Shown here piece after piece: positions 1 to 64,000 of a stretch of DNA of 64,000 nucleotides. The stretch is from Flagellimonas pacifica (GTDB lineage Bacteria > Bacteroidota > Bacteroidia > Flavobacteriales > Flavobacteriaceae). The notes below the pieces were generated by a model, which saw only the letters and a program-made list of their open reading frames with translations, was not told the DNA's origin and searched no databases. Where the stretch lies: the NCBI RefSeq assembly GCF_900215465.1, contig NZ_OBEH01000001.1, positions 310,001 to 374,000 on the forward strand, read 5' to 3'. Both the position numbers and the translations under genes were made by a program. The first letter of the stretch is position 1; the number at the start of each line of letters is the position of its first letter.

Positions 1-259
1 TACGTTCTGCAGATTTTCCAGATGGATCACCGATCATTCCCGTTGCGCCACCTACCAAAGCAAATGGTTTATGGCCAGCCAACTGAAAATGCCTAAGCAT
101 CATTACACTTACTAAATGCCCAATATGCAAAGAGTCTGCCGTGGGGTCAATACCAACATAGGCTGCTTGCATTCCTTCCATTAGGTGTTCTTCAGCACCG
201 GGCATGATATCATGCACCATTCCTCTCCATTGCAGTTCTTGTACAAAATTCTTTGTCAT
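1..259 (-). CDS. tyrS: Tyrosyl-tRNA synthetase, N-terminal part (cut by window edge)
   Basis: Translating the minus strand from the ATG at 259 gives a class I aminoacyl-tRNA synthetase start: [17 protein letters not shown], then the tyrosine-site stretch [16 protein letters not shown] with its HIGH signature at about residues 45-48, and [13 protein letters not shown]. This is the conserved beginning of TyrRS, which charges tRNA-Tyr in the cytoplasm. Only about 86 residues are present; the rest, including KMSKS and the S4 domain, lies left of the window. A -7 box TATATTTG lies 22-29 bases upstream. Confidence 0.93.
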
Positions 260-280
260 TGTAATCTTTTAGAATAGTTG

Positions 281-288
281 CAAATATA
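281..288 (-). promoter_or_regulatory. Putative -7 promoter box for tyrS
   Basis: Minus strand reads TATATTTG, a full match to the Bacteroidota -7 consensus TAnnTTTG, about 22 bases before the tyrS ATG. I do not see a well-spaced TTG (-33) upstream, so only the -7 part is supported. Confidence 0.4.
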
Positions 289-342
289 AAATGAAGTTCT
301 TACATCCCTGAATAAATCCAATACAAATGGTATTTTTACGAA

Positions 343-1341
343 ATGATTTTGGTTACCGGAGGTACTGGTTTAATAGGTTCGCATTTGTTGTTTCATTTGG
401 TTAAAAGTGGAAAAAGCGTCAAAGCATCCTATAGGAATAAAGATACAATCCATAAGGTTTCCAAAGTTTTTGGGTACTACTCAGATACCCCATCTGATTT
501 TATTGATAAAATAACTTGGATACAGGCCGATATATCTGATATAGAAGCTCTTCGAGGCCTTTTTACAGATATTGAATATGTGTACCATTGTGCTGCCCTG
601 ATTTCTTTTGATCCAAAAGATTATGCCCGTCTTGTAAAAATCAATATTGAAGGCACAGCAAATGTTGTCAATCTTTGTTTGGAACATCACATTAAAAAAT
701 TATGCTATATAAGCTCTATCGCTGCAATTGGGTCAAGTCTTAAAGACAAGGAGACAACTGAGGAAAATGAGTGGAACGATAGCAATGTTTCTGTTTATGG
801 TCTTACAAAACATGATGCTGAACTGGAAGTTTGGCGTGGCTCCCAAGAAGGTCTGTCCGTGGTAGTGGTAAACCCAGGTGTGGTTTTAGGGCCAGGTTTT
901 TGGAATTCTGGTAGTGGAACTTTTTTCAGGCATGCTTCTAAAGGGAAAAAATCCTTTATTCCTGGTGGAACCGGATTTGTCACTATTCACGATGTGATTA
1001 ATGCTATGACACTTCTCATGGAATCCCAAATAGTACGTGAACGGTTTATTTTGGTGAATGAAAACCTAACCTATCAACAGATTTTCCAGAAAATTGCAAT
1101 TAGCCTTGGAGTGGAGCCTCCTCGTAAAAAGATTCCTTTCTGGATGCTTGAATGTTTGTGGAGAACAGATTGGCTGCGGAGTAAACTTAGGGGAAAAAGA
1201 AGAAGACTTACCAAAAGTATGGTGAAAGGATTATATCATCAGGAGATGTACAACACTGACAAAATTAAAAAAGCAATTAGTTTTGAGTTTGGTGACTTGA
1301 ACGCAATGATAGACTTCTGCTCCGAGAAATTTAGAAACTAA
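343..1341 (+). CDS. NAD-dependent epimerase/dehydratase (extended SDR)
   Basis: A 332-residue extended short-chain dehydrogenase/reductase. The nucleotide-binding glycine motif TGGTGLIG is at residues 5-12, an acidic/ADISD region near 62-66, CYISSIAAIG with the catalytic Ser near 124, and the YxxxK pair at Tyr152/Lys156 (VYGLTKHD). Family members act on nucleotide sugars or on dihydroflavonol-like or sterol-like substrates; nothing here fixes the substrate. It diverges from tyrS, and its stop overlaps the end of the convergent DUF4296 gene by 4 bases. Confidence 0.85.
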   Translation: MILVTGGTGLIGSHLLFHLVKSGKSVKASYRNKDTIHKVSKVFGYYSDTPSDFIDKITWIQADISDIEALRGLFTDIEYVYHCAALISFDPKDYARLVKINIEGTANVVNLCLEHHIKKLCYISSIAAIGSSLKDKETTEENEWNDSNVSVYGLTKHDAELEVWRGSQEGLSVVVVNPGVVLGPGFWNSGSGTFFRHASKGKKSFIPGGTGFVTIHDVINAMTLLMESQIVRERFILVNENLTYQQIFQKIAISLGVEPPRKKIPFWMLECLWRTDWLRSKLRGKRRRLTKSMVKGLYHQEMYNTDKIKKAISFEFGDLNAMIDFCSEKFRN

Positions 1342-1802
1342 GTGTTTGGGGATTTCTTTTTATCCTTATTTGATTTCTTCAAAGAATCATTTTTCTTTTC
1401 TCGTGATTTTCTTATACTATCTGTTTTCTTTTGCTCTTTCTCCTTGATTGCGTTTTTTTTCTTTTCAAGGATAGCTTCCACCTTTTCATAAATTTCTTGA
1501 TATTCCAAAGGAATGGACGCATAATATAAATCGCTTTGCGAAAATTGGACACTGTCAATTTGATGCTTCCTATAAAGAAACTCCATGATTTTTATATCGT
1601 TGTTGTCCAATACATGTTTGAAAGATGATTTGGTAGCATTGAGCACTGCTAAATCATGAAGAATAAGTGTCATTTTTTCTTTGGGAATAAGATTCTCTGG
1701 CTCTTCCACCACTTTCTCCCCACAAGAGAACAAAAGCACTCCAAAAAACAACAATACAATCTTTCTCAAATCTTTACCTATTGAATGTGAGCCTTTTGGC
1801 AT
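1338..1802 (-). CDS. DUF4296 lipoprotein
   Basis: I place the start at the ATG at 1802, giving 154 residues beginning MPKGSHSIGKDLRKIV; longer versions reach further into pyrC without a signal peptide at the front. A hydrophobic stretch ends in the lipobox LLFSCG (Cys at about residue 27), so it should be a lipidated envelope protein. The body has the DUF4296 pattern (IPKEKMTLILHDLAVLNA, LYRKHQIDSVQFSQSDLYYA) and the C-terminus is a very Lys/Glu/Ser-rich charged tail. It follows dihydroorotase and overlaps its end by 29 bases, a common pairing in Flavobacteriaceae. Molecular function is unknown. Confidence 0.8.
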   Translation of the reverse strand: MPKGSHSIGKDLRKIVLLFFGVLLFSCGEKVVEEPENLIPKEKMTLILHDLAVLNATKSSFKHVLDNNDIKIMEFLYRKHQIDSVQFSQSDLYYASIPLEYQEIYEKVEAILEKKKNAIKEKEQKKTDSIRKSREKKNDSLKKSNKDKKKSPNT

Positions 1803-3108
1803 TTTTGGTTTTTCCGAAACTTCCGTTGTCATATGCCAGATATCCATTAACAAAAGTACGCATCACTTGAGAGTCAAATGTAATACCTTCAAACGGTGAC
1901 CAACCACATTTATACAAAACATTATCCTTTTTAACTTCAATTTGTGAATCTCGATTTACCTGAACCAAATCGGCATAATACCCCTCTTTAATAAAACCTC
2001 TCCTATCAATATCAAAGAGTTTGGCCGGGTTATGGCACATTTTTTCAACCAGCTTTTCTAGGCTGATTTTTCCCTCTTTCTCCTTCTGGAGCATGGCCTG
2101 CAATGCATGTTGCACTAAAGGCCCACCAGATGGTGCTTTAGTGTATGGATTATCTTTTTCTCCTATAGTATGAGGAGCATGGTCTGTTGCAACCACATCT
2201 ATGCGGTCATCTAAAAGTGCCTCCCACAGTTTTTCTCTGTCCGTTTTTGTCTTTACAGCAGGGTTCCATTTGATCAAAGTTCCTTTTTCTTTGTAATCCT
2301 CATCAGAAAACCAAAGATGATGTATGCAAACTTCAGAGGTAATCTTCTTTTCCTCCAAAGGGACAGTGTTCGTGAACAAGTCGGTTTCAATACCCGTTGA
2401 AACATGAAAAACATGAAGTCTAGCTCCCGTTTTTTTGGCCAAAGCTATTGCTTTTGACGAAGAGAGATAACAGGCCTCCTCACTTCTGATGATTGGATGA
2501 AACTTTACAGGAATGTTATCACCGTATTGTTGTTGGTACTTCGCCATATTTGCTCTAATCGTGGATTCATCCTCACAATGAGCAGAAATTACCATATCTG
2601 TATTGCTGAAAATCTTTTCTAGGACCACCTCATTATCCACCAACATGTTTCCTGTTGAGGAGCCCAAAAACAATTTCACTCCTGAACATGCGTTTTTATC
2701 CAGTTTTTTTAACTCCTCTAAGTTATCGTTGGTACCTCCAAACAAAAAGGAATAATTGGCGAAAGAATCCTTGGCCGCGATTGAAAATTTTTCCTCAAGT
2801 TTTTCAATGGTAGTAGTTTGCGGATTGGTATTGGGTTGCTCCATAAAAGTGGTTATCCCTCCAGCCAGAGCAGCTCTGCTCTCCGAAGCAATATTACCTT
2901 TATGGGTAAGTCCTGGCTCCCTAAAATGAACCTGGTCATCAATAACCCCTGGCAACAAAAGGTTTCCTTTTAAATCGATTACATTGGCATTATCATCGGA
3001 GATGTTACTATCCAACCGCTCAATAACATCACCATTTAGAAGCACATCGGTCTCAAAAATTGTATTCTCGTTGACGGCTGTCGCATTCTTTAATATGGTT
3101 TTTGGCAT
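1774..3108 (-). CDS. pyrC: Dihydroorotase
   Basis: A 444-residue amidohydrolase for the third step of de novo pyrimidine synthesis (carbamoyl-aspartate to dihydroorotate). Visible motifs are DDQVHFREPGLTHKG near residue 57, the carboxylated-Lys region GVKLFLGSSTGN (Lys at about 145), SAHCEDE (metal His about 177), HVFHVSTG and VATDHAPHTIGEKDNP with the catalytic Asp. The first His of the usual HxH metal pair is Gln59 here; this QVH form is, from memory, normal in Bacteroidota enzymes. It lies directly downstream of the GT2 gene (1-base gap) and upstream of the DUF4296 lipoprotein, so an operon is likely. Confidence 0.92.
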   Translation of the reverse strand: MPKTILKNATAVNENTIFETDVLLNGDVIERLDSNISDDNANVIDLKGNLLLPGVIDDQVHFREPGLTHKGNIASESRAALAGGITTFMEQPNTNPQTTTIEKLEEKFSIAAKDSFANYSFLFGGTNDNLEELKKLDKNACSGVKLFLGSSTGNMLVDNEVVLEKIFSNTDMVISAHCEDESTIRANMAKYQQQYGDNIPVKFHPIIRSEEACYLSSSKAIALAKKTGARLHVFHVSTGIETDLFTNTVPLEEKKITSEVCIHHLWFSDEDYKEKGTLIKWNPAVKTKTDREKLWEALLDDRIDVVATDHAPHTIGEKDNPYTKAPSGGPLVQHALQAMLQKEKEGKISLEKLVEKMCHNPAKLFDIDRRGFIKEGYYADLVQVNRDSQIEVKKDNVLYKCGWSPFEGITFDSQVMRTFVNGYLAYDNGSFGKTKNAKRLTFNR

Positions 3109-3109
3109 C

Positions 3110-3838
3110 CTAAAAACTCTTTTTGAAAAATATACTTCTAAACTTCATCGCAATCACTCCAAAAATCGCTTCCCTAATAATAGCGGAATTCATTTTTGAT
3201 TTTCCATTTATTCTATCCGTAAAAATGATGGAAACTTCTTCAATATTATATCCTTTTAGATAGGCCCTGAACTTCATTTCAATTTGAAAAGCATACCCAA
3301 TAAATCGAACAGCATCAAGATTTATATTTTCCAGCACTTCCCTTTTATAACAGACAAAACCTGCGGTTGGATCATGAACTTTCATTCCAGTGATAAACTT
3401 TACATAGAATGAGGCTCCATAGGACAATAATATTCTAAAAAGAGGCCAGTTTACAACATTAACTCCTTTTTTATATCTAGACCCAACTGCTACATCAGCA
3501 TCGTTTAAGCATGCCCGATGCAATCTGGACAAATCTGCCGGGCGATGGGAAAAATCGGCATCCATTTCAAAAATATATTCATACTCCCTTTGTAACGCCC
3601 ATTTAAATCCATGTATGTATGCGGTCCCCAAGCCAGATTTTTCTTTTCGCACCTCAAGGAATAATCGGTCTGAAAACTGCTCTTGTAGAGCCCTCACATT
3701 TGCCGCGGTACCATCTGGAGAGTTATCATCAACAACAAGAATGTGAAAATCTTTCTTTAGGTCGAAAACCGTTTTTATGATGGCCTCAATGTTTTCAATT
3801 TCATTGAAAGTGGGTATAATGACTAAACCGTCTGGCAT
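3110..3838 (-). CDS. Polyprenol-phosphate glycosyltransferase (GT2, DPM1-like)
   Basis: Start taken at the ATG at 3838 (MPDGLVIIPTFNE), which begins right at the GT-A fold; about 242 residues. Motifs are VIIPTFNEIENI, VVDDNSPDGTA, the catalytic metal-binding EMDADFSHRP and VGSRYKKG, followed by DPTAGFVCYKREVL, all typical of dolichyl/polyprenyl-phosphate mannosyl- or glucosyltransferases. It probably makes a lipid-linked sugar donor at the inner membrane. The GT39 gene that could use such a donor lies divergently next door. No membrane anchor domain follows the catalytic part. Confidence 0.87.
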   Translation of the reverse strand: MPDGLVIIPTFNEIENIEAIIKTVFDLKKDFHILVVDDNSPDGTAANVRALQEQFSDRLFLEVRKEKSGLGTAYIHGFKWALQREYEYIFEMDADFSHRPADLSRLHRACLNDADVAVGSRYKKGVNVVNWPLFRILLSYGASFYVKFITGMKVHDPTAGFVCYKREVLENINLDAVRFIGYAFQIEMKFRAYLKGYNIEEVSIIFTDRINGKSKMNSAIIREAIFGVIAMKFRSIFFKKSF

Positions 3839-3930
3839 TCGCACAAGATTAGAAAACAAAAATACGGTTTTCTATCTTGCGTTTACAAATTGTTGTATGT
3901 ATTGCCGCACACCTTGTTATTCAATATTTG

Positions 3931-3938
3931 TAACTTTG
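3931..3938 (+). promoter_or_regulatory. Putative -7 promoter box for the GT39 operon
   Basis: TAACTTTG matches TAnnTTTG and lies about 20 bases before the ATG at 3959. It also argues against the longer start at 3890, which would place the promoter inside the gene. A TTG at 3914-3916 is 14 bases upstream, shorter than the usual spacing. Confidence 0.42.
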
Positions 3939-3958
3939 AACCCTATAAAATTCATTTG

Positions 3959-5617
3959 ATGACCCAAAAGTTTCCCAGACTTTTTTTCATTCTTCTGGCC
4001 GTTCTTTTTACTCTGAATCTTATTCAAAGTCATTTCACGGAACTTATGTATGATGAGGCTTACTATTGGTATTACTCCCAAAATCTTGATTGGGGGTATT
4101 TTGACCATCCTCCCATGATGGCTTTTTTAATTGAAATAAGTAGTTGGTTTTTTAAAGGCGAATTAGGAGTACGGTTCATGAGTTGTGTCCTCTCCATAGG
4201 AGTTTACATGATTTTATGGCTGCTTATTGACAACAAAAAAAAGAAGGATTATGTAGTGCATTTTTTTCTTCTAATGTTTTCGATGACTTTGATGAATGCC
4301 TATGGGTTTCTTACACTCCCAGATACTCCATTGCTCTTTTTTACAGCTCTTTTCTTGCTGAGCTATAAGTATTTTTTGGAAAAACCCACTGTCTGGATTT
4401 CCATTTTTATGGGTACTGTAATGGCAGCCTTAATGTATAGTAAGTACCATGCTGTGCTGGTGATTTTATTTGTTTTTCTTTCCAATGTTAAGCTTGTTAA
4501 GGATTGGAGAGCTTGGTTAGCCGTAATTGTTGCTTTGATTTGTTACACTCCACATTTTGTCTGGTTGTACCAACATGATTTTGTTTCAATAAAATATCAC
4601 CTTTATGAACGTCCAAATCAGGCATACTCGTTTTCCAAGTTTACATTAGGGTATTTTGTAAACCTTGTTGCCATTTTTGGATTGCTTTTTTATTGGGTCT
4701 ATTTATCCCTTATCAAAACCAAAACAACTGATAGATTTACCAAAGCACTTAAGTATTTGACCTATGGAGTGCTTATTTTCTTTTTCATATCAAGTTTTAA
4801 CCGTAGGGTACAAACACAATGGATTATTGTTATTTCCATTCCTATGGCCATTATCGCCTTTAATTATCTTTTGGAAAATACCAAAAGTAGAAAATGGATG
4901 TATCGTATGGGAATAGTCAGTTTTGTTCTTCTATTGTATGCTAGAGTTTGGATGATGCATCAACCTTTATTCCCTATCTTCTTTGAAACTCATGGCAATA
5001 AACAATGGGTTTCTTCATTGAACTCTAAGGCAGGAGACATTCCAATAGTCTTTGAGAATTCCTATAGATTAGCCCCTATGTATGAGTTTTACTCCGGAAA
5101 CCCTGCTTTTTCCCTTAACAATCACATGTACAGAAAAAATCAATATTCCATTGATGATTCGGAAGAAAGGGTAAGAGGGGAAAAAATACTTTATTCTGCT
5201 TATTATAGGAATAGTGGCGATATTTCATATCAACATGCCGATGGCACTGTTTTTCATGGCGTCTTTATAGATGATTTTAAATCGTACCGTAAACTACAAT
5301 GTATTGTAGAGAAGAATCATGACCCTTTACAATATCATTTAAAGGTTTTTAATCCTTATGATTTTGACATCCCTCTTGATGAATTAAAATATACAGTTGC
5401 ATATTCCAATAAATATAAAGAGGTAAAAGAAATGAAGTCTTTAAAGGTACAACCATTGTACCCGCACCAAGCAATGCTAAAGTCTAGAGATACGGCTTTT
5501 TTTAATTTTCAATTACCACTAACAAAAATGGAAAGTCCTGGTTATTTTAGAATTGGAATATCTGAAAATGGCCTATTGCCAGGATTAAATGGCAAGCCAA
5601 TAAAAATTACAGAATGA
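3959..5617 (+). CDS. GT39-family membrane glycosyltransferase (ArnT-like)
   Basis: A 552-residue polytopic membrane protein. Near the N-terminus the motif ELMYDEAYYWYYSQ, then GYFDHPPMMAFLI, is the hallmark of GT39/ArnT/PMT-type transferases, where the Asp-Glu pair after the first membrane segment takes part in catalysis. About ten hydrophobic segments fill residues 10-340, followed by a soluble C-terminal periplasmic domain. It would transfer a sugar from a polyprenyl-phosphate carrier to an acceptor on the outer face of the inner membrane. The DUF4271 gene starts 4 bases before its stop, showing translational coupling. Confidence 0.82.
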   Translation: MTQKFPRLFFILLAVLFTLNLIQSHFTELMYDEAYYWYYSQNLDWGYFDHPPMMAFLIEISSWFFKGELGVRFMSCVLSIGVYMILWLLIDNKKKKDYVVHFFLLMFSMTLMNAYGFLTLPDTPLLFFTALFLLSYKYFLEKPTVWISIFMGTVMAALMYSKYHAVLVILFVFLSNVKLVKDWRAWLAVIVALICYTPHFVWLYQHDFVSIKYHLYERPNQAYSFSKFTLGYFVNLVAIFGLLFYWVYLSLIKTKTTDRFTKALKYLTYGVLIFFFISSFNRRVQTQWIIVISIPMAIIAFNYLLENTKSRKWMYRMGIVSFVLLLYARVWMMHQPLFPIFFETHGNKQWVSSLNSKAGDIPIVFENSYRLAPMYEFYSGNPAFSLNNHMYRKNQYSIDDSEERVRGEKILYSAYYRNSGDISYQHADGTVFHGVFIDDFKSYRKLQCIVEKNHDPLQYHLKVFNPYDFDIPLDELKYTVAYSNKYKEVKEMKSLKVQPLYPHQAMLKSRDTAFFNFQLPLTKMESPGYFRIGISENGLLPGLNGKPIKITE

Positions 5618-6270
5618 ATCCAATTTATAAAGCAGTTGAATCCTTAGATTGGATAACCATTGTACTTTTTTTTAGCATGGTTGTACTTGCTTTGGGAAAA
5701 TATCTGTTTCAAAGTAGATTCTGGAATTTTATGATTTTGCCCTTTAACAACAGATATGTCGTGCTTTACAATAAGAAAGGTCAATTATTGAACTGGTTTC
5801 ATATTCTATTGACCATATTTCAACTGGTCAATCTTTCACTTTTCGTCTTTTTGCTTCAAAAAGATCTGTTCAACCTTTCTTCCCAGTCCCCTGTCCAGTA
5901 TTTTTTCACCATAATGGGGGTCTTGGTCCTTTTTCAAATTATAAAAGTGCTTCTTCAATTTACCAAAGGCTTTGTCTTTAATACCATGGAACTTGTTTCT
6001 GAATTATCATTCAGTAAAATCACCTACTTAAACTATAGTAGTTTAATAATGTTCATAAGCAATATTGTTCTTGTATACATTTTTAAAGATTCAAAGATTG
6101 TACTTTATACTGCCTTAATCTTAATTGTTTCCATTAATCTCATTGGTGTGGCAAAGCTGTTGAAGAACCATCAAAAAGCCATAATTTCTTACTTTTTATA
6201 TTTTATTTTGTACCTTTGCGCACTCGAAATTGCACCCTTAGTGATAGTTGGAAGCTATCTAAAAGACTGA
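5614..6270 (+). CDS. DUF4271 membrane protein
   Basis: 218 residues with about six hydrophobic segments and the DUF4271 opening (NPFNNRY-like PFNNRYVVLYNKKGQ). The ATG overlaps the GT39 stop as ATGA. The order GT2 / GT39 / DUF4271 / hemD / pckA is a recurrent neighbourhood in Flavobacteriaceae. No catalytic motif is seen and function is unknown. A TACCTTTG box at 6211-6218 near its end could be an internal promoter for hemD. Confidence 0.8.
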   Translation: MNPIYKAVESLDWITIVLFFSMVVLALGKYLFQSRFWNFMILPFNNRYVVLYNKKGQLLNWFHILLTIFQLVNLSLFVFLLQKDLFNLSSQSPVQYFFTIMGVLVLFQIIKVLLQFTKGFVFNTMELVSELSFSKITYLNYSSLIMFISNIVLVYIFKDSKIVLYTALILIVSINLIGVAKLLKNHQKAIISYFLYFILYLCALEIAPLVIVGSYLKD

Positions 6271-6276
6271 AAGCTT

Positions 6277-7020
6277 ATGAAAGTAAAAACAATTTTGGTT
6301 TCCCAACCTGAACCCAAAATCGAAAACTCCCCCTATTCACGCTTAATTGAAAAAGAAAAAGTAAAAGTGGATTTCAGGCCTTTTATTCATGTAGAGGGCG
6401 TGGAGGCAAAAAGCGTAAGGCAACAAAAAATTGATTTGAACAATTTTACTGCCATTATTCTTACTAGCAGAAATTCAGTTGATCACTTTTTCAGAATAGC
6501 CGAGGAAATGCGTTTCAAGGTTCCTGATTCCATGAAGTATTTCTGCCAATCTGAAGCTGTAGCTTACTACCTTCAAAAATATGTGGTATACCGCAAGCGT
6601 AAAATATATGTAGGTAAGCGAACCTTCAACGAGTTGGTTCCCCTTATAAAAAAGTATAAGGATGAAAAGTTTCTATTGCCTTCTTCAGACACACTTAAAG
6701 CTATAGTGCCCTTAGCGCTAGATGAATTGGGTGTTGATTGGAAGAGAGGTATTTTCTATAAAACCGTAATCAGTGATTTATCTGATTTAAGAAAAGTCAC
6801 TTACGATGTTTTGGTATTCTTTAGTCCTTCCGGGATTGAATCACTCTTGAAGAATTTTCCAGATTTTGAGCAAAACGATACCAGAATTGCTGTTTTTGGA
6901 AACAGTACGGTAAAAGCTGCTACTGAAGCTGGTTTACGAATAGATATTCAAGCGCCAACTCCTGAAACGCCGTCTATGACCATGGCTTTGCAGAAGTACA
7001 TTACCAGCGTAAACAAATAG
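6277..7020 (+). CDS. hemD: Uroporphyrinogen-III synthase
   Basis: A 247-residue HemD-like protein with the two-lobed pattern: first lobe with AIILTSRNSVDHFF, second lobe with VLVFFSPSGIESLLKNFP, the conserved site for the hydroxymethylbilane product, and the closing IAVFGNSTVKAATEAGL. It closes hydroxymethylbilane with inversion of ring D to give uroporphyrinogen III, for haem and related tetrapyrroles. It is 6 bases downstream of DUF4271, so co-transcription is likely. Sequence conservation in this family is low, but these motifs are typical. Confidence 0.88.
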   Translation: MKVKTILVSQPEPKIENSPYSRLIEKEKVKVDFRPFIHVEGVEAKSVRQQKIDLNNFTAIILTSRNSVDHFFRIAEEMRFKVPDSMKYFCQSEAVAYYLQKYVVYRKRKIYVGKRTFNELVPLIKKYKDEKFLLPSSDTLKAIVPLALDELGVDWKRGIFYKTVISDLSDLRKVTYDVLVFFSPSGIESLLKNFPDFEQNDTRIAVFGNSTVKAATEAGLRIDIQAPTPETPSMTMALQKYITSVNK

Positions 7021-7041
7021 TTCAGTATTTATATAATAAAT

Positions 7042-7075
7042 AAAGGCCCGATTCTTGGAATCGGGCCTTTTCATT
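7042..7075. terminator. Bidirectional intrinsic terminator between hemD and pckA
   Basis: Arms AAAGGCCCGATTC (7042-7054) and GAATCGGGCCTTT (7058-7070) pair perfectly over 13 bp with a 3-base loop. T-rich DNA follows on the plus strand and A-rich DNA flanks the other side, so it can end both convergent genes. Confidence 0.9.
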
Positions 7076-7076
7076 T

Positions 7077-8693
7077 TTAGAAAGCGTAACGCTGTGGTCC
7101 GCCCCGCCTTATTTCTTCGCTGGCGTAGACTTCAAACTTTTTAAAGTTTTCCCTGAACGCATTCGTTAACTTAAATGCTGTAGTATAATAAGCTTCATCA
7201 TCATTCCAAGTAGCTCTAGGGCTCAACACACTAGTAGGTACGCCTGGACATTCCCTTGGTTGGGCAACACCAAAAACAGAATGTATGTGATAATTATCAT
7301 AACTATATAGTCCCAGCTCGCCACTAAGTGCAGCACTGATCATGGCTCGCGTATATTTCAATTCCATTCGCTTGCCCACACCATATGACCCTCCAGTCCA
7401 ACCGGTATTAATCAACCAAACATCAACACCAGATTCCAACATTTTTTTGCTCAGCATTTCGGCATAAGCAGCTGGGTGCAATGGCATAAAAGGAGCGCCA
7501 AAACAGGCTGAAAATGATGGCTGGGGCTCAACAACTCCAGCCTCTGTACCTGCCACCTTTGCAGTATAGCCAGAAATAAAATGATATGCCGCCTGTGCCG
7601 GCGTCAATTTAGAAATTGGGGGCAGTACCCCAAAGGCATCTGCAGTAAGGAAAAATATATTCTTTACATTTTTGCCAATAGAAGGTTGCTGAATATTATC
7701 AATATGGTAAATGGGGTAACTCACCCTAGTATTTTGGGTAATAGAAGTATCGGCAAAATCCACCACTCCCCGGCCATCCATAATTACATTTTCCAGAATG
7801 GCTCCTTTTTTAATAGCCCCGTATATCTCAGGTTCCTTTTCCTTAGAAAGATCTATCACCTTTGCGTAGCACCCTCCTTCAAAATTAAAAACCGAATTAT
7901 CTGCGGTCCACCCATGTTCATCATCACCAATTAACTTTCGGTTAGGGTCTGTAGAAAGTGTTGTTTTACCAGTTCCAGAAAGGCCAAAAAAGATGGCAGT
8001 ATCCCCTCCTTCACCAATATTGGCCGAACAATGCATGGGCAAAGTGTTTTTATCTACTGGAAGGATGAAATTTAAAGCGGAGAAAATTCCCTTTTTAATT
8101 TCGCCGGTATATCCAGTACCTCCAACCAATGCAATTTTTCTTGAAAAATTAAGAATGGCAAAATTGTGTTGCCGTGTGCCATCAATTTTGGCATCCGCCA
8201 TAAATCCAGGCGCATTCACAACAGTCCATTCAGGGTCAAAACCTGCCAATTCTTGATCAGTTGGTCTCAAAAACATATTATGAGCAAACATATTGGACCA
8301 TGGATACTCATTAATAACCCTAATATTCAATTTATAAGCTGGGTCTGCACAGGCATAACAATCCCTCACAAATAATTCTTTTTCATTCAGATAAGCAATG
8401 ACCTTGTCATATAGCTTATCAAATTTTTGCGGCTCAAAGGGAATGTTAATGTTTCCCCACCACACTTTATCCTTGGTAATATCGTCTTCTACGATAAAGC
8501 GGTCCATGGGAGATCTTCCAGTAAACTCTCCTGTATTTACGGCCAAAGCCCCTGATGAAGCTTCTTTCCCCATATCCTTTTCTATGGTAATCCGGTGTAG
8601 ATCATCAGAAGAAAGCTGATAATGTATTCGATTATGGCTGATTCCATAGGAATCCAACGAAATCGATTTCGTAGTTGAATTAGGCGTACTCAT
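7077..8693 (-). CDS. pckA: Phosphoenolpyruvate carboxykinase (ATP)
   Basis: 538 residues from the ATG at 8693 (MSTPNSTTKSIS). Signature elements are GEFTGRSPMDRF, the kinase-type P-loop GLSGTGKTTLS, GDDEHGW and the adenine-site region NTRVSYPIYHI. It converts oxaloacetate plus ATP to phosphoenolpyruvate for gluconeogenesis, fitting a bacterium growing on peptides or amino acids. The longer start would run into the -7 box at 8715-8722, so the shorter one is preferred. Confidence 0.96.
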   Translation of the reverse strand: MSTPNSTTKSISLDSYGISHNRIHYQLSSDDLHRITIEKDMGKEASSGALAVNTGEFTGRSPMDRFIVEDDITKDKVWWGNINIPFEPQKFDKLYDKVIAYLNEKELFVRDCYACADPAYKLNIRVINEYPWSNMFAHNMFLRPTDQELAGFDPEWTVVNAPGFMADAKIDGTRQHNFAILNFSRKIALVGGTGYTGEIKKGIFSALNFILPVDKNTLPMHCSANIGEGGDTAIFFGLSGTGKTTLSTDPNRKLIGDDEHGWTADNSVFNFEGGCYAKVIDLSKEKEPEIYGAIKKGAILENVIMDGRGVVDFADTSITQNTRVSYPIYHIDNIQQPSIGKNVKNIFFLTADAFGVLPPISKLTPAQAAYHFISGYTAKVAGTEAGVVEPQPSFSACFGAPFMPLHPAAYAEMLSKKMLESGVDVWLINTGWTGGSYGVGKRMELKYTRAMISAALSGELGLYSYDNYHIHSVFGVAQPRECPGVPTSVLSPRATWNDDEAYYTTAFKLTNAFRENFKKFEVYASEEIRRGGPQRYAF

Positions 8694-8714
8694 TGAGTTA
8701 ATTTTAAGTTGGTG

Positions 8715-8722
8715 CAAAGCTA
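8715..8722 (-). promoter_or_regulatory. Putative -7 promoter box for pckA
   Basis: Minus strand TAGCTTTG fits TAnnTTTG and is 22 bases ahead of the chosen pckA ATG. No clear TTG at -33. Confidence 0.42.
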
Positions 8723-8755
8723 GAAAATCTAACCAGTTTCACCTTAAAATATTGT

Positions 8756-9148
8756 CTATTTATGTGTTTTATCCCTCAAAATATAATAGCCAAAGATGGC
8801 CCATCCTGCAATTAATATACTACCACCAATGGGAGTGATAAATCCAATCTTTTTAAAGTCGAAAGAAGTAAGTTCATTAATGGCCAATAAGTAAATTGAA
8901 AACGAAAAGAATAGAATTCCAATGCATATCACTAGGAACACCACTTTTTTCCGGTTTGACTCCATACCATCCCACATTCCCAAAAACAGCAGAAAAAAAG
9001 CATGGTACATTTGATAACGAACACCAGTTTCAAAGGTTTCTACAGCGGTCTTTTCTATCACTTTTTCAAGGCCATGCGCGCCAAAGGCTCCTAATATGAT
9101 GGCCAACAATCCAAAGCCAGTTGCCGTCGCCAAAATTGTTTTGTTCAT
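8756..9148 (-). CDS. DUF423 membrane protein
   Basis: 130 residues with four hydrophobic segments and the DUF423 opening FGLLAIILGAFGAHGLE followed by TGVRYQMYHAFFLL, as in the YwdK/YgdD family of small inner-membrane proteins of unknown function. It is on the same strand as pckA, 62 bases upstream of its start, and diverges from the saccharopine dehydrogenase-like gene. Confidence 0.85.
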   Translation of the reverse strand: MNKTILATATGFGLLAIILGAFGAHGLEKVIEKTAVETFETGVRYQMYHAFFLLFLGMWDGMESNRKKVVFLVICIGILFFSFSIYLLAINELTSFDFKKIGFITPIGGSILIAGWAIFGYYILRDKTHK

Positions 9149-9227
9149 AACTTTGTATTCTTATTTTTTTAGAAATATAACAATTTGATACTTTAGTGTC
9201 CGTTTTAATCAAAAGTAAACAAAACGC

Positions 9228-10601
9228 ATGGTTCGCACTATTTTGGTTCTTGGAGCGGGAAAATCCACTTCCTATTTGTTGGATTACATCCTTGAAAATT
9301 CTAAAAAAGAAAATCTTCAGATGGTCATTGGTGACCTCCATCCAGAAAATATTTCCCAAGATATTTCTACTCATCCCAATTGCAATGTAGTTGCACTGGA
9401 TATATTTAATGATCAAGAAAGAGGAAGGTTGATAGAATCTTCTTCTATAGTAGTTTCCATGCTACCAGCTAGGTTGCATATTAAAATTGCAGAAGATTGC
9501 ATTAAATACAAAAAACATTTGGTCACCGCCTCTTATATTAGTGATGAAATTGCTGCCTTAGATAAAGAAGCCAAGAAAAATGGGCTTGTTTTTATGAATG
9601 AGATTGGGCTAGATCCAGGGATTGATCACATGAGCGCCATGGAAATTATTGACCGTATCCGATATGAGGGCGGAAAAATGTTACTTTTCGAATCATTCAC
9701 CGGTGGATTGGTAGCACCTGTCAATGATACCAATCTTTGGAATTATAAATTTACATGGAATCCGCGCAATGTGGTTTTGGCCGGACAAGGAGGGGCTGCG
9801 AAATTTATTCAAGAGGGAACCTATAAATACATTCCTTATCAAAAATTGTTTAGACGAACAGAACTTGTTGATGTAGAAGGCTATGGTTCTTTTGAGGTAT
9901 ATGCCAATAGAGACTCTTTAAAATATACTGCCGCATATGGACTTCAAGATGCATTGACCCTTTATCGCGGAACTATGCGTAGAGTTGGGTTTTCCAAAGC
10001 ATGGCACGTATTTGTGATGCTTGGCATGACAGATGACAGTTATGTGATAGAAAATTCCGAAGGGATGTCTTACCGTGATTTTGTGAATCTGTTCTTACCC
10101 TATTCACCAACGGATTCGGTTGAGTTGAAATTACGACACTATCTCAAGATAGATCAGGATGATATAAGGTGGGGGAAACTAATAGAGCTAGATCTTTTCA
10201 ATTCTTCTAAAAAGATTCCTATTAAGAACGCCACACCTGCCAAAATGCTGCAATACATTTTGGAGGATAGCTGGACCCTTGGAAAGGATGAAAAAGACAT
10301 GATTGTGATGTACCACAAGTTCGGTTACGAAATTAACGGCAAGAAAAAACAGATTGATGCCAATATGGTGGCACTGGGAGAGAACCAAAGTCATACTGCG
10401 ATGGCCAAAACCGTAGGGTTGCCAGTAGCCATGGCAACACTTCAAATTCTCAACAAGAAAATCACTACGCCGGGAGTTCAGATTCCAATAAGTCAAGAAG
10501 TCTACAAGCCTATTCTTTCTGAGTTGAAGTCTTATGGAATAACCTTTAAAGAATACGAGGTTCCCTATTTAGGCTACAATCCTGATTCAATTGGAAATTA
10601 G
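9228..10601 (+). CDS. Saccharopine dehydrogenase/reductase-like enzyme
   Basis: 457 residues. Rossmann fold at the N-terminus (TILVLGAGKSTSYLLDYI), then VVSMLPARLHIKIAEDCI and the strongly conserved NEIGLDPGIDHMSAM, which in fungal saccharopine reductase surrounds the substrate site; the C-terminal part carries YKFTWNPRNVVLAGQGGAAKF. This family interconverts saccharopine with aminoadipate semialdehyde and glutamate in lysine metabolism. Whether it acts in lysine breakdown or in another imino acid reaction cannot be told here. An Lrp/AsnC regulator lies 200 bases downstream on the same strand. Confidence 0.86.
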   Translation: MVRTILVLGAGKSTSYLLDYILENSKKENLQMVIGDLHPENISQDISTHPNCNVVALDIFNDQERGRLIESSSIVVSMLPARLHIKIAEDCIKYKKHLVTASYISDEIAALDKEAKKNGLVFMNEIGLDPGIDHMSAMEIIDRIRYEGGKMLLFESFTGGLVAPVNDTNLWNYKFTWNPRNVVLAGQGGAAKFIQEGTYKYIPYQKLFRRTELVDVEGYGSFEVYANRDSLKYTAAYGLQDALTLYRGTMRRVGFSKAWHVFVMLGMTDDSYVIENSEGMSYRDFVNLFLPYSPTDSVELKLRHYLKIDQDDIRWGKLIELDLFNSSKKIPIKNATPAKMLQYILEDSWTLGKDEKDMIVMYHKFGYEINGKKKQIDANMVALGENQSHTAMAKTVGLPVAMATLQILNKKITTPGVQIPISQEVYKPILSELKSYGITFKEYEVPYLGYNPDSIGN

Positions 10602-10615
10602 GGCTTTAAGTATCA

Positions 10616-10720
10616 TGTCAGGTCGAGCGCAGTCGAGACCTATTCAAAGAGGCAATAGTATAAAACTTCTCAATGCTCCTTCGACTGTGCTCAGGATGAC
10701 ATCTCGAAGTGACATTTCGA
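10616..10720. repeat. REP-like palindromic repeat pair (BIME-like)
   Basis: Two copies of one motif face each other. The copy at 10616-10640 begins TGTCA and contains GAGCGCAGTCGA. The other, read on the minus strand from 10701 to 10677, begins TGTCATCCTGAGCACAGTCG. A third, partial palindrome TCGAAGTGACATTTCGA follows at 10705-10720. The arrangement resembles the REP pairs scattered between genes in flavobacterial genomes. Related cores lie inside leuS at 12947-12966 and 14434-14463. Confidence 0.7.
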
Positions 10721-10800
10721 TATATAATCTTATTTAACCTCAAGGAAAATTCACTTTTATAGTTTTTCGGTATCTTTAGCTTCAATTTTGAAGCTTTTCC

Positions 10801-11271
10801 ATGAAAAACACTAACACTTCCGTCAAGATTGACGGTATTGACAAAAAAATACTTAGGTATTTAATGGAAGATGCCCGTAGGCCCATTCTTGAAATTGCCA
10901 GAAATATCGGAATATCTGGCGCCGCCATTCACCAACGGTTGAGAAAACTGGAAAATTCAGGGTTGTTATCCGGTTCAAAGTTTGTTATCAACCCTAAAGT
11001 GTTGGGGTATACCACTATGGCATATATTGGTATTTTTTTAGATAAAGCAATGTCCAATCCACAAGCGGTCAAGCAACTGGAAAAAATTCCAGAAGTGTTA
11101 GAATGTCATTACACCACCGGTAATTGGTCTATATTAATCAAAGTACTCTGTAAGGACAACGAACATTTGATGCACGTGCTCAACAAACGCATCCAGCAAA
11201 TTGAAGGCGTTTCGCGGACAGAAACCTTCATTTCATTACATCAACAAATAGATCGACAGATTTCAATCTAA
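10801..11271 (+). CDS. Lrp/AsnC family transcriptional regulator
   Basis: 156 residues. An N-terminal winged helix (DKKILRYLMEDARRPILEIARNIGISGAAIHQRLRKLE, residues about 14-50) is followed by the RAM/AsnC ligand-binding domain (YIGIFLDK, VLECHYTTGNWSILIKVLCKD, GVSRTETFISL). Such proteins sense amino acids and control amino-acid metabolism; the saccharopine dehydrogenase-like gene just upstream is a reasonable target. A -7-like TATCTTTA lies at 10771-10778, about 23 bases before the ATG. Confidence 0.92.
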   Translation: MKNTNTSVKIDGIDKKILRYLMEDARRPILEIARNIGISGAAIHQRLRKLENSGLLSGSKFVINPKVLGYTTMAYIGIFLDKAMSNPQAVKQLEKIPEVLECHYTTGNWSILIKVLCKDNEHLMHVLNKRIQQIEGVSRTETFISLHQQIDRQISI

Positions 11272-11306
11272 AAAACCTGCTTGGGTTTCTCCAAACAGGT
11301 TTTCAT
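11272..11306 (+). terminator. Intrinsic terminator after the Lrp gene
   Basis: Arms AAAACCTG (11272-11279) and CAGGTTTT (11296-11303) pair perfectly, with an inner TTGG/CCAA pair, then T-rich DNA. The stem starts directly after the stop codon. Confidence 0.75.
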
Positions 11307-11337
11307 ATCCATTCCTTCTAAAGAAGGAAATTATTTG

Positions 11338-12033
11338 TTAATCCCTACCTCCAAAAACTTGGAAAGCCCAATACACCAGTGAGGCCAAAGCACCTAAAGC
11401 TGCCACCAAATACGTTCTTGCGGCCCATTTTAAAGCATCCTCAGCACCTGCATACTCCTCTTGACTCACCATATTCTTTTGTTTTAACCATGCCAAAGCT
11501 CGGTTGCTGGCATCGTACTCCACAGGTAATGTGATAAAACTAAAAATCGTTGCCAATCCCATCATAATCAATCCAGCAACTGCAATATAAAACCCAAATC
11601 CAACTCCTGCTGCAGCACCCAGCATCAATCCTCCAAAAACTATCCATGTTGACATTCCTGAGGTCACACTTACCACAGGAACCAATTTAGATCGCATGGC
11701 CAACCATTCATAAGCTTGTGCATGCTGAACGGCATGACCTACTTCGTGAGCAGCAACGGCAGCAGCAGAAGCATTGCGTTGGCCATACACTCCTTCACTA
11801 AGGTTCACTGTTTTATTCTTTGGATTGTAATGATCCGTAAGCATTCCCGGAGTTGAAATCACTTTTACATCGCGAATACCATGGTCATCCAACATTTTTT
11901 GGGCAATTTCGGCACCACTCATACCATTGCGTAGATGCACTTTGGAATAATGCTTAAATTTACTTTTCAATCTACTGCTTACCAGCCAGCTAATCAGTGC
12001 TATCCCACCAATCAGTATATAGTATGTCATCAT
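11338..12033 (-). CDS. Zinc-dependent membrane metallopeptidase (YugP/DUF1705-like)
   Basis: 231 residues. An N-terminal membrane segment precedes a metalloprotease core with the zinc motif HEVGHAVQHAQAYEWL (HExxH) at about residues 91-106, and three further hydrophobic segments. NLSEGVYGQRNASAAAVAAHEVGH and LPVEYDASNRALAWL are typical of the bacterial zinc metallopeptidase family that includes YugP. It probably cleaves membrane or periplasmic proteins; the substrate is unknown. The start could be either of two adjacent ATGs (12033 or 12030). Confidence 0.87.
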   Translation of the reverse strand: MMTYYILIGGIALISWLVSSRLKSKFKHYSKVHLRNGMSGAEIAQKMLDDHGIRDVKVISTPGMLTDHYNPKNKTVNLSEGVYGQRNASAAAVAAHEVGHAVQHAQAYEWLAMRSKLVPVVSVTSGMSTWIVFGGLMLGAAAGVGFGFYIAVAGLIMMGLATIFSFITLPVEYDASNRALAWLKQKNMVSQEEYAGAEDALKWAARTYLVAALGALASLVYWAFQVFGGRD

Positions 12034-12132
12034 AATTGTTTCGTTTTATTCTTATAAATATACCAACTATACAGCAAAAATCTAGCCATTGCATAGATAC
12101 TGACAATTTGTTAGTTGTCAATATATAACCTA

Positions 12133-12384
12133 TCAATACCTAAGTTTGAGTAGAATAACAAAAATGACTAAAATGCCCGTAATGGCATTTGCCAAAATAA
12201 TGGCCAAACTTCCATGTTCAATGCCATAGTATAACCAAAGTATGGTTCCGACCAAAAATGCCAAATACATGGTTAAGGAAATATCCCTGGTAGATTTATG
12301 TCTCCACGTCTTATAGACCTGAGGCACAAACGAACTAGTTGTCAATGTAGCGGCTATTAGGCCTACAATCTCAATGGTATCCAT
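12133..12384 (-). CDS. SemiSWEET sugar transporter
   Basis: 83 residues with three membrane helices, the size of a bacterial SemiSWEET half-transporter, which works as a homodimer. The PQ-loop motif SSFVPQVYKTWRHKSTRDIS is in helix 1, and the NAITG stretch in helix 3 contains the conserved Asn of the substrate pocket. These carriers move sugars passively across the inner membrane. It is on the same strand as leuS, 88 bases downstream of its stop. Confidence 0.87.
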   Translation of the reverse strand: MDTIEIVGLIAATLTTSSFVPQVYKTWRHKSTRDISLTMYLAFLVGTILWLYYGIEHGSLAIILANAITGILVIFVILLKLRY

Positions 12385-12471
12385 GGCGATGTATTTATCT
12401 GGTTATATTGAGCATCTATCTCTTCACTACAAAAAAGCACCTACTGGCTCAGCGCGATATTTAGAATCAAA

Positions 12472-15348
12472 CTACCCAACAATATTCACAATTCTTCCCG
12501 GTACTACAATTACTTTTTTTGGTGTACGTCCTTGCAGCTGTGCCTGTGTTTTTTCATGGGCCATTACAGCAGCTTCAATATCATCCTTGCCCATATCCAA
12601 TGGCAGTTCCATGGTGAAGCGCATTTTACCATTAAAGGAAATGGGATATTCTTTACTGCTTTCCACCAAATACTTTCCTTCAAATTTTGGAAATGGCGCT
12701 TCTGAAATGGATTCAGAATGACCCAATTTTTCCCATAACTCCTCTGCTATGTGCGGAGCATAAGGTGACACCAAAATGGCCAATGGCTCTAAAATGGCCT
12801 TGCTGGTACATTTTTGGGCGGTCAACTCGTTTACACAGATCATAAAAGTAGATACAGAGGTGTTGAAGGAGAAATTTTCAATATCCTCCTCTACTTTTTT
12901 GATGGTCTTGTGCAATGTCTTTAGATTTTCAGCGGTGGGTTCCGCTTCGACTCCACTCAGCGACCCATCCACAAAAGGGGAATAGAGCTTCCATATTTTT
13001 TTAAGGAAAGAATGTACTCCGCTTATCCCAGCAGTGTTCCATGGTTTAGATTGCTCCAAGGGACCCAAGAACATTTCATATAGCCTTAACGAATCGGCTC
13101 CGTATTCCTCACAAATGGCATCCGGGTTAACGACGTTGAACCATCTTTTGGACATTTTCTCAACCTCACGGCCAACAACATATTTGCCATCTTCCAAAAT
13201 GAATTCTGCTTCTTTAAAATCGGGCTGCCATTTTTTTAAATCTTCTATATTAATCTCATCCGAAGTATTCACTAAATTGACATCAACCCTTAACTCCTCA
13301 ACTTCATAATCTTTTTTTAAACCACAGGAAACATATTTATTAGTCCCCGAAATTCTATAAACGATAGCACTCGTCCCTGTAATCATCCCTTGGTTGATCA
13401 GCTTTTTGGCAAACTCCTCTTTGGGTGCAATGCCTTTATCAAACAAAAACTTTTGCCAAAAACGGGAATACAACAAATGTCCAGTAGCATGTTCACTTCC
13501 TCCTATATAAAGGTCTACATCCTGCCAATAGTCAATCGCTTCTTGGGAATAAATAGCTTTGCTATTCTGTGGGTCCATGTAGCGGTTAAAGTACTGGGAA
13601 CTTCCTGCCCATCCCGGCATGGTATTCAACTCCAAAGAAAACACAGTAGTGTTGTCTATTTGTTCATTTTCCACTACAGAATTGGTATCAGTATTCCATG
13701 TCCATTTGGTAGCGTTTCCCAGCGGCGGTTCTCCAGTTTCAGTAGGAAGGTACTTTTTTACCTCCGGCAATTCCAAAGGCAAATGCTCATCAGAAATCAT
13801 CTGTGGCATTCCATCCACATAATAGACGGGAAAGGGTTCTCCCCAATACCGCTGACGACTAAAAACAGCATCGCGAAGACGGTAATTGATCTTACCTTCT
13901 CCTTGTCCTATCTTTTCAAGTTCTTCAATGATTTTTTTTGTTGCTTCCTTATATGGAAGGCCATCTAAAAAGTCAGAATTGGCAATAATAGTGTTGGCTT
14001 TATCCGCAAATGCTTCTTCAGAAATATCCACTCCTTCAAAAATATTGGGAATTGGAATGTTGAAGTGTTTTGCAAAGTCATAATCGCGCTGGTCCCCACA
14101 AGGAACGGCCATAACGGCCCCAGTTCCATAGCTTGCTAAAACATAATCTCCAATCCAAATTGGAATGGGTTCCTTGGTAAATGGATGCTCCGCATAACCT
14201 CCGGTAAACACTCCGGAAATGGTCTTCACATCCGCCATTCGGTCACGTTCAGAACGTTTGGCCGTAGCCTCAACATAGGCATCCACTGCCTCTTTTTGAT
14301 CAGGAGTTGTAATTTTTGCCACCAATTCATGTTCTGGTGCCAAAGTCATAAAGCTTGTTCCAAAAATAGTGTCGGGGCGAGTAGTGAAAACTTCTATTTG
14401 AAATTGGTGATTGAGCGGAGCCGAAATCACATCTTGGTCACTTCGACTTCGCTCAGTGTCCAAATTATCAATAACATTAAAAGTTGCGGACGCTCCTTCA
14501 GAGCGACCTATCCAGTTGGTCTGGGAATCTTTTAAAGGTTGTGGCCAATCAATAGTATCCAATCCATCCAACAAGCGTTGGGCATAGGCTGTGATACGCA
14601 TCATCCATTGGGTCATCTTTTTTCGAATCACAGGATGTCCCCCTCGTTCCGAAACTCCGTTGACCACTTCATCATTGGCCAAAACAGTTCCCAAAGCTGG
14701 GCACCAATTCACCTCTGCATCTGCTAAATAGGTGAGCCTATATTTTAAAAGGATTTCTTGCCTGGTCTTATCGGAAAAATTTGCCCAATCTTCTGCCGAA
14801 AATATCGACGTATCATCATCACAAACGGCTTCGACTTTTTCGTTTCCTTCTTTTTGGAAAATGGAAATCAATTCAGAAATATCCTCAGCCTTATCCGTTT
14901 TTTTATTGTACCAGGAATCGAACAATTGGATAAAAACCCATTGTGTCCATTTATAATATTGTGGGTTAGAAGTACGTACTTCACGGCTCCAATCAAACGA
15001 AAACCCAAGTTCATCCAACTGCTCACGATAGCGTTTTATATTGGTCTCCGTGGTTATAGCAGGGTGTTGTCCTGTTTGAATGGCATATTGTTCCGCAGGC
15101 AGACCAAAGGAATCATATCCCATTGGGTGCAATACATTGAAACCCTTATGCCTTTTGTAACGGGCATAAATGTCACTTGCAATATATCCCAAAGGATGCC
15201 CTACATGCAATCCGGCCCCAGAGGGATATGGAAACATATCCAATACATAATATTTTGGCTTGTCAGAATCATTATGAGCCTTGAATGTTTGGTTTTTAGC
15301 CCAATACTTCTGCCATTTGGCCTCTATTTCCCTGAAATTGTAATTCAT
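12472..15348 (-). CDS. leuS: Leucyl-tRNA synthetase, with REP-like DNA inside the reading frame
   Basis: 958 residues. Class I signatures are present: PYPSGAGLHVGHPLGY (HIGH as HVGH, about residue 47) and the KMSKR motif in VVGREVEKMSKRWFNVVNPD. The CP1 editing domain has FTTRPDTIFGTSFMTLAPEH and GTGAVMAVPCGDQRD. Just before the editing domain, residues about 296-305 (LDTERSRSDQD) are encoded by a palindromic sequence that matches a flavobacterial repeat, and a second related core encodes SLSGVEAEP near residue 797. The frame stays open through both. A -7-like TATTTTTG lies at 15374-15381. Confidence 0.97.
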   Translation of the reverse strand: MNYNFREIEAKWQKYWAKNQTFKAHNDSDKPKYYVLDMFPYPSGAGLHVGHPLGYIASDIYARYKRHKGFNVLHPMGYDSFGLPAEQYAIQTGQHPAITTETNIKRYREQLDELGFSFDWSREVRTSNPQYYKWTQWVFIQLFDSWYNKKTDKAEDISELISIFQKEGNEKVEAVCDDDTSIFSAEDWANFSDKTRQEILLKYRLTYLADAEVNWCPALGTVLANDEVVNGVSERGGHPVIRKKMTQWMMRITAYAQRLLDGLDTIDWPQPLKDSQTNWIGRSEGASATFNVIDNLDTERSRSDQDVISAPLNHQFQIEVFTTRPDTIFGTSFMTLAPEHELVAKITTPDQKEAVDAYVEATAKRSERDRMADVKTISGVFTGGYAEHPFTKEPIPIWIGDYVLASYGTGAVMAVPCGDQRDYDFAKHFNIPIPNIFEGVDISEEAFADKANTIIANSDFLDGLPYKEATKKIIEELEKIGQGEGKINYRLRDAVFSRQRYWGEPFPVYYVDGMPQMISDEHLPLELPEVKKYLPTETGEPPLGNATKWTWNTDTNSVVENEQIDNTTVFSLELNTMPGWAGSSQYFNRYMDPQNSKAIYSQEAIDYWQDVDLYIGGSEHATGHLLYSRFWQKFLFDKGIAPKEEFAKKLINQGMITGTSAIVYRISGTNKYVSCGLKKDYEVEELRVDVNLVNTSDEINIEDLKKWQPDFKEAEFILEDGKYVVGREVEKMSKRWFNVVNPDAICEEYGADSLRLYEMFLGPLEQSKPWNTAGISGVHSFLKKIWKLYSPFVDGSLSGVEAEPTAENLKTLHKTIKKVEEDIENFSFNTSVSTFMICVNELTAQKCTSKAILEPLAILVSPYAPHIAEELWEKLGHSESISEAPFPKFEGKYLVESSKEYPISFNGKMRFTMELPLDMGKDDIEAAVMAHEKTQAQLQGRTPKKVIVVPGRIVNIVG
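12947..12966. repeat. REP-like core inside leuS (second copy)
   Basis: On the minus strand the stretch reads through GTCGCTGAGTGGAGTCGAAG, sharing the GAGnGnAGTCGAAG core with the repeats at 10616-10701 and 14434-14463. Ends CGCT/AGCG can pair. The local protein length seems close to the family norm, so this copy is less certain than the one at 14434. Confidence 0.45.
14434..14463. repeat. REP-like palindromic repeat inserted in leuS
   Basis: The plus strand reads TTGGTCACTT, then CGACTTCGCTCAGTGTCCAA. Outer arms TTGG-CACT and AGTG-CCAA are complementary apart from one T-T mismatch. The minus strand carries the core GAGCGAAGTCGAAG found in the other repeats here. It lies at the junction between the catalytic core and the CP1 editing domain, where the protein looks longer than the family pattern I remember. 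Confidence 0.62.
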
Positions 15349-15447
15349 TTTATATCTTAATCCTTTGATTTGGCAAAAATAGGCTTAATCATGCAAAGCG
15401 AAAAAGATAATCTACACAGTCCAGTAAAGCCATAAAGAAGCCATCCA

Positions 15448-17322
15448 TTGCAAAAATTCACCCCCATTCTTTCCATCTTGTTTTTTTGCTTTATGGCAAA
15501 CGACATTCATGCGCAATTAGGATTTTGTAATGGAAACTCGGGCGACCCTATTTTTACCGAAAATTTTGGGTCAGGGACAACCAATGGACCGGCTTTATCC
15601 AGTGGAACAACTTCGTACAGCTACACAAGCGGACAACCTATTGATGGTAGTTATACCATTTCCAGTTCAACACCATATTTTGATTGGTTCAATATTGACG
15701 ATCGTACTCCGGGCGACACCAATGGAAAAGCTCTTATTGTAAATGCCAGCTATACGGCTGGAGAATTTTTTAGACGTACCATTGATGATCTTTGTGAAAA
15801 TACGTCTTATGAATTCTCATCTTGGTTGATAAACTTATTGCCTTCAACATCAGGCTGTCCTAATGGTGGTATTCCTATCAATGTGAAATTTCAAATTTGG
15901 GACAATACGGATACTAATTTATTGGCATCTGGCGATACCGGAAGTATTTTTGGCAAGACCTCCCCAACTTGGGAACAGTATGGATTGGTGTTCCAGACTT
16001 TACCTGGGCAAACTTCTGTAATTCTGAAAATGCTCAATAACGGAGCGGGGGGTTGTGGCAATGACCTAGCTATTGATGATATTGTTTTTAGAACTTGTGG
16101 AGACCGAACCACTTTGACAGATACGGCAAATAACACCAATATCCTTGGCGTGTGCAAAGAAAACACACCCACATCTATTGAATTAACAGCAACACCAGAT
16201 TTTTCCGTCTATTCCACCCATGCTTACCAATGGCAGGAAAGTACAGATGGCATAAATTGGAACAATATTATTGGGGAAACAAATCAAAAGTATACCTCAC
16301 CACCAATCTTTGGAACTACATATTATAGGGCGAAGGTTGCTGAAGATGCCATTAACCTTTCTAACCCTAAATGTAATACGGTGTCCGATGTTTTTCAGGT
16401 TATTATTGAAGGAAAGCCAAATGCCCCAGTACACCAAGGTGATGTAACCCTTTGTGCTGGTGAAACAGGAGGGGTTTCTGCTTCTGTACCTAACGGGATA
16501 ACCATAGATTGGTACGATACTCCCACGGGAGGAAACCTTTTACTAGCTGGTAATTCATTTTACGAAACCAAGACCAATGGCACCTACTATGCCGAAGCAG
16601 TAACCAAAATTGCGGGGTGTTTTTCAGATACAAGAACCGCTGTTTCCATTGTTTACAATGATTTGCCGGTTTTGCAAGATGAAAAACTTATTCTCTGTGA
16701 AGGGGAAGCTATAGTTTTGTCCGCAAATTTTCCAAATGCCTCATATTCCTGGAGCACTGCGGAAACCAGCCCTCAAATATCTGTGGATACTCCGGGGACA
16801 TACACGGTGAAAGTAACCGATATGAATGCATGTAGTGCCACAAAAACCATTGAGGTCACGCAGATTGACAAACCCATTATTCAAGATATAGTCTCAAACC
16901 ATAGAGATTTAACTATTCTAACTAAAAATTCAGGTAATTTCGAATATTCCCTCAATGGCTTTATTTATCAAGATAGTCCGCTTTTTGAAAATCTTAAAGG
17001 GGGAACGTATACAGCCTATGTTCGGGAAAAGGATTATTGCAGTATAGTCCAGTTTCCATTTACACATATTGTGATTCCAAAGTTTTTCACTCCAAATGGA
17101 GATAACTTCAATGATAATTTTAAACCAGAGGGCATTGAAACCTTCGCCAATTTCGAGATTCGCATTTTTGATCGTACTTCAAAACTCATAGCCCAATCAA
17201 AAAACAAAAATTATTCATGGAATGGAACCTATAACGGTAGGCCATTACCAGCTTCGGATTATTGGTATGTTCTAAAAGTTGGTGAAAGTTTGTTCAAAGG
17301 GCATTTTGCCTTAAAGCGTTAA
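15448..17322 (+). CDS. Secreted multidomain protein with T9SS type B sorting domain
   Basis: 624 residues starting at a TTG codon; this start is chosen because it gives a full signal peptide (MQKFTPILSILFFCFMANDIHAQ), whereas the first ATG would cut it. After a jelly-roll-like N-terminal domain (DPIFTENFGSG, SYEFSSWLINL, AIDDIVFRTCG) come Ig-like repeats with TYYRAKV, WYDTPTGG and SYSWSTAETSPQISV. The end, IPKFFTPNGDNFNDNFKP to FKGHFALKR, is the gliding-motility-associated CHU_C/type B domain recognised by the type IX secretion system. It is probably a surface adhesin or carbohydrate-binding protein; no enzyme motif is seen. Confidence 0.85.
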   Translation: MQKFTPILSILFFCFMANDIHAQLGFCNGNSGDPIFTENFGSGTTNGPALSSGTTSYSYTSGQPIDGSYTISSSTPYFDWFNIDDRTPGDTNGKALIVNASYTAGEFFRRTIDDLCENTSYEFSSWLINLLPSTSGCPNGGIPINVKFQIWDNTDTNLLASGDTGSIFGKTSPTWEQYGLVFQTLPGQTSVILKMLNNGAGGCGNDLAIDDIVFRTCGDRTTLTDTANNTNILGVCKENTPTSIELTATPDFSVYSTHAYQWQESTDGINWNNIIGETNQKYTSPPIFGTTYYRAKVAEDAINLSNPKCNTVSDVFQVIIEGKPNAPVHQGDVTLCAGETGGVSASVPNGITIDWYDTPTGGNLLLAGNSFYETKTNGTYYAEAVTKIAGCFSDTRTAVSIVYNDLPVLQDEKLILCEGEAIVLSANFPNASYSWSTAETSPQISVDTPGTYTVKVTDMNACSATKTIEVTQIDKPIIQDIVSNHRDLTILTKNSGNFEYSLNGFIYQDSPLFENLKGGTYTAYVREKDYCSIVQFPFTHIVIPKFFTPNGDNFNDNFKPEGIETFANFEIRIFDRTSKLIAQSKNKNYSWNGTYNGRPLPASDYWYVLKVGESLFKGHFALKR

Positions 17323-17329
17323 TCCAAAA

Positions 17330-18196
17330 CTATTGTACTTCCAGTAGTTTGGCACTGTACAATACCCATATCATGGACAAAATGGCCGAGATATTAATGG
17401 CATACCCAAAGAGAAGCATCTGCTTTTGGGAATAAGGTTTGTCTTTGAAAATAAAAAAGGCATCCAATATCAACCAAATGGAAAAAAGCATCAGAAAGGA
17501 GGCCAAAACCAAATCGTTAAACCAATGCAAGAGCAAATACGATTCAACCACCAGTAGCACCAACATCAATATCTTGGTTTTCTTTCGGCCTAAAACAACA
17601 GCTGTGGTAGCTTTCCCTGCTTGTCTATCTGGTTCAATATCCATTATTTCACCGGCAATATGCGCTTGAAAGGCAAATAGTGCCAAATAAATTACCGTTT
17701 GCCATGGAAGTGTTGGTAGTTCATTGAGTAGGATGCAAAAAAAAGCTGTGAGCACATATCCAGACTGCATCAAGATTTCAAACGGAGGTCTTCCTTTTAA
17801 CCTAAAGGGTTCAAAATTGTAGATGATGTTCACAAACACCATTACAATCAACAGGATCAACATTTTTACACCAGATAACATGGTGAAAACAACAACAAAA
17901 GGAAGTATCACCAAACTAATCCTTCCAAGTATTGATTTCAGTTGTTCCTTATTTGCTTTTGCCCCGAAAAGATAGTTTCCCTTTCTTTGATTGATCTTAT
18001 CCGCATCAAAATCTTTGTAATCGTTTAGCCCATAAACAAGGTAGTTCAATGGAAATGAAACAAAGAGCAGGCCTGCCCAAAAGGTAAATGATTGCAAAAA
18101 ATCCTCCTGATTGCCAAAAGGAACTAGATAAATCCAAATTGTGGGAAACCATAACCCTGGCCTTGATATTTTTAAGTCCAATAAAAATCTATCCAT
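17330..18196 (-). CDS. UbiA-family prenyltransferase
   Basis: 288 residues with about eight membrane helices. The first Asp-rich motif NDYKDFDADKIN (residues about 57-68) and the second, EIMDIEPDRQAGK (about 183-195), are the magnesium-diphosphate binding sites of UbiA prenyltransferases. These attach prenyl groups to aromatic or other acceptors, for example in quinone, carotenoid or haem synthesis; the acceptor cannot be assigned. A -7-like TACTTTTG is at 18209-18216. It converges on the T9SS protein gene with a 7-base gap. Confidence 0.82.
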   Translation of the reverse strand: MDRFLLDLKISRPGLWFPTIWIYLVPFGNQEDFLQSFTFWAGLLFVSFPLNYLVYGLNDYKDFDADKINQRKGNYLFGAKANKEQLKSILGRISLVILPFVVVFTMLSGVKMLILLIVMVFVNIIYNFEPFRLKGRPPFEILMQSGYVLTAFFCILLNELPTLPWQTVIYLALFAFQAHIAGEIMDIEPDRQAGKATTAVVLGRKKTKILMLVLLVVESYLLLHWFNDLVLASFLMLFSIWLILDAFFIFKDKPYSQKQMLLFGYAINISAILSMIWVLYSAKLLEVQ

Positions 18197-18271
18197 AAGT
18201 TGAAATCACAAAAGTAAGTTTATACAAAGATTAAGATTTACTTTTCTATTTTTACATATTGATTTTTCTAT

Positions 18272-19150
18272 ATGGCCCAATATATTGAACGATATCAACG
18301 AAGAAGGCTGATCTCGTCTTATTTTTCAGTTGTTCTAAGTATTGCCCTTGTGCTTTTCCTTTTGGGCGTCTTGGGGCTTTTGGTATTGAACACCAAAAAA
18401 TTAGCAGATCATTTCAAGGAACAAATTACCATCTCAGTCTTTTTAAAGGACAATGCCAAACCTGTAGAAATTGAACAACTGCAAAAAAGCTTGGCCATGG
18501 CAGAGTATACCAAATCGGCAGATTTTGTATCCAAAGAAGATGCAGCAGAGCAATACAGTGAAGACATCGGTGAAAATTTTATTGAGTTTTTGGGGTACAA
18601 TCCACTTAAAAATGCCCTAGATGTAAATCTTAAAGCAGATTTTGTATCTCCAGAGCAGATTGCCGATATTACTGAGGGCATTTCAGCAAAAACTTATGTG
18701 GATGAAGTTAGTTATGACAAACCTCTGATTTCTTTGCTCACCAATAATGCACGCAAAATTAGTTTGTGGATTCTTGTGGCCACTGGCATTTTTACTTTTA
18801 TAGCTGTGTTATTGATCAATAGTTCCATTAGGCTATCTATTTATTCAAAAAGATTTATAATCAAAACCATGCAAATGGTGGGCGCCACCAAAAAATTTAT
18901 TCGAAAACCATTTATTTGGACAAATGTTAAACTGGGAATGTTGGGTGCCACTATCTCACTTGTTGCTTTGGGGGTTGTTCTTTATTATGTGAACACCAAC
19001 TTTCCAGAACTGAATATTTTCCATGATGTAATTGTCCTTATTATTCTCTTTACCGGAATTTTTGGGCTTGGAGTCCTTATTTCTTGGTTCAGTACGCATA
19101 TAGCGACCCAACGTTTCTTGAATTTAAGGACAGATGATCTTTATTATTAA
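18272..19150 (+). CDS. ftsX: Cell division protein FtsX
   Basis: 292 residues, four membrane helices, with a cytoplasmic N-terminus (YIERYQRRRLISSYFSVVLSIALVLFLLG) and an extracytoplasmic loop between helices 1 and 2 (residues about 45-165), as in FtsX. The C-terminal part has the FtsX/MacB-type permease core (IKTMQMVGATKKFIRKPF). With the ATPase FtsE, encoded elsewhere, it couples division to peptidoglycan hydrolase control. The following genes DUF3098, uppP, a small membrane protein and truB form a tight same-strand cluster. Confidence 0.93.
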   Translation: MAQYIERYQRRRLISSYFSVVLSIALVLFLLGVLGLLVLNTKKLADHFKEQITISVFLKDNAKPVEIEQLQKSLAMAEYTKSADFVSKEDAAEQYSEDIGENFIEFLGYNPLKNALDVNLKADFVSPEQIADITEGISAKTYVDEVSYDKPLISLLTNNARKISLWILVATGIFTFIAVLLINSSIRLSIYSKRFIIKTMQMVGATKKFIRKPFIWTNVKLGMLGATISLVALGVVLYYVNTNFPELNIFHDVIVLIILFTGIFGLGVLISWFSTHIATQRFLNLRTDDLYY

Positions 19151-19159
19151 CTTTACGCC

Positions 19160-19423
19160 ATGAGTAAGAAAAATAAGAACATTCAAAAGCCATCCAAAGA
19201 ATTTATCTTTCAAAAAAGAAATTATACTTTCCTTTTTATTGGCCTAGGTTTTATTGCTTTAGGGTTTATTTTAATGAGCGGAGGTGGAAGTGACGACCCC
19301 AATGTCTTTAATCCTGACATCTATAATTTCAGAAGAATTCGCTTGGCCCCCACTTTAGTACTTATAGGTCTAGGCATTCAAGTCTATGCCATTTTGTTGA
19401 ACCCTAACAAAAGGAATAAATAG
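19160..19423 (+). CDS. DUF3098 membrane protein
   Basis: 87 residues with two hydrophobic helices (YTFLFIGLGFIALGFILMSGG and LAPTLVLIGLGIQVYAILL), between ftsX and uppP. The pattern GGGSDDPNVFNPDIYNFRRIRLAP between the helices is typical of DUF3098. It regularly lies next to ftsX in this phylum, so an envelope role is plausible but unproven. Confidence 0.87.
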   Translation: MSKKNKNIQKPSKEFIFQKRNYTFLFIGLGFIALGFILMSGGGSDDPNVFNPDIYNFRRIRLAPTLVLIGLGIQVYAILLNPNKRNK

Positions 19424-19424
19424 T

Positions 19425-20219
19425 TTGGAAATTATAGATGCTATCATCCTTGGTATTATTCAAGGACTTACGGAGTTTTTACCAGTATCATCCAGTGGAC
19501 ATTTAGAACTTGGCAAAGCTATTTTGGGTGCAGATTCACTCCCTGAAGAAAGCTTGTTGTTCACTGTGGTTCTTCATTTTGCTACAGCCCTAAGTACACT
19601 TATCGTATTTAGAAAAGATGTAGCGGAAATTTTTAAAGGACTCTTTCAGTTTAAATGGAACGAGGAAACCCAATTTTCCTTAAAAATTATCATTTCCATG
19701 ATTCCTGCGGCTCTAGTAGGTTTCTTTTTAGAAGATTTTCTGGAGGTTTTCTTTGATGGCGCCATCATTATAGTTGGGATTATGCTATTAATCACCGCCA
19801 TTTTACTGTATTTGGCAGATTTGGCAAAAACCACAGATAAAGGTGTCTCGTGCCGAGGGGCATTTGTTATAGGAGTGGCGCAGGCGGTAGCTATATTACC
19901 TGGAATCTCACGAAGTGGCGCCACTATTTCGGCTGCTGTATTACTAGGGGTAGATAAGAGCAAATCTGCACGTTTCTCATTTTTAATGGTAGTCCCATTG
20001 ATCGTTGGCAAAATGGCCAAAGATCTTTTGAGTGGCGATGTTAATTTTGTAGGCGATCAGGCCATAGCTATGGGCGCTGGGTTTATTGCAGCATTTGTTG
20101 CCGGTCTGGCAGCATGCACATGGATGATTAAATTGGTACGCCAAAGTAAGTTAAGCTATTTTGCCATTTATTGTTTAGTAGTTGGCCTAATTGCAATTGC
20201 GTGGAGCATTTGGGGATAA
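19425..20219 (+). CDS. uppP: Undecaprenyl-diphosphate phosphatase
   Basis: 264 residues, polytopic. It starts at a TTG codon, two bases after the DUF3098 stop; that start gives the normal N-terminus EIIDAIILGIIQGLTEFLPVSSSGHLELG. The two catalytic inverted-repeat motifs are visible: GLTEFLPVSSSGH near residue 16 and GISRSGATISAAVLLGVDKSKSARFSFL near 164. It recycles undecaprenyl diphosphate to the monophosphate for peptidoglycan and other lipid-linked glycans. Confidence 0.95.
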   Translation: MEIIDAIILGIIQGLTEFLPVSSSGHLELGKAILGADSLPEESLLFTVVLHFATALSTLIVFRKDVAEIFKGLFQFKWNEETQFSLKIIISMIPAALVGFFLEDFLEVFFDGAIIIVGIMLLITAILLYLADLAKTTDKGVSCRGAFVIGVAQAVAILPGISRSGATISAAVLLGVDKSKSARFSFLMVVPLIVGKMAKDLLSGDVNFVGDQAIAMGAGFIAAFVAGLAACTWMIKLVRQSKLSYFAIYCLVVGLIAIAWSIWG

Positions 20220-20250
20220 GGCATTCGTACAAACCCACAATCTTTATATA

Positions 20251-20397
20251 ATGATTCTTAGTATGATTGGTCCTTGGCAGATTATTTTACTTCTTATTTT
20301 TCTTTTAGTTCTTTTAAGTGCCGTTTTTTTTATTGGCTATGTCATTGGCAAAAAATCAGGTTACCTCAAAAGAATCAAAGAAACTGAAAATCAATAG
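20251..20397 (+). CDS. Small single-span membrane protein (48 residues)
   Basis: The ATG at 20251 gives 48 residues: a short lead MILSMIGPWQ, one long hydrophobic helix and a basic tail GKKSGYLKRIKETENQ. The opening IGPWQIIL resembles the start of TatA, but the glycine-rich amphipathic helix of TatA is missing, so I do not call it TatA. It lies between uppP and truB, 31 bases after the uppP stop and 11 before truB, so it is probably translated with them. Function unknown. Confidence 0.6.
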   Translation: MILSMIGPWQIILLLIFLLVLLSAVFFIGYVIGKKSGYLKRIKETENQ

Positions 20398-20408
20398 ATT
20401 CAATTAAG

Positions 20409-21095
20409 TTGAAAACCAAGGACGATTTTTTAAACGGACAGATTCTTTTAATCGACAAGCCATTGGAATGGAGTTCGTTTCAGGCAGTAAATGCCCTAAA
20501 ATGGGCCATCCGAAAAAAATTTCACCTTAAAAAATTCAAAATAGGCCATGCAGGAACGCTAGATCCTTTAGCAACTGGTCTATTGATAATATGCACAGGT
20601 AAGTTCACCAAAAAAATTCCTGAATTACAGGGGCAGGTCAAAGAATATACCGGCACCTTTACATTAGGGGCAACTACCCCCTCTTATGACCTTGAAACCG
20701 GTGTAGATAAAACCTTTTCCACAGAACATATTACGAATGAGCAAATAAAAAATGTAGCCAAGCAATTTCTTGGGGAAATAGAACAAGTACCTCCAGTATT
20801 TTCTGCCTTAAAAAAAGATGGTAAACGTCTTTACGAGTTTGCTAGGGAGGGAAAAAAAGTAGAGGTGAAATCTCGAAAAATTGAAATTCTTGAGTTTGAA
20901 ATTGTTCAAATAGAAATGCCAAAAATCCATTTTAGGGTAGTCTGTAGTAAAGGAACCTACATACGTTCCTTAGCGCATGATTTTGGCAAATCATTGCAAT
21001 CTGGAGCTCACTTATCTTCCCTCAGAAGAACCAAAATTGGTGATTTCAACGTAAATAATGCTGTTACTCCAATGGTTTTCAAGGAAAATCTGTAA
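20409..21095 (+). CDS. truB: tRNA pseudouridine-55 synthase
   Basis: 228 residues from a TTG start. The catalytic motif HAGTLDPLATGLLIICTGKFTK carries the essential Asp (about residue 51). Other TruB elements are LLIDKPLEWSSFQAVN, VPPVFSALKKDGKRLYEFAREG (Tyr of the active site) and VVCSKGTYIRSLAHDFG. It makes the T-loop pseudouridine 55 in tRNAs. It ends shortly after the core, without a large C-terminal PUA domain. Confidence 0.95.
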   Translation: MKTKDDFLNGQILLIDKPLEWSSFQAVNALKWAIRKKFHLKKFKIGHAGTLDPLATGLLIICTGKFTKKIPELQGQVKEYTGTFTLGATTPSYDLETGVDKTFSTEHITNEQIKNVAKQFLGEIEQVPPVFSALKKDGKRLYEFAREGKKVEVKSRKIEILEFEIVQIEMPKIHFRVVCSKGTYIRSLAHDFGKSLQSGAHLSSLRRTKIGDFNVNNAVTPMVFKENL

Positions 21096-21182
21096 AGATT
21101 AAAGATTTAATATCTTTAAGAATCAGGCTTCCATAACCCTTTGAGTAAAATATTTTTAGAAAAACACGGTTATAATAGCACC

Positions 21183-21902
21183 ATGAACCTAAACAGAAAC
21201 CAGTTATCGTTTTTAATAACTTTTTTCTCCATGTCCCTCATTGTATTGTTGTTGTACAATATTCATTTAGGAGGCGTGCAGGAGGAAGAGTATGTTATTG
21301 AAATGAGCTTGGCAGATGAGGATATTGAAGAACTTTTAAAGGAAGAGGAGGAGCGGCTGGAAGAATTGGCCAACAATGACCCTATTAAAAGTCATATGGC
21401 ATTCAATGAAACCGCCAAGCCCTCTGTTGGAAATCCAGAACCCTTAAAAACTCTTGAGGAAATCATGGAAGAAAGGGCCTTGAATAGTGATGAAGGTGAA
21501 TATTCAGATGCCGATGGTGAATTTGCCGAGCAACTTAAGGAGTTAGCCGCCAAACGTGAAGAGAAAAAACAACTTTTAGGTGAACGTGAAGCCCAAAAAG
21601 AGGAGTTTACCAATAATCTGAAAGATAAGCGCACATCTATTTCCTACTCTTTAGTGGACCGAAATGCCTATTCCCTTCCCCCGCCAATTTATACTTGTAT
21701 TGAAGGAGGAAAAGTAGTTATCAATATAAAAGTAGATAGTAACGGTTATGTTCTGGAAGCGGATTTTAATGACCAAAGCTCCGGAACCAGTAATGGCTGC
21801 CTGGTAGATAATGCCATTTCCTACGCTCTAAAAGCACGTTTTAGTCCAGATTCCAAAAACTCACAAATAGGAACAATCACTTATTTATTCCAAAGGAAGT
21901 AG
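21183..21902 (+). CDS. TonB-like protein (C-terminal TonB fold)
   Basis: 239 residues from the ATG at 21183 (MNLNRNQLSFLITFF); a TTG 42 bases upstream is possible but adds nothing recognisable. One N-terminal membrane anchor is followed by a long acidic/charged coiled region (residues about 30-150) and a C-terminal TonB-like domain with GGKVVINIKVDSNGYVLEADF and DNAISYALKARFSPD. In TonB this domain contacts outer-membrane receptors, but the usual Pro-rich linker is absent. Its end overlaps the convergent thioredoxin-like gene by 18 bases. Confidence 0.7.
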   Translation: MNLNRNQLSFLITFFSMSLIVLLLYNIHLGGVQEEEYVIEMSLADEDIEELLKEEEERLEELANNDPIKSHMAFNETAKPSVGNPEPLKTLEEIMEERALNSDEGEYSDADGEFAEQLKELAAKREEKKQLLGEREAQKEEFTNNLKDKRTSISYSLVDRNAYSLPPPIYTCIEGGKVVINIKVDSNGYVLEADFNDQSSGTSNGCLVDNAISYALKARFSPDSKNSQIGTITYLFQRK

Positions 21903-22517
21903 GGCTACAATATCTGATAGGGCGTTCTGTCCTTTATCCTTATTATACCATACCTGGAGTGCCTGTTTAAATTCGGAAGTCAAGCTACCATATTCTTGCT
22001 TAAAATCCTCCACCATCTGTGTTGCTATGCTAGGTCTTGGACCCCACTCTGCAACAACTTTCTCATCTTCCCTATCCCAAATAATCAATTTTGGAATAGA
22101 TCGCGCCCCATTGGTCAAAAATTCATCCATCAATTCTGGGTTCTCATCCCGTAGCAGAACTTTAAAATCAATGTTAGGGTTTAATTCAGAAATCCTATTA
22201 ATAACAGGAAGACTGGGGGCAGCATCCCCACACCAACTTTCACTAAGGGCTAAAAATGTTAGTTTTGAATTTATATTTGAAATCTTTTCTTGGATTTCGT
22301 TGGGCACCTTCAAGGTCTTGTCCCATCTATTCATCCGACGATCATTCAATTCTGTATAATTTATTAGAGATTCCAGTTGATCCATTCCAGTGGTCTGTCT
22401 ATGTACCGTAAGTTGATGCACCAAATCTCTATACTCATTATAACACATCCCTTCTGAAATGCTTCTACGGATGAGTTCTACCTGCTCTTTCCCTGTATGT
22501 TTCTCTACCACTTCCAT
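21885..22517 (-). CDS. Thioredoxin-fold family protein
   Basis: 210 residues. A helical N-terminus is followed by a thioredoxin fold: LTFLALSESWCGDAAPSLPVINRI, then IPKLIIWD with the cis-Pro. The active-site motif is WCGDA, so only one Cys is present where thioredoxins have CxxC. This subgroup (thioredoxin-9 type) is common in Bacteroidota; its substrate is unknown. A perfect TGTGA-N6-TCACA palindrome and a TAATTTTG box lie upstream. Confidence 0.78.
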   Translation of the reverse strand: MEVVEKHTGKEQVELIRRSISEGMCYNEYRDLVHQLTVHRQTTGMDQLESLINYTELNDRRMNRWDKTLKVPNEIQEKISNINSKLTFLALSESWCGDAAPSLPVINRISELNPNIDFKVLLRDENPELMDEFLTNGARSIPKLIIWDREDEKVVAEWGPRPSIATQMVEDFKQEYGSLTSEFKQALQVWYNKDKGQNALSDIVALLPLE

Positions 22518-22530
22518 TTTAAAATTTTTC

Positions 22531-22575
22531 CAAAATTAAAAGTATCAACCCTCTTATTTTGTGACTTTTGTCACA
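22531..22575 (-). promoter_or_regulatory. Promoter with CRP/FNR-type palindrome
   Basis: The palindrome TGTGACTTTTGTCACA (22560-22575) matches the CRP consensus TGTGA-N6-TCACA exactly. A -7-type box TAATTTTG (minus strand) lies at 22531-22538, 14 bases before the thioredoxin-like ATG. The palindrome centre is about 43 bases from the expected start of transcription, the class II activator position. Confidence 0.5.
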
Positions 22576-22680
22576 TTGGTTGCAATCTTTTCTTAAAACT
22601 TACAAGCATTAATTCATAAGGAATCTACAATAGTGAAGAAGTATCTTCCTTAAAGATAAAAGCTATGTTTTTTGTTGACA

Positions 22681-23592
22681 CTACGTATTGAGGAACCTTT
22701 TCTTTACCATGCCTCCTTTGGTGTCATTAATACTGTTCATGACCACAAATGCCTTTTTATCTAACTTTTCAATTTCGATATGCAGCTTTCTAATTTCCAG
22801 ACGAGTGATCACGGTATAAATAACATCATATTCATTATGCCCCCCATTTTTACCATAGCCTCCCTTTGCTTGATAAATTGTAAGCCCCCTGCCCATTTTC
22901 CCAATGATCATTTCCCGAATTTCCTCGCTTTTATCAGATATAATGGTGACTCCCGTATATTCCTCAATCCCTTCCACAACAAAATCCAAGGTTTTTGAAG
23001 CCGCCAAATAAGTGAGCATAGAATACAAAGCAGCCTCAATAGACAATAGATAAGCCGCCGCCATAAAAATGACAACATTGACCAGAATTATGACATCACC
23101 AATTTTTACACCCCATTTTCTGCTAAGAAATATGGCCAAAACTTCTGTGCCATCAAGAACACTGCCTCCTCTTATTGACAATCCTATACCGGCCCCAAGA
23201 AAGAAACCTCCAAAAACAGCAACCAACAACTTATCCTGTGTCACCTCCGGAAAATCAATCGCAACCAACACGAGGGCCAATCCCAAAATGGCAATAATGG
23301 CCTTTATGGCAAATTGACGCCCAATTGCTTTATAAGCCATAAAAATGAAAGGCACGTTCACAATAATAATTAAGAGCCAAAGCGGTATTTGCGTGATTTC
23401 TGTAATCAAAAGGGAAATACCAGTAACTCCTCCATCAATAAATCTATTTGGCAATAGAAAACTCTCCAACCCAAAGGCTGCCGAAAAAATTCCCGCAGCT
23501 ATAAAAAATGCATCTTTTAAATATATGTTGATGGACATCAAGTTTAAACCATCCATTTTAGGAATTTCTTTCTTCTGTTTTTCTTTAGTCAT
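22681..23592 (-). CDS. YitT-family membrane protein (DUF161/DUF2179)
   Basis: 303 residues: six hydrophobic helices (residues about 22-205) with GIFSAAFGLESFLLPNRFIDGGVTGISLL and GAGIGLSIRGGSVLDGTEVLAIFLSRK, typical of YitT/YpjC proteins, then a soluble DUF2179 domain (IREMIIGKMGRGLTIYQAKGGYG, IYTVITRLEIRKL). These are thought to be integral membrane regulators or transporters; function is not established. It begins 10 bases after the TolC-like gene, so it may belong to the exporter operon. Confidence 0.85.
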   Translation of the reverse strand: MTKEKQKKEIPKMDGLNLMSINIYLKDAFFIAAGIFSAAFGLESFLLPNRFIDGGVTGISLLITEITQIPLWLLIIIVNVPFIFMAYKAIGRQFAIKAIIAILGLALVLVAIDFPEVTQDKLLVAVFGGFFLGAGIGLSIRGGSVLDGTEVLAIFLSRKWGVKIGDVIILVNVVIFMAAAYLLSIEAALYSMLTYLAASKTLDFVVEGIEEYTGVTIISDKSEEIREMIIGKMGRGLTIYQAKGGYGKNGGHNEYDVIYTVITRLEIRKLHIEIEKLDKKAFVVMNSINDTKGGMVKKRFLNT

Positions 23593-23602
23593 TGCACTAA
23601 TA

Positions 23603-25018
23603 TTATAGATTCAACGGGTTAATTGCCAAACTCTTAAAAAGCATTGCTTTTGTGTAAAAAAACTTGTTCTGCATTTGGTTTCGCTTTAAGTAGGCATCAA
23701 TAAGTTTACTTTCACGGGAATTGATTAAGAACAAAGAACTTTCACCAAAGCCAAACTTTCGTTCTTCCGCAGCCAGCAATGTGCCATAGTCTTCTACAAT
23801 GTTAGCAATCAATTGGTTTTGAACGACATATGAATCCAGTTCGCGATATATGGCCTGTACCTTGTTCTGAACCTCAACAAATGCATTATCTCTCTCAAAC
23901 TCAGCGTCCCTAAGTTTAAACTTAGCCAGCTTTAAATCACCACGTTCCTTTCTTAAAAACAGTGGAAGCTTAAATGTGACTCCTCCCTTAAATGCCTCTG
24001 CATCAAAAGAGTTTATGTTTTTGGGAATTTCCGATAAAAAATTGTACTCCACATCCAATTTTGGCAATAACTTATTCGCCTTAAAACGCTTTTCCACCAC
24101 AAGACCATCTATCTTATATTCCAAAGATCTTAGCTTGGGATGGCTCTCTAGCACAAAACTGTCCAAAGACCTACCCATTATTTCCAAAGTAAGGTCTACA
24201 TCTCTTTCAACATTGATTTCAGGAACAACCTCCGCTTGAAGCTCTACGGGCACATCATTTATCCATAGAAAATTGGAAAGTTGCAATGACTTCTTCATAA
24301 GTTTTACATTGCTCTGCTCCAAACTTAATGCTCTGTTCCGCACTGCAATTTTTGCCTCAACGGTATCGATCATGGCAATTTCACCAGCCATTGCGCTTTT
24401 TTTAACCCCTTCAAAACGTTCCTCCGCATTCTTTAAAAAATCCTGGAAAACCTGTTGGTCTCTATAGGCCTGTAACCAATCAAAATATGCCAAGGATGCC
24501 TTGTAGAGGACTTCATTAACAAAAATATCTTGGTCTGCTTTGGATTGTTCCCTATAAAATTTTGCCTTGTGCAATGTGGCCATACGTTTGTTCACCCAAA
24601 AACCTTGGCCCAACGACATGGAAATTCCTGCGCTGTACAAGCCATCGGCCGGAAGGGTTTCATCTGGATTGATGAATTGTCCTTCACTGCTCTCATAACT
24701 TCCCTTTAGTTCTATTCCAAACCAGGTAGGAATTTTGAATGTCGTGTTGAGGCGGTTCCAATATTCGGTTCCCTTAAACTCCTTTCGATCATAATCCACT
24801 TCAATCTTGGGGTCAAAACCACCTCGGGCCTTCATCAAATTGGCCTGTCCAATAGCAATAGTAAGTTGGGCCTGTTTTACCACAGGGTGATATTTTTTCA
24901 CATACCCTAAATACTCTTTAAAATTGAGCACAGTAGTATCTTGTTGACCATACATCTTTCCGAAAACAGAAAGAAAAAATATGCAGAAAAGAATGTTGAA
25001 TCTACTTCTTTTTAACAT
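23603..25018 (-). CDS. TolC-family outer-membrane efflux protein
   Basis: 471 residues with a signal peptide (ILFCIFFLSVFGKMYGQ) and the long-helix pattern of TolC channels: YLGYVKKYHPVVKQAQLTIAIGQANLMKARGGFDPKIEVDYDRKEF, repeated in the second half. It should form a trimeric outer-membrane duct for the HlyD and ABC proteins encoded before it. It overlaps the end of the HlyD gene by 17 bases, indicating coupled translation. Confidence 0.88.
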   Translation of the reverse strand: MLKRSRFNILFCIFFLSVFGKMYGQQDTTVLNFKEYLGYVKKYHPVVKQAQLTIAIGQANLMKARGGFDPKIEVDYDRKEFKGTEYWNRLNTTFKIPTWFGIELKGSYESSEGQFINPDETLPADGLYSAGISMSLGQGFWVNKRMATLHKAKFYREQSKADQDIFVNEVLYKASLAYFDWLQAYRDQQVFQDFLKNAEERFEGVKKSAMAGEIAMIDTVEAKIAVRNRALSLEQSNVKLMKKSLQLSNFLWINDVPVELQAEVVPEINVERDVDLTLEIMGRSLDSFVLESHPKLRSLEYKIDGLVVEKRFKANKLLPKLDVEYNFLSEIPKNINSFDAEAFKGGVTFKLPLFLRKERGDLKLAKFKLRDAEFERDNAFVEVQNKVQAIYRELDSYVVQNQLIANIVEDYGTLLAAEERKFGFGESSLFLINSRESKLIDAYLKRNQMQNKFFYTKAMLFKSLAINPLNL

Positions 25019-26354
25019 CGGCCACCTTGTTTTGGGGTTGATAATAGTTAGGCGGAAAACCGTTCAATTGTCGCCACAACTCAAACCAAATGGGCACATC
25101 TTCCAATAAAGCCATGGTGTTGGCCCCTGAGCCAACCCTAACATCTTTGGGCCAAGGTGTATCTTCCTGGTCTGGTGCTAACAGCACCCTATATTTTCCG
25201 TTATCGCTAATAAAGGTTTCAATAGCAACCACTTTCCCTCCAAATGTTCCAAAAGAAACGTTGGGCCAACCGCTAAAAACAATAGCAGGCCAGCCATCAA
25301 ATTGAATACGCACCTTTTCACCAATGTGCAACAACGGTAAATCAATGGGTTCAACATAGGTCTCCACCGCCATATCATAATCTGAAGGCATAATTCCCAC
25401 TAAACGATCTCCTTCCTTAAAAGTCTCCCCAATTCCAGATTGCAAAGCCTTGTTGATAAATCCGTTTTGTGGTGCGCGGATATACAACAAATTATTTCGC
25501 ATTTCATAATTGGTGTATTCATTTTCCAATTTGGTCACTTGTGCCTCAGAATCAAATTGGTTGGACCGAGCAGTGAACTTATTGCTCTTTGCTTTTGAAA
25601 TCTTGTCGGTGTACTCTGCCTGCACCCTACTGATTTCAACTTGGGCATTAATGACATTGTTTTTGCTAGCCAATAATTTGTTCTCCTGTGAAATAAGCTT
25701 TGCTTGGGTCTCTTGCAGCTTTAGGCGTTTGGCCTCTACATCCGTTATGGCCTTTAATCCTTCTTTCTCTAGTTGAGAAGTACGATTATACTGGCGTTGG
25801 GCAATGGTGATATTGGTCTTTGCCGCCGCCAAATCAATACTATCACTTTGAACCTTGAGTTTGGATTGCATCAATTTGTTTTTGGCCTGCTCTAATTTCA
25901 GTTTACGCTCATTGAAAAGTGCTCCTATTTGGGTATCCAAGGCTTTGACCTTTTCTTGGTATGAGGTCACTGCCATGTTCTTTGCCTGAATCTGTTGGCC
26001 GGTTCTTTCTACCAGGTTGGGGTCAAAATATTCACTTTTGATTTCCGAAATATGTAAAATAGTATCTCCTTTTTTTACAAAGTCCCCTTCTTGAACATAC
26101 CATTTTTCAATACGACCGGGTATTGGGGATTGTATAGTCTGTGGACGCTGGTCGGGCTTTAATGTTGTTAAGTATCCCTTGCCGGAAATGTTCTGGGTCC
26201 ATGGTAGAAACAGCACAATGATGGCAATAACAAAAAATGCAGCCAAAAACCTATTGAAATGTTTGTAGTGCGTTTTATGAAAAACTTTTATCCCCGACTT
26301 ATATCCGGTTAGGTCTACCTTTTGATTTAATTTATTATGTGAAATGTTCAGCAT
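25002..26354 (-). CDS. HlyD-family periplasmic adaptor
   Basis: 450 residues. One membrane helix near the N-terminus (FLAAFFVIAIIVLFLPW) is followed by a biotinyl-lipoyl-like half (IQSPIPGRIEKWYVQEGDFVKKGDTIL), a long coiled coil (residues about 120-280), the second lipoyl half (LLYIRAPQNGFINKALQSGIGETFKEGD) and a beta-barrel domain. This is the membrane fusion protein linking an inner-membrane exporter to TolC. It is 5 bases downstream of the ABC gene. Confidence 0.9.
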   Translation of the reverse strand: MLNISHNKLNQKVDLTGYKSGIKVFHKTHYKHFNRFLAAFFVIAIIVLFLPWTQNISGKGYLTTLKPDQRPQTIQSPIPGRIEKWYVQEGDFVKKGDTILHISEIKSEYFDPNLVERTGQQIQAKNMAVTSYQEKVKALDTQIGALFNERKLKLEQAKNKLMQSKLKVQSDSIDLAAAKTNITIAQRQYNRTSQLEKEGLKAITDVEAKRLKLQETQAKLISQENKLLASKNNVINAQVEISRVQAEYTDKISKAKSNKFTARSNQFDSEAQVTKLENEYTNYEMRNNLLYIRAPQNGFINKALQSGIGETFKEGDRLVGIMPSDYDMAVETYVEPIDLPLLHIGEKVRIQFDGWPAIVFSGWPNVSFGTFGGKVVAIETFISDNGKYRVLLAPDQEDTPWPKDVRVGSGANTMALLEDVPIWFELWRQLNGFPPNYYQPQNKVADVKKK

Positions 26355-26359
26355 ATCCT

Positions 26360-28030
26360 CTATCTTTCATTTATCAATTTTCCATTTTCAACGGTAATTA
26401 TGCGCTTGCAACGTTCTATCCATTTGGGATTCTCACTTACAATTACCAAGGCCCATCCGTTGGCACTATCCGTTAAAAAGTCCATGATCTCTGTAGCTTC
26501 TGCATCGCCAAATTGGTCCAACGGATCCTTTAGGATCAAAAGTTTGGGTTTTGCAACTATACTTCGTGCCAAAACAATCTTTTTGGAAACGGTGTAGGGG
26601 ATTTGTCTCCCTTCAGGGTATAAAATCGTATTCAGTCCTTGGGGCTGTTCTTTGACAAATTGGGTCAATCCGGTTTTTTCCATGGCCCAGTATATATTTT
26701 CCCTTGGAATATCTTTATTTCCAAAGGTGATGTTGTCGAGAATGGTGCCTTCAAAAGGTGATTCTTCACTCAACGATTGCCCAATTTGGAAACGGTAGTC
26801 ATTAAGATTTACCCCTTGCAGCGCTACATCGTCAACAAATATTTTACCCTGGTCAGGTTCTAGAATTCCTGCTATTAACCGCAATAAAGTTGATTTCCCG
26901 GAACCACTTGAGCCTTGCAACAAGGTTGTGCTGGATGGTATAATTGTCAAGGAGATATCATCAACTATTTTTTTTCCGCTATCTGGAACTTTATAAGAAA
27001 CATCTTGAAGTTCAATGGTGAATCCTTCTCTCTTGGCAAAAGGATTCTCTCCATTTTGCGGTTCCAATTCCTTATCCACAACCTGGCCCAGTTTTTCAAG
27101 GGATGTCAATAGATCATAAAAGGTTTCCAATCCTAAAATCATCTTTTCCACGGAGCTTATCACCAAAAGAATGATGATTTCCGCGGCTACAAACTGCCCA
27201 ATATTCATTTCTTGGTTCAACACTAAAAGTCCCCCTATCAAAAGAAGTCCGGCCGTTACCAAAACCTTAAACCCGATCATCTGCACAAATTGCAACACCA
27301 ATACCTTAAAATGACTTTCACGGGCATCTAAGTAATTGGCAACCAAAGTGTCATTTTTATCAATGGCATGGGTCGTCTTTCCAGAAAGTTTAAAACTCAC
27401 CAAGGATCTGGCAATTTCTTGAATCCAGTGAGCCACTTTGTATTTGTTTTTGCTCTCGTCTAAACTAGTCTCCAATCCTCGTTGTGCAGTAAACTTGAAA
27501 ACAACATAAATGAGCAAGAGCAGGAGTAGGCCATAAATAATAAAAAAGGGATGATAGAAAGACAGCAGCAAAAGCCCAAATACTATTTGCAGGAATGCAG
27601 CAGGGAAATCTATCAGAATTTTTGATAATCCTTTTTGTATGGTCAATGTATCAAAAAACCGATTTGCCAATTCTGGAGGATAGTAATTGGTCAGTTGACT
27701 CATCTTAATTTTGGGAAACCTGTAGGCAAACTCAAATGAGGCCCTAGTGAATATTTTTTGCTGGATATTCTCAATGATCCTGATTTGCATCAACTGCAAT
27801 GCCCCAACAAAAGCAACTCCAAGCGTGACCAACGCGACCAAAACAATCCATGAGGTACTTACCTGAGCCCCTTGTATTAAATTGATTATCACCTGAATCC
27901 CCAATGGAAGTGAAAGATTTACCACACCGGCAAAGACGGCATAATAAAAAACTTGTAACACATCCTTCTTGTCCAAGGTCAACATCCCTATAAGGCGCTG
28001 CCAAGCAGTTAGAATGTTTTTTTCAGCCAT
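26360..28030 (-). CDS. ABC exporter with degenerate ATPase motifs
   Basis: 556 residues: about six membrane helices (residues 25-300) fused to a nucleotide-binding domain (about 335-556), the HlyB/type I exporter layout without a peptidase domain. Walker A is intact (GSSGSGKST, 373-381). The others are not: Walker B is LLILKDP (501-502, normally DE), the LSGGQ signature is IPYTV, the Q-loop Gln is replaced (about 420) and the switch His is Glu533 (VSEN). The protein may bind but hardly hydrolyse ATP by the usual route. It sits between TetR and HlyD. Confidence 0.86.
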   Translation of the reverse strand: MAEKNILTAWQRLIGMLTLDKKDVLQVFYYAVFAGVVNLSLPLGIQVIINLIQGAQVSTSWIVLVALVTLGVAFVGALQLMQIRIIENIQQKIFTRASFEFAYRFPKIKMSQLTNYYPPELANRFFDTLTIQKGLSKILIDFPAAFLQIVFGLLLLSFYHPFFIIYGLLLLLLIYVVFKFTAQRGLETSLDESKNKYKVAHWIQEIARSLVSFKLSGKTTHAIDKNDTLVANYLDARESHFKVLVLQFVQMIGFKVLVTAGLLLIGGLLVLNQEMNIGQFVAAEIIILLVISSVEKMILGLETFYDLLTSLEKLGQVVDKELEPQNGENPFAKREGFTIELQDVSYKVPDSGKKIVDDISLTIIPSSTTLLQGSSGSGKSTLLRLIAGILEPDQGKIFVDDVALQGVNLNDYRFQIGQSLSEESPFEGTILDNITFGNKDIPRENIYWAMEKTGLTQFVKEQPQGLNTILYPEGRQIPYTVSKKIVLARSIVAKPKLLILKDPLDQFGDAEATEIMDFLTDSANGWALVIVSENPKWIERCKRIITVENGKLINER

Positions 28031-28709
28031 ATGTTTTTGGGTTTAGGGCTCTAAAGACCAAATCAGTAAAATATTCTGTTGGAGTGATGTTATCATTACA
28101 ATCTGTAAGCATTGGAAAATGCTCTTTCAAAAAATATTGGTGTAATGATCCTTCAAGAACGGTACTCGCCAAACTTGAAGGATAGGGGTAGCTTTCATTA
28201 ACGGCCTTAATCATTTCATGTAACCGATTAACCAGCCTCTTATAGATTACAAAATAACCTTCCTTATTTTCCTGATCCACTTCTTTGGTCAAGTAAGATT
28301 TGGAGTATTCATTGATTACTATTTTGTTGAGTAGCACCTCATTAATATGGGAAAAAGACACATCCTCTTTTACTGTTTGTGTTAGAATTTCAATGGCCCT
28401 TTTCAATTTTTCGTTTTTATCCGTCATACCTGTTGTGGCAAACACCATCTTATACTCCACCCAGCCCCAATACCAAGAAGCCAAATAGAGCAGCAGTTTG
28501 TGTTTGTTTTCAAAATATCGATAAATAGAGCTTTCATTGGATTTGATGCACACCCCAAGTTTTTTGAACGTAAAGCTTTCAAAACCCATTTCGTCAATCA
28601 TCAAAATACTTTGTTCAATAATCCGTTTCCCCAAATCTGAAGATTCAGGGTCTTTGACATAGATTTTATCATTGATTCCTATACGAATGGATTGCATTAA
28701 TCTTTCCAT
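28023..28709 (-). CDS. TetR-family regulator of the exporter operon
   Basis: 228 residues. The helix-turn-helix region lies at about residues 27-72 (IIEQSILMIDEMGFESFTFKKLGVCIKSNESSIYRYFENKHKLL), typical of TetR; the rest is a helical ligand domain unlike any I can name. It is the first gene of the operon and overlaps the ABC start by 8 bases. Three phased palindrome-like sites lie just upstream, the first overlapping its -7 box, so autorepression is likely. Confidence 0.88.
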   Translation of the reverse strand: MERLMQSIRIGINDKIYVKDPESSDLGKRIIEQSILMIDEMGFESFTFKKLGVCIKSNESSIYRYFENKHKLLLYLASWYWGWVEYKMVFATTGMTDKNEKLKRAIEILTQTVKEDVSFSHINEVLLNKIVINEYSKSYLTKEVDQENKEGYFVIYKRLVNRLHEMIKAVNESYPYPSSLASTVLEGSLHQYFLKEHFPMLTDCNDNITPTEYFTDLVFRALNPKTYG

Positions 28710-28735
28710 AATTTTTCTTTTGAAATATTATATCG

Positions 28736-28801
28736 CAAATATAATAGTAATACTATCAATATCTAATAGTTTAACTAATATTTATAATAGCAATACTCAT
28801 T
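28736..28801. promoter_or_regulatory. TetR promoter and three phased operator-like sites
   Basis: A -7 box TATATTTG (minus strand, 28736-28743) is followed upstream by three related 17-base sites starting at 28742, 28764 and 28785: TAATAGTAATACTATCA, TAATAGTTTAACTAATA and TAATAGCAATACTCATT. The first contains the perfect palindrome ATAGTAATACTAT, the second TAGTTTAACTA. Site spacing is 22 and 21 bases, two helical turns, so bound dimers would line up on one face of the DNA between the divergent genes. Confidence 0.6.
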
Positions 28802-28844
28802 TTATTATGTTACTACTACTTTTATGTTGTAAATTGTATTTGAA

Positions 28845-29213
28845 ATGAGCAAGATTTACCTCTTAACTATCGTATTTTTTTCTTCCCTGTCTTTTTTATC
28901 AGCGCAGGAAATCCAGATTGACACTGTCAAAATTGGAGATAAGCTAATTATCGGACAGCCTTCAAGCAATTCATTTATCCATATTGATATCCCAAGAAAT
29001 AACTTTGTCATAAAAAGGGGAGGCCTTCCTAATATAAGTAGCCTACAAAATCAACAGGTTATGGTCACCGACATTTCCTACGGAAAAAGTACCGTTGTAA
29101 CTTTTAAAAACGTCAGTGGCAAAAAATTTTTCAAGGTCTACAAAACCTTTTCGACCAACCTTGATAAAGCCCTGGAAACTGGGGAGCTTATGCTTCATAA
29201 AAGCAAGGTTTAA
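28845..29213 (+). CDS. Small secreted protein, function unknown
   Basis: 122 residues with a clean signal peptide (MSKIYLLTIVFFSSLSFLSAQ). The mature part is beta-rich (IQIDTVKIGDKLIIGQPSSNSFIHIDIPRNN, VVTFKNVSGKKFFKVYKTF) and contains no Cys or catalytic motif. I do not recognise the family. It diverges from the TetR exporter operon across the operator array, so it may share its regulation. Confidence 0.68.
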   Translation: MSKIYLLTIVFFSSLSFLSAQEIQIDTVKIGDKLIIGQPSSNSFIHIDIPRNNFVIKRGGLPNISSLQNQQVMVTDISYGKSTVVTFKNVSGKKFFKVYKTFSTNLDKALETGELMLHKSKV

Positions 29214-29290
29214 CATCATCCTTCTCGAGCAAATTCAATCTTTTTTGAAATAGGCTAACATGCTGCCCTTGTTGGTTAAAAAAGTGGAGC

Positions 29291-29319
29291 TTGTTAAAAT
29301 ACAATTTGCAGTATCTTTA
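29291..29319 (+). promoter_or_regulatory. Putative promoter of tag
   Basis: TTG at 29291-29293, then 18 bases, then TATCTTTA at 29312-29319, fits the Bacteroidota -33/-7 pattern. It places the transcript start just before the ATG at 29335 and excludes the longer start at 29260. Confidence 0.5.
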
Positions 29320-29334
29320 AGCAAAAACTTACTT

Positions 29335-29898
29335 ATGAGCAAACATCGCTGCGGATGGTGTGAAGGTGATTTATTGTACGAAGACTACCATGACCGAGAA
29401 TGGGGAGTACCTGTCAAAGATGATGAGACCCTTTTTGAATTTTTGATTTTAGAAACTTTTCAAGCAGGTCTTAGCTGGATTACCGTATTAAAAAAGCGGG
29501 AAAACTTCAGAAAGGCTTTCGATAATTTTGATTACAAAAAAATTGCAAAATACAATCAAGATAAAATTGATGAGTTACTTGACAACCCTGGAATCATTCG
29601 TAATAAACTAAAGGTAAATGCCACCGTCTCCAATGCGCAGGCATTTATAGAGGTTCAAAAAGAATTTGGGAGTTTCAGCGATTACATTTGGAAATTTGTG
29701 GACGGTAAACCCATTAAAAACTCACTCAAAAATTATAAGGAAGGACCAGCAACCACCCCGCTATCGGATACTATTAGTAAGGATTTGAAAAAGCGAGGTT
29801 TTAAATTTGTAGGCAGCACCGTAATTTATGCCCAAATGCAGGCCACAGGAATGGTCAATGACCATGAGGTTAGTTGTTTTAGGTACAATGAAGTCTAG
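29335..29898 (+). CDS. tag: DNA-3-methyladenine glycosylase I
   Basis: 187 residues from the ATG at 29335 (MSKHRCGWCEG). The Tag signature is clear: CGWC near residue 6 with one zinc-ligand Cys, YEDYHDREWGVP, FEFLILETFQAGLSWITVLKKRENFRKAF, and MVNDHEVSCFR carrying the later zinc His and Cys. It removes 3-methyladenine from alkylated DNA. It overlaps the convergent aat gene by 4 bases. Confidence 0.94.
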   Translation: MSKHRCGWCEGDLLYEDYHDREWGVPVKDDETLFEFLILETFQAGLSWITVLKKRENFRKAFDNFDYKKIAKYNQDKIDELLDNPGIIRNKLKVNATVSNAQAFIEVQKEFGSFSDYIWKFVDGKPIKNSLKNYKEGPATTPLSDTISKDLKKRGFKFVGSTVIYAQMQATGMVNDHEVSCFRYNEV

Positions 29899-30563
29899 GG
29901 TTTAGCCTGTAGTATTTTTAAAAACTCTTCTCTCGGAATTTCCCCAGCACCTAAACTTTCCAAATGGTCGGTATGCACTTGGCAATCCACAAGTTCGTAG
30001 CTTTTGTCCTGTAGTTCTTGTACCATTTTAATAAAGGCATATTTGGAAGCATTGGGCACTTTACTGAACATACTTTCGCCACAAAAGACATGTCCTAAAT
30101 CCACCCCGTATAATCCTCCTACCAACTCTTCATTCTCCCAAACTTCGTAAGATTTTGCAAGACCTTTATCAAAAAGTGTTATGTAAGCCGATTTCATTTT
30201 AGGTGTTATCCAGGTACCTTCTTGATCTCTTCGTTCCGCTTTGGCACAATTGTCCAATACTTTTTTAAAACATGTATTTTGAGTGATTGTGAATTGATTG
30301 CTTCGCAACACTTTGCGCATACTTTTGGAAATCCTTATTTTCTCTGGGAAAAGTACCATCCTTGGGTCAGGACTCCACCACATAATCAAGGTATCTTCGT
30401 TGAACCAGGGAAAAATTCCGCTTTTATAGGCCAATAACAAGCGTTCCGGTGACAAGTCACCCCCTACAGCCAATAAGCCATCATCATTTGCATTTTCAAC
30501 AGGAGGAAATTCCAATCGGTCTCCCAAAAAGAATAGCGGAAAGTCTTTTGAGTCTTTTTCCAA
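29895..30563 (-). CDS. aat: Leucyl/phenylalanyl-tRNA-protein transferase
   Basis: 222 residues with the Aat core: FPPVENANDDGLLAVGGDLSPERLLLAYKSGIFPWF, WWSPDPRMVL, ELVGGLYGVDLGHVFCGESMFS and VDCQVHTDHLESLGA. It adds Leu or Phe to N-terminal Arg/Lys of proteins, feeding the ClpS/ClpAP N-degron route. It follows the fatty-acid carrier gene on the same strand by 32 bases. Confidence 0.95.
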   Translation of the reverse strand: MEKDSKDFPLFFLGDRLEFPPVENANDDGLLAVGGDLSPERLLLAYKSGIFPWFNEDTLIMWWSPDPRMVLFPEKIRISKSMRKVLRSNQFTITQNTCFKKVLDNCAKAERRDQEGTWITPKMKSAYITLFDKGLAKSYEVWENEELVGGLYGVDLGHVFCGESMFSKVPNASKYAFIKMVQELQDKSYELVDCQVHTDHLESLGAGEIPREEFLKILQAKP

Positions 30564-30595
30564 AATGCAATTTTAAATAAAGTTACAAATACCTT

Positions 30596-31972
30596 CTAAA
30601 AAACAAGAAGTCCTCCAATATAAATAAGACTGCCCACCAACATAAAAAGTAAGGTGTACGGTAATATTTCTTTGGCCTTTAGTTTGGTGATTCCCAACAA
30701 TGGCAACGCCCAAAACGGCTGCAACATATTGGTTATTTGATCACCATATGCCAGGGCCATTACCGCTTTTGGCAGTGAAACACCCAATTGAAGCGAAGAT
30801 TCTAGCACCAAAGGTCCTTGAATGGCCCATTGCCCTCCCCCACTAGGCACAAAAATATTGACCACCCCAGCACTTATAAAAGTGAAGATTGGTAATGTTG
30901 TAGTGGTGCTTATGGACGCAAAAAAGTCAGAAATTCCATTAATCATACCACTACTTGCCATTATTCCCATGATTCCAAAATACAAAGGAAACTGAATCAA
31001 AATACCTGCGGTATCGCCTATTGCCTCTTCTACAGCTATTAAAAAGCTTTTAAAGCTTCCATGTAGTGCTATGGCCAACCCCAACATAAAAAAATTGAGC
31101 ATATTTGGGGTAATGTTCAGCTTACGCAACGCAGGCAAATATTGAAATAGAAATGTCAACAAGATCAATCCTCCAAAAATAGATGCCGCAATTCTTGAGT
31201 AATCCAATTTCTCAGCACCTTTTAAGTTTTCTCTACCAATGGATTGGAATCGATATTCTTTTAACTCAACACTTTTAGGAGCTGCCAGCTTGCCCAAAAA
31301 ATAGACCAGCGCGCTTATTGCTATAGCAACAAGAAGAAATAAGGTAAGATTCCATCCGCTGAAAACAGTCAATGAGGTGGAGATGGTTTCAGGTAGTTGA
31401 CCAAGCACTTCCTGATTTGTGACACCTCCCATCAATTCCCTTAAATGTCCTGCTTCAGAAACCTTGATCGGGGCAGACCCGCTTATTCCTCCATGCCAGA
31501 CCATTAAACCCACATACCCGGAAGCACCTATCAATGGATAATTGACAGGAACATTGTTGGCTTGCGCATATTCTCCCACTTTTCTGGCCAAAATAGCTCC
31601 AAAAACGAGCCCCAACCCCCAATTAAAAAACGAAACCAACATGGTTGGTAACGCAACCAACACCGCCGCATTAGACGTGTTTTTTACAAACTTGGTGATA
31701 CGAAGTATCAATCTTTCCATGGGTTTGCTCAGTACCAAAACGTGACCCAAGACCAGAATCAACATCATTTGGTAGGCAAACACCAAAAGACTGTTGTTCC
31801 AGATACCATTTTCCCAATAGGAAAGAATGGTCACTAAATGGTTTCTCTCCGAAATGTTGTCCGTGAAAACAAGTGCCAATACAATTGTCAACACCGTTAG
31901 GAGTACCGCAATTGTAAACGGGGAAGGTAAATACCTTCTAAAAATATGTTCTATGACCTTTGTAAGGCCCAT
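30596..31972 (-). CDS. Short-chain fatty acid transporter (AtoE family)
   Basis: 458 residues, about twelve membrane helices. Typical elements are HIFRRYLPSPFTIAVLLT at the start, SFFNWGLGLVFGAILARKVG, GASGYVGLMVWHGGISGSAPIKV and FVPSGGGQWAIQGP. The AtoE/TIGR00366 family imports short-chain fatty acids such as acetoacetate or butyrate. The gene follows DUF3127 by 6 bases and precedes aat, so three unrelated functions probably share a transcript. Confidence 0.87.
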   Translation of the reverse strand: MGLTKVIEHIFRRYLPSPFTIAVLLTVLTIVLALVFTDNISERNHLVTILSYWENGIWNNSLLVFAYQMMLILVLGHVLVLSKPMERLILRITKFVKNTSNAAVLVALPTMLVSFFNWGLGLVFGAILARKVGEYAQANNVPVNYPLIGASGYVGLMVWHGGISGSAPIKVSEAGHLRELMGGVTNQEVLGQLPETISTSLTVFSGWNLTLFLLVAIAISALVYFLGKLAAPKSVELKEYRFQSIGRENLKGAEKLDYSRIAASIFGGLILLTFLFQYLPALRKLNITPNMLNFFMLGLAIALHGSFKSFLIAVEEAIGDTAGILIQFPLYFGIMGIMASSGMINGISDFFASISTTTTLPIFTFISAGVVNIFVPSGGGQWAIQGPLVLESSLQLGVSLPKAVMALAYGDQITNMLQPFWALPLLGITKLKAKEILPYTLLFMLVGSLIYIGGLLVF

Positions 31973-31978
31973 AGTGGA

Positions 31979-32356
31979 TTAAAACGGTAAGTCGTCGTGA
32001 TCCTCTTCATTGAGATCATCCGCAGGCTCAAAAGCTTCCATTGGCGGAACCGGCGGCATATTTTCGCCTCCTTGAGCAGCCTCTAGGTTTTCAATACGCC
32101 ATCCCTGGATTGAATTAAAATATTTGGTCTCACCTTGCGGGTTAGTCCACTCTCTACCTCTTAAATTGATACTCACTTTAACCATTTGTCCAACAGTATA
32201 GCTGTTTAAAAGATCACATTTATCCTGAACAAATTCTACCAAAATATGTTGTGGGTATTGCTCTTCTGTAGTGACTACCAATTCTCTTTTTCTGAAACCA
32301 TTGTTGCCATAAGTTTTGGTCTCATCAATCATTTTAATTCTTCCCTGAACTTCCAT
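31979..32356 (-). CDS. DUF3127 protein with SSB-like tail
   Basis: 125 residues. The body (GRIKMIDETKTYGNNGFRKRELVVTT, QYPQHILVEFVQDKCDLL, VKVSINLRGREWTNPQGETKYFNSIQGWRIE) has the OB-fold-like pattern of DUF3127. The end is acidic and finishes DDLPF, very like the DDIPF tip by which single-stranded DNA binding protein recruits partner enzymes. A DNA-metabolism role is an inference from that. A -7-like TATTTTTG is at 32380-32387. Confidence 0.82.
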   Translation of the reverse strand: MEVQGRIKMIDETKTYGNNGFRKRELVVTTEEQYPQHILVEFVQDKCDLLNSYTVGQMVKVSINLRGREWTNPQGETKYFNSIQGWRIENLEAAQGGENMPPVPPMEAFEPADDLNEEDHDDLPF

Positions 32357-32481
32357 TTACGTTACTTTTCAATAAGCTCCAAAAATACATAAAATGAAGT
32401 CTAATAAAAACCACAAGAAACCACGAACTATCAACATAATTTTACATTTTCTCCTATCTTTAATCCGAATTCTGCCAAAAA

Positions 32482-33630
32482 ATGAACTTCAGCCCCAAAA
32501 ACAAAGCATCCAATATTACCCTATTGATATCTGCATTTGTTATTGTAAGCCTCATTCTTTGGAATACAAACAGTTTTTTTAAGAAATTCAAAGAAGAGGA
32601 ACGTTTAAAAATGGAAATTTGGGCAACTGCCCAATCAGAGCTCATACAATCTTCAGTAGATCAAGAATTAGGAAACCTCACTTTGAAGGTAATGGGAAAC
32701 AACACCTCAACTCCTATGATCTTGGTAAACGAGGAAGGTTCTATAAAAACTCACAATATTTCAACTGAAAAAGTTACTGACAGTGTTTACATACAAAAAA
32801 AAATACGGCAGTTTGAAAGTGAGAACAAACCTATCCATATAATTCAGGAAGGAGAGCTTTTGGAAACTCTTTACTATGGAAATTCCGAAGTTTTGAACAA
32901 ACTAAAATACTATCCTTTGGCCTTGCTTCTGATCATCTGTCTTTTCGGAGCGGTCATTTTCTTTTTCTTTAAAACCAACAAAGCTTCAGAACAAAACAAG
33001 CTTTGGGCAGGAATGGCCAAGGAGACCGCACACCAAATTGGAACTCCGTTGACATCGCTCTTGGGCTGGAACGAGCTTTTAAAGTCTGAGGACATCAATC
33101 CTGACATTACCAAAGAAATAGCAAAAGATATTACTAGATTGCAGACCATTACAGATCGATTTTCCAAAATTGGATCCATTCCAAATCTTGAGGTGCATGA
33201 TATTGTTGAAGAAACGGAAAAAGCTTATCAGTATTTAAAACGAAGAAGCTCTAAATTGGTTCACTTTTCTTTTAGTTCTGAAATAGATGAGCTACCCGTT
33301 TTACTGAACGTGCCATTATATAATTGGAGTATTGAAAATTTGGTAAAAAACGGGATAGATGCCATGAAGGGAAAAGGAAACATTGCAATTCAAATTGAAC
33401 AAAAAGGGCAAAACGTAAATATTTTAGTATCGGATACAGGACACGGAGTACCCAAAAGTGATTTTCAAAACATATTTAATCCTGGGGTAACATCAAAACA
33501 AAGGGGCTGGGGCTTAGGACTTTCACTTGTTAAAAGAATTGTGGAAGAGTACCATAAAGGAAAAATTAAAGTACTTTCGTCAAGTAAAGAAGGAACAATC
33601 ATGCAAATTTCCCTTAGGGCTAACACTTAA
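32482..33630 (+). CDS. Membrane sensor histidine kinase
   Basis: 382 residues. Two membrane helices (about 12-32 and 142-162) flank an extracytoplasmic sensor region. The H-box is KETAHQIGTPLTSLLGWNELL with His184, unusual in reading HQIGTP rather than HELRTP; this form is common in Bacteroidota. N-box ENLVKNGIDAM, G1 DTGHGVP and G2 GWGLGLSLVK follow. No response regulator is adjacent. The zinc-ribbon gene starts 6 bases after its stop. Confidence 0.9.
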   Translation: MNFSPKNKASNITLLISAFVIVSLILWNTNSFFKKFKEEERLKMEIWATAQSELIQSSVDQELGNLTLKVMGNNTSTPMILVNEEGSIKTHNISTEKVTDSVYIQKKIRQFESENKPIHIIQEGELLETLYYGNSEVLNKLKYYPLALLLIICLFGAVIFFFFKTNKASEQNKLWAGMAKETAHQIGTPLTSLLGWNELLKSEDINPDITKEIAKDITRLQTITDRFSKIGSIPNLEVHDIVEETEKAYQYLKRRSSKLVHFSFSSEIDELPVLLNVPLYNWSIENLVKNGIDAMKGKGNIAIQIEQKGQNVNILVSDTGHGVPKSDFQNIFNPGVTSKQRGWGLGLSLVKRIVEEYHKGKIKVLSSSKEGTIMQISLRANT

Positions 33631-33636
33631 TATGTT

Positions 33637-33990
33637 ATGGCAAAGGAAAAACAAGTTGCAATAAAAGATGCGGCATTGACCAACAATTGCCCTGAGTGCT
33701 TCAATCAGGAGTTAAAGCTCACCTTTTATCAAAAGCACACCTTCAATTCGTTTTTTCATAAGACTACAGATCAAGTAACATCTGAGATAAAATGTAAAAA
33801 ATGTTATTCCATTATTTACCCGGTAAATTGGACTCCAGACATTGAAAGGGTGTATGAATATTATAATAAGTTAGTAACCCCGGACAAGGCTTCCATACGA
33901 TTCACGACACTCTTCCTCGTTATTCTTGTATTAGTGCTGTGTTTGGTCACAGTTGGAATTTATCTTTATATGGAAGGCTATTTTAGATAA
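33637..33990 (+). CDS. Zinc-ribbon membrane protein, function unknown
   Basis: 117 residues. Two Cys pairs, NNCPECFNQ (about residues 18-21) and KCKKCYS (about 50-53), suggest a small cytoplasmic zinc ribbon; one C-terminal membrane helix follows (FTTLFLVILVLVLCLVTVGIYLYM). It is probably co-transcribed with the kinase before it. Its end overlaps the convergent HIT gene by 13 bases. Confidence 0.72.
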   Translation: MAKEKQVAIKDAALTNNCPECFNQELKLTFYQKHTFNSFFHKTTDQVTSEIKCKKCYSIIYPVNWTPDIERVYEYYNKLVTPDKASIRFTTLFLVILVLVLCLVTVGIYLYMEGYFR

Positions 33991-34370
33991 TTTCTGATTT
34001 TCTCTGCAATAGTTTCAAACTCTTCTGAATTCAAATTTTCTTTATGTTGAAAAGTTGCATCTTTCATACTATGCAACGGAATGAGATGAACATGAACGTG
34101 TGGCACTTCTAATCCAATCACAGACATTCCAACCCGCTTACAGGCAACAGCCGCTTCAATAGCTTTACCAATCCTTCGGGAAAACGACATTAACTTCATA
34201 TAAGCTTCTTCATCAAGGTCCATTATTTTGTCCACTTCTTTTTTGGGGACACAAAGGGTATGGCCTTTTGCATTAGGGTTTATATCGAGAAATGCAAAAT
34301 TATCGGCATCCTCCGCAATTTTATAGCAGGGGATGTCTCCATTAATAATCTTGGTAAAAATACTTGGCAT
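33978..34370 (-). CDS. HIT-family nucleotide hydrolase
   Basis: 130 residues. The HIT motif is VPHVHVHLIPL (His-x-His-x-His) near residue 95, after the family opening SIFTKIINGDIPCYKIAED and the nucleotide-site stretch AFLDINPNAKGHTLCVPKKE. These proteins hydrolyse nucleoside phosphoramidates or dinucleoside polyphosphates. It lies 70 bases downstream of greA on the same strand, a common flavobacterial order. Confidence 0.93.
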   Translation of the reverse strand: MPSIFTKIINGDIPCYKIAEDADNFAFLDINPNAKGHTLCVPKKEVDKIMDLDEEAYMKLMSFSRRIGKAIEAAVACKRVGMSVIGLEVPHVHVHLIPLHSMKDATFQHKENLNSEEFETIAEKIRNYLK

Positions 34371-34389
34371 GTTTGGTTTGAGTTTGAAT

Positions 34390-34425
34390 AAAAAATCCTG
34401 TCACCAGGGACAGGATTAAATATAA
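34390..34425 (-). terminator. Intrinsic terminator after greA
   Basis: The plus strand reads AATCCTGTCACCAGGGACAG then GATT: arms AATCCTGTC (34396-34404) and GACAGGATT (34410-34418) pair perfectly with a short loop, between greA and the HIT gene. T-rich DNA follows on the minus strand, so it may partly separate the two genes. Confidence 0.6.
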
Positions 34426-34440
34426 GAATTTAAGTATCTC

Positions 34441-34917
34441 TTAATCCCTGGTAATTTCCAAAATATCAAACTTTAACGTTCCATTAGGGACCTTTATTTC
34501 AGCCACATCACCGACCGATTTCCCCAATAATCCTTTTCCTATAGGAGATGTCACCGATATCTTTCCAGTTTTCAAATCCGCTTCGCTTTCCGCCACCAGC
34601 GTATATTTCATTTCCATACCATTGGTCTGGTTCTTCAGTTTTACCGTGGACAGTACCAATACTTTTGACATATCTAATTGGGACTCGTCAATCAATCGTG
34701 CATTGGACAAGGTCTCCTCCATTTTGGAAATCTTCATTTCCAAAAGGCCCTGTGCTTCTTTTGCCGCGTCATATTCTGCATTTTCAGACAAATCTCCTTT
34801 ATCCCTTGCCTCTCCAATAGCCTGGGAGGCCTTTGGCCTTTCCACATCTTTCAAGTGGTTCAACTCCTCTCTTAATTTCTTTAATCCTTCTGCTGTATAA
34901 TATGATATTTTGCTCAT
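34441..34917 (-). CDS. greA: Transcription elongation factor GreA
   Basis: 158 residues from the ATG at 34917 (MSKISYYTAEGLKKLREELNHLK), the normal GreA start and length. The N-terminal coiled coil (residues 1-75) carries the acidic tip GDLSENAEYDAAKE, and the C-terminal FKBP-like domain ends in ISVTSPIGKGLLGKSVGDVAEIKVPNG. GreA rescues backtracked RNA polymerase by stimulating transcript cleavage. Its leader holds a terminator-like hairpin. Confidence 0.96.
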   Translation of the reverse strand: MSKISYYTAEGLKKLREELNHLKDVERPKASQAIGEARDKGDLSENAEYDAAKEAQGLLEMKISKMEETLSNARLIDESQLDMSKVLVLSTVKLKNQTNGMEMKYTLVAESEADLKTGKISVTSPIGKGLLGKSVGDVAEIKVPNGTLKFDILEITRD

Positions 34918-34991
34918 ATTGTCTTTTTTTAATGCAAAAGAACATTGAAGAAAATGCAATTATTTTCCCAATGTGCTTTATCGCTAGAAAT

Positions 34992-35056
34992 ACAAAAAAT
35001 CCTCTACGACCCCTATGTCCAGCATAGTTTTTTTGCGAGGATTTAACGCAAATATA
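34992..35056 (-). promoter_or_regulatory. greA promoter and attenuator-like leader hairpin
   Basis: A -7 box TATATTTG (minus strand) lies at 35049-35056. Directly downstream, outer arms AAATCCTC (35044-35037) and GAGGATTT (35004-34997) enclose an inner hairpin CTATG/CATAG (35027-35013), and the structure ends in a run of six T. This has the form of an intrinsic terminator right at the start of the greA leader, about 80 bases before the ATG. Confidence 0.55.
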
Positions 35057-35104
35057 GGTAATTTTTACCCAAATTTGCCTCTGTAATGTTTTGAAACCCT
35101 AACT

Positions 35105-35542
35105 ATGAGGCATCTGTGGAGCTGTATTTTATTGTTTTTCTTAATTTCTTGTAATTCAGATGGTACCAACCGAAATCCTTACCTTCAGGAGGTGAGTTTT
35201 AGGTTTGATTTAAACCTAAATCTGCCCTCATACAATAAATTGAGTACTATTGGCAATCCAGTCTATATTCCTAATAACGGTGTTGGCACCAGAGGGGCTT
35301 ATGTAATGAAAACCGGATTTGACACATTTTTTGCCTTTGAGGCCAGTTGTCCCAACCACACCCCAAATAATTGTTCCACTATGTCCTTGGATGGCCAAAA
35401 TGTGGTTTGTTCCTGTGAGGATTTTACATACAACCTTTTTACAGGCGAACAATTGAACAGACCTGATGATGGTAAACGTTATTATGACCTGCTTTTTTAC
35501 AGGACCACACAACGCGGAAATATTATCACCATTTCCAATTGA
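35105..35542 (+). CDS. Rieske-like lipoprotein with altered iron-sulfur ligands
   Basis: 145 residues. The lipobox LFFLISC puts a lipidated Cys at about residue 16. The second half resembles a Rieske domain: FAFEASCPNHTPNNCSTMSLDGQNVVCSCEDFTYNLFTGEQL. Rieske proteins use C-x-H and C-x-x-H; here the pairs read CPNH and CSCE, so the second His is missing and a canonical [2Fe-2S] site is doubtful. It diverges from greA. Function unknown. Confidence 0.66.
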   Translation: MRHLWSCILLFFLISCNSDGTNRNPYLQEVSFRFDLNLNLPSYNKLSTIGNPVYIPNNGVGTRGAYVMKTGFDTFFAFEASCPNHTPNNCSTMSLDGQNVVCSCEDFTYNLFTGEQLNRPDDGKRYYDLLFYRTTQRGNIITISN

Positions 35543-35548
35543 TCAAAA

Positions 35549-36550
35549 TTATAAGTTCCCTAAGATTTTATCCATTGCCCAACTTGTATTCAGACCTGAA
35601 TCTCCCGTAGAAGGATGTGTTGTATTGTCCAATAAGTGCCTTTTAATATTTTCTACATGAAATTGCTGAATATGCACTGGGTGGGAAATTTCCAAACTTT
35701 GTTTACCAGAAGCATTTTCAAGCAATATTGGAGCCTCATCTAGCACCGAAAAACTTATTTTTCCTTCCGAACCCATTATTTCAACCTTGTCTTTCCGTTC
35801 ACCAGCCCCAAAATTCCAACTTCCACTTCCCACAACACCATTTTTATGCTTCCATGCTCCAGTAACCGCATCATAAGCTGAATATAATCCAAGTTGATTT
35901 GAAGCAACTCCATGAGCTTCTTTAATATCGCCCAATAAATAAGCAAACAAATCTAACCCATGACTTGCCAAGTCATCAAAATATCCACCAGGAGCCACTT
36001 TTTTATCAGTTCTCCAGTTGTAAGAACCACTCAAATCCATTTCGTTTGATTGTTTTGTTTTTTGCCAATGGATACATCTAGCCTCGCCAATCAACCCTTC
36101 ATCCAACCACTGTCTTATTCTTAAAAATCTAGGCAAAGAGCGTCGGTAATAAGCAATAAAAAGCGGAAGGTTTTTTGATTTGAAGGCTTCATGAATTGAC
36201 AAACTATCCTGATATGTGGGAGCCATAGGTTTTTCTATGCAACAGGGTTTCCCTGCCGCTGCTACTTGGAGTCCATAAAATCTATGGGTATCTGGTGGAG
36301 TGGCAATATAAATGGCATCTATTTTTGGGTTTTCAATAACCTCTTTCGCATCTGTTGTCCAATGAGGCACCCTATGCCTTAAGGCGTAGTCCTTTGCTTT
36401 TTCGGCATCCCTCCGCATCACCATGCTGACTTCAAATCCAGCAGTCATGCGGTATGCTGGCACACTTTTTTTCTCTGCCACACTTCCACAGCCAATAACA
36501 CCCCAACGAATTGGGGTTTTATCAAAAAAATTAAGGGATTCTGTCATCAT
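35549..36550 (-). CDS. Gfo/Idh/MocA family oxidoreductase
   Basis: 333 residues. N-terminal Rossmann fold RWGVIGCGSVAEKKSVPAY, then the family dinucleotide motif AAGKPCCIEKPMAPT with the EKP lysine, and the C-terminal domain GGYFDDLASHGLDLFAYLLGDI with the catalytic His. The family reduces or oxidises sugar alcohols and sugars. It lies 41 bases after the thiamine-type TonB receptor gene. Its ATG ATG start sits in the loop of a long inverted repeat, so initiation may be controlled or weak. Confidence 0.87.
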   Translation of the reverse strand: MMTESLNFFDKTPIRWGVIGCGSVAEKKSVPAYRMTAGFEVSMVMRRDAEKAKDYALRHRVPHWTTDAKEVIENPKIDAIYIATPPDTHRFYGLQVAAAGKPCCIEKPMAPTYQDSLSIHEAFKSKNLPLFIAYYRRSLPRFLRIRQWLDEGLIGEARCIHWQKTKQSNEMDLSGSYNWRTDKKVAPGGYFDDLASHGLDLFAYLLGDIKEAHGVASNQLGLYSAYDAVTGAWKHKNGVVGSGSWNFGAGERKDKVEIMGSEGKISFSVLDEAPILLENASGKQSLEISHPVHIQQFHVENIKRHLLDNTTHPSTGDSGLNTSWAMDKILGNL

Positions 36551-36574
36551 TTATAAAAATACAGAATCCCTTAA
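36531..36574 (-). terminator. Terminator-like hairpin holding the oxidoreductase start codon
   Basis: Perfect 13-bp arms TTAAGGGATTCTG (36574-36562 on the minus strand) and CAGAATCCCTTAA (36543-36531), followed by seven T, separated by an 18-base loop that contains the ATGATG start of the next gene. By shape it ends the receptor transcript, although its 3' arm and T-run are coding sequence of the oxidoreductase. Confidence 0.7.
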
Positions 36575-36591
36575 AAATGTGTTACTGCTTT

Positions 36592-38760
36592 CTAAAAATT
36601 AACCGTGGCTCCCAACAAAAAGTTGATTCCAGCTTGGGGATAATAGTAAATATAGCCTCCTCCATAATCTGCTCCATTGGAAACAATATCCTGATCCAAA
36701 ATATTGTTCACTAAACCGGTTAGTGCAATATTCTTTACAAAAGAGTTGATTTCAATAACATATTGTACGTTAAAATCTGTTTGGGAATAACTGTCCAACA
36801 CGGATGCCTCAGAATCTATATTGCCCATATATTGCTCTCCCACATATTTTGAAAGCAATGAAACCTGCAGGTTGTCATTAGGTGCAAAAGCCAAGATACC
36901 TCCAGCAACTATGCTGGGTGAAAATGCAATATGGGTATTTCCTAGGTTTTGAAGCACATCATCATTTTGAGTAATAAAGTCCACATTTTTATTATCACTA
37001 AGGGCTATATTGGGTCTCAACATAAATTGTTTTCCCAATTGGATATTAGCATCCAATTCCAGTCCTAAGCGATAGCTGTCCCCCACATTTTCTCTAAGCG
37101 GAGCTCCAACATCATTCAATTCACCAGTGAGTACCAATTGATCTTTGTAACCCATATAGTATGCGTTTGCATTCAATTGAAATGAAGGGGAAACATAACG
37201 CCATCCCAATTCAAAATCATTCAAACGTTCTGGTTTAGGATTTCCATTTTTATAATCATTACGATTAGGCTCTCTATTAGCCACAGCATATGAAAAATAG
37301 AAGTTGTGGTTAGGGTTAAGGTCAAAAGTGATTCCAGCCTTGGGGTTAAAAAAATTGAAGGTGTCATCCACTAGGCCAGTATCCGCAGCATTGGCTTCGT
37401 AACCTACTCCTCGATATTGGATATCACCAAAAACCGACCATTTATCATCCAATCTATAGTTTGCCTTTACATAAGCATTGAAGTCGGTTTTTGTTGAATT
37501 GTTATCATAATAACGATCTCTAATATTACTATTGCTTGCAAAACGGGCCCAAACAACCTCTCCAAAATGATCTCCTTTATAGGAATTATACCCCCCTCCC
37601 AAAATTAGGTCAAGGTTTTCTTTTTTGTGGTTAATGGATGTCACAAAACCATAAACATCATTGTCCAACCATCTTCTTCTTACCAAATCAGTTGTATTGA
37701 CAATCTCTCCATTTACTGTCAAAGGTTCAAATCCATAGGTTGCGAAATCATCGTCTTCCTTGAATTGCTCAAAAAACCCTCGCCCGCGAGTATAGTGTAA
37801 TGCTATATTGGCATTCCATGAAGGATTGATTGTTTCATTCCAATGTAATTGAAAATGGTCTTGCTTATAATTGTCCTCTTCCTTTTCATAGAACTGTGTG
37901 TTTCCGTTTTCATCGGTATAGATTCCTGCAGAATTAAACGTCCTATTAGTTCTCAAAGTTTCTGCATCAATGCCATTCCATGCTTGATACGTTACCTCAT
38001 GTCCCCCAAAAAGCAAAGCTTTTATCAAAGTGTTCTCATCCTTATATGTCCCCTGCAAAAAATAACCATCCAATTCGGAAGTGGCCCTATCAATATAGCC
38101 ATCAGATGTAATACGCGATAATCTTCCAGAAAGTTCAAAATGATTGTTCATAAGCCCAGTACTGAACTTCATATTATTTCTGAGTGTGTTAAAACTCCCA
38201 ATTGATGAAGATATTCTACCATAGGCCTGTTCTGAAAAAGCATCGGTAAGCAAATTCAGACTAGCACCAAAAGCACCTGCTCCATTAGTAGATGTACCAA
38301 CACCTCTTTGCAACTGTAAACTTTCGGTAGATGACGCAAAGTCTGGCATATTCACCCAAAAGGTACCCTGCGATTCAGCATCGTTGTACGGGATTCCATT
38401 GATGGTAACATTTACCCTAGTGGCATCGCTTCCACGAACCCGAATTCCAGTATAGCCAATTCCAGCGCCAGCGTCAGAGGTTGTCACCACAGCAGGCAGA
38501 AAATTCATTAAAACAGGGATATCTTGCCCCAAATTTCTCGGAGTGATTTCTGCTTTGTTCAAATTGGAAAAAGTGATGGGGAACTCTTTAGTTACCCGAA
38601 CTGCTTGAACCAATACCTCGTCAAGCACAATTTTCTTGCCTTCAAGCGAATCTGTTGGCGATTGTTGTGCACTTACTGTAAGTGCCAGCCCTGTAAGGGC
38701 AATTGTTGTGAATAAAGATGTTTTAACGCGATAGTTCCTATTGTTTTTTAGTTGTCGCAT
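36592..38760 (-). CDS. TonB-dependent receptor, TPP-riboswitch controlled (probable thiamine uptake)
   Basis: 722 residues from the ATG at 38760; signal peptide SLFTTIALTGLALTVSAQ. A short N-terminal stretch with the possible TonB box KIVLDEVLVQA, the plug domain (GIRVRGSDATRVNVTINGIPYNDAESQGTFWVNMPDF), then a 22-strand-type barrel ending in an aromatic residue (LLGATVNF). The TPP riboswitch upstream on the same strand implies control by thiamine pyrophosphate, hence a receptor for thiamine or its precursors. Distance from the riboswitch to the ATG is about 150 bases. Confidence 0.9.
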   Translation of the reverse strand: MRQLKNNRNYRVKTSLFTTIALTGLALTVSAQQSPTDSLEGKKIVLDEVLVQAVRVTKEFPITFSNLNKAEITPRNLGQDIPVLMNFLPAVVTTSDAGAGIGYTGIRVRGSDATRVNVTINGIPYNDAESQGTFWVNMPDFASSTESLQLQRGVGTSTNGAGAFGASLNLLTDAFSEQAYGRISSSIGSFNTLRNNMKFSTGLMNNHFELSGRLSRITSDGYIDRATSELDGYFLQGTYKDENTLIKALLFGGHEVTYQAWNGIDAETLRTNRTFNSAGIYTDENGNTQFYEKEEDNYKQDHFQLHWNETINPSWNANIALHYTRGRGFFEQFKEDDDFATYGFEPLTVNGEIVNTTDLVRRRWLDNDVYGFVTSINHKKENLDLILGGGYNSYKGDHFGEVVWARFASNSNIRDRYYDNNSTKTDFNAYVKANYRLDDKWSVFGDIQYRGVGYEANAADTGLVDDTFNFFNPKAGITFDLNPNHNFYFSYAVANREPNRNDYKNGNPKPERLNDFELGWRYVSPSFQLNANAYYMGYKDQLVLTGELNDVGAPLRENVGDSYRLGLELDANIQLGKQFMLRPNIALSDNKNVDFITQNDDVLQNLGNTHIAFSPSIVAGGILAFAPNDNLQVSLLSKYVGEQYMGNIDSEASVLDSYSQTDFNVQYVIEINSFVKNIALTGLVNNILDQDIVSNGADYGGGYIYYYPQAGINFLLGATVNF

Positions 38761-38879
38761 TGAACCGCTTTTTACCTCCGCGGCCTTGAGGTTGATCATT
38801 GAATAAATCGGTTTCATCCGTAAAAATGTTTACGAATAAAAGGGGCCATTATTCCTGTTAATTAATTTGATTTTGTTTC

Positions 38880-38898
38880 AAAAGAAACATAGAAATTC
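38880..38898 (-). other. Possible hairpin between riboswitch and receptor gene
   Basis: The minus strand contains GTTTCTTTTGAAAC at about 38876-38889, a 5-bp hairpin with a TTTT loop, in A/T-rich DNA. It could belong to the riboswitch expression platform, but I cannot show pairing with the aptamer. Confidence 0.25.
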
Positions 38899-38911
38899 CA
38901 AGATGCGCTAA

Positions 38912-38992
38912 GCGCAATCCCTTGGCAGCATTACCCGCCCAGGTTCATTGGGTATAATCTCAGCCTTCATTATAAAAGCACCCCTTTGAGAT
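38912..38992 (-). ncRNA. TPP riboswitch (THI element)
   Basis: On the minus strand the conserved blocks of the thiamine pyrophosphate aptamer appear in order: AGGGGTGC, GGCTGAGATTATACCC, AATGAACCTGG, and GGGTAATGCTGCCAAGGGA. CTGAGA is the pyrimidine-sensing loop and the GGGTAATGC block helps bind the diphosphate. The spacing matches known TPP aptamers. It lies upstream of the TonB receptor and diverges from the hybrid kinase. Confidence 0.95.
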
Positions 38993-39106
38993 GCCACAAA
39001 TGTAAGATTGGATATTGATTTTTCATAGTAAAAAAGTATCATAATTAACATTTTTATAGAACTACCATTAATACGCCTTACGTACATATTTAAGCAAGAC
39101 TCTTTT

Positions 39107-41566
39107 ATGCTCACCAAATCCAGAAAAAGATTTACTATAAAAATTATTGCCGGTTATTTAATATTGGGCATGATAACCCTATTGGCCGGTTTTTTTATCT
39201 ATGCTGAATTCAACAACTACTCAGCTGGTCAAAACAAAGAAAATGAAAGCACCAAGTTACTAAAGACCAATTCATTGCTCACTGAGCTTTATGAAGCGGA
39301 GAACCTCTCCAAGTTGGCATTACAAAACAAAAAAAGGAAGAGCTTGAATACCTACGCAAAAAAGGTAGACTCCATTTTCCATACTATAGAGGCGTTAAAA
39401 CTACTAGCAAAAGATACAGGTCAAATTGGCAAGCTGATCACTGTACAAAAATTATTGCAGCAAAAGGTTTACAACAATGCTGAGCTTAGAAAGCTTAAGG
39501 TGAAAAATGAGAATAATGCCCCTATAGACTCTCTTCTGAGCGCTTTTAAAAAAATGGAAACGGATTTAGGCAGGATTACCCCTGAGACTTTTGTGCCCAA
39601 TTTTTATCAACTTCCTGCCAAGACCCAAAAATCTATCCGTGAATATGTAGCCATTTTGAACGAAAATATTCCAGAAAATGCTTCAAGAAAAACCAGCGCC
39701 AATGCATTGGATTCGATTCTAAATCTATCTAAATCAATGTTGGAAGATGCAAAGATAGAAACAGCAAAATTAGAGCGTTCTATGATAGCCAAAGAGCTGC
39801 AGATCTATAAGGTAGACCTTGAACTTTCCCAAAAACTCAGGAGTATAATTTCCGCATTTGAGCAAGAGCTGATCATGGAGGTCTATTCCAATAATTTAAG
39901 CAAGCAAACACTCCTTAAAAGAAGTGCGCAATTTGCGTGGGCAGCAGCTATTCTAGGATTTATACTTGTATGTGTCTTCACTTTTTTGATTGCTAATGAT
40001 TATTGGAAAGGTCAACTATATAGGGAAAGATTGGAAAAAGAAAAAAGGTATTCCGAATCTCTCTTGAAAAGTAGGGAGCAATTGATATCAACGGTAAGTC
40101 ATGATATAAGATCTCCGTTGCATACCCTGAAGGGCTACATGGAATTATTGGAACATGAATCCACGGACAACGAGCAGGCACACTATTTTGAAACTATGAA
40201 ATCAGCAGCAGGATATGTAGAGAATCTCATGAACGACCTGTTGGATTTTTCAAAATTGGAAGCAGGCAAGACATCCATAGAAAATGTTTCTTTTATTATT
40301 TCCGATTTAATTTCGGAAACAATCTTAAATTTTGAAGAAACAGGTTTGGAAAAATCCATTCCATTGCATCTAGAAATTGCTGAAAATTTGAAAACTCCAA
40401 TAATTGGAGATCCATTAAGGGTAAGACAAATATTGACCAACCTAATTGGGAATGCCTTTAAATTTACCTATAAGGGTTCAGTGAAAATCAAGGCTTTTGT
40501 CAGGGAAGAGCATAGAGTTTCTAGAGTACAAATCCAAGTTGCCGATACCGGTATTGGTATTGAGAAAGAGAAACAGGAGCTGATATTCAAGGAATTTGTG
40601 CAAGCAGGAAATTCTTCTGAGGAGAAAATAGAGGGGTACGGATTAGGACTTACAATCTCAAAAAAACTTGCCGAGTTATTAGGAGGAACTTTAGAGGTTG
40701 AAAGCGAAGTAAACAAGGGCAGCACATTTACTTTTTCAATGCCGTTGACATTTTCAAGAAACAACATTCCTTCCAAAGAAATTTTAGAGCCCCATTTTGA
40801 AAATAGGTTATCACTTATCATTCTTGATGACGATAAAACCCTGTTGAAACTTTTAAAGGAAATCTGTGAAACATATGGTCTTAGAATAGAAACGTTTTCG
40901 TCTTTTGAAGATTTAAAAAAAGTAAGTCCATTGGACTATGATGTTGTTCTGACAGATATTCAAATGCCAAAAATTAGTGGGTTTGAAGTAATAAAGGAGT
41001 TTAAAAAAGGAGCTGTTCCTAATTATAAAAGCCAACCTATTATCGCAATGACCGGTAAGCGTGAAATTCCCAAAAGCCAATTCCTCAATGTTGGATTTAG
41101 AGATGTTCTGTTAAAGCCTTTTTCCGGAGAAACCTTGCTAAAAGTCCTGAATGGAATTAACAAACCTTTTGATTCAGCAATTGAAAAAATTAATCAGATG
41201 AAAGGTGTATCCTCTGACTTGTTCAGTACGGAAATCATCTCATCATTTTTGAATAGTGATCAGGCAATCCACGAGGTTTTGAACACTTTTTTGAGCAATA
41301 CGGATAAAAACCTGAAACTCCTTTCAAAGGCCGTCAAAAAAAGAAAGCATCTTGAAATCATTGCTGTTTCGCATAAAATGCTTCCTATGTTCAGGCAACT
41401 CAAAGTTGATAGTGCAGTGCCCATTTTGGAAAATTTTGAACAGGTAACACCCAATATTTCATACCAAAAAAGCCTAGAGGATTTGGAACTGTTAAACCTT
41501 TCTATCTCCAATTTAAAAGAAGAAATGCAAACGTATTTGACTACACTTCTAGTTGATAATAATTAA
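39107..41566 (+). CDS. Hybrid histidine kinase with receiver and HPt domains
   Basis: 819 residues. Membrane helix 1 (about 12-30), a long extracytoplasmic coiled-coil sensor (30-275), membrane helix 2 (about 279-297), HisKA with STVSHDIRSPLHTLKGY (His332), HATPase (NLIGNAFKFTYKG, DTGIGIEKEKQ, GYGLGLTISKKL), receiver (LIILDDDKTLL, LTDIQMPKISG with Asp617) and a C-terminal HPt domain (AVSHKMLPMF, His756). A complete phosphorelay in one chain. It converges on and overlaps the NtrC-type regulator by 26 bases; the two are a likely pair. Confidence 0.9.
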   Translation: MLTKSRKRFTIKIIAGYLILGMITLLAGFFIYAEFNNYSAGQNKENESTKLLKTNSLLTELYEAENLSKLALQNKKRKSLNTYAKKVDSIFHTIEALKLLAKDTGQIGKLITVQKLLQQKVYNNAELRKLKVKNENNAPIDSLLSAFKKMETDLGRITPETFVPNFYQLPAKTQKSIREYVAILNENIPENASRKTSANALDSILNLSKSMLEDAKIETAKLERSMIAKELQIYKVDLELSQKLRSIISAFEQELIMEVYSNNLSKQTLLKRSAQFAWAAAILGFILVCVFTFLIANDYWKGQLYRERLEKEKRYSESLLKSREQLISTVSHDIRSPLHTLKGYMELLEHESTDNEQAHYFETMKSAAGYVENLMNDLLDFSKLEAGKTSIENVSFIISDLISETILNFEETGLEKSIPLHLEIAENLKTPIIGDPLRVRQILTNLIGNAFKFTYKGSVKIKAFVREEHRVSRVQIQVADTGIGIEKEKQELIFKEFVQAGNSSEEKIEGYGLGLTISKKLAELLGGTLEVESEVNKGSTFTFSMPLTFSRNNIPSKEILEPHFENRLSLIILDDDKTLLKLLKEICETYGLRIETFSSFEDLKKVSPLDYDVVLTDIQMPKISGFEVIKEFKKGAVPNYKSQPIIAMTGKREIPKSQFLNVGFRDVLLKPFSGETLLKVLNGINKPFDSAIEKINQMKGVSSDLFSTEIISSFLNSDQAIHEVLNTFLSNTDKNLKLLSKAVKKRKHLEIIAVSHKMLPMFRQLKVDSAVPILENFEQVTPNISYQKSLEDLELLNLSISNLKEEMQTYLTTLLVDNN

Positions 41567-42887
41567 TCTTGTTGTATAAGGTCTTTCTTGTTATTTGCAA
41601 AAGTTTGGCAGCTTTGCTCTTATTAAAATTGGTTTGTTTCAATGCCTTGAGAATCCTTTCCTTTTCAAATTTATGTTTTGAAAAATCTCCTAATTCATCT
41701 TCTTCAGATTCAGTCTTCAAAGTTTGAGGAACAGCATCTAAACCTATGATATCACCATCAGTGAATAGCACAGATCGTTTTATCACATTGTTCAGTTCTC
41801 TTAGATTTCCGGGCCAATTGTAACTAAAAAAAATTTGTTTTACTTCCTTCGATAGTTGGTTTACATTTTTGTTCAGTTCGGCATTGGCATTTTTCAAAAA
41901 GAACTCGACAAATAACATTAAATCCTCTTTTCTGGCTTTTAGTGATGGGATTTCAATTGAAAATTCATTCAGGCGGTGAAATAAATCTTCCCTAAAATTG
42001 CCCTGTGCAACAGCTTCGGTCAAATCTTCATTGGTAGCGGCCACAATCCTAACATCCACAGAAACCTCTCTGGTACTCCCCACCCGTTTTATTTTTCGTT
42101 CCTGAATTGCCCGGAGCAGCTGTACTTGGTTTTCATAGGAAAGATTTCCTATTTCATCCAAAAAGAGCGTACCTCCATTTGCTGCTTCAAAATGCCCTAT
42201 TTTGTCTTCAATGGCCCCTGTAAAGCTCCCCTTTATATGACCAAAAAACTCACTGGTCGCCAACTCTTTTGGGATGGCCCCACAATCAACAGCCACAAAG
42301 TTTTTGTCTTTTTGTTTACTAATATTATGGATTGCCCTAGCAGTAACCTCCTTTCCTGTGCCACTTTCTCCAATTAACAAAACAGACATGTTCGTTGGGG
42401 CTACCAGCTCAATATATTGTTGTAATTTTTTTGACGCCTCTCCACTCCCTATTATTTTGTTTGTACTCTTATTGGCACTTATAGTGCTTAATTTAATCGT
42501 TTCGTGAAGTTTCAATTCCTTGGAACCATTTGCATTTAGTGCACTGGCAATTACTTCCAAGATACTTTCAGGTGTAAAGGGTTTAGATATATAATCAAAT
42601 GCCCCTTTCTTCATCGCCTGTACGGCAGTTTTAACCTCGGCAAAGCCTGTCATTAAAATTACACGGGTTTTGGGTGACTTCTCTTTTATTTTGGAAAGCA
42701 ATGAGATTCCATCTCCTTCCGGCAGTCTAACATCACACAAAATGATATCGAAAAAATCAGTCGCCAATTTTTCTCGGGCCTCTTTAAGATTAAAGCTTGC
42801 GGAAACCCCATAGCCTTGTCTGGTCAAAAACTTTTGAAGCATTTGACAAAAAGCAGTATCGTCTTCAATGATTAAGATTTTGGGCAT
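41541..42887 (-). CDS. Sigma-54 dependent response regulator (NtrC type)
   Basis: 448 residues. Receiver domain 1-120 with Asp52 (CDVRLPEGDG), AAA+ domain with Walker A GESGTGKE, the sigma-54 contact loop GSFTGA (GAFTGA in most members), Walker B GGTLFLDEIGN and the arginine-finger region FREDLFHRL, then a Fis-type helix-turn-helix NKSKAAKLLQITRKTLYNKI at the end. It activates RpoN promoters when phosphorylated, probably by the neighbouring hybrid kinase. No strong -24/-12 site is evident nearby. Confidence 0.93.
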   Translation of the reverse strand: MPKILIIEDDTAFCQMLQKFLTRQGYGVSASFNLKEAREKLATDFFDIILCDVRLPEGDGISLLSKIKEKSPKTRVILMTGFAEVKTAVQAMKKGAFDYISKPFTPESILEVIASALNANGSKELKLHETIKLSTISANKSTNKIIGSGEASKKLQQYIELVAPTNMSVLLIGESGTGKEVTARAIHNISKQKDKNFVAVDCGAIPKELATSEFFGHIKGSFTGAIEDKIGHFEAANGGTLFLDEIGNLSYENQVQLLRAIQERKIKRVGSTREVSVDVRIVAATNEDLTEAVAQGNFREDLFHRLNEFSIEIPSLKARKEDLMLFVEFFLKNANAELNKNVNQLSKEVKQIFFSYNWPGNLRELNNVIKRSVLFTDGDIIGLDAVPQTLKTESEEDELGDFSKHKFEKERILKALKQTNFNKSKAAKLLQITRKTLYNKINYYQLEV

Positions 42888-42956
42888 CTCAGTATCTAAT
42901 ATACGATACCGATCAAGTATGGGATTTTAACTATTTGGTAAAATTATCACAAAAGG

Positions 42957-42982
42957 GAGGGGCCTGCTACAGCAGACCCCTC
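42957..42982 (-). terminator. Intrinsic terminator of the PepSY-like gene
   Basis: Arms GAGGGG-CTGCT and AGCAG-CCCCTC (42957-42982) pair over 11 bp with one internal mismatch and a 2-base tip. The minus strand continues with CCTTTTG. It separates the PepSY-like gene from the response regulator gene. Confidence 0.8.
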
Positions 42983-43022
42983 TCAAACCAAACTAACCTA
43001 ACACGATTAATCAAAACTCATG

Positions 43023-43328
43023 CTATATCTCTATCCAGTTACCTTCGGCATCTGCATAAACAGTTCCCTTAGTTCCATCTTTAAGGGATAGTTCCAATTT
43101 ATACTGATCTGACTCATTTTTATAAGCTTTGTCAATACTCGCCGTTGGGTAATCTTTTTTGACAGCAGCTTTAACTGTCTCAGGCAAATCTGAAATATTG
43201 ATTTCCTGAAAATCCTGTATTGAAGCTACTGTGGTAGTCTCATCCATTTGTGCCTCTGCGGTCTCTTCTTGCGCCATAGCTGTTAAACCAACAAAAGATA
43301 AAACTGTAGCAAAAAATAAATTTTTCAT
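43023..43328 (-). CDS. Small secreted PepSY-like protein
   Basis: 101 residues. Signal peptide MKNLFFATVLSFVGLTAMAQ, an acidic linker rich in Glu/Thr, then a PepSY-like domain: INISDLPETVKAAVKKDYPTASIDKAYKNESDQYKLELSLKDGTKGTVYADAEGNWIEI. Such proteins are periplasmic and often lie beside two-component systems, which they may modulate or be controlled by. Here the NtrC-type regulator is the next gene downstream. Confidence 0.83.
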   Translation of the reverse strand: MKNLFFATVLSFVGLTAMAQEETAEAQMDETTTVASIQDFQEINISDLPETVKAAVKKDYPTASIDKAYKNESDQYKLELSLKDGTKGTVYADAEGNWIEI

Positions 43329-43505
43329 GTGTATTCTATTTTTAAAAATTAAACTTGACTATTCTTATGAAAATCCAATGCCATTATTTATTAGATTTGG
43401 ATTTTATCTTAATCCACTGATATATAGATGTTTAATTTCTTATTATGAAAAGAGGCGGTGTGTATTTTTGTTTACAGTAAGGTGAAAACTGTATATTTTT
43501 TATAC
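43329..43505. other. Intergenic stretch with a 7-bp hairpin
   Basis: No gene seen. CTGTATA (43489-43495) and TATACAG (43501-43507) form a perfect small palindrome with a T5 loop, just beyond the terminator of the micro-ORF unit. A weak sigma-54-like TGGCATTGGATTTTCA occurs on the minus strand at 43383-43368, about 40 bases before the PepSY-like ATG; it lacks the -12 GC. Confidence 0.4.
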
Positions 43506-43507
43506 AG

Positions 43508-43531
43508 AAAAGGCTGCAGAAGCAGCCCTTT
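43508..43531 (-). terminator. Intrinsic terminator of the 38-residue micro-ORF unit
   Basis: Arms GGGCTGC and GCAGCC with flanking AAA/TTT pairs (43508-43531) form a stable stem with a TTCT loop, followed by TTTTCTG on the minus strand. Confidence 0.65.
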
Positions 43532-43553
43532 CAATTTCACCAACATTCTAACC

Positions 43554-43601
43554 TTAAAGGATATTGGCTACTATGGATAACGCAAAGGTTAGTGTTTGCA
43601 T
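43554..43601 (-). CDS. Possible 15-residue peptide
   Basis: Minus strand ATG at 43601 encodes MQTLTFALSIVANIL and a stop. It overlaps nothing and lies between the 38-residue ORF and the terminator. Too short to judge by coding statistics; reported only because of its position in a compact transcription unit. Confidence 0.2.
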   Translation of the reverse strand: MQTLTFALSIVANIL

Positions 43602-43605
43602 AGCA

Positions 43606-43722
43606 TCATCCTGATTTTCTTTTTTTTCTTGCCTTATATTCACTGTTTAAATGGGGTACCACTAAACAAACAGCCAATACAAATGAGAACAACCCAAGAG
43701 CAAATACGATTTTAAAAAGCAT
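43606..43722 (-). CDS. Small membrane peptide (38 residues)
   Basis: The minus-strand ATG at 43722 opens a 38-residue frame: a hydrophobic helix MLFKIVFALGLFSFVLAVCL followed by VVPHLNSEYKARKKRKSG. The hydrophobic helix plus a basic tail fits a single-span inner-membrane peptide (positive-inside tail). It starts 11 bases after a 37-base promoter-like repeat and ends before a terminator. I do not recognise a family. Confidence 0.45.
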   Translation of the reverse strand: MLFKIVFALGLFSFVLAVCLVVPHLNSEYKARKKRKSG

Positions 43723-43732
43723 TTTCAGTGTT

Positions 43733-43769
43733 TCTATATATTGGACACTACTTTTTCATTTAGGTCACA
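43733..43769 (-). repeat. Tandem promoter-like repeat, copy 1
   Basis: Minus strand begins TGTGACCTAAATGAAAAAGT and continues to GTGTCCAATA. It matches copy 2 (43901-43937) at about 31 of 37 bases. In both copies GTGACC and GTGTCC are direct half-sites exactly 20 bases apart. A micro-ORF follows each copy. Confidence 0.6.
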
Positions 43770-43772
43770 AAG

Positions 43773-43799
43773 AAAAGGTCGCACCGTGTACGACCTTTC
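43773..43799 (-). terminator. Terminator-like hairpin upstream of repeat copy 1
   Basis: Arms AAAGGTCG (43798-43791) and CGACCTTT (43781-43774) on the minus strand, loop TACACGGTG, followed by TCTTTG. It lies between two micro-ORF units. Confidence 0.55.
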
Positions 43800-43822
43800 A
43801 ACCAAATCAACCAACCAAAAAA

Positions 43823-43844
43823 ATCTAGACATCTCTATCTAGAT
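43823..43844 (-). terminator. Terminator-like hairpin after the 10-codon ORF
   Basis: Arms ATCTAGA and TCTAGAT (7 bp), loop TAGAGATG, followed by six T on the minus strand. Confidence 0.5.
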
Positions 43845-43864
43845 GTATTTTTAATTTCTTTTGC

Positions 43865-43897
43865 TTACAATTTCTTTTTTCTTCGAACATTTTTCAT
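43865..43897 (-). CDS. Possible 10-residue basic peptide
   Basis: Minus-strand ATG at 43897 encodes MKNVRRKKKL and a stop. It stands in the same place after repeat copy 2 as the 38-residue ORF does after copy 1, and its basic end resembles RKKRK of that ORF. Could be a leader peptide, a remnant or chance. Confidence 0.25.
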   Translation of the reverse strand: MKNVRRKKKL

Positions 43898-43900
43898 TCT

Positions 43901-43937
43901 TCTATTTATTGGACACCATTTTTTTAATTAGGTCACA
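43901..43937 (-). repeat. Tandem promoter-like repeat, copy 2
   Basis: Minus strand begins TGTGACCTAATTAAAAAAAT and continues GGTGTCCAATAAATAG. Same half-site spacing (20 bases) as copy 1. It lies between the DUF4301 terminator and the 10-codon ORF. Confidence 0.6.
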
Positions 43938-43948
43938 TTGCGAACAAA

Positions 43949-43986
43949 AAATGCGGCTTTGGAATTTTTTATCCAAAGCCGCATTT
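43949..43986 (-). terminator. Strong intrinsic terminator of the DUF4301 operon
   Basis: Perfect 15-bp arms AAATGCGGCTTTGGA / TCCAAAGCCGCATTT with an 8-base loop, then TTTTG on the minus strand. Confidence 0.92.
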
Positions 43987-44006
43987 CAGTAAAATAAGTT
44001 CTACAA

Positions 44007-45545
44007 TTATGCTTGGTGTGTAGCTTTTAGTAAATCGTTCACAGTTTTCACCGGATTAAATGTTACCAAAGGGACCTCAACAAAAATTGTATTCCAAAAG
44101 GCCATGGCGCCATTCCAAAGTCCAGGGAGCTCTAAAGCCTTCAGTTCTTTTCCTTCTTTTGTTTTGTTGGTGATAAATCCTTGCTTTTCATCCACAAAAT
44201 CCAAAAGGTTATACTTTTCTCCTTTAAAATTTCTTACTCCACAAATCAAATCGACAGGATTAAAGTGTGTTGAATTTTTTAAAATAGCGACCTGCTTTTC
44301 ATTGGACATATCAATTTGGGCAGATTCTATAATCTGAAGTGATATATTTCCCTGAGGGTCACTTATCCAGAATGGGCCTCCTCCGGGTTCACCTTCATTT
44401 TTTACCATTCCGCAGACTCTAATGGGGCGATTCAATTTGTCGTTCAACATATTCATTTGCTCGTTTAGGCTGGAACCATTAAACTCCTGCGGTAATCTTG
44501 CGTTCAATTCTTCTTCCAAAAAATGTTTGATTTCTGCCACTTGCTCTTCAGAAACATTGTTGTCTTCAAGCTGCTTTGCATAAGCAAATGCCTTAGTTTG
44601 GGCTTTTTTTAAAACCCCTGCCAGCATTTTTTTACTGTCTGCAACCTCTCTCAGGTTTTCATCAATGACCACATTGTCAATATTCTTGATAAAAATAATG
44701 TCAGCATCTTGGTCATTCAGGTTTTCAATTAACGCACCATGACCCCCAGGCCGGAAGAGTAAAGAGCCATCATTGTTTCTAAAAGGTTTATTTTGCATAT
44801 CCACCGCAATGGTGTCCGTAGAAGGCTTTTGGTTAGAATAGGAAATATTGAACTGTGTTCCTGTTGTTTTTTCTGTCTTTGGACCTACCTCTTGGTGTTC
44901 CGCCTTGAACATGTCATTATGTTGCTCCGAAATGGTGAAATGAAGATTCGCCTTTCCATCTGTTTTGGCATAAAGGTAAGCTTCCTTTAAATGCTCTTCA
45001 AAAGGAGTGGCACTTCCAGAATTGTATTTATGAAAAGGAAGTAATCCTTTGGGATAAAAGCCGTAGTTCAATCCTTCCGCCACCAACATCTCCTTTACAA
45101 ACAAATAGACTTCTTCATCTTTATTAGATGCCTTTCCTGAAATTCTTTCCATAATCAAGTCATAGAATGAAAAGTTTTCTATATTCTCAGAAAATTGTTT
45201 AACAGCAGCATCTCCAGTTCTATCTATGTAGGTCGATAATGTTTCTTTAGAAAAGTCATATGCCTCCAAAAAATTGAACATGGCCTTGAACATACGTGAA
45301 GCAGCGCCTGAGGCTGGCACAAACTTCAATAATTGTAGTTCACTTCTAGAATCCTCAAAATACTCCACCAGTTCTTTTTGCTCCTTTTCCGATGGTTTGA
45401 AAATGCCATCTTCAACCACGGCCTCTTTTTCAAGCTTAACAAATGGGATACCATCCTTAAAAGTGCTTATTTGGTTTTCAACTTTTTCTTTGGAAATGCC
45501 CTTCTCTTGAAGTTGCTCCTGATCTTTTACAGTTAGGTCTATCAT
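44007..45545 (-). CDS. DUF4301 protein
   Basis: 512 residues, soluble, no signal peptide. Conserved stretches of DUF4301 include LLKFVPASGAASRMFKAMFNFLE, GLLPFHKYNSGSATPFEEHLKEA, LLFRPGGHGALIENLNDQDADIIFIKNIDNVV and GAMAFWNTIFVEVP. GSGS/GPHG-like loops and the layout recall nucleotidyl- or sugar-phosphate-uridylyltransferases, but no assigned activity is known to me. Last gene of the PnuC/NadR-like operon; its start overlaps the kinase stop by 4 bases. Confidence 0.83.
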   Translation of the reverse strand: MIDLTVKDQEQLQEKGISKEKVENQISTFKDGIPFVKLEKEAVVEDGIFKPSEKEQKELVEYFEDSRSELQLLKFVPASGAASRMFKAMFNFLEAYDFSKETLSTYIDRTGDAAVKQFSENIENFSFYDLIMERISGKASNKDEEVYLFVKEMLVAEGLNYGFYPKGLLPFHKYNSGSATPFEEHLKEAYLYAKTDGKANLHFTISEQHNDMFKAEHQEVGPKTEKTTGTQFNISYSNQKPSTDTIAVDMQNKPFRNNDGSLLFRPGGHGALIENLNDQDADIIFIKNIDNVVIDENLREVADSKKMLAGVLKKAQTKAFAYAKQLEDNNVSEEQVAEIKHFLEEELNARLPQEFNGSSLNEQMNMLNDKLNRPIRVCGMVKNEGEPGGGPFWISDPQGNISLQIIESAQIDMSNEKQVAILKNSTHFNPVDLICGVRNFKGEKYNLLDFVDEKQGFITNKTKEGKELKALELPGLWNGAMAFWNTIFVEVPLVTFNPVKTVNDLLKATHQA

Positions 45546-46105
45546 GCTTTGAGGAGTTTATCGATATGTTTGATTGCTGTTTTGAGCCTTGTTTTTTTAT
45601 CTCCTTTCAAGATAATGAAATTCCTATCATATTTTTCCAAGGTTTCCTGAAAACACTTGAACATTTTTTCTCTTTCATTTGGCTTATCCCTAAGATCATC
45701 GGCCTCCCAAGGTGTGTCTATATAGGTTAAAAAGTATAGGTCATAGGTATTCTGCAGGGCATACTTCTCTAAAACCGGATCACAATATCCAATATAATAG
45801 GCTTCTGAATAAACTTTGGTCTCTAACAAATCGGTATCACAAATAAGGACATCGCTTGTTTTTTTAGACAATTCATTTTCCAATCGGATCTGTCCCTCGG
45901 CTATTGGTAATAAATCATGGGGTTCGCAAGTTTTACGCTCGTTGTTCCATTTATCCTGCAAATATTCCCGAGCGTATTCTGGAACCCAAACTGTATTATA
46001 GTGTCTGGCCAATTGTTGGGAAAGTGTTGTTTTTCCAGTAGATTCTGGGCCAAAAAGGACTATTTTAATAAGGTTTGAGGGCTCTTGCCTAAGTTTTTCT
46101 TCCAT
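45542..46105 (-). CDS. NadR-like kinase (probable ribosylnicotinamide kinase)
   Basis: 187 residues. P-loop IVLFGPESTGKTTLSQQLA (about residues 15-33), WVPEYAREYLQDKW, and the Walker B-like VLICDTDLLETKVYSEAYYIG match the C-terminal kinase domain of NadR; the NMN adenylyltransferase domain is absent. In the NR salvage route it would phosphorylate incoming nicotinamide riboside. It overlaps pnuC by 46 bases. With a thiamine-binding protein in the operon, a different vitamin substrate is possible. Confidence 0.8.
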   Translation of the reverse strand: MEEKLRQEPSNLIKIVLFGPESTGKTTLSQQLARHYNTVWVPEYAREYLQDKWNNERKTCEPHDLLPIAEGQIRLENELSKKTSDVLICDTDLLETKVYSEAYYIGYCDPVLEKYALQNTYDLYFLTYIDTPWEADDLRDKPNEREKMFKCFQETLEKYDRNFIILKGDKKTRLKTAIKHIDKLLKA

Positions 46106-46698
46106 GCTTTATAACCATAAATAGCAATAATAGTTAACAAAAAATATAGCAAAGAGCTAAAAACAAGCCCCTTATACCAATACAAGGGCACTGTAATAAT
46201 ATCTCCGATGATCCAATATATCCAATTCTCTAATTTCTTTTTTGCCATCAACCACATGCCCACAAAAAAGATAGCTGTAGTCATTGTATCCACATATGCC
46301 GTCCATACATTGAATTTATCAGCAAGAAAATAAACAACACTAACAAATACTATAGTACCTATAAAAAGAAAAACGGCCCATTTTTTTTCATTCGTTGTCA
46401 TTTTGGTAATTGGCACAAAATGGGTTTCATCTACTTTGCGCGTCCACAGGTACCAGCCAATAATACTCATTACAAAATAATAAGCATTAATGAGCATATC
46501 ACCCAAAAGTCCCCAAAAAAGTAAAATATACGCAGCAATTCCGGTTGCGATTATTCCAGTAGGATAAACTAAAATATTCTCCCTTTTGGAATACCAAACA
46601 CTTAAAAGTGCGAAGACTACGCTTATGAGCTCCAATACCACAATATGTGCAGAAACTCCTTCGTATTGCGAAAAAATCCAATCAAAAATGTGGTTCAT
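46060..46698 (-). CDS. pnuC: PnuC-family vitamin transporter
   Basis: 212 residues, about seven membrane helices. PnuC features are IGWYLWTRK with the W-x-x-W motif, YVDTMTTAIFFVGMWLMAKKKLENWIYWIIGDII, and TVPLYWYKGLVFSSLLYFL. PnuC carriers take up nicotinamide riboside; close relatives (PnuT, PnuX) take thiamine or riboflavin. The downstream NadR-like kinase favours NR, and the upstream thiamine-binding gene, overlapped by 17 bases, favours thiamine. Confidence 0.82.
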   Translation of the reverse strand: MNHIFDWIFSQYEGVSAHIVVLELISVVFALLSVWYSKRENILVYPTGIIATGIAAYILLFWGLLGDMLINAYYFVMSIIGWYLWTRKVDETHFVPITKMTTNEKKWAVFLFIGTIVFVSVVYFLADKFNVWTAYVDTMTTAIFFVGMWLMAKKKLENWIYWIIGDIITVPLYWYKGLVFSSLLYFLLTIIAIYGYKAWKKNLGKSPQTLLK

Positions 46699-46942
46699 AC
46701 CCGCTTCGGTCTGATTTTACCATCTTCATTGTCAATACCACATGGTCTAAATTTGAGAAAGCTTCCTTTATTTCAGTTTGAAGCAATCCCGTTACCTCCT
46801 CATAATCCCCATAAACTTGGGTACTCAAGGGGTTCTCTAAAACCTTTAGTCCGGAAGCTCTTAATTTTTTAATGAATTCAATAATCGGAGGCTCAAAGTT
46901 ATCTTGAAGCGGGGTCAGGGTAAGTTCAACAGATATGTTCAT
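46682..46942 (-). CDS. Thiamine-binding protein (MTH1187/YkoF family)
   Basis: 86 residues with the family pattern: SVELTLTPLQDNFEPPIIEFIKKLRASGLKVLENPLSTQVYGDYEEVTGLLQTEIKEAF, then HVVLTMKMVKSDRSG. Small ferredoxin-like proteins of this family (PF01910 type) bind thiamine or hydroxymethylpyrimidine-like ligands. It overlaps pnuC and follows the phosphopantetheinyl transferase gene by 45 bases. A thiamine link is also present at the TPP-riboswitch receptor 8 kb away. Confidence 0.78.
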   Translation of the reverse strand: MNISVELTLTPLQDNFEPPIIEFIKKLRASGLKVLENPLSTQVYGDYEEVTGLLQTEIKEAFSNLDHVVLTMKMVKSDRSGYEPHF

Positions 46943-46987
46943 GGGTATAGTAAAAAATTACAATGGCAAAACTACTAAAAAGAAGTA

Positions 46988-47629
46988 TCACCCACCCATC
47001 ATACGAAGTGCATATACGCAGGTAAAACCTTCAAATTCCATAAATTCTACCTCATAGTGCGATTTAGTTCCCTTATATAAAATTTGTGCAATAGTTCTTT
47101 TATCGTCAAAAGCAAAATCCATTACGTCAATATGTTTTAAAAAACTAAGCCCCTGTTGTGCATAAATCTTATAAAGAGACTCTTTTGCTCCCCAAACTAT
47201 GGTCAACTTCCTAATAATCGCCTCGGTATTGGCCAAAGTTCTATATTCTACTAATGGAGTAAATTTATTGGCAATTCTCAAGATTTTATCTCGCTGCATT
47301 TCAATATCAATCCCAACCTCATCCGTTTCACTTATAATGATTCCAGTAAAATTATGGGAATGGGTTATGGAAATGTAATTTCCGTCCTTTAAATGAGGTT
47401 TACCAAAATCGTCATAATACAGATCATCATCCTTATATCCTGCTTGACCCATTAAGTGGCGAATGCTCAGAAAAGCTCTTCTATGCGCTTCAGACTTCAT
47501 ACCATCCATTCGTTTTTGGCAATGCGAGGTGAGCACAATTCCTTGGGATAGTTGCTCTTCCGACTCTTCAACTTTCCAGATATGCGCTTTAGTCGTGGGT
47601 GAAACTGTTATGGTTTTGTAAATAGGCAC
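46988..47629 (-). CDS. 4'-phosphopantetheinyl transferase (Sfp-like)
   Basis: 213 residues. The two family motifs are visible: VGIDIEMQRDKILRIANKF (magnesium-binding Asp) and VWGAKESLYKIYAQQGL (KESxxK). It moves the phosphopantetheine arm from CoA to carrier proteins such as acyl or peptidyl carriers. It starts 75 bases from the divergent ahcY gene; the two probably share the intergenic promoter region. Confidence 0.88.
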   Translation of the reverse strand: MPIYKTITVSPTTKAHIWKVEESEEQLSQGIVLTSHCQKRMDGMKSEAHRRAFLSIRHLMGQAGYKDDDLYYDDFGKPHLKDGNYISITHSHNFTGIIISETDEVGIDIEMQRDKILRIANKFTPLVEYRTLANTEAIIRKLTIVWGAKESLYKIYAQQGLSFLKHIDVMDFAFDDKRTIAQILYKGTKSHYEVEFMEFEGFTCVYALRMMGG

Positions 47630-47651
47630 CGTTAAAAATTAAGTGATTTCG

Positions 47652-47659
47652 TATCTTTG
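47652..47659 (+). promoter_or_regulatory. Putative -7 promoter box of ahcY
   Basis: TATCTTTG fits TAnnTTTG and lies 44 bases before the ahcY ATG. No well-spaced TTG upstream. Confidence 0.45.
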
Positions 47660-47703
47660 CATCCTATTTTAGCTAAGCTACAAAAAGTAAATCGAAGATA
47701 AAT

Positions 47704-49020
47704 ATGAGCACAAAGACAATTCCATATGTTCCTTACAAAGTAAAAGACATTTCACTAGCAGATTGGGGACGGAAAGAAATTGAACTTGCCGAGGCTGAAA
47801 TGCCAGGTTTAATGTCATTGCGTGAAGAATATAAAGAAGAGCAACCTCTTAAAGGTGCAAGAATTGCCGGATGCCTGCACATGACCATCCAAACCGCTGT
47901 TCTTATTGAGACTTTGGTTGAATTGGGAGCTGATGTTACCTGGAGTTCTTGCAACATTTTCTCTACGCAAGATCATGCAGCTGCAGCGATTGCAGCAGCG
48001 GGTGTTCCTGTTTACGCTTGGAAAGGCATGACAGAGGAAGAATTTGATTGGTGCATTGAACAAACTCTGTTTTTTGGTGAAGATAGAGAGCCATTAAATA
48101 TGATCTTGGATGACGGAGGAGATCTTACAAACATGGTACTAGATCAGTATCCTGAATTGGCAGCAGGTGTTAAAGGTCTTTCTGAAGAAACTACCACCGG
48201 GGTACATCGTCTGTACGAGCGAGTGAAAAATGGAACGCTCCCTATGCCCTCCATTAACGTGAACGATTCGGTCACCAAATCCAAGTTTGACAATAAATAT
48301 GGTTGCCGCGAAAGTGCCGTTGATGCTATCCGAAGAGCCACCGATACCATGCTGGCCGGTAAAAAAGTGGTGGTTGCCGGTTATGGAGATGTAGGAAAAG
48401 GAACAGCTGCTTCGTTTAGAGGGGCTGGTGCTATTGTTACCGTTACCGAGATCGATCCTATCTGTGCGCTACAGGCCTGCATGGATGGTTATGAAGTAAA
48501 GAAGTTGGAAACCGTGGTTGGCAAAGCTGATGTGGTCATTACAACTACTGGAAATAAAGACATCATTCGTGAAGAGCATTTTAGAGCATTAAAGGACAAG
48601 GCCATTGTTTGTAACATTGGACATTTTGATAATGAGATTGACATGGCTTGGCTGAATGGAACTTATGGAAATACCAAAGATGAAATAAAGCCTCAAGTAG
48701 ATAAATACACCATTGAAGGCAATGATGTTATTGTTTTGGCAGAAGGTAGATTGGTTAACCTAGGTTGTGCAACTGGGCACCCAAGTTTTGTAATGAGCAA
48801 CTCATTCACCAACCAAACTTTGGCACAAATTGAGCTTTGGAACAACAGTAACAATTACGAAAATGACGTCTACATGCTTCCCAAGCATTTGGACGAAAAG
48901 GTGGCTAAACTTCACTTGGCACGTTTGGGTGCCGAACTTACAGAGCTTAAACAAGATCAGGCCGAATATATTGGCGTAAAAGTAGAAGGCCCGTTTAAGC
49001 CTGATTACTATAGATATTAG
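47704..49020 (+). CDS. ahcY: Adenosylhomocysteinase
   Basis: 438 residues. The NAD-binding glycine motif [15 protein letters not shown] lies at about residue 224, with substrate-site stretches [30 protein letters not shown] and [19 protein letters not shown], and the C-terminal KPDYYRY typical of the family. It splits S-adenosylhomocysteine into adenosine and homocysteine, clearing the product of methylation. Confidence 0.97.
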
Positions 49021-49040
49021 ATTTAAGGGGAAATAAAATC

Positions 49041-49068
49041 AAAACCCTCGTATTTGCGAGGGTTTTTT
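49041..49068. terminator. Bidirectional terminator between ahcY and the LytTR gene
   Basis: Arms AAAACCCTCG (49041-49050) and CGAGGGTTTT (49057-49066) with a 6-base loop, followed by TTG. A perfect 10-bp stem between convergent genes. Confidence 0.9.
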
Positions 49069-49070
49069 GT

Positions 49071-49826
49071 TTACATATCCAACCACTTTTTAAAATTGGT
49101 GGTGCGTTCCCTAGAAACAATCACCTGTTCGTCTACCATAGGAAGTAATTTTAAAAGCAGACGACTGTTAAAATAGCTATGGATCTCCACCACGGCCTTT
49201 ACGGAAACCATAAACTTACGGTTGATTCGAAAAAAATGTATGGGATTAAGAATATTTTCGAGCTGATCAATAGTGTATTCAATGGGGTAGGATTGTCCCG
49301 AATGGGTCTGTAGGCAAATCAACCCGTCCTGGGATTTAAAGTATGCAATGTCCTCAACATTGAAAGATCTGAATTGATTACCCACCTTCACCATAAATCG
49401 GTGCTTATATTCTTTATGAAAAAGCTGTTTTAGATGCTCCAAATTATCAGTATGGGTGTGGCCATTTCGGGTTACATTTTTTTTGAACTTTTCCAGAGCT
49501 GCTTTCAAATCCATTTTTACAATGGGTTTTAACAAATAGTCCACCCCATTATATTTAAATCCACGAATGGCAAATTCATTATAAGCGGTTGTGAAGATTA
49601 CTGGAGGATGATCTTCTATATCATCCAAAATATCAAAGCCATAACCATCATTTAATTGAATATCGAGGAATACCAAATCTGGCAGTTCATTTTTTTTGAA
49701 CCACTTAGCACCACTTTCCACAGAATTCAACCTAGCTTCTATTTCAATTTCTGGGGCCAGCTCCCCTACCAGTTGTGCCAGCCTTTTTGATGCAAATTCT
49801 TCATCTTCAACAATTACTGCTCTCAT
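49071..49826 (-). CDS. LytTR-type response regulator
   Basis: 251 residues. Receiver domain 1-120 with VEDEEFASKRL and the phosphoacceptor in LVFLDIQLNDGYG (Asp about 58), then a LytTR DNA-binding domain (residues about 145-250): MVKVGNQFRSFNVEDIAYFKSQDGLICLQT, FFRINRKFMVSVKAV. LytTR proteins bind tandem repeats about 21 bases apart. It is paired with the sensor kinase just before it (1-base gap). Confidence 0.94.
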   Translation of the reverse strand: MRAVIVEDEEFASKRLAQLVGELAPEIEIEARLNSVESGAKWFKKNELPDLVFLDIQLNDGYGFDILDDIEDHPPVIFTTAYNEFAIRGFKYNGVDYLLKPIVKMDLKAALEKFKKNVTRNGHTHTDNLEHLKQLFHKEYKHRFMVKVGNQFRSFNVEDIAYFKSQDGLICLQTHSGQSYPIEYTIDQLENILNPIHFFRINRKFMVSVKAVVEIHSYFNSRLLLKLLPMVDEQVIVSRERTTNFKKWLDM

Positions 49827-49827
49827 A

Positions 49828-50913
49828 TCATGAAATTGACTTAAGGTTCATTTTTGTTACATCTTTATCCAATAGCGGAATAATGACTTCAAAGTAATCA
49901 TTTTCCTCCCTCACCAATACCTGTTTATTGGTATAGTACGAGTATCTTTTTTTAATATTTTCCAACCCAAGCTTTGTAGTGTCCTGTTTTCGCTTTCGTT
50001 TTCTAAGATTGTTCTTAACAGCCAACGCATCAGCACCTATTGAAGAAATTGAAATTTGCAATGGCCTCTCCTTGGAATATAGATTGTGCTTCATTGCGTT
50101 TTCAATCAACATTTGTAAAGCTAGGGTAGGAATCCAGTAATGGTCCGGCGAAACTTTAATATCAATTTTAATGACAACTGCATTTTTATGCCTGACCTCC
50201 ATCATAAATACATAGGCATCCAAAAAATTCAGTTCTTTTTGCAAGCTCACCAAGTCTTCTTCTTTGTTGTCCAAAATATAGCGATAGCTAGAAGCCAATC
50301 TTGTCACAAAATCTGAGGCCAAATCTCTGTCCTCATACATTAATGAGGTCAAAGTGTTTAGACTATTGAACAAAAAATGGGGGCTTATCTGATTTTTGAG
50401 TGAGGTATATCTTGAAGCCATCATTTCCTTTTTCAGGTCCTCCATTTGCTTATTCATTTCTTCCCTTTGGTTCATGGCAAAATGAAACATATTGAAAAAA
50501 ATAACCGTCAGACCAAGGAGTATTGCCCTAAAAAAATCTATGGTAAACTCGATCAAAGGTGGATCGTCACAAATAATTCCAAAGGTTTCCCTAAACGGAA
50601 ACAATCCTAGGTAATAGACCAAAGCTGCAACCGGGGCAACCAAAGTCATATTTTTCCCTATAATAAGCAAACTGCTTTTAAAATCAAGGCCACCCTTGGC
50701 TCGCTGTTTTTTTAGAAACCAATCATTGAGTTCCCAGGTAAGCATAAACAGAATGAAAGCTGAAACATAATAGAAAATGCTAGTAGCGCTAAAAAAGCCC
50801 TGAACACCATCATCATCACGTTCCATGGTGATTTTTACAAGAAAAAAGACCACGTTGATTACCGTCAACCTGAACAGGAATTTCTTTGAAGCTTTCTTTT
50901 TAAACATTGCCAT
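49828..50913 (-). CDS. LytS-type sensor histidine kinase
   Basis: 361 residues. Four membrane helices (about 13-165) are followed by the His_kinase domain: SLKNQISPHFLFNSLNTLTSLM with the phosphorylated His near 193, and a compact ATPase part (LALQMLIENAMKHNLYSKERPLQ, KLGLENIKKRY). It is the partner of the LytTR regulator and diverges from the TonB receptor gene at 51148, which may be a target. Confidence 0.93.
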   Translation of the reverse strand: MAMFKKKASKKFLFRLTVINVVFFLVKITMERDDDGVQGFFSATSIFYYVSAFILFMLTWELNDWFLKKQRAKGGLDFKSSLLIIGKNMTLVAPVAALVYYLGLFPFRETFGIICDDPPLIEFTIDFFRAILLGLTVIFFNMFHFAMNQREEMNKQMEDLKKEMMASRYTSLKNQISPHFLFNSLNTLTSLMYEDRDLASDFVTRLASSYRYILDNKEEDLVSLQKELNFLDAYVFMMEVRHKNAVVIKIDIKVSPDHYWIPTLALQMLIENAMKHNLYSKERPLQISISSIGADALAVKNNLRKRKRKQDTTKLGLENIKKRYSYYTNKQVLVREENDYFEVIIPLLDKDVTKMNLKSIS

Positions 50914-51147
50914 TTGTTAAAGATACATAAGGCTGTTCTACGATAACGAACACCTGAAAGCTCAATCGTTAAAAAAAAGGTTGGATCGTAACCAAATCTA
51001 TTTCAATTGAGTTTAACCCTTGAAGAGTTCGATGGCAATATTCAACTCCTTCTTTAACACTCCAACTTTTAAAAGATCATCCCATCCTTTTTCCTTCGCA
51101 ATCCTCACAGTATTGCTTCAATTTCGGCAAAAACAAATAAACAAGTC

Positions 51148-53523
51148 ATGAAAAAAATCATTTTAACGGCCGCTTTCCTGTTTACACTAACCGGTTGGGC
51201 TCAAACGGGTATCATCAAAGGAATTGTTTTGGACAAGCAATCCGAAAGCCCTTTGGAAGGAGCAACCGTTCAACTAATGGATATGGAAATAGCTACAGGT
51301 GTTATTACTGATCTTGATGGAAGATTTATCTTAAAAGATGTTCCAATTGGCAGACAAAGTATACAGATAAGCTATATAGGTTTTGAAAGTTCTACTGTCC
51401 CCAATATAGAGGTTACAACGGGAAAAGACGCTGTAGTCAATATTACATTGCAGGAAAGTTTTAATCAACTTAATGAAGTTGTTGTATCATCCAATACCAC
51501 TTTGGATAAACCTAAAAACAAATTGGCTGTTGTATCAGCAAGGCAATTCGGAATTGAGGAAGTAGGGCGGTTTTCTGGCGGAAGGGGCGACGTTGGAAGA
51601 CTGGCCTCAAATTTCGCAGGAGTGTCTGCACCCGATGACAGTAGGAACGATGTCATTATTCGAGGAAATTCTCCAACCGGATTATTATGGAGAATAGAAG
51701 GTATTCCAGTTCCCAACCCCAACCATTATTCTTCTGCCGGTACCACGGGGGGGCCTGTATCTGCATTAAACCCCAATATGCTTAAAAATTCCGATTTCAT
51801 TACCTCTGCTTTTCCAGCAGAATATGGCAATGCCATTGGAGGGGTATTTGATATTGGGCTTAGAAATGGCAATACTGATGATTATGAATTTTCCGCCCAA
51901 GCTGGTCTCTTCTCGGGAGTGGAAGCCAATGCCGAAGGTCCAATGGGGGAAAAGGGTTCCTTTTTAGTAGCAGCTAGGTACTCCTTAATCGGATTAACAG
52001 GTGGAGCCGGAACTTCGGCCACTCCCAATTATGGTGACCTTTCATTTAATTTCAATTTTGGAAAAGGAAAACTGGGAAGTCTATCACTATTTGGCATTGG
52101 AGGCACCTCAGACATAGAATTTTTGGGGGATGATATAGAAGCCGACGATCTTTTTGCAGCCGAAGATGAAGATGCTTTTGTTAAATCCGGTTTTGGTGTG
52201 TTGGGATTAAAGCACAGTTTGCCTATTGGCAAAAATTCATTTGTTAGAACAGTGATTGGTTATTCTACTTCACAAAGTCAATATACCGCCGACAGATATT
52301 TTGATAAGGACACCCCTCAAGAAAATATCATATTATACACTAAAGACGATGAGACTGAAAACAGGTTTACCATTTCATCCTTGTTCAATTCAAAGATCAA
52401 TAATAAGATTACCCTAAGAACCGGACTTGTATATGAAAACCTAACCCTGGACTACATCAACCAAGACCGCGAAGAACAGCCAGATAATGATGGTGATGGT
52501 TTTTCAGATCTTGTTACGCTAGTTGATGTCAATGAAAGTCTTAACCTTTTTCAACCCTTTGTTCAAGGCCAATTCAGGCTTAGTGAAAAACTGACCTTAA
52601 ATGCAGGATTAAATGGGCAATATAGCAACTTGAACAAGCAATTTGCGCTAGGACCAAGGGCCGGACTCAGTTTTGATGCCAATGACAACCATAGGTTCAG
52701 TTTGGGTTATGGCTTGCACTATCAAAACATACCTTCTCCCATACTTTTCCTAAATGAAAATGTGAATGGCAATTTGGCTCAGACCAACAGGGATTTAGAG
52801 TTTGTGCGCAGTGCACATTACGTGATGGGATATGATGTTAAACTTGGTAATAAATGGAGAGGAAAAGTTGAAGCCTATTACCAAGATATTGACAATGCAC
52901 CTGTACATCAGTTCTCATCAAGCTATTCCACATTAACAGAAGGTGCCGATTTTGGATTCAGTAAAGATGCAGTATCATTGGTAAATGAAGGGACCGCTTT
53001 TAATCAAGGTATTGAACTGACCTTGGAAAAATTCTTTAGCCAAAATTATTATATGCTCTTTACCTCATCATTTTATCAAAGCAAATACAAAGGCAGTGAT
53101 GGTGTTGAGCGCAATTCCCCGTTTAACAATGGACAGGTAATCAATTTTCTGGCGGGCAAGGAATTTGTTGTTGGGAAAGCTAGAAAGAACAGGTTTTTTA
53201 TGGACACCAAAGTGACTTTCTCCGGAGGGAGGTACTATACCCCAATAAATTTAGAAGCTTCCCGAGCAGCCAAATATGAGGTGCTCTATGATGATTTGGC
53301 ATATAGCCTTCAATATGATAATTACTTTAGATGGGATGTAAAACTAGGTTTCAAAATCAATAGTAAAACCAAAAAACGGTCTCATCAATTCTATGTTGAC
53401 CTACAAAATGTGACCAATAACAAAAACATTTTTTCTAGAATGTACAATAGGCTAACGGATAATATTGATCGCGAGGATCAGATTGGGTTTTTCCCAGATT
53501 TTGGGTATAGATTTCAGTTTTAG
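51148..53523 (+). CDS. TonB-dependent receptor with carboxypeptidase-like N-domain
   Basis: 791 residues. Signal peptide KKIILTAAFLFTLTGWAQ; a carboxypeptidase-regulatory-like domain (about 22-110: GIIKGIVLDKQSESPLEGATVQL, GRFILKDVPIGRQSIQISYIGF); a plug (DVIIRGNSPTGLLWRIEGIPVPNPNHYSSAGTTGG, PAEYGNAIGG); then the barrel ending in FPDFGYRFQF. Ligand unknown. It stands alone, without SusD, and diverges from a LytS/LytTR pair. Confidence 0.92.
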   Translation: MKKIILTAAFLFTLTGWAQTGIIKGIVLDKQSESPLEGATVQLMDMEIATGVITDLDGRFILKDVPIGRQSIQISYIGFESSTVPNIEVTTGKDAVVNITLQESFNQLNEVVVSSNTTLDKPKNKLAVVSARQFGIEEVGRFSGGRGDVGRLASNFAGVSAPDDSRNDVIIRGNSPTGLLWRIEGIPVPNPNHYSSAGTTGGPVSALNPNMLKNSDFITSAFPAEYGNAIGGVFDIGLRNGNTDDYEFSAQAGLFSGVEANAEGPMGEKGSFLVAARYSLIGLTGGAGTSATPNYGDLSFNFNFGKGKLGSLSLFGIGGTSDIEFLGDDIEADDLFAAEDEDAFVKSGFGVLGLKHSLPIGKNSFVRTVIGYSTSQSQYTADRYFDKDTPQENIILYTKDDETENRFTISSLFNSKINNKITLRTGLVYENLTLDYINQDREEQPDNDGDGFSDLVTLVDVNESLNLFQPFVQGQFRLSEKLTLNAGLNGQYSNLNKQFALGPRAGLSFDANDNHRFSLGYGLHYQNIPSPILFLNENVNGNLAQTNRDLEFVRSAHYVMGYDVKLGNKWRGKVEAYYQDIDNAPVHQFSSSYSTLTEGADFGFSKDAVSLVNEGTAFNQGIELTLEKFFSQNYYMLFTSSFYQSKYKGSDGVERNSPFNNGQVINFLAGKEFVVGKARKNRFFMDTKVTFSGGRYYTPINLEASRAAKYEVLYDDLAYSLQYDNYFRWDVKLGFKINSKTKKRSHQFYVDLQNVTNNKNIFSRMYNRLTDNIDREDQIGFFPDFGYRFQF

Positions 53524-53547
53524 TGGTTTGTTTGGTAGTTTGCGTAG

Positions 53548-53580
53548 AAACCCTTGCTCTTGGCAAGGGTTTTCTTTTTA
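53548..53580 (+). terminator. Intrinsic terminator of the TonB receptor gene
   Basis: Arms AAACCCTTGC (53548-53557) and GCAAGGGTTT (53563-53572), 5-base loop, then TTCTTTTT. Confidence 0.9.
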
Positions 53581-53648
53581 TAAGCACTATCATACGTTAA
53601 GCTGATAAGATTTTATTAGTTTTAAGACTCAACTTTAAAACCTTCCCG

Positions 53649-54134
53649 TTGGCAAAAAGTGAATTGAATTCAGCTTCATTTTTAAATAAAGAATTGTCTA
53701 AAATTGAAGCGTATATTTTGCAAAGAGATTCTTTTAATCCTAAAGTATCCAAGGTCGATGTTGCTTGGCATTTAGATCATATGCTTAAGACCGTTATTGT
53801 AATATGCAAAGCTCTGGAGGCTTCCAATCCTGCAGCATTTAAACCAAACTTTAATCTTACGAGGTCTTTAATCTATATATGGGGTGATTTCCCTAGAGGT
53901 GTTGCCAAATCTCCCAGGGTTGTGCTACCTCCAGATAATATTCTGACCGAAGACCTTCACCTACAAATTGAAACAGTGAAGGAAAATTTAAAAAAGATCC
54001 AAGGTTTAGATTCCAAAGCACATTTTGAACATCCCTATTTTAGCGTTATCAATAAAAGGCAAAGCATCAAGTTTTTAAAAATACATACTCGTCACCATTT
54101 AAAAATTGTAGCGGATATTTTAAAAGGGCGGTAG
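53649..54134 (+). CDS. DUF1569 protein (DinB-like fold)
   Basis: 161 residues from a TTG start; no ATG lies near. DUF1569 shows as VDVAWHLDHMLKTVIVICKALEASNPAAFKP, FPRGVAKSPRVVLPPDN, and FKIHTRHHLKIVADILK-type ending (LKIHTRHHLKIVADIL) with His residues placed as in DinB metal sites. Function is unknown. It converges on the MarR gene. Confidence 0.72.
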   Translation: MAKSELNSASFLNKELSKIEAYILQRDSFNPKVSKVDVAWHLDHMLKTVIVICKALEASNPAAFKPNFNLTRSLIYIWGDFPRGVAKSPRVVLPPDNILTEDLHLQIETVKENLKKIQGLDSKAHFEHPYFSVINKRQSIKFLKIHTRHHLKIVADILKGR

Positions 54135-54151
54135 CCCTCGTCATCATGACT

Positions 54152-54661
54152 CTATTGTTTTTCCATTGAAACAATAATCTTTTTTAAAAGTTGAGTAAGC
54201 TGCTCCCTGTCCGATTTGTTAAGTCCAAGGAGATTAGATTCTGCCGCTCTAAATCGTGATGAAATCGCTCTATCAATAACCCTTCTTCCTTTATTGGACA
54301 ATACAGCCAGACTCACCCTTCCATCCTTTGGGTCTGGCAATCGAAACAACAACCCCATTTTCTCCAACCTATCCAACAAAGCTGTCATAGCACCAGAGGT
54401 AATCAAGACCGATTTTCTGAGCTGAGTTGGTGTAAGCTGAAAGGGCTTCCCCGACCTTCTCAAAGTTGCCAATACGTCCAAATCTGTATAATAAATCCCA
54501 TATTCCTGAAGTGCCAAACTGGTTTGTTTTTCAAATTTTTTTCCAAGAAAAAGTATCCTGCCCACAACATTCATAGCAGATGCATCCAAATCTGGTCTTT
54601 CTCTTTTCCAGTCGACAATCAATTCATCCAATAAATCGGTTTCCTTCATTTGATCTTTCAT
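54152..54661 (-). CDS. MarR-family transcriptional regulator
   Basis: 169 residues. Winged helix at about 70-130: LDVLATLRRSGKPFQLTPTQLRKSVLITSGAMTALLDRLEKMGLLFRLPDPKDGRVSLAVLSNKGRRVID, with the DxR wing motif. Such regulators repress nearby and divergent genes and let go when a small ligand binds. A 46-base palindromic operator lies directly upstream, between it and the divergent serine hydrolase gene. Confidence 0.93.
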   Translation of the reverse strand: MKDQMKETDLLDELIVDWKRERPDLDASAMNVVGRILFLGKKFEKQTSLALQEYGIYYTDLDVLATLRRSGKPFQLTPTQLRKSVLITSGAMTALLDRLEKMGLLFRLPDPKDGRVSLAVLSNKGRRVIDRAISSRFRAAESNLLGLNKSDREQLTQLLKKIIVSMEKQ

Positions 54662-54681
54662 AACAACATGAATTTTCTTAG

Positions 54682-54727
54682 AATTTATCTCAATATTAAG
54701 ATAAATATCTTAATATTGAGATAAATT
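54682..54727. promoter_or_regulatory. 46-bp palindromic operator of the MarR regulator
   Basis: 22-base arms (54682-54703 and 54706-54727) pair perfectly around a central AA. Each arm contains a 16-base near-palindrome, ATCTCAATATTAAGAT and ATCTTAATATTGAGAT, that is, two adjacent MarR-type sites 19 bases apart. The element fills the space between the MarR start and the divergent gene. Confidence 0.75.
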
Positions 54728-54780
54728 TAATGAATTGGATTCATAATCAAAAAACATATAGTATATCGAACTATTTACTT

Positions 54781-55929
54781 ATGAAAAATCACTCTTTTGC
54801 AACTAAACAACATTCCAAATTCTTGACTCTAAGACTATCTAAAGCGCAAGCGTTTTTTTACTTGCTAGCTTTCTTAGCAATAGCACCCCATACCTTTCAC
54901 GCACAACAAGCATCAAGCATAATAAAAGCTAATCATTTTTTAAAAAAAACACTACTGAAAAACAACTTACCAAGTCTTTCTGTTGCAGTATCAAAAGAAG
55001 GGCAACTTGTTTATGCAAGTGCCCAAGGTTTTGCCGACTTGGAACTTAATATCCCTGCCACCACAGAAAGTGTCTATAGAATTGGTTCTATTAGCAAAAG
55101 TATGACCGCTGTTTTAACAATGACCTTAGTAGAAAAAGGTAAATTGAAAATTGACATTCCAATACAAAATTATTGCGGCATCTTTCCTGATAAAAATGTA
55201 CCAATAAATCTAAAACGATTATTAACACATCAAGGTGGGATTCGACATTACAATTTTGATAAAATCGAAGAGGAATATTATAGTATTACGAGATACTCTT
55301 CCTCCTCTGATGCAATTTCAATATTTAAGAACGATTCTTTAATCACAATACCAGGCACAAAACACTTTTATAGCAGCTATGGCTACACCCTTATCGGTTG
55401 TGCAATAGAGCATATAACCAATACCTCATTTGAAGAAGCATTGCAAAAATACGTCTTAGATGTAGCACAAATGAGTCAAACGCAACTTGACTATTATGAA
55501 AAGATTATCCCTAACAGGGCAAAAACGTATGACTTAGAAAAGGATAGCGGTTTCAAAAATACAAGACAGGTAGACTTAAGCAACAAGTTTCCAGGAGGAG
55601 GTATTTTGTCTACTCCCACTGATTTGGTGAAATTTGGCAATGCATTGCTTAATCATACATTGCTCAAAAATGCAACTTTGAAGAAAATGTGGAAGGAACA
55701 AAAGACTTCAACCGGTGAGTCGACCAATTATGCCTTGGGATGGCGCATATCTAATGATAAAAAAGAAATTTTTCATGGTGGATCAAGCGTTGGCGGCAAA
55801 TCCTTTTTATTGATTATTCCAAAAGAACAAATAGTGGTTGCATTTACAACTAATTCTTCATCTTTTTCCACTTCTCGTCTGAAATTTGCGCAGCAAATAG
55901 CTACATTGTTTTCCAAATCAAATAACTAA
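54781..55929 (+). CDS. Serine hydrolase (beta-lactamase family)
   Basis: 382 residues from the ATG at 54781; the earlier ATG at 54730 begins 3 bases after the operator and adds no recognisable sequence. A signal peptide follows a long basic lead (FFYLLAFLAIAPHTFHAQ). The class C/serine hydrolase motifs are SISKSMTAV (S-x-x-K), YSSYGYTLIG (Y-x-N equivalent YGY) and HGGSSVGGKS. It would cut amide or ester bonds, for instance D-amino acid peptides or beta-lactams, in the periplasm. The next gene is D-threonine aldolase-like, 26 bases on. Confidence 0.86.
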   Translation: MKNHSFATKQHSKFLTLRLSKAQAFFYLLAFLAIAPHTFHAQQASSIIKANHFLKKTLLKNNLPSLSVAVSKEGQLVYASAQGFADLELNIPATTESVYRIGSISKSMTAVLTMTLVEKGKLKIDIPIQNYCGIFPDKNVPINLKRLLTHQGGIRHYNFDKIEEEYYSITRYSSSSDAISIFKNDSLITIPGTKHFYSSYGYTLIGCAIEHITNTSFEEALQKYVLDVAQMSQTQLDYYEKIIPNRAKTYDLEKDSGFKNTRQVDLSNKFPGGGILSTPTDLVKFGNALLNHTLLKNATLKKMWKEQKTSTGESTNYALGWRISNDKKEIFHGGSSVGGKSFLLIIPKEQIVVAFTTNSSSFSTSRLKFAQQIATLFSKSNN

Positions 55930-55955
55930 GGCTTTACTTCTTAAAATAAAAGAAA

Positions 55956-57068
55956 ATGACAACAAATTGGTTTAAAATAAAAAATATCGACTCGGTGGAT
56001 TCCCCGTCCATTGCATTGTACAAAGAACATTTACAGTTCAACATTGACCACATGCTAGCCATGGTGAACGGTGAAACGCATAGGTTAATGCCCCATGTTA
56101 AAACCAATAAAATGCCAAAGGTCTTAGAATTACTTGTGGCATCAGGAATTACAAATTTTAAGGCCTCTACTGTTTCTGAAACCGAAATTGCTGCTGAAGC
56201 TGGGGCCAAATCTGTTCTAATAGCTCATCAATTGGTAGGGCCCAAAGTAGATCGTTTTCTTTCTTTGATAGTGCATTTTCCTAACACAGATTTCTCAACA
56301 ATTATTGATACAGAAGAAACTGCTTCTCTTCTTAACCGAAAAGCCTTAGAAAAAGGGATACTTGTAAATATTTACATTGACATCAATAATGGCATGGACC
56401 GATCTGGGATAAAAATTGGCCCTAATCTTGATTCGCTTCTTTCATCCATCAAAGAATGTGAAGGTCTTCAATTCAAAGGCTTCCATATCTACGATGGTCA
56501 TTTAAGGGATACTGAATTTACTGTCCGAAATAAAAAAATTGAAGCTGGATTGGAAGATGCTACCACTTATTTTGAGGCATTACAAAAAGTGTATCCCTCT
56601 ATCAAGTTAATATGCGGTGGAACACCTTCCTTCACTTCCCATCTTTTGCAAGAAAACAGGATTACCAGTCCAGGAACCTGTGTTTTATGGGATTGGGGAT
56701 ATGGCGAAAAGTTAACTGAGCAAAAGTTCAAACATGCCGCTCTTTTGGTCACCCGTATTATTTCAAAACCTGCCAAAGGTGTTGTAACCTTAGATTTAGG
56801 CCACAAATCTGTAGCTCCTGAAAATCCCATTGACAAGCGGGTCAAGTTCCTGAACATAGAAAATTATGAACTCCTCTCACAAAGTGAGGAACATGGCGTG
56901 CTTCAAGTCTCCAATTGGGAAGAGCTCAAAGTAGGGGATGTTCTCTACGGAATCCCCTATCACATTTGCCCTACCATTAACTTACATGACGAAGTATCTG
57001 TTATTGAAAATGGAGAAAAAAAGGATTCTTGGGAAATTACCGCCCGAAAACGGAAGCTTCGGTTTTAA
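55956..57068 (+). CDS. D-threonine aldolase-like PLP enzyme
   Basis: 370 residues with an alanine-racemase-like N-terminal barrel. The PLP Lys is in LMPHVKTNKMPKVLE (about residue 51); further motifs are VNIYIDINNGMDRSGI, FKGFHIYDGHLRD, ICGGTPSF and DLGHKSVAPENP. D-threonine aldolases split D-beta-hydroxy-amino acids into glycine and an aldehyde. Pairing with a secreted serine hydrolase under a MarR regulator suggests D-amino acid use. Stop overlaps the convergent phytase gene by 4 bases. Confidence 0.82.
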   Translation: MTTNWFKIKNIDSVDSPSIALYKEHLQFNIDHMLAMVNGETHRLMPHVKTNKMPKVLELLVASGITNFKASTVSETEIAAEAGAKSVLIAHQLVGPKVDRFLSLIVHFPNTDFSTIIDTEETASLLNRKALEKGILVNIYIDINNGMDRSGIKIGPNLDSLLSSIKECEGLQFKGFHIYDGHLRDTEFTVRNKKIEAGLEDATTYFEALQKVYPSIKLICGGTPSFTSHLLQENRITSPGTCVLWDWGYGEKLTEQKFKHAALLVTRIISKPAKGVVTLDLGHKSVAPENPIDKRVKFLNIENYELLSQSEEHGVLQVSNWEELKVGDVLYGIPYHICPTINLHDEVSVIENGEKKDSWEITARKRKLRF

Positions 57069-58096
57069 TTTTCTATTGCTTCCCCCAATACTTTTCCCAG
57101 ATCATGGAAAAAGAAGTTTTGTTCATCGTTCATGGAAACAAAAAGTCCATTTGGAAAGGTTTTATTTAATGGAACGGTTACTACCTCACAACCATCGGTT
57201 TCCAGTGTAGTCAAGTTCACTGCCTTTACAAATGAATTGTCTTTTCTTGAAAAGATATTGAACTGGCCACGCTGCTGGTCAGACACAAGGATATATCCCT
57301 CCCCATTAGGATATGTAGCAACTGCAATTCCTTCAATGTCATTCAAAAAGTGTTCCCCACCAAAACATGAAAGCTCATCATTGCCTTTATAGGGTTCTGC
57401 ATAGTATTTTCTGATACAAACCCCTTCATCTGAATAATATATCATTCCATTTTCATCATCCACGGCAATCGCCTCAATCTCCTTCTGCCCACTGAACTTT
57501 CCAAATTTTCGAACTAATTGAGATTGTACTTCACCACTATCACTTATCAACCTATATTGGTACAAATGGTTATCTAACGGGCCTGTTTTTCTCCCTACAA
57601 TTGCATATACCGATGAATCATTGGGCGATTTATATAGGCTAATTCCCATGGGCAATCGTTGTTCAATATTTGACTCATCTTCAAAGACAGGAAATCCACC
57701 TCCATCCAATGGCTTCATGTCTGGAACAGAGAATACCCTTATTTGTTGTTTCTCACGCTCGGTGAAGGCCAAAATATCGATGGTTACGGAATCATTCAAC
57801 TGAAAACCATACTCCACATCCACATTATTGGGTCTTTCAATATTTCTTATGGTTTTTTCCTCTATAATCTTTCCTTCCAAATCAAAAGCATAAATGGCTC
57901 CATTGGTTTTTTTGTCTGTTCCAAAAACAACACTTTTTGACGCATCAATGGGATTCACCCAAATCGCTGGATCATCAGTATCATTAAGTGTTTTTTCGGT
58001 AATTACATCTGGTTGGATAGGTGGCAAAGTACTTTTGGTGCCGCAGGATGCTAATCCTACAAAAGCTAAAAATAATATGGTTCTATTTTTTGTCAT
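57065..58096 (-). CDS. Beta-propeller phytase (lipoprotein)
   Basis: 343 residues. Lipobox at FVGLASCG puts a lipidated Cys at about residue 19. The phytase propeller core is plain: NDTDDPAIWVNPIDASKSVVFGTDKKTNGAIYAFDLEGK, NNVDVEYGFQL, EIEAIAVDDENGMIYYSDE and DIEGIAVATYPNGEGYILVSDQQRGQFNIF, with the acidic calcium-binding residues of the family. It releases phosphate from phytate. Its gene follows the TonB receptor gene, probably for uptake of the same substrate. Confidence 0.9.
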   Translation of the reverse strand: MTKNRTILFLAFVGLASCGTKSTLPPIQPDVITEKTLNDTDDPAIWVNPIDASKSVVFGTDKKTNGAIYAFDLEGKIIEEKTIRNIERPNNVDVEYGFQLNDSVTIDILAFTEREKQQIRVFSVPDMKPLDGGGFPVFEDESNIEQRLPMGISLYKSPNDSSVYAIVGRKTGPLDNHLYQYRLISDSGEVQSQLVRKFGKFSGQKEIEAIAVDDENGMIYYSDEGVCIRKYYAEPYKGNDELSCFGGEHFLNDIEGIAVATYPNGEGYILVSDQQRGQFNIFSRKDNSFVKAVNLTTLETDGCEVVTVPLNKTFPNGLFVSMNDEQNFFFHDLGKVLGEAIEN

Positions 58097-58124
58097 TTTA
58101 TTTTGTTTTACGACAAAAGCTGCC

Positions 58125-58148
58125 CAAAGGCAGCTTTAAAGACTGTAG
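58125..58148 (-). terminator. Hairpin between TonB receptor and phytase genes
   Basis: Arms AAAGCTGCC and GGCAGCTTT (58126-58147), perfect 9-bp stem, loop of 4. Only TTTTG follows on the minus strand, so it may be a partial terminator that lowers phytase expression. Confidence 0.6.
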
Positions 58149-58159
58149 GTTAATGGTTT

Positions 58160-60970
58160 TTATTTTTTGAACAGGTCATACTTTAATCCGAAGGTCAACC
58201 TTTTTTCATAAAATTCAACTTGTTGTGTTCTGTTTTCAACACCTTGATAATAACGCAACGGCTGATTGGTGATATTGTTCAAATCAGCATACAAACGCAA
58301 GTTTTTATTGATGGTAAATGAAGCATTCAAGTCTACAAAAAACTGCTTGTCATAATATCTGTCTTCAAAAGAATTCTCACCCAATTCATCAATATAAGCA
58401 TCTGAAAAATTGGTAGATAGACGAAGGCTGAACTTTTTATCCGCATAGCCCAATGAACCATTGAACATGTTTGGGGCTGTTCCTGGAAGATCTATATTCT
58501 CTCTAATTTCATCTCCATTTCTGATTCCATCAGTTGAAGAGGTAAGCATTGTATAATTTAAATAGATGCTCAAGTTTTTGGCAAACCCAGGGAGGAAATC
58601 CAATTGTCTTTGGAATGCCACTTCGGCACCAAAAATGGAAGCACTATCACCATTTAAAGGCTGGAACAGATCATACCCTGTGGCTGTATCCTCACTCAAT
58701 GATGTATAGATAAAATCTTTGATATCCTTATAGAATACCCCTCCAGATATGATTCCAACTGACTCAAAATAATGTTCTGCCACCAAATCAAAATTCATGG
58801 AGCGGGTTGGGTCCAATTCTGCATTTCCTGTTTCAATTTCCTCATCTTCATTGATCACATTTCTAAATGGAACCAAATCCACATAATTAGGCCTTGCAAT
58901 GGTGTTGGTCCAAGCAAAACGCAACACCGTTCGGTTGGTTGGGTCAAATTTAAAGTGGATTCCTGGAAGTACATTGGTATAGGAACTCTCATCACGAACT
59001 TCGTTAAAGCTCTCAAAATCTCCTTCATCATCAAAAATCACTTCATTGCCTAAACTATTGATTTTTGTATTTTCAAGCCTTACCCCAGCGAGTACAGATA
59101 GTTTTTCTGAAAGTTTTTGATTGGCCATAACATAACCCGCGTAAACTTTTTCATCCACATCAAAATTTCCTGCCAAGAATTCATCCTCTACTGAACTTTT
59201 ATCAAAGCTAGCTGCATTTGAAAAATCAAGTCTCCCCAAAAAAGCCGGATCAACAAACTCACCAGCAGCATATTGACCTCCGGCCAAGAAATCAGTTTTA
59301 GTATAGTCACTAACCTCTACATCAGCTAACGTGTCAAAACCACTAACAGGCTCCACTTCTATAAAGTCATTGTCCCTTTCCTTATTTTTTGATTTAAATC
59401 TTGCGCCAAATTTTATAGTTCCATCCCCTGCCCCAAATATATCAGCTGGTATTTGAAAATTTAAAAACGCATTAAAATCTTTTTCTTCAGTAAACTGGTT
59501 TTCTTCGGTAAATTCCTTAAGCTCAAAATTGGAGAGTGTTGCATCAGAGGCATTTGAAGGACTAAAAGAAGGGTACCTTGGGTTTCCTAAATTTGCATTA
59601 ATTCCAATGGCATCACCAATTTCATATTCGGCATAGCGTTCATTGGGTCTTTCTTCAGAAGCCATTGCATAAGAGGCCATCCAATCTACTTTTAAATTTC
59701 CAAGTAAATGGTTTCCTCCCAAGCTATAATTCTGCATACGTTGGTCTTCCAATCTTGTATTTTTGATTCGACCTCCAGGGATTCCACCTTTGGTCTGTCT
59801 TCGTATTTCACCTTCGTAACCAATGATATTCTCTGTACCATCGGCAAAAACTGGTTCCATTTTTCTGAAACGAAGACGAAATCTATTCTCACGATCATCA
59901 CGCCAGTTATACATTGTTTTTAGATAGATGGTATTGTTTGCATCAAAAGCATAATCCACATTGGCAGAAAAACTTCTGCGGATACGCTGAACCTGATAGG
60001 TTCTGATATCTGATTCTTCTACAAATGGATTTACCTCAATATCTTCTTCAGTCAATGGACTTTCCGCTTCATTGACCCATTCGGCCTCAACATTGTCTGA
60101 GCCAAAGTCCACATTGTTATAGGAGGTAGCAATCATCCAGCCAAACTTGCCATTTTTGGTACGATCCCCATATAAAAAACCAATATTGTATATAGGTTCA
60201 TCATTTATGAAACTCACGCCTGAACCCAGAGTTGTTGATAATCTAAAACTTTGTGGTGAGGAGCGTGTGATAAGATTGACAGACCCACCTAACGCATCAC
60301 CATCCATGTCTGGAGTAACCGCTTTATTCACCTCAATGGTCTGAATCATATCCGAAGGAATCAAATCCATCTGAACATTCCTATTATCTCCTTCTGCGGA
60401 TGGAATACGACTACCGTTAAGGGTTACAGAGTTCAGTTGTGGAGCAAGCCCACGGACAATAACATTTCTGGCCTCGCCTTGATCTACTTGCATTGTAATA
60501 CCAGGGATACGTTTTACCGCATCGCCTATATTTGCATCTGGGAATTTCCCTATTTGATCAGTGGATACTACATTGGTAATGTTTTGATTGGTCTTTTGGG
60601 TATTCAGCGCTTTTGCTTGACCGCTCAATCCATAAGCCGATACTTGTACCTCATCCAACTCCAAACTCTTAGGATTTAAATTGATTGACACAACCGTAGT
60701 TTCTCCACCTTTTATATTTATGTTTTGTTCTATGGTAGCATATCCTAAATAGGATATTTGAAGGGTATGGTCTCCGGTTGGAACATCTAGTATTGTAAAT
60801 TTTCCGTCAAAGTCGGTAATTGCTCCTTTGGACAATTCCGAGATTATAACGTTTGCCCCTGGAACATAGATTCCATTTTGATCAGATATGGTTCCTTGAA
60901 TATTACCTGTTTGGGCAAAAACAGATAATGGAAGAAAAATTAGGATAAAAAACTGTAAATATTTTTTCAT
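58160..60970 (-). CDS. TonB-dependent receptor (phytase-linked)
   Basis: 936 residues from the ATG at 60970 (MKKYLQFFILIFLPLSVFAQ signal peptide). Carboxypeptidase-like domain (TGNIQGTISDQNGIYVPGANVIISELSKGAITDFDGKFTILDVPTGDHTLQISYLGY), then a plug with DANIGDAVKRIPGITMQVDQGEARNVIVRGLAPQLNSVTLNGSRIPSA and a large barrel ending LTFGLKYDLFKK. This is the TonB receptor type often seen beside phosphatases or phytases. It should take up phosphorylated compounds; the substrate is inferred from the phytase next to it. Confidence 0.9.
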   Translation of the reverse strand: MKKYLQFFILIFLPLSVFAQTGNIQGTISDQNGIYVPGANVIISELSKGAITDFDGKFTILDVPTGDHTLQISYLGYATIEQNINIKGGETTVVSINLNPKSLELDEVQVSAYGLSGQAKALNTQKTNQNITNVVSTDQIGKFPDANIGDAVKRIPGITMQVDQGEARNVIVRGLAPQLNSVTLNGSRIPSAEGDNRNVQMDLIPSDMIQTIEVNKAVTPDMDGDALGGSVNLITRSSPQSFRLSTTLGSGVSFINDEPIYNIGFLYGDRTKNGKFGWMIATSYNNVDFGSDNVEAEWVNEAESPLTEEDIEVNPFVEESDIRTYQVQRIRRSFSANVDYAFDANNTIYLKTMYNWRDDRENRFRLRFRKMEPVFADGTENIIGYEGEIRRQTKGGIPGGRIKNTRLEDQRMQNYSLGGNHLLGNLKVDWMASYAMASEERPNERYAEYEIGDAIGINANLGNPRYPSFSPSNASDATLSNFELKEFTEENQFTEEKDFNAFLNFQIPADIFGAGDGTIKFGARFKSKNKERDNDFIEVEPVSGFDTLADVEVSDYTKTDFLAGGQYAAGEFVDPAFLGRLDFSNAASFDKSSVEDEFLAGNFDVDEKVYAGYVMANQKLSEKLSVLAGVRLENTKINSLGNEVIFDDEGDFESFNEVRDESSYTNVLPGIHFKFDPTNRTVLRFAWTNTIARPNYVDLVPFRNVINEDEEIETGNAELDPTRSMNFDLVAEHYFESVGIISGGVFYKDIKDFIYTSLSEDTATGYDLFQPLNGDSASIFGAEVAFQRQLDFLPGFAKNLSIYLNYTMLTSSTDGIRNGDEIRENIDLPGTAPNMFNGSLGYADKKFSLRLSTNFSDAYIDELGENSFEDRYYDKQFFVDLNASFTINKNLRLYADLNNITNQPLRYYQGVENRTQQVEFYEKRLTFGLKYDLFKK

Positions 60971-61104
60971 TTCTAAGTGGTTGTTATTTCGCCACAAAGA
61001 AATTATTATGTCTAAAAAAAGGAGTTAGCTAATTTTTAAGAATAAGTCATTTTTGATGTCTTTTTCAAAGCAGTTTAGAATAGCTTAACAATGAACTAAC
61101 AAAA

Positions 61105-61128
61105 AACCCCCACTAAAAAGTGAGGGTT
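61105..61128 (-). terminator. Terminator of the rplU-rpmA operon
   Basis: Arms AACCCCCACT (61105-61114) and AGTGAGGGTT (61119-61128), loop AAAA, one mismatch; followed by TTTTTTG on the minus strand. Confidence 0.88.
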
Positions 61129-61153
61129 CATCAATTTTTTATTGCTTAAGTCA

Positions 61154-61414
61154 TTAAGCTTCAAATGGGTCAATGGAAACAAATGATTTTCCACCAGCCT
61201 TCTTTTGAAACTTTACTATACCATCAACTTTGGCATGCAATGTATGGTCTTTTCCAAGGTAAACATTTTCACCAGGATTGTGTTTTGTTCCTCGCTGTCT
61301 AACAATAATGTTACCAGCTACCGCAGCTTGTCCACCAAAAATCTTAACACCAAGTCGTTTCGATTCTGATTCTCTACCGTTTTTTGAACTACCTACACCT
61401 TTCTTATGTGCCAT
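61154..61414 (-). CDS. rpmA: 50S ribosomal protein bL27
   Basis: 86 residues, [71 protein letters not shown], the complete bL27 pattern. The N-terminus starts AHKKG directly, without the cleavable extension of Firmicutes. It lies 22 bases downstream of rplU in the usual L21-L27 order. Confidence 0.98.
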
Positions 61415-61436
61415 GATATTTAAATTTTAGTTCTTT

Positions 61437-61985
61437 CTATTTGTTTAAAGCCTCTATTAAATCAGCTTTCTTCATAGAGGAAATACCAGCAATTCCTTTT
61501 GCTTTTGCCATTTCCTTCAATTCAGCAACAGTTTTTCCGCTCAAATCCTCAGCTACCTTTTTTGGGGCTGCTTTCTTTGGAGCTTCTGCTTTCGCTTTTG
61601 CTGGAGCTGCTTTTTTAGGTTCAGCCGCTGGCTTTTCAGCTTTCGCTTTTGCCGGAGCTGCTTTCTTCGCTCCTTTGGCTACGATACCTTCAACAACAAT
61701 CTCAGTCAAATATTGTCTGTGACCATTCTTTACACGGTAACCTTTACGTCTTTTCTTTTTAAAGACGATTACTTTATCTCCTTTTAGGTGTTTTACTACT
61801 TTGGCCTCAACAGCCGCACCTTCTATGACCGGGGCGCCAATGGTAACGTTGCTTCCGTCATCCAAAAGAAAAACTTTGTCAAAAGTGACTTTTTTGCCTT
61901 CTTCCGTCTGTAAACGATGAACGTACACCTTCTGGTCTTTTGCAACTTTAAATTGCTGCCCTGCCATCTCTACAATTGCGTACAT
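61437..61985 (-). CDS. rplU: 50S ribosomal protein bL21 with C-terminal Rho-N-like extension
   Basis: 182 residues against about 103 in most bacteria. The core (1-104) is complete: MYAIVEMAGQQFKVAKDQKVYVHRLQTEEGKKVTFDKVFLL, ending KRRKGYRVKNGHRQYLTEIVVEGI. A Lys/Ala/Pro-rich linker (about 105-143) and a small helical domain TVAELKEMAKAKGIAGISSMKKADLIEAL (151-180) follow, which resembles the Rho N-terminal/SAP-type domains. This extension is common in Flavobacteriia. First gene of the operon with rpmA. Confidence 0.95.
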   Translation of the reverse strand: MYAIVEMAGQQFKVAKDQKVYVHRLQTEEGKKVTFDKVFLLDDGSNVTIGAPVIEGAAVEAKVVKHLKGDKVIVFKKKRRKGYRVKNGHRQYLTEIVVEGIVAKGAKKAAPAKAKAEKPAAEPKKAAPAKAKAEAPKKAAPKKVAEDLSGKTVAELKEMAKAKGIAGISSMKKADLIEALNK

Positions 61986-62034
61986 AATGCGTTAATTAGA
62001 TTAATTATTTTCGCTTTACTAAAATTAGCGGGTG

Positions 62035-62064
62035 CAAATATACTGCTAAATCCTTAATGCACAA
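62035..62064 (-). promoter_or_regulatory. Promoter of rplU-rpmA
   Basis: Minus strand TTG at 62064-62062, 19 bases, then TATATTTG at 62042-62035, a full match to the Bacteroidota -33/-7 pattern, about 50 bases before the rplU ATG. The best promoter match in the window. Confidence 0.68.
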
Positions 62065-62086
62065 GTATTATTGGGGCATTTGAAAC

Positions 62087-62533
62087 TTATTTTTTTAGAT
62101 TATTGGAGGTTTTGAAAAGTTGCATAAAAGATAATGTTAAAACCAAGGTGGTGGTAAAACCCATAATTGCCACGGTAAAAAAAACGATGGCTTCAAAATT
62201 ATGATAATCCTTTGCCCATACCTCAGAAAGTTCATCCAAGAAACCCGCATCCAGTTCGGTTGCATAAAATGCAAAGAAAATAGTGAACAACAAGGTAGCT
62301 ACAAATCCGGTTGTAATACCTGCCATAAAACCCTTACCGTAACCAAAATCCTTTCCCAACCTTAACTTGAAATACTTGATAGTCTCATAGATTCCAAAAC
62401 CAGTGATTACCCCATTGAACAAACTATAAAAAACATTGGTATGCTTTCCCATGAGGGACAAAATCAGGAAATAGGCTATAAGAACGGCACTGGTAACCAT
62501 ACCAAAACGAATGGGCAAGGATAAATTTTTCAT
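62087..62533 (-). CDS. DUF4199 membrane protein
   Basis: 148 residues with four membrane helices and the DUF4199 pattern (ITGFGIYETIKYFKLRLGKDFGYGKGFMAGITTGFVATLLF, FYATELDAGFLDEL). Widespread in Bacteroidota, function unknown. It lies upstream of rplU on the same strand and diverges from the M16 protease gene. Confidence 0.87.
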   Translation of the reverse strand: MKNLSLPIRFGMVTSAVLIAYFLILSLMGKHTNVFYSLFNGVITGFGIYETIKYFKLRLGKDFGYGKGFMAGITTGFVATLLFTIFFAFYATELDAGFLDELSEVWAKDYHNFEAIVFFTVAIMGFTTTLVLTLSFMQLFKTSNNLKK

Positions 62534-62707
62534 TTCGCTAAATTTATGGATGGATGTATAATTTACTGAATATTGACGAATTATGCTACAAATTCTTGTT
62601 AAAGACTTACCTTGTAATCTCTAGATTTTTTAATTTTTGTCCCCATTTAATGTAACATCAATTCAAAAATTGACACTAATCCTATTTATTAAACCATTAC
62701 AAAACAC

Positions 62708-64000
62708 ATGATCATGAAAAGATATTTGCTATCCATGCTTTTCATATGTGCAACGGGCTACTTTGCAAATGCCCAAGAAGTTGCTTTTGAAGAGTACAAT
62801 CTGGACAATGGGCTCCACGTAATTCTACATCAGGACAATACTGCTCCGGTTGTAACAACAGCTGTTATGTACCATGTAGGTTCCAAAGATGAAGATCCAG
62901 AAAAAACCGGTTTCGCCCATTTTTTTGAACATCTTTTGTTTGAGGGAACCAAGAATATTGAGCGCGGTGAATGGGACAAAATAGTCGCATCCAATGGCGG
63001 AAGTGGAAATGCAAACACCTTTCTGGACCGAACTTACTATTATGAAACATTTCCATCAAACAGTTTAGAAACTGGATTGTGGTTAGAGTCTGAAAGATTA
63101 CTTCACCCGATAATAGGCCAAGTTGGTGTAGATACCCAGAAAGAAGTTGTACAAGAAGAAAGAAGATTACGGGTTGACAACTCCCCTTATGGAGCTTTCT
63201 TTGAAGTATTACTTAAAAACTTATACAAAAAACATCCATATAGATGGGGTGTTATTGGCTCTTTGGATCATTTGGCCAGTGCAACTCTGGATGATTTTAA
63301 AAATTTCAATAAAACCTATTACGTACCTAACAATGCTGTTTTGGTAGTGGCCGGAGATATTGATGTCTCCAAAACAAAGAAAATGATCTCAGATTATTTT
63401 GGCCCAATACCTAGAGGAGCTGAAATAAATAGAACAAATGTGGTTGAAGATCCCATCAACAATACCATACAAACCACATATTATGATCCCAATATTCAAA
63501 TTCCCGCTATTTTATTGGCGTATAGAACTCCGGGGCAAGCCGAAAGAGATGCTTATGTAATAGACATGATCTCTACTTATTTAAGTGATGGAGAAAGCTC
63601 CAAACTATACAAGAAATTGGTTGATGAGAAAAAAATTGCCCTTCAGATATTTTCTGTCCCTATAAATGCCGAAGATTACAGTTCCTATGTTGTTGGAGGT
63701 CTTCCTGTGGGTGAAAATTCAATCAAGGATATCAAAAATGAGATTGATGCTGAAATATTGAAAATACAAACAGACCTTATCTCAGAAAAGGATTATCAGA
63801 AACTACAAAACAAATTCGAGAACAACTTTGTGAATGCCAATAGTAGTATAGCTGGAATTGCCAATTCTCTTGCTGAGAATTATATGTTGAGGGACAACAC
63901 CAATCTCATCAACACCCAAATTGACATATACCGCTCCATAACACGAGAAGAGATTAGGGAAGTTGCCAAAAAATACTTGAAGGTGAATCAAAGGGTGGAG
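62708..64000 (+). CDS. M16-family zinc protease, N-terminal part (runs off the window)
   Basis: 431 codons are present and the frame is open to the edge; a second ATG at 62714 is an equal start. Signal peptide KRYLLSMLFICATGYFANAQ. The inverted zinc motif HFFEHLLFEG (His69, Glu72, His73 counted from 62714) and the downstream ligand stretch EVVQEERRLR place it in M16 (insulinase/pitrilysin). PYRWGVIGSLDHLASATLDDFKNFNKTYYVPNNAVLVVAGDI is typical. A periplasmic peptidase; a second M16 subunit often follows in this group. Confidence 0.92.
   Translation, partial: MIMKRYLLSMLFICATGYFANAQEVAFEEYNLDNGLHVILHQDNTAPVVTTAVMYHVGSKDEDPEKTGFAHFFEHLLFEGTKNIERGEWDKIVASNGGSGNANTFLDRTYYYETFPSNSLETGLWLESERLLHPIIGQVGVDTQKEVVQEERRLRVDNSPYGAFFEVLLKNLYKKHPYRWGVIGSLDHLASATLDDFKNFNKTYYVPNNAVLVVAGDIDVSKTKKMISDYFGPIPRGAEINRTNVVEDPINNTIQTTYYDPNIQIPAILLAYRTPGQAERDAYVIDMISTYLSDGESSKLYKKLVDEKKIALQIFSVPINAEDYSSYVVGGLPVGENSIKDIKNEIDAEILKIQTDLISEKDYQKLQNKFENNFVNANSSIAGIANSLAENYMLRDNTNLINTQIDIYRSITREEIREVAKKYLKVNQRVE

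Follow-up and report, generated by a model that had tools for sequence, protein, structure and literature searches.

How is an ABC exporter powered when its nucleotide-binding domain (NBD) has lost the residues of a functional ABC ATPase? The question is raised by an operon of the marine bacterium Flagellimonas pacifica, which lies in the 64,000 nucleotides of contig NZ_OBEH01000001.1 analyzed here (positions 310,001 to 374,000, in the following called the window). An initial annotation of this DNA had described the ABC protein as an exporter with an intact Walker A motif and several lost catalytic motifs, and had offered another NBD subunit, a different mechanism or a binding/regulatory role as possible explanations.

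Organization of the locus

Four genes, coding for a TetR-type regulator, the ABC protein, a HlyD-type adaptor and a TolC-type channel, follow each other on the minus strand of the window (Table 1). The ABC gene, which encodes 556 amino acids, was found where the initial annotation had placed it. The tight packing claimed for the block is real as well: the TetR gene overlaps the start of the ABC gene by 8 bp, a gap of 5 bp lies between the ABC stop and the HlyD gene, and the HlyD and TolC genes overlap by 17 bp. In the family, HlyD and TolC follow the ABC gene in 154 of the 157 degenerate-class loci with enough flanking sequence, and a TetR-profile match lies upstream on the same strand in 122 of 162 such loci. 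A gene for a YitT/DUF2179 membrane protein (22681-23592, minus strand) begins 10 bp past the TolC stop, and the operon may end with it; a profile made from its product matched 26 open reading frames among the first 215 loci.

Table 1. Features of the ABC exporter operon, with positions in the window
Feature	Position	Strand	Basis
TetR-type regulator, first gene of the operon	28023..28709	-	ORF; TetR_N 21.5 bits, just below the Pfam cut-off of 24
ABC half-exporter, TMD and degenerate NBD, 556 aa	26360..28030	-	ORF, Pfam, alignment
HlyD-type periplasmic adaptor, 450 aa	25002..26354	-	HlyD_3 46.1 bits; TIGR01843 96.5 bits, below its cut-off of 208.65
TolC-type outer-membrane channel, 471 aa	23603..25018	-	OEP 116.5 bits
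Transmembrane domain (TMD), residues 1-325, six long predicted helices, kept in every family class	27056..28030	-	Pfam ABC_membrane, model helices, family tables
K255, TM5	27266..27268	-	Lys or Arg in 18/18 NBD-less representatives
E284, TM6	27179..27181	-	Glu in 18/18 NBD-less, 88/89 degenerate and 10/10 Asp-Glu/His representatives
E295, TM6	27146..27148	-	NBD-less: Glu 16/18, Asp 2/18; degenerate 81/89; Asp-Glu/His 10/10
Degenerate NBD, about residues 336-552	26375..27025	-	Pfam ABC_tran; secondary structure retained in model
V348, replaces A-loop Tyr	26987..26989	-	Alignment
Walker A GSSGSGKST, residues 373-381, intact	26888..26914	-	Alignment
S421, replaces Q-loop Gln	26768..26770	-	Alignment
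IPYTV, residues 477-481, replaces LSGGQ	26588..26602	-	Alignment
Walker B LLILKDP, residues 497-503, Asp replaced by K501, catalytic Glu by D502	26522..26542	-	Alignment
E533, replaces H-loop His	26432..26434	-	Alignment

The degenerate NBD of the window protein

By its fold the protein is a type IV ABC exporter, encoded in a type I secretion-like operon. An ABC_membrane TMD (35.4 bits, Pfam cut-off 28) is followed by an ABC_tran domain (61.6 bits, cut-off 25). A structural model computed from 38 sequences has strands and helices throughout the NBD; its quality is modest (mean pLDDT 71.8, pTM 0.45). With this model Foldseek matched type IV exporters, including TmrAB, PCAT1, HlyB/D and PrtD, at E values of about 1e-26; the TM-scores of 0.41-0.48 say little on the domain arrangement, given the modest model.

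The motif columns were set by alignment to solved ABCB transporters and to six exporters from the own genome. They are correct, because at these places all six paralogs have the H-loop His, a Walker B Asp (followed by Glu in five and by Asp in one) and a signature that is or resembles LSGGQ (three with LSGGQ and one each with LSGGE, VSTGQ and LSSGQ). In the window protein the Walker B Asp-Glu, the LSGGQ, the Q-loop Gln and the H-loop His are all missing, so that every motif loss named in the initial annotation is borne out by the alignment; the loss of the A-loop Tyr has to be added to its list.

Fixation and selection among near relatives

Fixation of these residues was judged from the 92 distinct proteins of the loci L001-L110. 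The near relatives include Allomuricauda/Flagellimonas, Maribacter and Aquimarina. K501 and D502 are each present in 91 of the 92 proteins. E533, which was to be checked for fixation together with them, is found in only 60, while Q occupies the position in 21, A in 5 and other residues in 6. Lys379 of Walker A is kept in 70 and replaced by Arg in 22 proteins, and at position 380, where the window protein has Ser, 9 proteins have Asn and 4 have Ala. The Walker B substitutions are fixed and the His position drifts; Walker A, although intact in the window protein, is no constant of the family and less fixed than had been assumed.

None of the first 126 loci compared keeps the catalytic set, and the homologous frame is present in all of them. 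Close homologues with canonical motifs, which would have marked the window gene as a decayed copy, were not among them; Asp-Glu together with His was seen only in genomes of other classes of the phylum. Nei-Gojobori estimates of dN/dS for 28 distinct pairs have medians of 0.015 for the TMD and 0.037 for the NBD, and the NBD value is the higher one in 27 of the 28 pairs, with a maximum of 0.075. The NBD is therefore under selection, though weaker than that on the TMD. The degenerate NBD is real and conserved, in agreement with the earlier statement that it does not result from a frameshift, and hydrolysis of ATP by the known mechanism, which had been denied to a homodimer of the protein, is very unlikely. 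From these sequences we strongly infer that the protein does not hydrolyze ATP by its own NBD.

A faster change of the NBD than of the TMD is not confined to the degenerate members. Within one genus the mean identity of 30 window-type proteins is 0.91 for the TMD and 0.79 for the NBD, the NBD being lower in 435 of 435 pairs; for a canonical exporter, taken from a different set of 30 genomes of the same genus, the values are 0.861 and 0.879, and the NBD is lower in 58% of 435 pairs. Among the Asp-Glu/His proteins with a TMD identity above 0.45 the NBD identity is also lower in every pair, with a smaller gap. At TMD identities of 0.55-0.65 the NBD identity amounts to 0.51 in the Asp-Glu/His pairs and to 0.35 in the degenerate pairs. 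Below a TMD identity of 0.35 the NBD of Asp-Glu/His pairs is the better conserved domain (0.39 vs 0.32).

Erosion of the NBD across the phylum

At E 1e-60 the protein had matches in 65 of 99 relatives and in 138 of 395 genomes of the order, at E 1e-50 in 97 of 395 genomes of the phylum; with the TMD alone as query 196 of 395 genomes of the class gave matches (E 1e-35). Altogether 285 loci were classified. Six of them (L224, L225, L228, L232, L246 and L248), in which the NBD seemed to be lost, are cut by contig ends and were dropped before counting, which left 256 distinct proteins.

In this sample, which is uneven in that 110 of the 285 loci (L001-L110) are near relatives of the window and NBD-less loci were specifically sought, Asp-Glu and His are retained by 11 proteins, the NBD is degenerate in 222 and truncated in 5, 9 proteins consist of the TMD only and 9 are TMD-HlyD fusions without NBD. 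The Walker A pattern is broken in 9 of the 222 degenerate proteins. As the class label rests on three residues (Asp-Glu and His), it is to be noted that 6 of the 242 degenerate loci still have Asp-Glu and 7 of the 242 still have the His. Among the representatives of the Asp-Glu/His class none of ten has the Q-loop Gln, and the textbook LSGGQ is also missing.

In the fusions the TMD runs directly into HlyD within a single open frame of 749-784 amino acids, and a fusion of a transporter TMD with a periplasmic adaptor is an unusual architecture. The loci are L162:4896-7178, L163, L164:773-3058, L227, L229, L235, L238, L242 and L245. In the TMD-only loci the HlyD frame begins -100 to +64 bp from the end of the TMD frame, and therefore no NBD gene fits in between. 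HlyD and TolC follow, where the flanking sequence suffices, in 9 of 9 TMD-only, 3 of 3 fusion, 2 of 2 truncated and 7 of 9 Asp-Glu/His loci. Several NBD-less genomes are assembled in few contigs (G344 in one, G356 in two, G262 in four, G922 in six), which makes an assembly error unlikely.

Further variants were observed in the family. Two groups of proteins, L230, L231 and L233 on the one hand and L278 and L279 on the other, have shortened C-termini with traces of the NBD, which score 46-71 bits against the NBD profile, and are candidates for an NBD deletion in progress. In L206, which belongs to the same bacterial family as the window, Walker A is lost and the NBD is partly recognizable. Many members, including 9 of the 11 Asp-Glu/His loci, carry about 120-260 amino acids of open frame before the TMD (for example L180, L187, L190, L197 and L234); in the four of these extensions that were scanned (L180, L187, L190, L197) no Pfam match was found.

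Phylogeny of the NBD losses

A tree of 122 representatives was calculated from the columns of the TMD alone. In it every NBD-less or truncated row falls on the degenerate-class side. The TMD-only rows have one origin (support 100/99), whereas the fusions as well as the truncations have two each, and a single origin of the fusions was seen in 0% of 200 bootstrap trees. Joining all NBD-less rows in a single clade is rejected by the AU test (p-AU 0.0145), while joining only the two fusion groups is not (p-AU 0.161). There are at least two independent full losses of the NBD, and three on the best tree. Three proteins labeled degenerate (L195, L198 and L201) fall within the Asp-Glu/His part of the tree. 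The nearest neighbor of the TMD-only clade is L187, which has a degenerate Walker B and shares its bacterial family with three rows of that clade. That family holds the degenerate NBD of L187 and the TMD-only proteins L156, L157 and L247 in separate genomes, and therefore the deletion of the NBD could be studied there.

Taken from this family context, transport independent of ATP is the best explanation for the window protein, and we regard it as probable. The different mechanism, a mere guess in the initial annotation, becomes the leading reading because there are versions of this operon with a truncated NBD, with a deleted NBD, or with the TMD fused to HlyD, which suggests an energy source other than ATP for the pump. 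Three other ways in which the exporter could work have to be weighed against it.

Possible remaining use of ATP

The first is that ATP drives the pump in a non-standard way, either by binding and release of the nucleotide at Walker A or by very slow hydrolysis at a rearranged Walker B. Of 89 degenerate representatives 77 have the Walker A Lys, the P-loop glycines are conserved, the order E-D is found at positions 501/502 in 63 of the 242 degenerate loci, and the dN/dS of the NBD is with about 0.04 low. However, the lineage of the window itself has K501 and lacks the A-loop Tyr, and among its relatives Walker A is altered by K379R in 22 of 92 and by S380N/A in 13 of 92 proteins. Moreover the operon is kept where Walker A is broken (9 distinct proteins) and where the NBD is gone (18). 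We consider such a use of ATP improbable, though of the three alternatives it is the one that survives best. A nucleotide may still be bound by the window NBD and have some role, as the purifying selection on this domain and the frequency of the Walker A Lys in the degenerate class allow.

Search for an NBD in trans

Alternatively, a separate ABC ATPase or a canonical half-transporter could energize the TMD in trans, in a heterodimer or by a shared NBD as in some importers. A donor would be available, since the own genome contains 41 PF00005 matches, some of them two per protein. A canonical partner half-transporter, which had been proposed earlier as something to look for, did not emerge: the own genome holds no close paralog of the window protein, the best-scoring one having 24% identity, and the operon contains no second ABC gene.

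The genomes with NBD-less members were searched with the NBD of the nearest relative that bears one, namely L187 for the nine TMD-only genomes, L277 for six and L122 for three fusion genomes. The L187 NBD is near to the TMD-only clade and too distant for a fair test of the fusion clades, to which L277 and L122 are nearer. In none of the 18 genomes, among them G1021 with a completeness of only 80%, was a displaced NBD of the family found. The best matches reached 104 bits (in a fusion genome) and 101 bits (in a TMD-only genome) with L187, 88 bits with L277 and 64 bits with L122. With 24-31% identity and frames of ordinary exporter length the top matches are level with ordinary exporters. In control genomes that still have the family NBD the scores were 208 and 189 bits with L187 (G146), 150 and 141 bits with L277 (G970, G993) and 321 and 243 bits with L122 (G645, G543). 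Both the canonical partner in the own genome and the displaced family NBD in the NBD-less genomes were dropped as candidates, as the searches gave no evidence for them. These searches used NBDs of the family, and an unrelated donor would lie outside their reach. The loss of conservation at the coupling tips of the NBD-less members, described in the next section, would be unexpected if another NBD docked there. Energizing in trans is in our view unlikely, and more so than the non-standard use of ATP.

Conservation of the TMD and its membrane charges

For the TMD, 200 subsets of NBD-bearing rows, matched roughly, served as the reference for the 18 NBD-less rows. The z-scores obtained overstate the significance and are only indicative, because the 18 rows are related and derive from two or three losses. 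Conservation is lost in these 18 kindred rows at the tips of ICL1 (z -5.9) and ICL2 (z -4.4), the usual sites of NBD contact, and is unchanged in TM1, TM2, TM5 and TM6 (|z| < 1). Of the remaining segments the elbow (+2.6) and the cytoplasmic part of TM3 (+7.1) rise, and TM3 (-1.9), TM4 (-2.1), TM4-cyt (-2.6) and TM6-cyt (-2.4) fall slightly. Of three pairs of NBD-less TMDs only L162-L163 is usable for dN/dS, with a value of 0.061; the two others (0.178 and 0.433) are near saturation (pS ~0.70).

In addition to the TM5 and TM6 residues in Table 1, K296, D306, E87, K133, K196 and K313 are each present in all 18 NBD-less representatives; in the degenerate representatives K296 is found in 84 and D306 in 88 of 89. 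E284, E295 and K296 are missing from the six paralogs of the own genome. Since the two glutamates occur in all ten Asp-Glu/His representatives, their role may be structural or related to the substrate rather than to protons.

The third alternative is that the protein is not an active pump at all, and that its ABC-derived part connects HlyD with TolC as a scaffold, a valve or a gated conduit. The direct fusions show that TMD and HlyD can act as a single inner-membrane unit, which would fit such a role. But the four unchanged helices and the charges of TM5 and TM6 are as conserved as in the NBD-bearing members, which seems more than a plain anchor would need, and in other systems HlyD brings a membrane anchor of its own. 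We give this possibility only a small chance, below that of an NBD in trans. A decaying pseudogene or a sequencing error, finally, is suggested by nothing but the joint loss of several motifs and was excluded, as hardly conceivable, by the frame kept in 126 of 126 loci, the strong purifying selection and the same substitutions fixed across species.

A proposed model for ATP-independent export

Transport without ATP thus stays the preferred reading. The operon would encode a three-part exporter, consisting of an ABC-type TMD, the HlyD adaptor and the TolC channel, that works without ATP hydrolysis by its own NBD. The NBD of the window protein would be a selected, non-hydrolyzing accessory whose probable function is to clamp or gate the coupling helices and which perhaps holds a nucleotide as a static ligand. 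Power would come from another source. More weakly, and by analogy with SbmA/SLiPT and NBD-less MsbA, we infer that this is most likely the proton-motive force, acting on the charged residues of the helices TM5 and TM6.

SbmA is a known natural case of an ATP-driven pump that has become ion-driven. The present family might be a second natural lineage of the ABC fold which, independently of SbmA, switched from ATP to the proton-motive force, here inside a three-part exporter that spans the envelope and with the intermediates still alive; we put this forward tentatively, as something somewhat short of an even chance. The living series would lead from the Asp-Glu/His NBD over the degenerate NBD, the broken P-loop, the truncated and the deleted NBD to the TMD fused to the adaptor.

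How an ATP-driven pump is converted into an ion-driven one is an open question between primary and secondary transport. With a single operon type and graded intermediates across one phylum, the order of the losses, the replacing residues and the need for the NBD become directly testable. If the reading is true, a large set of genes that are likely annotated as ATP-driven exporters is mislabeled, and a tripartite exporter can work without an ABC ATPase.

Comparison to known systems

No publication on this exporter family came up in the open-licence PMC literature, as judged from search results and the opening lines of abstracts. Neither the window protein (E up to 0.01) nor the TMD-only protein L156 (E up to 0.1) matched the SbmA/BacA family, for which Pfam presumably contains a model.

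The gene set ABC-HlyD-TolC is shared with the type I secretion exporters HlyB, LssB and PrtD. The best NCBIfam matches of the window protein are LssB, NHLP and HlyB, and all curated cut-offs are missed by a wide margin (LssB 178.5 vs 693.1, HlyB 162 vs 725.55, PrtD 136.1 vs 510.15). Unlike these exporters, the window protein has lost the catalytic NBD motifs, and it has no N-terminal peptidase-like domain, the TMD match starting at residue 30. With the exporters that have one degenerate site (TM287/288, TmrAB, TAP, CFTR and MRP1) it has in common a conserved and selected nucleotide site that would hydrolyze poorly. In these proteins the degenerate site is paired with a catalytic one (PMC7756269). 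As no partner was found for the window protein, both sites of its homodimer would be dead.

Among the closest systems are also the SLiPT peptide transporters (SbmA/BacA), which are ABC-exporter TMDs without NBD that lost the NBD in evolution, have lost the coupling helices and carry membrane glutamates (PMC13316013). SbmA needs no NBD and uses the proton gradient by means of these glutamates, and its authors inferred the loss of the NBD from a YddA-like ancestor (PMC13316013). In contrast, the family described here is a different lineage, an exporter operon with HlyD and TolC; it has abundant intermediates with a degenerate NBD and some TMD-HlyD fusions, and while the window protein has an NBD, 18 of the 256 distinct relatives have none. 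E284 and E295 are conserved in TM6 in all classes and may, by analogy, take part in proton coupling. For NBD-less MsbA (MsbA-MD) proton-coupled transport by the TMD alone is described (PMC4979069). MsbA-MD, which is less efficient than full-length MsbA, and LmrA-MD are engineered truncations, whereas the loss of the NBD in the present family is natural and stable.
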